Shown: positions 1 through 13,092 of the stretch, in pieces
Numbering within the stretch: the stretch's first letter is position 1
Layout: every line of letters begins with the position of its first letter
Assembly (NCBI GenBank): GCA_017885225.1
Contig: JAFNGM010000187.1
Location: forward strand, 3,036 to 16,127
Reading direction: 5' to 3'
Origin: Syntrophaceae bacterium
GTDB taxonomy: Bacteria; Desulfobacterota; Syntrophia; Syntrophales; UBA2185
DNA: 13,092 nucleotides
Notes under the pieces: model-generated
Told to the model about the DNA's origin: nothing
The model's input: the letters and a program-made list of their open reading frames with translations, nothing else
Database searches by the model: none
Made by a program: the position numbers and the translations under genes

Positions 1-443
1 AATCCTTTTTCCTTGCCCTCTTGAAGGATGTCCCTGAGCAAGCCCACGATGCGGAATATATCCCGCGCCACTACTTCCGGGAGATGCTTGCCGCCCGAGG
101 CCACTTCACGCATCATGATGGGGGCTACTTGCGGATTTACGTCGATGTTCCTGGCAAACGTGCGTATATATATCCTCAATTTTTCTTCCGGATCCTCTAC
201 GTCTTGTATCTTACGGGCAATCGTCTCCGCAGTATTGCCGATCACGTTGCTGATTACTTCGGCATAGAGCGTTTCTTTGTCGCCAATATGGTAGTAGATC
301 GTGGCTTTGTTGACTCCGGCACGGTCGGCAATCTCATCCATCCGCGCCCCGGCAAACCCGGCCTCCGAAAAAACATTTGCCGCCGCTTCAAGTATGCGCA
401 GAAACGTGTTGCTCCTTTTTTCCTCCGATGGTGGAAGGTTCAC
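1..443 (-). CDS. TetR/AcrR-family transcriptional repressor, C-terminus cut by window edge
   Basis: This reading frame is open from GTG at 443 down to base 1, giving 147 residues with the C-terminus missing. The N-terminal half is a TetR helix-turn-helix: ILEAAANVFSEAGFAGARMDEIADR, then AGVNKATIYYHIGDKETLYAEV, at residues about 17-63. The helical ligand-binding domain starts after that; its ligand cannot be read from sequence. GTG is chosen as start because the codon just before it is an in-frame TAA and a GGAG lies 8 bases upstream. A perfect 20-bp palindrome at 472-491 lies in the leader between a TTGACA/TATTTA promoter and the start, so the protein very likely represses itself. TetR repressors usually also control a neighbouring gene, often an efflux system, but no intact divergent gene is present here; the co-regulated genes may lie off the left edge. 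The family call is secure, the physiological role unknown. Confidence 0.93.
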   Translation of the reverse strand, partial: MNLPPSEEKRSNTFLRILEAAANVFSEAGFAGARMDEIADRAGVNKATIYYHIGDKETLYAEVISNVIGNTAETIARKIQDVEDPEEKLRIYIRTFARNIDVNPQVAPIMMREVASGGKHLPEVVARDIFRIVGLLRDILQEGKEKG

Positions 444-471
444 TTACATATCTCCGCGATGCACTCAAATG

Positions 472-491
472 TTAACTAACCAGTTAGTTAA
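472..491. promoter_or_regulatory. TetR-type operator palindrome
   Basis: TTAACTAAC, a CA spacer and GTTAGTTAA form a perfect inverted repeat of two 9-bp arms. It sits 28 bp upstream of the TetR GTG start, just downstream of the proposed -10. This is the usual size, symmetry and place for the self-operator of a TetR-family repressor. Binding by this particular protein is inferred. Confidence 0.8.
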
Positions 492-500
492 ACTACTTGG

Positions 501-530
501 TAAATACCATACACATTTTCACTCTGTCAA
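501..530 (-). promoter_or_regulatory. Sigma-70-type promoter of the TetR gene
   Basis: On the minus strand a perfect TTGACA (530 to 525) is followed 18 bases later by TATTTA (506 to 501). Transcription would start next to the operator palindrome, so bound repressor would block initiation. Confidence 0.55.
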
Positions 531-650
531 GATATTAGTGACGAATATTTGGGAAGACCATAGCCAGGAAAATGAGAATAGTTTTTTCTGCACGTTTCCC
601 AGCTCTTTGCTGATGCACCATACCATGATGGCGAGGTTCTGGAAGGATTG

Positions 651-746
651 ATGGACCAGGGCGGTTATTATGAAAGATCATATTATGTGATAGAGGTCAC
701 GGAATCTGCCACGCATATGTGGTTATCTGAAATCAAACTATTTTAA
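651..746 (+). pseudogene. Small orphan ORF or relic of a gene end (31 aa)
   Basis: An ATG at 651, with GGAAGG four bases upstream, opens a 31-residue frame (MDQGGYYERSYYVIEVTESA, ending EIKLF, then TAA). The same frame stays open upstream to 582 without a start codon and reads FFLHVSQLFADAPYHDGEVLEGL, which has a natural amino-acid mix. This suggests the 3' end of a decayed gene rather than random sequence. No family is recognised. It could also be a genuine small protein or chance. Confidence 0.25.
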
Positions 747-792
747 AAAGGTTTCGGGGGTGCTGGCAAAGCTTTCACGTTTTTCCTCTCAG

Positions 793-836
793 AAACAGGG
801 ACAGTAAAAGGGGCGCTACTGTCCCTGTTTTATTTT
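793..836 (+). terminator. Strong hairpin, terminator or repeat-derived
   Basis: AAACAGGGACAGTA (793-806) and TACTGTCCCTGTTT (817-830) are a perfect 14-bp inverted repeat around a 10-base loop, followed by TATTTT. It could end a plus-strand transcript. The long perfect arms also resemble dispersed palindromes of the REP/MITE type. Confidence 0.5.
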
Positions 837-851
837 GGCCGGATGGCACAC

Positions 852-884
852 AGCAGTGGGAACTCTTGCTCCCACCGCTTTTTT
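852..884 (+). terminator. Rho-independent terminator
   Basis: AGCAGTGGGA and TCCCACCGCT pair with one mismatch around a short loop and run straight into six T. It lies just behind the previous hairpin, so the two together separate the TetR region from the next gene. Confidence 0.6.
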
Positions 885-1005
885 ATGAAAGGTAAACAGC
901 TGAGCCGTCAAAAATGCGGCGCTATAATGAAAAATGTGATACAAAGCAGCTATGTCGAATGAAGCGAGAAGCAACGATTAGGGCTAAATCTTGATCGGAG
1001 GAACT

Positions 1006-1503
1006 ATGGGTAAGGTTCTTGCGTTCAGAGGACGAGGAGAGAATTGTACCAACTGCTGGTATTATAGTCCCCACCGTAATGATTATTCAGGAAATACCGA
1101 CTCTTCAATCGGATATTGCCGGCATCCCGTTCGTACAAAAGATGCCGCTCCGACTTCCCTTTTGATTACACAGCGGGGTTTGAATTGTAATCCTGATAAA
1201 TGGTGTCCCAAATACGTGCATGTGAATTCACCTGCAATGAAGAAATTGCAGTTCGTATCGGGCATAAAATTTGTGTTTTTATGCATGCAACAGCGCCTGA
1301 AAAGGTATGCTGCCGAAATCGAGAACGCTGAAGAATATGTTGAATTGGTAGATCAATTTTACCAGGAAAACAGGAAACTCATGACAATCAATCAGTACAA
1401 AGCCGCAAAAAGAGATCCCCGGTATTTTGTATCTTTAATCGAGGAGATTACTGAATATTATACACACAAGAGCAAAAATCGAGGGCCCTTGTCTGGGGCT
1501 TAA
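1006..1503 (+). CDS. Uncharacterised small protein with five-cysteine CxxC...CRHP...WC motif
   Basis: This 165-residue protein starts at ATG 1006. CGGAGG lies 4 bases upstream, which favours this start over the in-frame TTG at 991. The first 70 residues hold C14-x2-C17-W-Y-Y, then G-Y-C38-R-H-P, then C61 and W66-C67-P-K-Y. This spacing recalls a widespread group of small proteins of the form CxxCxYW ... GxCRxxP ... WCGEF, thought to bind a metal or Fe-S cluster. That likeness is a memory of a pattern, not a search result. The rest (about 75-165) is Lys/Glu/Tyr-rich and predicted helical. There is no signal peptide, so it is probably cytoplasmic. It stands alone between long spacers, with no operon partner. 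Its function is unknown. Confidence 0.75.
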   Translation: MGKVLAFRGRGENCTNCWYYSPHRNDYSGNTDSSIGYCRHPVRTKDAAPTSLLITQRGLNCNPDKWCPKYVHVNSPAMKKLQFVSGIKFVFLCMQQRLKRYAAEIENAEEYVELVDQFYQENRKLMTINQYKAAKRDPRYFVSLIEEITEYYTHKSKNRGPLSGA

Positions 1504-1709
1504 GAGGCACGGATGAGACTGATACACAAAACCTGACGTGATAAAACTGTCTTTCACATATCCGGGATATGCATTCTGTAGCTGGGGGTAGGAAAGCGCG
1601 CCTTCGGATTCATAATCCCCATAGCCTTCCTGATAAAAAACTACATTATCTTCTTAAGGAAGCTCACTTCAACCCTCCCGGAGCAAGAGTGGTGAGAAAT
1701 ATTTTTTAT

Positions 1710-1729
1710 CGGTGAAAATCACCGTTTTT
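1710..1729 (+). terminator. Weak terminator-like hairpin
   Basis: CGGTGA, an AAA loop and TCACCG are followed by five T. The stem is only 6 bp and lies about 205 bp behind the stop of the Cys-rich gene, so it may end that transcript. Confidence 0.35.
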
Positions 1730-1844
1730 CACTTATGTATCGGATATGATACGCGTGGTGAGGAAATCATCATATTTTCAGTCTCTCATGCAACAGTCCG
1801 TAATTAATTATGATTTATCATACAGTGCATGATAAAGACACGTC

Positions 1845-1860
1845 TGGTATAGTAATTGCT
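1845..1860 (+). promoter_or_regulatory. Sigma-54-like (-24/-12) promoter
   Basis: TGGTAT and TTGCT place GG (1846-1847) and GC (1858-1859) exactly 10 bases apart, as sigma-54 requires, and the -12 half TTGCT matches the consensus fully. A start near 1871 would give a roughly 55-base leader before the small ORF at 1925. The inverted repeat at 1814-1836 is close upstream. The -24 half is imperfect and only one such site is seen. Confidence 0.4.
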
Positions 1861-1924
1861 GTATGGTCTCACAACAATATTCATTTTTATAGAACTTAAT
1901 GTGTGAAATAAAGGGGGTGATCAT

Positions 1925-2089
1925 ACGGATAAGGTAGTGATAAAAAGATGGATGGATTCTCTTTTAAAACTTATTGAAGACCGAATATTCCCGAGAAAAG
2001 AAAGACTGTGTCTCGTGCCTCTCACAAAAAAGAGACAGGACAGATTTTACGGTGATGAAGAAGATGATCACTATTTTCGTGATAAATAG
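1925..2089 (+). CDS. Possible small basic/acidic protein, 45-54 aa, with non-standard start
   Basis: The frame runs from about 1925 to TAG at 2087-2089. From ACG 1925 it reads TDKVVIKRWMDSLLKLIEDR, then IFPRKERLCLVPLTKKRQDR and FYGDEEDDHYFRDK. It has a positively charged amphipathic start and an acidic tail. AAGGGGGTGATC at 1911-1922 is one mismatch from the ideal Shine-Dalgarno, but ACG (1925) is the codon at the right distance (7 bases after GGGGG). The next possible starts, GTG 1937 and ATG 1952, are 19 and 34 bases away and have no good site of their own. So either ACG is used, the start has mutated, or a distant start serves. A sigma-54-like promoter lies upstream and a strong terminator 84 bp downstream. 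No family is recognised. Confidence 0.4.
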   Translation, partial: TDKVVIKRWMDSLLKLIEDRIFPRKERLCLVPLTKKRQDRFYGDEEDDHYFRDK

Positions 2090-2172
2090 TGGCGCCACTT
2101 CAATCTTTTGCGCTGATTCTACACGCGCGATTTCTCCCTGCAATCTGGATCCCCTCCACGCTGAGTAAAAAG

Positions 2173-2208
2173 AGATGGGGCAAAGGATTACTCCTTTGCC
2201 CCATCTTT
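2173..2208. terminator. Strong bidirectional terminator
   Basis: GATGGGGCAAAGGA (2174-2187), loop TTAC and TCCTTTGCCCCATC (2192-2205) form a perfect 14-bp stem that extends by one more A-T pair. A-rich bases flank the left and T-rich bases the right, so it can stop transcription both ways: from the small ORF on the plus strand and from the selenoprotein gene, whose stop codon is 15 bp away. Confidence 0.85.
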
Positions 2209-2222
2209 ATTTGAGATACACG

Positions 2223-2717
2223 CTATCGCAATTTATCTTCAATGCGTTTTGGGTTGAACCCTGAAATCACTTCACCGTCAATGACAATGATGGGTACTGC
2301 TTTCCGGCCTGCGATACGGTATATATCTTCTGCTTCCTTTCGGTTCGTGTTGACATCGATTTCCTGATAGCGGATTCCTTTTCGCGAAAGAAACTCTTTC
2401 GCCTGGCGGCAGTATGGTCACGTCGTGTTTGTGTAAATGGTAACATCCTTCTGTCGAACCGCGGGAGGCTGTGTGGCTGCGGTTTTCCTATCTGTTGCTG
2501 TTGCCGTCTCTTCCGGGGCAAACGTGCTTTTCACTTCTCCCTGATGGGCAGATGAATCCGGGGGAGTATCGGATAAGTATACATTTCCGTCCTTGTCTTT
2601 CCACTGGTAAAGCTCCCCCGCCTGAACTTGCGAAATGGCTGCCAGATTCGTTATGGTAATGAATAATAACAGGCAGGCAGAGATTTTCACAATCATTAGA
2701 GGACTTTTAAGATCCAT
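2223..2717 (-). CDS. Exported glutaredoxin-like selenoprotein with N-terminal DUF4124-like module (UGA read as Sec)
   Basis: Reading TGA at 2420-2418 as selenocysteine gives one 164-residue protein ending at TAG 2225-2223. Residues 1-33 are a signal peptide (hydrophobic core 12-28, cut after VQA). Residues 34-53 (GELYQWKDKDGNVYLSDTPP) match the DUF4124 pattern. After a Thr/Ala-rich linker (54-88) comes a glutaredoxin fold: VTIYTNTT, active site U100-P-Y-C103, cis-proline V141-P142 and the C-terminal I-S-G-F-N. Sec sits exactly where the family has its first redox Cys, and a hairpin follows at SECIS distance. The start is ATG 2717, with AAGAGG 7 bases upstream; ATG 2741 has none. The likely role is thiol-disulfide or peroxide chemistry in the periplasm or envelope. 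The gene stands alone with its own promoter and terminator. The alternative is a nonsense-mutated pseudogene, made unlikely by the intact downstream half and the hairpin. Confidence 0.85.
2384..2402 (-). promoter_or_regulatory. Bacterial SECIS-like hairpin
   Basis: Fifteen bases after the UGA, the mRNA has GCGAAAG, a five-base loop AGUUU and CUUUCGC: a perfect 7-bp stem with G as the second loop base followed by U. Bacterial SECIS elements lie within the coding sequence just downstream of UGA and carry a G in the first two loop positions, where SelB binds. Spacing and loop both fit. Confidence 0.75.
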
Positions 2718-2741
2718 GAGTGTACCTCTTATGGAAAGCAA

Positions 2742-3254
2742 TTATTTTACCGACATCACTATACATAATATAAGATCGAGAATCAAAAAGAAATAGCGTA
2801 CAAAACAATCCCAATCTAAGGCGCGCAGGAAAGCAGTATCAGCAGGGTGTACAAAAGGGAGTTTTTCCCCAAGGGAAGGGGAATACTTACTCAGCAGGGG
2901 AGCACTATTTTTTCAAAGCATTTTAGCAAGATATTGTTATTACATAGTAATACTTTTTTTTACGTTCTGGAATGTATTTTGCAAAATTATAGTAAAATTA
3001 AAAGGAAGGAGGTGATGATCAAAAAAATTAAAAGCTTACATCTCCTGTTTTTCAGCGATCAATAAATTAAAGCATGGTCAATAATCTCTTAGTCCTAGGC
3101 TGCCAAAGCTTATCACGGGGTTCAGTATTACGATCGCAAATGAAATACCAATTAAATGATTGAGAGGAGGTGGTACAGACGCAGGTTTTTTCGAAAAAGG
3201 GTGAACAGATTGCATTCAATTTTCATCTATGACTATTAACAAGGAGGAAAATCT
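2742..3254. other. Divergent intergenic region with long leader of the protease gene
   Basis: Besides the minus-strand promoter above, TTCTGG (2965-2970) and TATAGT (2988-2993), 17 bases apart, may start a plus-strand transcript with a leader of about 255 bases. That leader holds two Shine-Dalgarno-like motifs not followed by the known gene: GGAGGTG at 3008-3014 and AGGAGGTGG at 3165-3173. The 12-bp palindrome TTTTTCGAAAAA lies at 3186-3197. An open frame at 2847-3065 lacks a ribosome site and is not believed. No known riboswitch class was recognised. Confidence 0.4.
2758..2786 (-). promoter_or_regulatory. Sigma-70-type promoter of the selenoprotein gene
   Basis: On the minus strand TTGATT (2786 to 2781) and TATAGT (2763 to 2758) are 17 bases apart, giving a start near 2751 and a leader of about 34 bases. 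Confidence 0.55.
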
Positions 3255-4766
3255 ATGAAAACCAATCGTATTCTTAACACACGCAGCAGGATCATCAGTC
3301 TGCTCGCATTCCTGTTTGCGTTCATGTTTATCTTCAGTGGGATAGCTTACAGCGCGGGTGAAAAATTCCATGATATTAGCAAGCTCAGACTACCGACAAA
3401 ACTTCAGGAGTTGGTAAAGAATAAACCAAGAGTGAGCGAACAGACACTCAAATTGTATAGAATGCATCAGGGGAGATATCTCTTCCAAGTATTACCGGGA
3501 GAGGAAGTACAGCTCATCCCACCGGAATTGATGGAATATACACCAACCAAAGCGCAAATAGATCAGTCTTTGCAGGTTGCCCCCAATGTTCTAAAGTATC
3601 AATCATACTACAAATCTATGAAGCGCGTAACACTCGTTCCCATATGCGCCGCTACGATTGACCACAGTGCGAAGCAAACACCTATTAAAGATCAGGGCAG
3701 CCGAGGCACATGTGTTGCACATGCTGCGATGGCAGGGTTGGAGGTTGGATACGGTTCGACTGCGCTGAATTTATCCGAGAACTATGCGTATTACAAATTC
3801 CTCGGCAGCAACCCGGCGATTGTGTGCGCAGATCCGGGGTTGAAGACGATTGATGCAGCAGACCTGATGACTGTAAACAAAATGAGTGAGGAAAGTTGCT
3901 GGCCCTATGTAGGAACACTTTCAGGGTTAGGGTGTGCGACTCCAAGTGGCTGGCCGGTTGGTGCATGTGCAGCCGTTGCCAAATATCAGGTGACGAGCCA
4001 CAAGAAAATCTGGAGGCTTGATACGCTTACGTCAGATGAAGGGGAATATATCAACAATCCGAAATATCTCGAGAGCATTTTATGCGCAGGTCACGAGATT
4101 GTTGCGGGATTCCATGTTGCCGGCTGGCCCTCTGGCGCAAAAGGGATCATTGATGTGACAAGTGGTTCACCTATTCAAGGCGGACACGCAATGCTGATAG
4201 TCGGGTATGTCCGTACCACTGACCCGAAGCATGGTGGCGGGTATTTCATCCTCAAGAACAGTTGGGGCACCAATAAAGGTCAGGCCGGTTATGTCTATCT
4301 CACGTATGACTACATCCGTACGTACGCGAAGTATGGATTTTACATTACGAGTGTCCTCCTCCCTAAAAAACCTGATTTGACAGTGACTATTTTGGGGCCG
4401 GCAACAGCAAAACCGGGGCAGAATCTTGGAAAGTCCATTAAAGTGAAATTGACGAACAAAGGAACTGTAGCGGCAAAAAACGTTGTGATAGACCTTGTGA
4501 TTAGCAGTAACAGCACTGTTCCTGTAAAGTTCGCCGTATACAATCCGAGTTACTCTGATGATGTACTTTTAAAGGGAGGCCGTGAAAATGTAGCTTCTAT
4601 TGCGCCTGGTGCGACAATAGATGTGACGCTAAACGGGACAAACCAGATTCCTGCAAATACGAAACCAGGTAAATATTACCTCGGAGTTGTTGCTGATCCG
4701 GGGAAAACGATTGACGAGCTGAATGAGGGTAATAATACTGCTACAACACCCATAACCATACAGTAG
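3255..4766 (+). CDS. Exported papain-family (C1) cysteine protease with C-terminal CARDB-like domain
   Basis: The 503-residue product has a signal peptide (about 1-34, cut near YSA-GE), a pro-region to about 125, a C1 peptidase domain (about 130-368) and an Ig-like CARDB domain (about 372-503). All catalytic residues are present: oxyanion Q147 in DQGSRGTCVAHA, nucleophile C153, H311 in GGHAMLIVGY and N335 in LKNSWGTNKG. The QGSRGTC..HA form is typical of bacterial, rather than plant or animal, papain-like enzymes. CARDB domains mediate adhesion or substrate contact in secreted proteins (KPDLTVTIL..., then LGVVADPGKTIDELNEGNNT). AAGGAGG lies 7 bases before ATG 3255. A strong terminator follows, so it is probably its own transcript. 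It is likely secreted and made as an inactive precursor. A small possible inhibitor and an inactive homologue lie next to it. The family call is firm; substrates are unknown. Confidence 0.92.
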   Translation: MKTNRILNTRSRIISLLAFLFAFMFIFSGIAYSAGEKFHDISKLRLPTKLQELVKNKPRVSEQTLKLYRMHQGRYLFQVLPGEEVQLIPPELMEYTPTKAQIDQSLQVAPNVLKYQSYYKSMKRVTLVPICAATIDHSAKQTPIKDQGSRGTCVAHAAMAGLEVGYGSTALNLSENYAYYKFLGSNPAIVCADPGLKTIDAADLMTVNKMSEESCWPYVGTLSGLGCATPSGWPVGACAAVAKYQVTSHKKIWRLDTLTSDEGEYINNPKYLESILCAGHEIVAGFHVAGWPSGAKGIIDVTSGSPIQGGHAMLIVGYVRTTDPKHGGGYFILKNSWGTNKGQAGYVYLTYDYIRTYAKYGFYITSVLLPKKPDLTVTILGPATAKPGQNLGKSIKVKLTNKGTVAAKNVVIDLVISSNSTVPVKFAVYNPSYSDDVLLKGGRENVASIAPGATIDVTLNGTNQIPANTKPGKYYLGVVADPGKTIDELNEGNNTATTPITIQ

Positions 4767-4799
4767 TATACGAATGTTCAGATAAAATTCTGTGCGGGA

Positions 4800-4858
4800 G
4801 AAAGCTCCTTAATCTATGACAAAATGTTGATCTATGATTAAGGGGCTTTCTTTCTAAA
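4800..4858 (+). terminator. Terminator behind the protease gene
   Basis: GAAAGCTCCTTAATC (4800-4814) pairs with GATTAAGGGGCTTTC (4836-4850) over 15 positions with one U-G wobble, then T-rich sequence follows. It separates the protease transcript from the next gene. Confidence 0.75.
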
Positions 4859-4891
4859 TTTCAATGGAACAATGTTATTTTTTTCTCACCA

Positions 4892-4920
4892 TTGCGTGTA
4901 CATGCTAAGAATGTTATAAT
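4892..4920 (+). promoter_or_regulatory. Sigma-70-type promoter of the small exported protein gene
   Basis: TTGCGT (4892-4897) and a perfect TATAAT (4915-4920) are exactly 17 bases apart. The start would be near 4927, leaving a leader of about 80 bases before the GTG at 5007. Confidence 0.7.
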
Positions 4921-5006
4921 GGATCTACGAGGAAAAATATTATAGACGTTTATGAAGGTGATGATAACAAAAAGCATTTTTCAACAACACAGAGGAGAAA
5001 TATACC

Positions 5007-5405
5007 GTGAAACATAAATATCTATTACCGCTTGTGAGCGTCATCGCCTTACTATTTCTTGGTTCATCAATGTTATATGCCACCGGAGGAATTGTGGAAA
5101 AAAGAAGTTTCGTTATTGTATCGCATGACCATCGTGAGACCATTCATGTAGCAGTAGGGGATATAGTGCAATTCAACGCGAAGAATCTACCATTGATTCC
5201 GGATAATCTAAGTAAATCGTTTGATGTCAGCTATGACAGAGAATTCATCCGTGTGATTGCCAATATTCCCTTGGATGTGGAAGGACCGATGGGACGAGAA
5301 GTGTATGTGAAACCCCTAAAGCCAGGAAAAACTCAGTTTAAAATCCTCCTGCTTGAGGGTAAAACCACAGTTGAGGAATATGTCTTTACTCTGCAGATAA
5401 AATGA
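5007..5405 (+). CDS. Small exported beta-rich protein, possibly a chagasin-like (I42) cysteine-protease inhibitor
   Basis: The product has 132 residues with GTG as start; AGAGGAG lies 9 bases upstream. A signal peptide covers about 1-25 (cut near YAT or YATGG). The mature part is about 105 residues and almost all beta strand: ETIHVAVGDIVQFNAKN, then SFDVSYDREFIRVI, EGPMGREVYVKPLKPGKTQF and YVFTLQIK. The VAVGD opening, the central glycine turn and the PLKPGKTQFKILL strand recall the chagasin fold of family I42, which blocks papain-type proteases. However, the diagnostic NPTTG loop and the RPW/F loop are not clearly present. Its place between a papain-like protease and a papain-like pseudoprotease supports the idea. 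It has its own promoter and terminator. It could equally be another Ig-like envelope protein. Being an exported protein is near certain; inhibition is inference. Confidence 0.6.
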   Translation: MKHKYLLPLVSVIALLFLGSSMLYATGGIVEKRSFVIVSHDHRETIHVAVGDIVQFNAKNLPLIPDNLSKSFDVSYDREFIRVIANIPLDVEGPMGREVYVKPLKPGKTQFKILLLEGKTTVEEYVFTLQIK

Positions 5406-5414
5406 CCCGCACGT

Positions 5415-5447
5415 GAAAAGCGAGTCTGAAATACAGGCTCGCTTTTC
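5415..5447 (+). terminator. Terminator behind the small exported protein gene
   Basis: GAAAAGCGAGTCTG and CAGGCTCGCTTTTC form a 14-bp stem with one U-G wobble around AAATA. It starts 9 bp after the stop codon, and the T run is part of the stem. Confidence 0.75.
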
Positions 5448-5625
5448 TCCTGATTGTACGCCGTCAAATAAACATATCAAAGTATGTCAAGCGAGGCTCT
5501 GAGTCAAATTAAGGGCAGACATTGATAAGCTTATACCGCTATCGGGAGTTCCTCCGTAAAAGTAAAAGCTCCATATATTTCATGGCATTTCCTGTTCTTT
5601 TTGTATGTCAATATGTCAAAAATTC

Positions 5626-5654
5626 TTGACGTTCGGCATGCACTTCAGTAGTAT
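5626..5654 (+). promoter_or_regulatory. Sigma-70-type promoter of the pseudoprotease gene
   Basis: TTGACG (5626-5631) and TAGTAT (5649-5654) are 17 bases apart, with a start near 5661 and a leader of about 74 bases. Just upstream, TATGTCAA occurs twice in tandem (5604-5619) and again at 5483-5490; these could be regulator half-sites. Confidence 0.6.
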
Positions 5655-5734
5655 TGAACCACTCTAAGAGTGAATCCCCGAATCACGCTGAATCCTGTTA
5701 TACACCATAGCTTAATACAAAGGGAGTATACATC

Positions 5735-7204
5735 ATGCAACGTTGCCGGACACTTCTCATTATTGCCGCAGTACTACTTCTGATGGGAACACCTGTTGCC
5801 GTGTCTGCAGCCGAACAAGGGATAACACCACCGGGAGCCTATGATTTTCAAAATAGAGAACTGAAGGCGCCGCCAAAAATTTCGATGAAACTGATGGTTC
5901 TGCGGAATCGAATTGCTGCCCAGAAATTGACCTACGAGGTTGGCTATACGGCAGCGATGGATTTCGCGCTGGAACAGATAACGGGATTGTCTGTCCCGGC
6001 CAATTTTGAACAGGAGCTCCAATCCCGGAATGTACTTGCCGCTCGACGTCTCAAAGAATTGCCGGCAGTGACCGCACCCTCATGTTCGAAAGCGGCACCC
6101 AATATTGACTGGAGAAAAATGGGTGATGTCGCACCGGTGAGGGATCAGGGAGCATGCGGCAGCTCCTGGGATTTCGCGACTATCGGTTCCTTTGAGGGGA
6201 GCTGGCGTACAATAAACAATGAAGCCATTCGCACCTCCGCGCAGGATGTTCTTGACTGCAGCAACGGGGGAAACTGCGGCAGTGGCTGGTGGGCGTTCGA
6301 TTATCTTGTTCACAAAGGAGTTTCCGCGGAGGGCATGTATCCATACCATCAAGCGCGAGGAACATGTAATAATACCGTAGCTCGACCCTACAAGGCAGAT
6401 ACCTGGGGATATGTGGGAACAGATCATACTATTCCCAGTGTGGCGGCCATGAAAGAAGCGCTCTGTACATACGGGCTGCTTGCCGTTGCTGTTCACGCTT
6501 CAGACGCGTTTGCAGCGTATACGGGCGGTGTCTTTAATGAAAAAGCTGCCGGTAAGGTCAATCACGGCGTGACCCTTATCGGCTGGGATGACAGCAAGAA
6601 TGCGTGGCTGATTAAAAATTCCTGGGGAACGGGATGGGGAAGTACCTGCGATTACGGCACAGAGCGCGGTTATATGTGGATATCATATAACAGCAATTCC
6701 ATAGGATACGCCGCGGCATGGGTTAAAGCCAAAGCAAAACCGAAACCCATGACCGAGGAGTGCGTTTCCTTTAATCACAGAACTGCAGCGGTGAAAAAGA
6801 TCGATAACAGCTGGAAAATCGTAGACGGTGATCACTCGATATTCAATTTCGGAAAAAATCAGGCTGCGGCAAACCGGTCATTAAAGGTCATCAAGTTTTA
6901 CAAGATGAATAGATCCTGCTCTGTGGGGCGTCCCGATCCCATCTTCAATTATTTCCTGGTCGGGAACAGCGCTCCCGGAGGCACTATGAGCGGCCAGGAC
7001 TGCATAAAATTTAATCCCGACGCCATCCAGATCAAGGAGATTGACAGTCAATGGAAGATCTTCCACGGCAATAAGGTGATGTATGATTTCGGGAACAAAA
7101 TCGACGAAGCGTATCACACGTTTCACATGATCAAGAAATACGGTTTCACTCATCAGTGCTATGTGAAAGGACCGAAACCTCCCTTCCATTATCTGCACAA
7201 ATAA
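5735..7204 (+). CDS. Exported papain-family (C1A) pseudoprotease, catalytic Cys replaced by Ser, with two C-terminal Cys modules
   Basis: The 489-residue product has a signal peptide (1-25), a pro-region (about 30-115) with a faint I29-like VGYTAAMDFALEQITGL, a C1A domain (about 120-332) and two copies of a roughly 70-residue module (342-409 and 421-487). Q138, H277 (VNHGV) and N295 (IKNSWGTGWG) are kept, as are structural Cys at 141, 175 and 181. But the signature CGSCWAF reads CGSSWDF: Ser144 (TCC, 6164-6166) stands where the nucleophile Cys should be, and Asp replaces the usual Ala. It thus probably cannot cleave as a cysteine protease, though Ser-variant homologues exist in other organisms. 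Each module runs C-[VI]-x-F-N, W-K-I, F-x-F/YDFG and ends near CSVGRPDP or CYVKGPKP. AAAGGGAG lies 8 bases before the ATG. Possible roles are substrate binding or regulation of the active protease upstream. Confidence 0.9.
   Translation: MQRCRTLLIIAAVLLLMGTPVAVSAAEQGITPPGAYDFQNRELKAPPKISMKLMVLRNRIAAQKLTYEVGYTAAMDFALEQITGLSVPANFEQELQSRNVLAARRLKELPAVTAPSCSKAAPNIDWRKMGDVAPVRDQGACGSSWDFATIGSFEGSWRTINNEAIRTSAQDVLDCSNGGNCGSGWWAFDYLVHKGVSAEGMYPYHQARGTCNNTVARPYKADTWGYVGTDHTIPSVAAMKEALCTYGLLAVAVHASDAFAAYTGGVFNEKAAGKVNHGVTLIGWDDSKNAWLIKNSWGTGWGSTCDYGTERGYMWISYNSNSIGYAAAWVKAKAKPKPMTEECVSFNHRTAAVKKIDNSWKIVDGDHSIFNFGKNQAAANRSLKVIKFYKMNRSCSVGRPDPIFNYFLVGNSAPGGTMSGQDCIKFNPDAIQIKEIDSQWKIFHGNKVMYDFGNKIDEAYHTFHMIKKYGFTHQCYVKGPKPPFHYLHK
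6755..7198 (+). repeat. Two tandem protein modules in the pseudoprotease C-terminus
   Basis: Residues 341-409 and 421-488 align as ECVSFNHRTAAVKKIDNSWKI / DCIKFNPDAIQIKEIDSQWKI, FNFGKNQAAAN / YDFGNKIDEAY, IKFYKMNRSCSVGRPDPIFN / IKKYGFTHQCYVKGPKPPFH. Each copy has one Cys at the start and one near the end, so an internal disulfide is likely. The DNA copies have diverged, so the duplication is old. Similar modules are seen at the ends of other bacterial exported proteins, from memory. Confidence 0.8.
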
Positions 7205-7213
7205 GACAAAAAT

Positions 7214-7250
7214 AACAACCCCCCGGTGTACTGCACAGGGGGGTTGTTTC
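7214..7250. terminator. Bidirectional terminator between convergent genes
   Basis: AACAACCCCCC (7214-7224) and GGGGGGTTGTT (7238-7248) form an 11-bp stem, with GTG/CAC able to pair inside the loop. T-rich sequence follows on the plus side and A-rich sequence precedes it, so it serves the pseudoprotease gene and the envelope operon alike. Confidence 0.85.
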
Positions 7251-7280
7251 TTAGAACTTCAATATTCAGCGTATATTTTT

Positions 7281-8195
7281 TTATTTTGAAGAAATCACGA
7301 CTTTGGCATCGCACAGATAATCATTGCCGTGCATGGTGGTTTCACGAATTGTGCGGACGGCGTCGGGTCCGATGACGATCATGTTTTCCTTCGTAACACT
7401 TTCTACAGGGATCACCACCGCATTTTCCCCGATATAGGGATTTTTCCTGGCCTGCTCCTCGTTATCTGCATAGCGTACAACACCGTAACTGCGGATTACT
7501 CTTGGAATTACGTTCTTGACAGAATAAACGGTGATTTGCTTGTTTTCACCTGTCGCAGTAATAATGACGGGGAGCAACTGACGCTCGAATGGCTGACCCT
7601 CGAGACTGAAAATCACCCCTGTCACGGGTTTGCTTGAATCGTATTTTATATTCTTTTTGGGGGTTTCAGGTGGCACGAGTATCATTTGTGGTGTGAGCCT
7701 GTCGCGGGGCACGTAAGGAGGTTCACTTCTATGACCTATATTTAAAGCAGTGATGAGAGAGGAATCCGTGCGGCATCCCTCCACATTCATGCTCAGGCAC
7801 ACCCGCATCTCTACAGTTGCAAGGGGAACATTTCCTTCCCATTTCACATCCCGCTTCACGATCTGGGCGCCTCTTATGACACCTTCCACGCGGCTGTTTA
7901 TAATATCTTCTTTCACCATGAGATTCTCAACGGTAGTCCTGGAGTCTATCTGTACACCTTTCAGGGTTTCAAGGAGGGTCCTCTGCGCAACGAGCTCTGC
8001 AGCCCTCATGGATTTCAATCTGTCCTTTATCTTGTTTCCGCTGGGGTCGGCCGTGCCATTGCCGATGGCGCTGATATAGCCCTGAACCCAGTTAATTTCA
8101 CCGGATTTCATCTCTTGTGCCGACAGGATGGGTGCGAGGCAAAAAGACAGTGCCACAACCAGTAACCCCGAAAAAAAGATTATTTTCCTCGTCAT
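7281..8195 (-). CDS. Exported LPP20-family-like protein, last gene of the envelope operon
   Basis: The product has 304 residues from ATG 8195, chosen because AGGAGG lies 5 bases upstream; the in-frame TTG at 8213 would put that site inside the gene. The signal peptide is about 1-26 (cut after LSA), with no lipobox Cys, so the mature protein is probably soluble in the periplasm or secreted. Residues about 36-135 fit the LPP20/FlgT-N-like pattern: WVQGYISAIGNG, then RAAELVAQRTLLETLKGVQI, then VRGAQIV-like IRGAQIVKRDV and ATVEMRVCL. The C-terminal half (about 165-304) is beta-rich and unassigned (FSLEGQPFERQLLPVI...). It follows the Ig-like protein gene by 110 bp on the same strand and is ended by the hairpin at 7214-7250. 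LPP20-like proteins are poorly understood; some act at the outer membrane or flagellum, but no flagellar gene is near. Confidence 0.75.
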   Translation of the reverse strand: MTRKIIFFSGLLVVALSFCLAPILSAQEMKSGEINWVQGYISAIGNGTADPSGNKIKDRLKSMRAAELVAQRTLLETLKGVQIDSRTTVENLMVKEDIINSRVEGVIRGAQIVKRDVKWEGNVPLATVEMRVCLSMNVEGCRTDSSLITALNIGHRSEPPYVPRDRLTPQMILVPPETPKKNIKYDSSKPVTGVIFSLEGQPFERQLLPVIITATGENKQITVYSVKNVIPRVIRSYGVVRYADNEEQARKNPYIGENAVVIPVESVTKENMIVIGPDAVRTIRETTMHGNDYLCDAKVVISSK

Positions 8196-8305
8196 TTTTA
8201 CCTCCTGATTCAAACCCTTTGCAGATCCTTATAGAACTTTCATAAATAAGAATTATCTATCCCCGTACTCGTCTCACGTTCCTTCACCCGCGAGAATAAC
8301 CGCCT

Positions 8306-9307
8306 TCACTGGGTCGGCTGCAATGGCGGTATCTGTACCGGCGGAGTTTGTGTCGTAGAAGGATCGGACACTGTGGGCTGCGGTACCACAGGAGTTTGCG
8401 TCGTAGAGGGATCGGGAACTGTGGGCTGGGGTACCACGGGAACAGTCGTGGTTGTAGGATAAGCGTCAGTCGGCTGAACTGTCAGGGTAGATCCCGTAAT
8501 GGCAAAAAACTCTGACTTTTCCCTGGAACTGTTTCCTGCGCCATCAGTGGCCTGGACGACAGCTTTATAGTTCCCGTTAACCAGGCTAAAGGTCTTCGAT
8601 GTGCCCTCCCAGCTCTTTCCCGTGGCGGTTACAGCATCCTGCTGGACAAGATTTCCCGTGGCATCGACAATCTTGAAGGTCACCCCGTTCAGCGCTTTGT
8701 CGTCGCTTGCCCTCGTGCCGATGGTCACGCCGTCTGTCCCGACACGGGTGATCTTAATGTTCCCCAGAACCGGCGGCATGTCGTAGCGGTCCATCACGCC
8801 GATAACCCTGTCAAGTATTTCAACCCCTGTACTTGCCGTCGTCGTTCCCGTCGATGGTTGTGTCGTTGTTGGTGCCGACGGTGATGTCAACGCACCCTGG
8901 CCCCATTGATCATCGTCTTTTTTGGCTTTCACGATCTGTACTTTACCTGTCACCAGATCGCTCTTTAGCCTTGCGTCGTCTTCCAGTTGAATGACAAAGG
9001 CGAGAGCTTCTTCCGCAAAGGCGGGATCAAGCTCAACGACAGCGTTCACCTCACCGGAATACCCGTCCCGGGTTCTCCTGTTGTCGTACTCGTCCACCTT
9101 GATCTCTTTCTGCTCCCTTCCGGTGAAGATTTTCACCATCACCACAGGGTTCTCCGCTTGCCAGGCTACACGAAAGCGTACGGTCCTGCTGACGTACGTT
9201 TCGTCATGGCTGACAATGGTCGGCTTTTTTGCAGCGTATGCACCGCAGGGAGTCAGTAAGAATAGCGCCAATAGAGTTATTCCCAATAGCAAAAGCGGTC
9301 GTTTCAT
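8306..9307 (-). CDS. Exported Ig-like protein with Pro/Thr-rich repeat tail
   Basis: The product has 333 residues. AGGAG lies 7 bases before ATG 9307. The signal peptide is about 1-25 (cut after AYA). Residues about 30-130 are beta-rich (TYVSRTVRFRVAWQAENPVVMVKIFTG...). A Ser/Thr/Pro linker (about 140-160) leads to an Ig- or FN3-like domain (about 178-272) with TFSLVNGNYKAVVQATDGAGN, the usual ending of bacterial Ig-like repeats. The last 60 residues are Pro/Thr/Gln-rich with a duplicated 16-residue unit. Such tails usually act as stalks or lie along the cell wall. The gene lies 38 bp behind the lipoprotein gene and before the LPP20-like gene, so all three are probably co-transcribed. No enzyme motif is present. 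A structural or surface role is inferred; the exact family is unknown. Confidence 0.7.
   Translation of the reverse strand: MKRPLLLLGITLLALFLLTPCGAYAAKKPTIVSHDETYVSRTVRFRVAWQAENPVVMVKIFTGREQKEIKVDEYDNRRTRDGYSGEVNAVVELDPAFAEEALAFVIQLEDDARLKSDLVTGKVQIVKAKKDDDQWGQGALTSPSAPTTTQPSTGTTTASTGVEILDRVIGVMDRYDMPPVLGNIKITRVGTDGVTIGTRASDDKALNGVTFKIVDATGNLVQQDAVTATGKSWEGTSKTFSLVNGNYKAVVQATDGAGNSSREKSEFFAITGSTLTVQPTDAYPTTTTVPVVPQPTVPDPSTTQTPVVPQPTVSDPSTTQTPPVQIPPLQPTQ
8343..8438 (-). repeat. 48-bp tandem repeat, two copies, coding for PQPTVxDPSTTQTPVV-type units
   Basis: Bases 8343-8390 and 8391-8438 are head-to-tail copies of one 48-bp unit with a handful of differences. In frame this gives two 16-residue units, PQPTV-[PS]-DPSTTQTP with flanking VV or PV. 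Such in-frame repeats can change in copy number without breaking the gene. Confidence 0.85.
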
Positions 9308-9345
9308 TGCACAACTCCTTTTATTGGATAGAATTACTCCTGTTA

Positions 9346-10455
9346 TTACAAATCATCCGGCATTACCTGTTTTATCTTGAAAGATTCATCTACAAGGGAA
9401 ATTCTCGCTTCCCATTTCTTAGACTGCAAGGTGTCGGAAAGTTCAGCGTCAATGATGGCAATATTGACCTTCTGCCGTATTATCCTGTCCGTGACAGGAT
9501 CAAGCCTTGAGTAGACAACGCCGCTGAAGTTCTGACAGTCATCTACTTTCGGGAAACCGGGGAAGGCGATGTTGAGGGATTTTTTCTTCGGGTCTGTGGA
9601 CTTCAGTTCCACGATCCAGGCAGCCGTCATGTCCTTGCTCAGTGCATCGGCGCGATCGCATGACCAGAGAAGATTTCTCGGCAGGGACTTGCTCGCACCC
9701 GGTTCTATGTTCTGCAGCCTGGCTTTGACGAATATGGCGGCTTTAGAAAAGTCAACAACCTTGTCGAGTTCGAGGGCGATATTTCCGGAATCCTGCACGG
9801 AATATGACCTTTGATCAATCATGTGAAGTTTGTAGGCCACCACCAGCCCATCACCTTCCGTCCCTTTCCTCGCCTGGGACCCTATTTCTGCCAAGGCTCC
9901 CGCTGTTCCTATTTTCAGTCCCGCCGAGGCCTGAATGCCTGCCTTGCTGGCTTTCTCCTCCTTTATCTTGAAATTCGCCAAACGCAGAGCCTCTGTGATG
10001 TAAGGTGTCTTCGGTTCAAAGGGTATGTCCGCAAGTGAAACAGGCGAAATTATTTCTACGCCTTCCAGAGCCGCTTTCTTGACGCCTCCACCGGATGCGC
10101 CTATTTGTCCACCAGGTCCGATAATACTTTGCCCTCCGAGAGCGATTCCTCGATTATACGCAAAGTCCTGCTGAACGTTGTTGAAGGATTTCTCCTTCTT
10201 GATACGGATGTCCGCCGTTCCCGGGTCTTCAACAGGTCCGAATTGCTTTGACCACGCGCTGCCAATGTAATGGCGATCAATAGGCTTTTTCGGAATGAAA
10301 TACTCTTTTTCCGCGACACCCTCTATGCCCTTCTGGTGGCTTTCCAGGGCCGTGCCCGATGCACAGCCTGTAATCGTGAGCGCGGCCATCAAAAGGGCGG
10401 CAATGATGCAATGTAGTATGATACTGCTGGTTTTTTTGAAAGTTCTCTTATCCAT
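9346..10455 (-). CDS. Predicted outer-membrane or periplasmic lipoprotein, first gene of the envelope operon
   Basis: The product has 369 residues. AGGAGG lies 7 bases before ATG 10455. The N-terminus is a lipoprotein signal: basic KRTFKK, a hydrophobic stretch (12-29) and the lipobox ITGC, with C31 as the lipidated residue; the next residue is Ala, not Asp, so sorting to the outer membrane is plausible. The mature part has a Gly-rich patch (GGQSIIGPGGQIGASGGGVKK, about 107-127), a helical segment and a beta-rich C-terminal half. No enzymatic motif or known family was recognised. Two promoters lie upstream, and the two genes behind it encode further exported proteins, so this may be one envelope complex; that is inference. 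Confidence 0.75.
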   Translation of the reverse strand: MDKRTFKKTSSIILHCIIAALLMAALTITGCASGTALESHQKGIEGVAEKEYFIPKKPIDRHYIGSAWSKQFGPVEDPGTADIRIKKEKSFNNVQQDFAYNRGIALGGQSIIGPGGQIGASGGGVKKAALEGVEIISPVSLADIPFEPKTPYITEALRLANFKIKEEKASKAGIQASAGLKIGTAGALAEIGSQARKGTEGDGLVVAYKLHMIDQRSYSVQDSGNIALELDKVVDFSKAAIFVKARLQNIEPGASKSLPRNLLWSCDRADALSKDMTAAWIVELKSTDPKKKSLNIAFPGFPKVDDCQNFSGVVYSRLDPVTDRIIRQKVNIAIIDAELSDTLQSKKWEARISLVDESFKIKQVMPDDL

Positions 10456-10684
10456 GACTGAACCTCCTAAGAAAATGTTACTCTTATGACAACTTCAGGA
10501 TGTATTGATGGGTTCTTTTTATTACGCCGAAACAACCGTCTCCATAACTGCTCATTTCATAGATGAAAAGCGTTTTTTCCGGTAAAGTACAGGTATTGTA
10601 AAGAAGCCTGAAGAAATCGGACTGGGAATGTCCTGTGAGCGTTAGGGTCACTCAAGTCATTATCAATAATTCATATAAATTAGA

Positions 10685-10713
10685 TATTTATCTCATGTGT
10701 TACCGCTTGTCAA
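10685..10713 (-). promoter_or_regulatory. Sigma-70-type promoter, proximal, for the envelope operon
   Basis: A perfect TTGACA (10713 to 10708) and TAAATA (10690 to 10685) are 17 bases apart on the minus strand. The leader to ATG 10455 would be about 220 bases. Confidence 0.6.
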
Positions 10714-10750
10714 GGATCTCTTTGATATATCTTGTTCCCTCTTTATCAAG

Positions 10751-10779
10751 AGTATAGGTGAAGCAATTTTGTATGTCAA
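10751..10779 (-). promoter_or_regulatory. Sigma-70-type promoter, distal, for the envelope operon
   Basis: A perfect TTGACA (10779 to 10774) and TATACT (10756 to 10751) are 17 bases apart, the best-scoring promoter by eye in the window. It lies 66 bp upstream of the proximal one. Confidence 0.7.
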
Positions 10780-10848
10780 TATAAACTATACGTTATCGCA
10801 GAAGCAGCCGGGAAGTTTTGGAGTGGACGAAAGGAGAGGTTATTCCCG

Positions 10849-13092
10849 TCACAACAACTGGAGAAGAAACCTCGATTCCCCCTTGTCGTGGAGCTCATGG
10901 AGAAAGGGGCCCCAGATGAGCGCCATCCTCTCCCTGCCGCGCGATTTCGACGCGCCGATGGCGCCGGCGGCGACAAGATACTTGAACATAGTCGGGTATT
11001 TCTTGGACGAGCTTGTCAATATTTCTTCCGCGGCGGCGGCCATCCCCTGAGCATCCCGGCGCCCGACGGCCTTGAAGAGAGCAATCCACTGCTTTTCTGC
11101 TTTTGTGAGGCTCTTTGCGTTCGGCGCCGACTCCAGATACTTCCAGATGGCATCGAGCTCCCCCGTGGTGAGGAAAGGTGTGATGAAGGATCCTGTGTTG
11201 TAAAGCGCCATGAGCCGCTCCGTATCGTCAGTCTTGGTCTTCTGTTCGAAAAGCAGCTTCTTGAGGAGGACGGCATTTTCCCGGATTGCCGTCGGCATCT
11301 GCAGATATTTAATAACATCGAATGTTCCCGTCTCGTAGTAATCGCGGATTCCCATAGCCGAAAAAGCCATGAGGGTCGGTCCGAAGGAAAGGGTCGGCGT
11401 GATGTCCGTCTGAAGGTCTCCCTTCGGGGAACCGGAGAGAATTTCAAAGGCCGGAATCGGCACATGGGCGTACATCAGAAGCTCCGTGGCTTTCGCCTTG
11501 AGAAAGCGGGCCCTGGCCGCGTTCCGGTCAAGGAAAGGGTCGTAGTCTGAATTGGCCGGGATTCGAGATCTTTCAAGAAGCCCGTGAAGGACTTTCCGGT
11601 CGCCCACCTTGCGGAACTCGATGTCCTGGACGGAGCGGATTGAGATGCGCTCAAGGGCCTCCGCGATTTCCGGGACCCGCAATACACCGGGATCGGGAGG
11701 CGGTAAGATTCCTTGCTTTTTCGCCACGATGAGGATATCCCCGGCGTTGGGGGCGTAAACGACGTAATCGGGGAAAGACGCGGATACCGCCTTGAGGACT
11801 GAAATCACCAGGGTCATGTCGATCTCGTAGAGCTGCATCCACTGGACGAAGAGGCCGTCGTCGGCGAGGTGTCGCCGGATCTGGCGGTAAAATTCAACGG
11901 AAAAAAGGCCCGCCACGCCGCTCACCCAGGGATTCGACGGTTCAGAGACGATGATGTCGTACTTCCGGGCGGTCGCGGAAAAAAAGCTCTTCGCGTCATC
12001 AATGTGGATTCTGCTTCGAGGGTCTTTGAATCCTCTCTCGACACGCCAGCTGAAGAATCGCGCGGCCTCCACCATTTCCCGCTCGATTTCGATCGTATCG
12101 ACTTCCGTAAGCTCCGGATACAGGAGGAGAGTGTGGGTCGTGAGGCCGCACCCCATGCCGATATTGGCGACTGTTTTCGCCCGCGGATGCAGGGACAGGG
12201 GGATAACGGCGGAAAGAATCATCGTGTCCTCGTCTCCTATGGCCATGCCTTCTATGTCCATGTTGATTCCGGCATCCACCTTTCCGTTCGTCCGGACGGC
12301 CAGTATTTCGTCTCCCTTGGTCACACTGACGGTGGCCGTTTTCCCGTCCCTGTGGAAAAGGACTTCTGAATCCTGGGGGGAAAGAAGGTTCCCGTTGCGA
12401 TACACGCCGGAGGCCATCTTGTAGGTGTCGAGATGCGCCAGGAGCGCCGTGGAGACAAGAACAGCGGCGACGCCTGCCGCCGCGAAGGCGGGATGGAGCC
12501 TCCGCCCCGGCTCACTGCCTGCTCCCCAGAGAAGCACAATTCCAAGGACGGCATCTATAGAGGCGCCGGCGATAATTATACCCTTGAGCCCGATGAAAGG
12601 GAATCCCACATGGATGCCAAGGAGGACACCTATGATGGCCCCGATCGTATTCGCGGCATAGACGGTCCCGATGCTGCGCTCGCCGTATCCCCGCCGGAGA
12701 AGGACGAAGGTGATGAGTGGGAGGGTCGTCCCCGCGCAGAACGTCGCGGGGAGCATGACGGCGAGGGCGAGGCCATGGCTGACGAGATTAAAGAGGACGT
12801 ATCCCCCGTCGGACTTCTCGAGAGATTCAAGGGCGATCTGCATGGCGCGAAAGGTAATCCCGTAGGTAAGCAGCGTCGATAAGGCAAAGAGCCCCATGGC
12901 AATCTGCAGCCAGCCGAGAAAGCGCACAGGCGCGGCGAGGCGGTCGATGCGCCGCTGGATCCAGAGGCCGCCGCACGCGAGCCCGAGGATGAAGGCGCAG
13001 AGCATAAGCTCAAAGGCATGGGTGGAGCTTCCCAGGACGCGGCTGAGCCCCCCGCCCCCGCCGCCCCCGCCGCGGCCCGCCGCCGCCCCGGC
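10849..13092 (-). CDS. Fused MFS-type membrane protein / spermidine synthase-like protein, N-terminus off window
   Basis: The frame is open from the right edge to TGA 10851-10849. ATG 13005 is not the true start: the frame upstream still reads LSRVLGSSTHAFEL, a conserved piece of the first membrane part. Numbering from that Met, residues 1-190 hold about six membrane helices. The aminopropyltransferase-like domain (about 195-430) has KMASGVYRNG, NGKVDA, a SAM-binding GMGCGLT (283-289), acidic IEIE (306-309) and DIIVSEPSNPWVSGVAGLF (350-368). The last 280 residues are mainly helical and unassigned. Such fusions are common in bacteria, but their substrate is not settled and they need not make spermidine. 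The gene is clearly GC-richer than its neighbours, stands alone on its strand and has no obvious terminator. The family call is firm. Confidence 0.88.
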   Translation of the reverse strand, partial: AGAAAGRGGGGGGGGLSRVLGSSTHAFELMLCAFILGLACGGLWIQRRIDRLAAPVRFLGWLQIAMGLFALSTLLTYGITFRAMQIALESLEKSDGGYVLFNLVSHGLALAVMLPATFCAGTTLPLITFVLLRRGYGERSIGTVYAANTIGAIIGVLLGIHVGFPFIGLKGIIIAGASIDAVLGIVLLWGAGSEPGRRLHPAFAAAGVAAVLVSTALLAHLDTYKMASGVYRNGNLLSPQDSEVLFHRDGKTATVSVTKGDEILAVRTNGKVDAGINMDIEGMAIGDEDTMILSAVIPLSLHPRAKTVANIGMGCGLTTHTLLLYPELTEVDTIEIEREMVEAARFFSWRVERGFKDPRSRIHIDDAKSFFSATARKYDIIVSEPSNPWVSGVAGLFSVEFYRQIRRHLADDGLFVQWMQLYEIDMTLVISVLKAVSASFPDYVVYAPNAGDILIVAKKQGILPPPDPGVLRVPEIAEALERISIRSVQDIEFRKVGDRKVLHGLLERSRIPANSDYDPFLDRNAARARFLKAKATELLMYAHVPIPAFEILSGSPKGDLQTDITPTLSFGPTLMAFSAMGIRDYYETGTFDVIKYLQMPTAIRENAVLLKKLLFEQKTKTDDTERLMALYNTGSFITPFLTTGELDAIWKYLESAPNAKSLTKAEKQWIALFKAVGRRDAQGMAAAAEEILTSSSKKYPTMFKYLVAAGAIGASKSRGRERMALIWGPFLHELHDKGESRFLLQLL

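Follow-up and report, generated by a model that had tools for sequence, protein, structure and literature searches.

The stretch of DNA analysed here, referred to below as the window, comprises 13,092 nucleotides of a contig from a Syntrophaceae bacterium of the order Syntrophales. Its minus strand carries a frame, 2717-2223, that is preceded by an AAGAGG stretch and consists of 99 codons, a TGA and then 64 sense codons up to a TAG, with the TGA as its sole interruption. The features of this gene are listed in Table 1. An earlier reading of the letters by themselves (the sequence-only reading) had placed the in-frame TGA on the first redox Cys of a glutaredoxin, with 64 further residues of that domain behind it, and this was confirmed both by reading the frame and with Pfam profiles. 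The TGA takes the first position of a CPYC motif in the context T-T-U-P-Y-C (U, selenocysteine; Sec), and the part downstream displays the glutaredoxin landmarks A-V-P at residues 140-142 and G-F at 153-154. In the DUF4124 domain upstream, residues W39, D41, G44, P52 and P53 are invariant in an alignment of 27. The hydrophobic maximum of the precursor N-terminus corresponds to residues 8-22, and a hydrophobic, signal-peptide-like start is also kept in homologues, including forms that end before the TGA. A possible lipobox, ISAC at residues 12-15, was rejected, as little hydrophobic sequence lies ahead of it and the Cys is missing in the close homologue P0002. A terminator scan of positions 2000-3260 gave two terminator-like sites against 1.1 expected in shuffled sequences, and the one on the strand of the gene is the 15-pair hairpin behind the TAG. 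The transcript thus probably ends past the glutaredoxin half.

Table 1. Features of the DUF4124-glutaredoxin gene in the window.
Feature	Coordinates	Strand	Details
Gene for a 164-residue precursor, probably a selenoprotein	2223..2717	minus	ATG 2717-2715, Sec codon 100, TAG 2225-2223
TGA codon 100, probably read as selenocysteine	2418..2420	minus	Cys in aligned homologues, TGA in G055
Probable signal peptide, residues 1-33 (V-Q-A before G-E-L)	2619..2717	minus	anatomy by eye
DUF4124 domain (PF13511), residues 25-73	2499..2645	minus	33.6 bits, curated cut-off 22
Glutaredoxin domain, residues 91-164, active site U100-P-Y-C103	2226..2447	minus	PF00462 64.7 bits over 92-151, cut-off 22.9 bits
Putative SECIS hairpin GCGAAAG-AGUUU-CUUUCGC	2384..2402	minus	15 nt past TGA
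Terminator-like hairpin, 15 pairs and T tail	2173..2206	minus	16 nt past TAG

Other genes were also recognised in the window. Two papain-family proteases (PF00112) with signal-peptide-like starts, at 3255-4766 and 5735-7204 on the plus strand, adjoin the selenoprotein gene on the opposite strand, and the former also has a CARDB domain. At 10849-13005 on the minus strand, a long protein has a hydrophobic N-terminal region, which is followed by a spermidine-synthase domain (PF01564).

We searched the protein database with the window protein and obtained 29 matches. That gene callers would give only a short form had been anticipated, and 25 of the 29 indeed stop just before the TGA position. These clusters (P0003-P0027), of which P0003 contains the window's own protein, carry the names 'hypothetical' or 'DUF4124', or none. 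P0002 is 77% identical over the full length and has a Trp recorded at the TGA position, most simply explained as a gene call that reads TGA as Trp. The remaining three matches are other proteins. A search with an alignment resulted in 1,897 matches at 1e-8, and among the 120 best matches listed, all but P0002 (119) possess both domains and a C..C pair. The Cys pattern was found automatically in 116 of these 119 fusion proteins, and the other three, read by eye, are CPYC. Cys at position 100 in homologues, which the sequence-only reading had proposed to look for, is thus borne out in every listed fusion besides P0002. Gene calling ends a protein at TGA, which keeps full-length Sec forms out of a list of this kind and biases the all-Cys result; it reveals that Cys is the conserved residue but says nothing of Sec being rare. 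P0028 and P0029, fusions of a CPYC glutaredoxin with a PDZ domain according to precomputed Pfam assignments, were among the nearest database relatives of the glutaredoxin half.

Concerning genomes, 77 of 100 relatives gave a match at E 0.001, many of them in one domain only, and in an order-level search 49 of 155 genomes matched at 1e-9. Among the matches listed for these 155 genomes, a TGA lies inside the match in two, the source genome and G055, a member of another family of the order, and these are the two fused TGA genes that were read as DNA. G055 has its TGA at the same codon (T-T-P-T-U-P-Y-C), and its protein is 44% identical to the window protein in the search and 39% identical over 155 columns in BLASTP. 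From the TGA on, 34 of 65 residues agree, and the 65 codons display 42, 48 and 28 agreements at first, second and third positions, respectively, which is the pattern of translated sequence. Among the Cys fusions of the order, those of six genomes that belong to the same family as G055 but to another genus have TPTCPWC, and TSWCPYC or similar motifs are present elsewhere. A Cys protein from the database, P0131, shares 68% identity with the Sec form encoded in G055. One Cys-type fusion from the family of the source genome, L029 (G006:C69:11169-11615), has a TAA at the Tyr of C-P-Y-C, and may be a broken gene or an assembly error.

These comparisons bear on the possibility that the TGA is a true stop, in which case translation would yield a DUF4124 protein of 99 residues, and the glutaredoxin half would be a decaying remnant. 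We regard this as very improbable. Although the short form stands in public records, and TGA also seems to be an ordinary stop that ends five other frames of the contig (including the spermidine-synthase-like gene), there is no further stop downstream, the downstream codons are conserved with G055, and both G055 and the 25 clusters have their stop at this very codon. The terminator sits past the glutaredoxin stop, and other Sec glutaredoxins have kept the hairpin, as described below.

The source genome is a draft of 2.6 Mb in 278 contigs, about 90% complete, with N runs elsewhere. The Sec machinery had been predicted to be present, and a profile search of the genome detected selA (563 bits), selB (398 bits) and selD (382 bits), all above curated cut-offs, together with a tRNA-Sec at 72 bits against a gathering score of 47; ARAGORN also calls this tRNA, with the anticodon tca. 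Among 14 named control genomes, scores above the cut-off were obtained for selB in two, selA in one, selD in two and tRNA-Sec in five. The selA gene is broken near its start, at unknown bases of the assembly. The selD gene (L018:1480-2550, G000:C79) has an in-frame TGA of its own, in G-A-G-U-A-C-K, and for this reason SelD of this genome is probably a selenoprotein too. As selB is present in 141 of the 155 genomes of the order, the machinery fails to separate Sec from Cys forms, and we rejected it as a discriminator between the two.

The hairpin of seven pairs with the loop AGUUU that had been noticed 15 nt past the TGA was verified at its position (Table 1). It has a G at the second position of the loop, and the loop is 22 nt away from the UGA. 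A folding energy of -11.1 kcal/mol (z -2.09) was computed for the 38 nt past the TGA, and 6 of 200 shuffled sequences were as good. The rules for bacterial SECIS elements given in the accessible sections of a 2026 review (PMC13188914) are a loop of 3-9 nt, a stem of 4-16 bp, a G in the first two loop positions, a loop 16-37 nt from the UGA, and an energy of -7.5 or lower, and the hairpin complies with them. On the other hand, a comparable hairpin follows 24 of the 506 TGAs on both strands of the window, the one at 2402-2384 included. When the next 20 codons were recoded synonymously at random 20,000 times, 110 sequences gave these seven pairs and 1,780 gave some such hairpin. Taken alone, without the comparison of homologues, the hairpin is weak evidence, and its weight had been overstated.

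We therefore relied on a comparison of Sec and Cys homologues. Out of 395 genomes drawn from the phylum, 39 rows matched at 1e-14, 23 of them with one TGA. The total of 74 pattern-matched frames was reduced by six that were other proteins or chance matches (one each of L004, L013, L035, L048, L083 and L104), and a further three Sec frames (L004, L109 and L110), glutaredoxin-like but of a different type, were treated separately, so that 23 Sec and 42 Cys glutaredoxins remained. Fused loci outside the search pattern, such as L029, L031, L036 and L039, enter no count. The Sec set is made up of L020, from G055, and 22 of the 23 TGA rows of the phylum draw (the TGA row of G184 was left out), and comprises two fused and 21 stand-alone proteins. 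With G-U pairs allowed, all seven pairs are complete in 19 of the 23 Sec glutaredoxins, three others having six and one having five. None of the 42 Cys homologues, and none of the 29 fused Cys rows, has all seven; six pairs are present in one Cys homologue (L081) and five in another. The Ala, Glu and Leu codons of the hairpin are GCG, GAG and CTT in 23/23 Sec glutaredoxins, that is, three invariant synonymous codons. At the Lys and Ser columns of the hairpin the commonest codon has a share of 0.74 and 0.86, and over a set of 22 other conserved columns its share ranges from 0.30 to 0.86. The stems of the Sec glutaredoxins compared show no double changes that compensate each other, so the SECIS argument rests on conservation at synonymous sites, and as the 23 proteins are related to one another, they do not count as 23 independent witnesses.

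The same comparison bears on the idea that the codon is really TGC or TGT and the TGA an error of sequencing or assembly. In its favour, the source genome is a draft with 278 contigs and N runs, and Cys is the usual residue at position 100, but the TGA recurs in G055, 25 separate clusters in the database stop at this position as well, and the SECIS-type hairpin is missing from the Cys homologues. An error is hardly credible.

Several loci met in this comparison display features of their own. L081 (G174:C20), the Cys glutaredoxin with six of the seven SECIS pairs, is perhaps a relic of a Sec ancestor. Downstream of the Cys glutaredoxin of L083 (G399:C14) there is a thioredoxin-like TGA frame, F-H-P-Q-U-L-G-C, which may be another selenoprotein. 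In L084 (G301:C2) and L090 (G173:C45), a small Cys-rich TGA frame with V-V-H-U-G-P-G lies directly upstream of a Cys glutaredoxin.

Four things go beyond chance expectation: where the TGA lies, its reappearance in G055, the database clusters stopping at this point, and what the comparison of homologues shows. Recoding of UGA 100, and a layout of probable signal peptide, DUF4124 domain, flexible linker and glutaredoxin domain, are well supported by these comparisons at the sequence level. Jointly, we estimate a probability of roughly 0.93 that the gene encodes a selenoprotein whose UGA would be read through SelB, Sec-tRNA-Sec and the hairpin, and which is probably exported and most likely acts as a dithiol-type reductase in the cell envelope. 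A selenoprotein in this location has precedents. The formate dehydrogenase-N of E. coli faces the periplasm. The sequence-only reading had called selenoproteins uncommon outside the cytoplasm, which was too strong, as a table in the accessible part of the review includes DsbG-like and TonB-receptor selenoproteins (PMC13188914).

The structure of the protein was predicted with AlphaFold2 using 26 sequences (mean pLDDT 69, pTM 0.44). Confidence was 80-87 over residues 91-164, which adopt a glutaredoxin fold, and low over residues 57-84. The first PDB match in Foldseek was Grx1 from Clostridium oremlandii (7c10, TM 0.84 by target length). By sequence, Grx3 from E. coli ranked first (54.8 bits) and C. 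oremlandii Grx1 second (50.8 bits). According to the accessible text of its description, C. oremlandii Grx1 naturally contains selenocysteine, has a U(or C)PXC motif and acts as a reductase; in the protein used for structure determination, Cys had taken the place of the selenocysteine (PMC7642778). In terms of family models, the window protein passes NF041212, the Uxx-star family, with 71.5 bits against a cut-off of 66, and does not reach the narrower models NF041114, NF041211 and NF047338. Towards the YruB family model TIGR02196 it scored 83 bits and the G055 protein 85.4, below the curated cut-off of 88.55, and the stand-alone Sec glutaredoxin L074 exceeded it at 95.5. The fused Cys proteins of L022 also pass NF041212 (75.6), so this model is no marker of Sec.

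The match to NF041212 raises the possibility that the protein is a selenoprotein but no disulfide reductase, with Sec as a ligand for a metal or metalloid, and the accessible part of the review suggests metal-ligand roles for UXX-star selenoproteins (PMC13188914). We consider this unlikely, since the resolving Cys is kept (UPYC), the nearest characterised structural relative, C. oremlandii Grx1, is a reductase (PMC7642778), and metal genes were not recognised beside the fusion gene. Neighbouring genes were compared as ORFs of at least 90 residues taken longest first, a procedure in which antisense frames may displace real genes, over stretches of the window's contig and of G055, G031, G069 and G133. 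Beyond the fusion genes and the frames overlying them, the only conserved neighbours were matches between G031 and G069, both of one genus. Gene context therefore points to no pathway, and the two papain-type proteases were kept out of the explanation.

We propose the following for a reductase. SelB and Sec-tRNA-Sec would read UGA 100 with the aid of the hairpin just downstream, and the precursor would be exported and work as a dithiol-type reductase in the cell envelope. Export is probable, judging from the signal-peptide anatomy and from the DUF4124 domain that stands behind a signal sequence in TfpC from Neisseria gonorrhoeae. The selenolate of Sec100 would attack a disulfide or an oxidised thiol, Cys103 would resolve the selenenylsulfide, and electrons would be supplied by a membrane carrier of the DsbD/CcdA type and not by glutathione. 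A shortage of Sec-tRNA would lead to termination at the UGA and a 99-residue DUF4124 piece. We infer the independence from glutathione from a search for glutathione synthetase (PF02955), the sole glutathione marker tried, which gave no match in the about 90% complete genome. A role as a glutathione-independent disulfide reductase in the cell envelope is likely, with a DsbD/CcdA-type carrier as the probable electron source. The genome encodes one DsbD_TM protein, on contig C169, which is a candidate for this carrier with no direct link to the fusion gene. It adjoins a thioredoxin and a second glutaredoxin-like frame with an in-frame TGA, T-U-P-F-C (L116:444-686, G000:C169), similar to the frames of L109 and L110.

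The relation between Sec and Cys forms was examined with two trees, each poorly resolved on 75 columns. The second tree left out 16 named loci as well as L004, L109 and L110, and included five additional database proteins. In this tree, thirteen Cys fusions were split from the other 41 rows, the Sec fusions being among the latter (100/100). In tree tests, with P0002 counted as Sec by inference and the groups picked after the first tree, a single clade of all fused rows (p-AU 0.385) and a single clade of the Sec fusions with P0131 (p-AU 0.377) were not rejected, and a single clade of all Sec rows was rejected (p-AU 1.2e-5). Rejection of the latter suggests that Sec and Cys were exchanged more than once. 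A more speculative extension, which we hold as tentative and somewhat doubtful, is a selenium switch: with selenium, the cell would have an exported, glutathione-independent seleno-glutaredoxin fed by CcdA/DsbD, and without it only the 99-residue DUF4124 protein, Sec and Cys being exchanged between close relatives.

As far as searched, Sec glutaredoxins (UxxC) and Cys fusions of DUF4124 with glutaredoxin were already known, and the Sec form of the fusion is unreported. The description of this gene as an unrecognised selenoprotein thus holds for the Sec form of the probably exported DUF4124 fusion and not for the Sec glutaredoxin domain, which belongs to a known family. Our literature search, which had subscription journals and supplements outside its scope, found no paper that joins glutaredoxin, selenoprotein and DUF4124, and none that joins selenoprotein, glutaredoxin and Syntrophales; the DUF4124 papers it found treat other matters, judged by title. 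In the accessible part of the 2026 review, DUF4124, PF13511 and YruB are absent (PMC13188914). Lists of selenoproteins have included Sec glutaredoxins since the analyses of the Sargasso Sea and of Geobacter (PMC1088965, PMC1794560), and fused forms of other selenoproteins with a thioredoxin fold have been described (PMC2398784), according to the accessible parts of these papers. Our results suggest that the 25 shortened database clusters are probably front halves of a selenoprotein, and they bring together a Sec redox centre, a domain whose function is unknown and what looks like an export signal.

Compared to known systems, the window protein resembles C. oremlandii Grx1 and the glutaredoxin of Geobacter sulfurreducens in fold, U-P-x-C motif, Cys homologues and a SECIS element past the UGA, whereas published Sec glutaredoxins are described, in the text accessible, without mention of an exported DUF4124 domain. 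The 21 stand-alone Sec glutaredoxins correspond to its glutaredoxin half only. Its domain passes the model of the Uxx-star family NF041212 but keeps the second Cys (UPYC). TfpC shares the layout of a DUF4124 domain behind a cleavable signal sequence and is predicted to be periplasmic, but it is a pilus assembly factor, and a glutaredoxin domain is unmentioned in the accessible part of its report (PMC7593972). Closest in layout are the Cys DUF4124-glutaredoxin fusions named 'glutaredoxin family protein' in Smithellaceae and Syntrophales, which have the same domains in the same order and a signal-peptide-like start, but differ in having Cys in place of Sec and in the absence of the SECIS-type hairpin. 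Such close Sec and Cys relatives allow a direct test of what selenium gains outside the cytoplasm.
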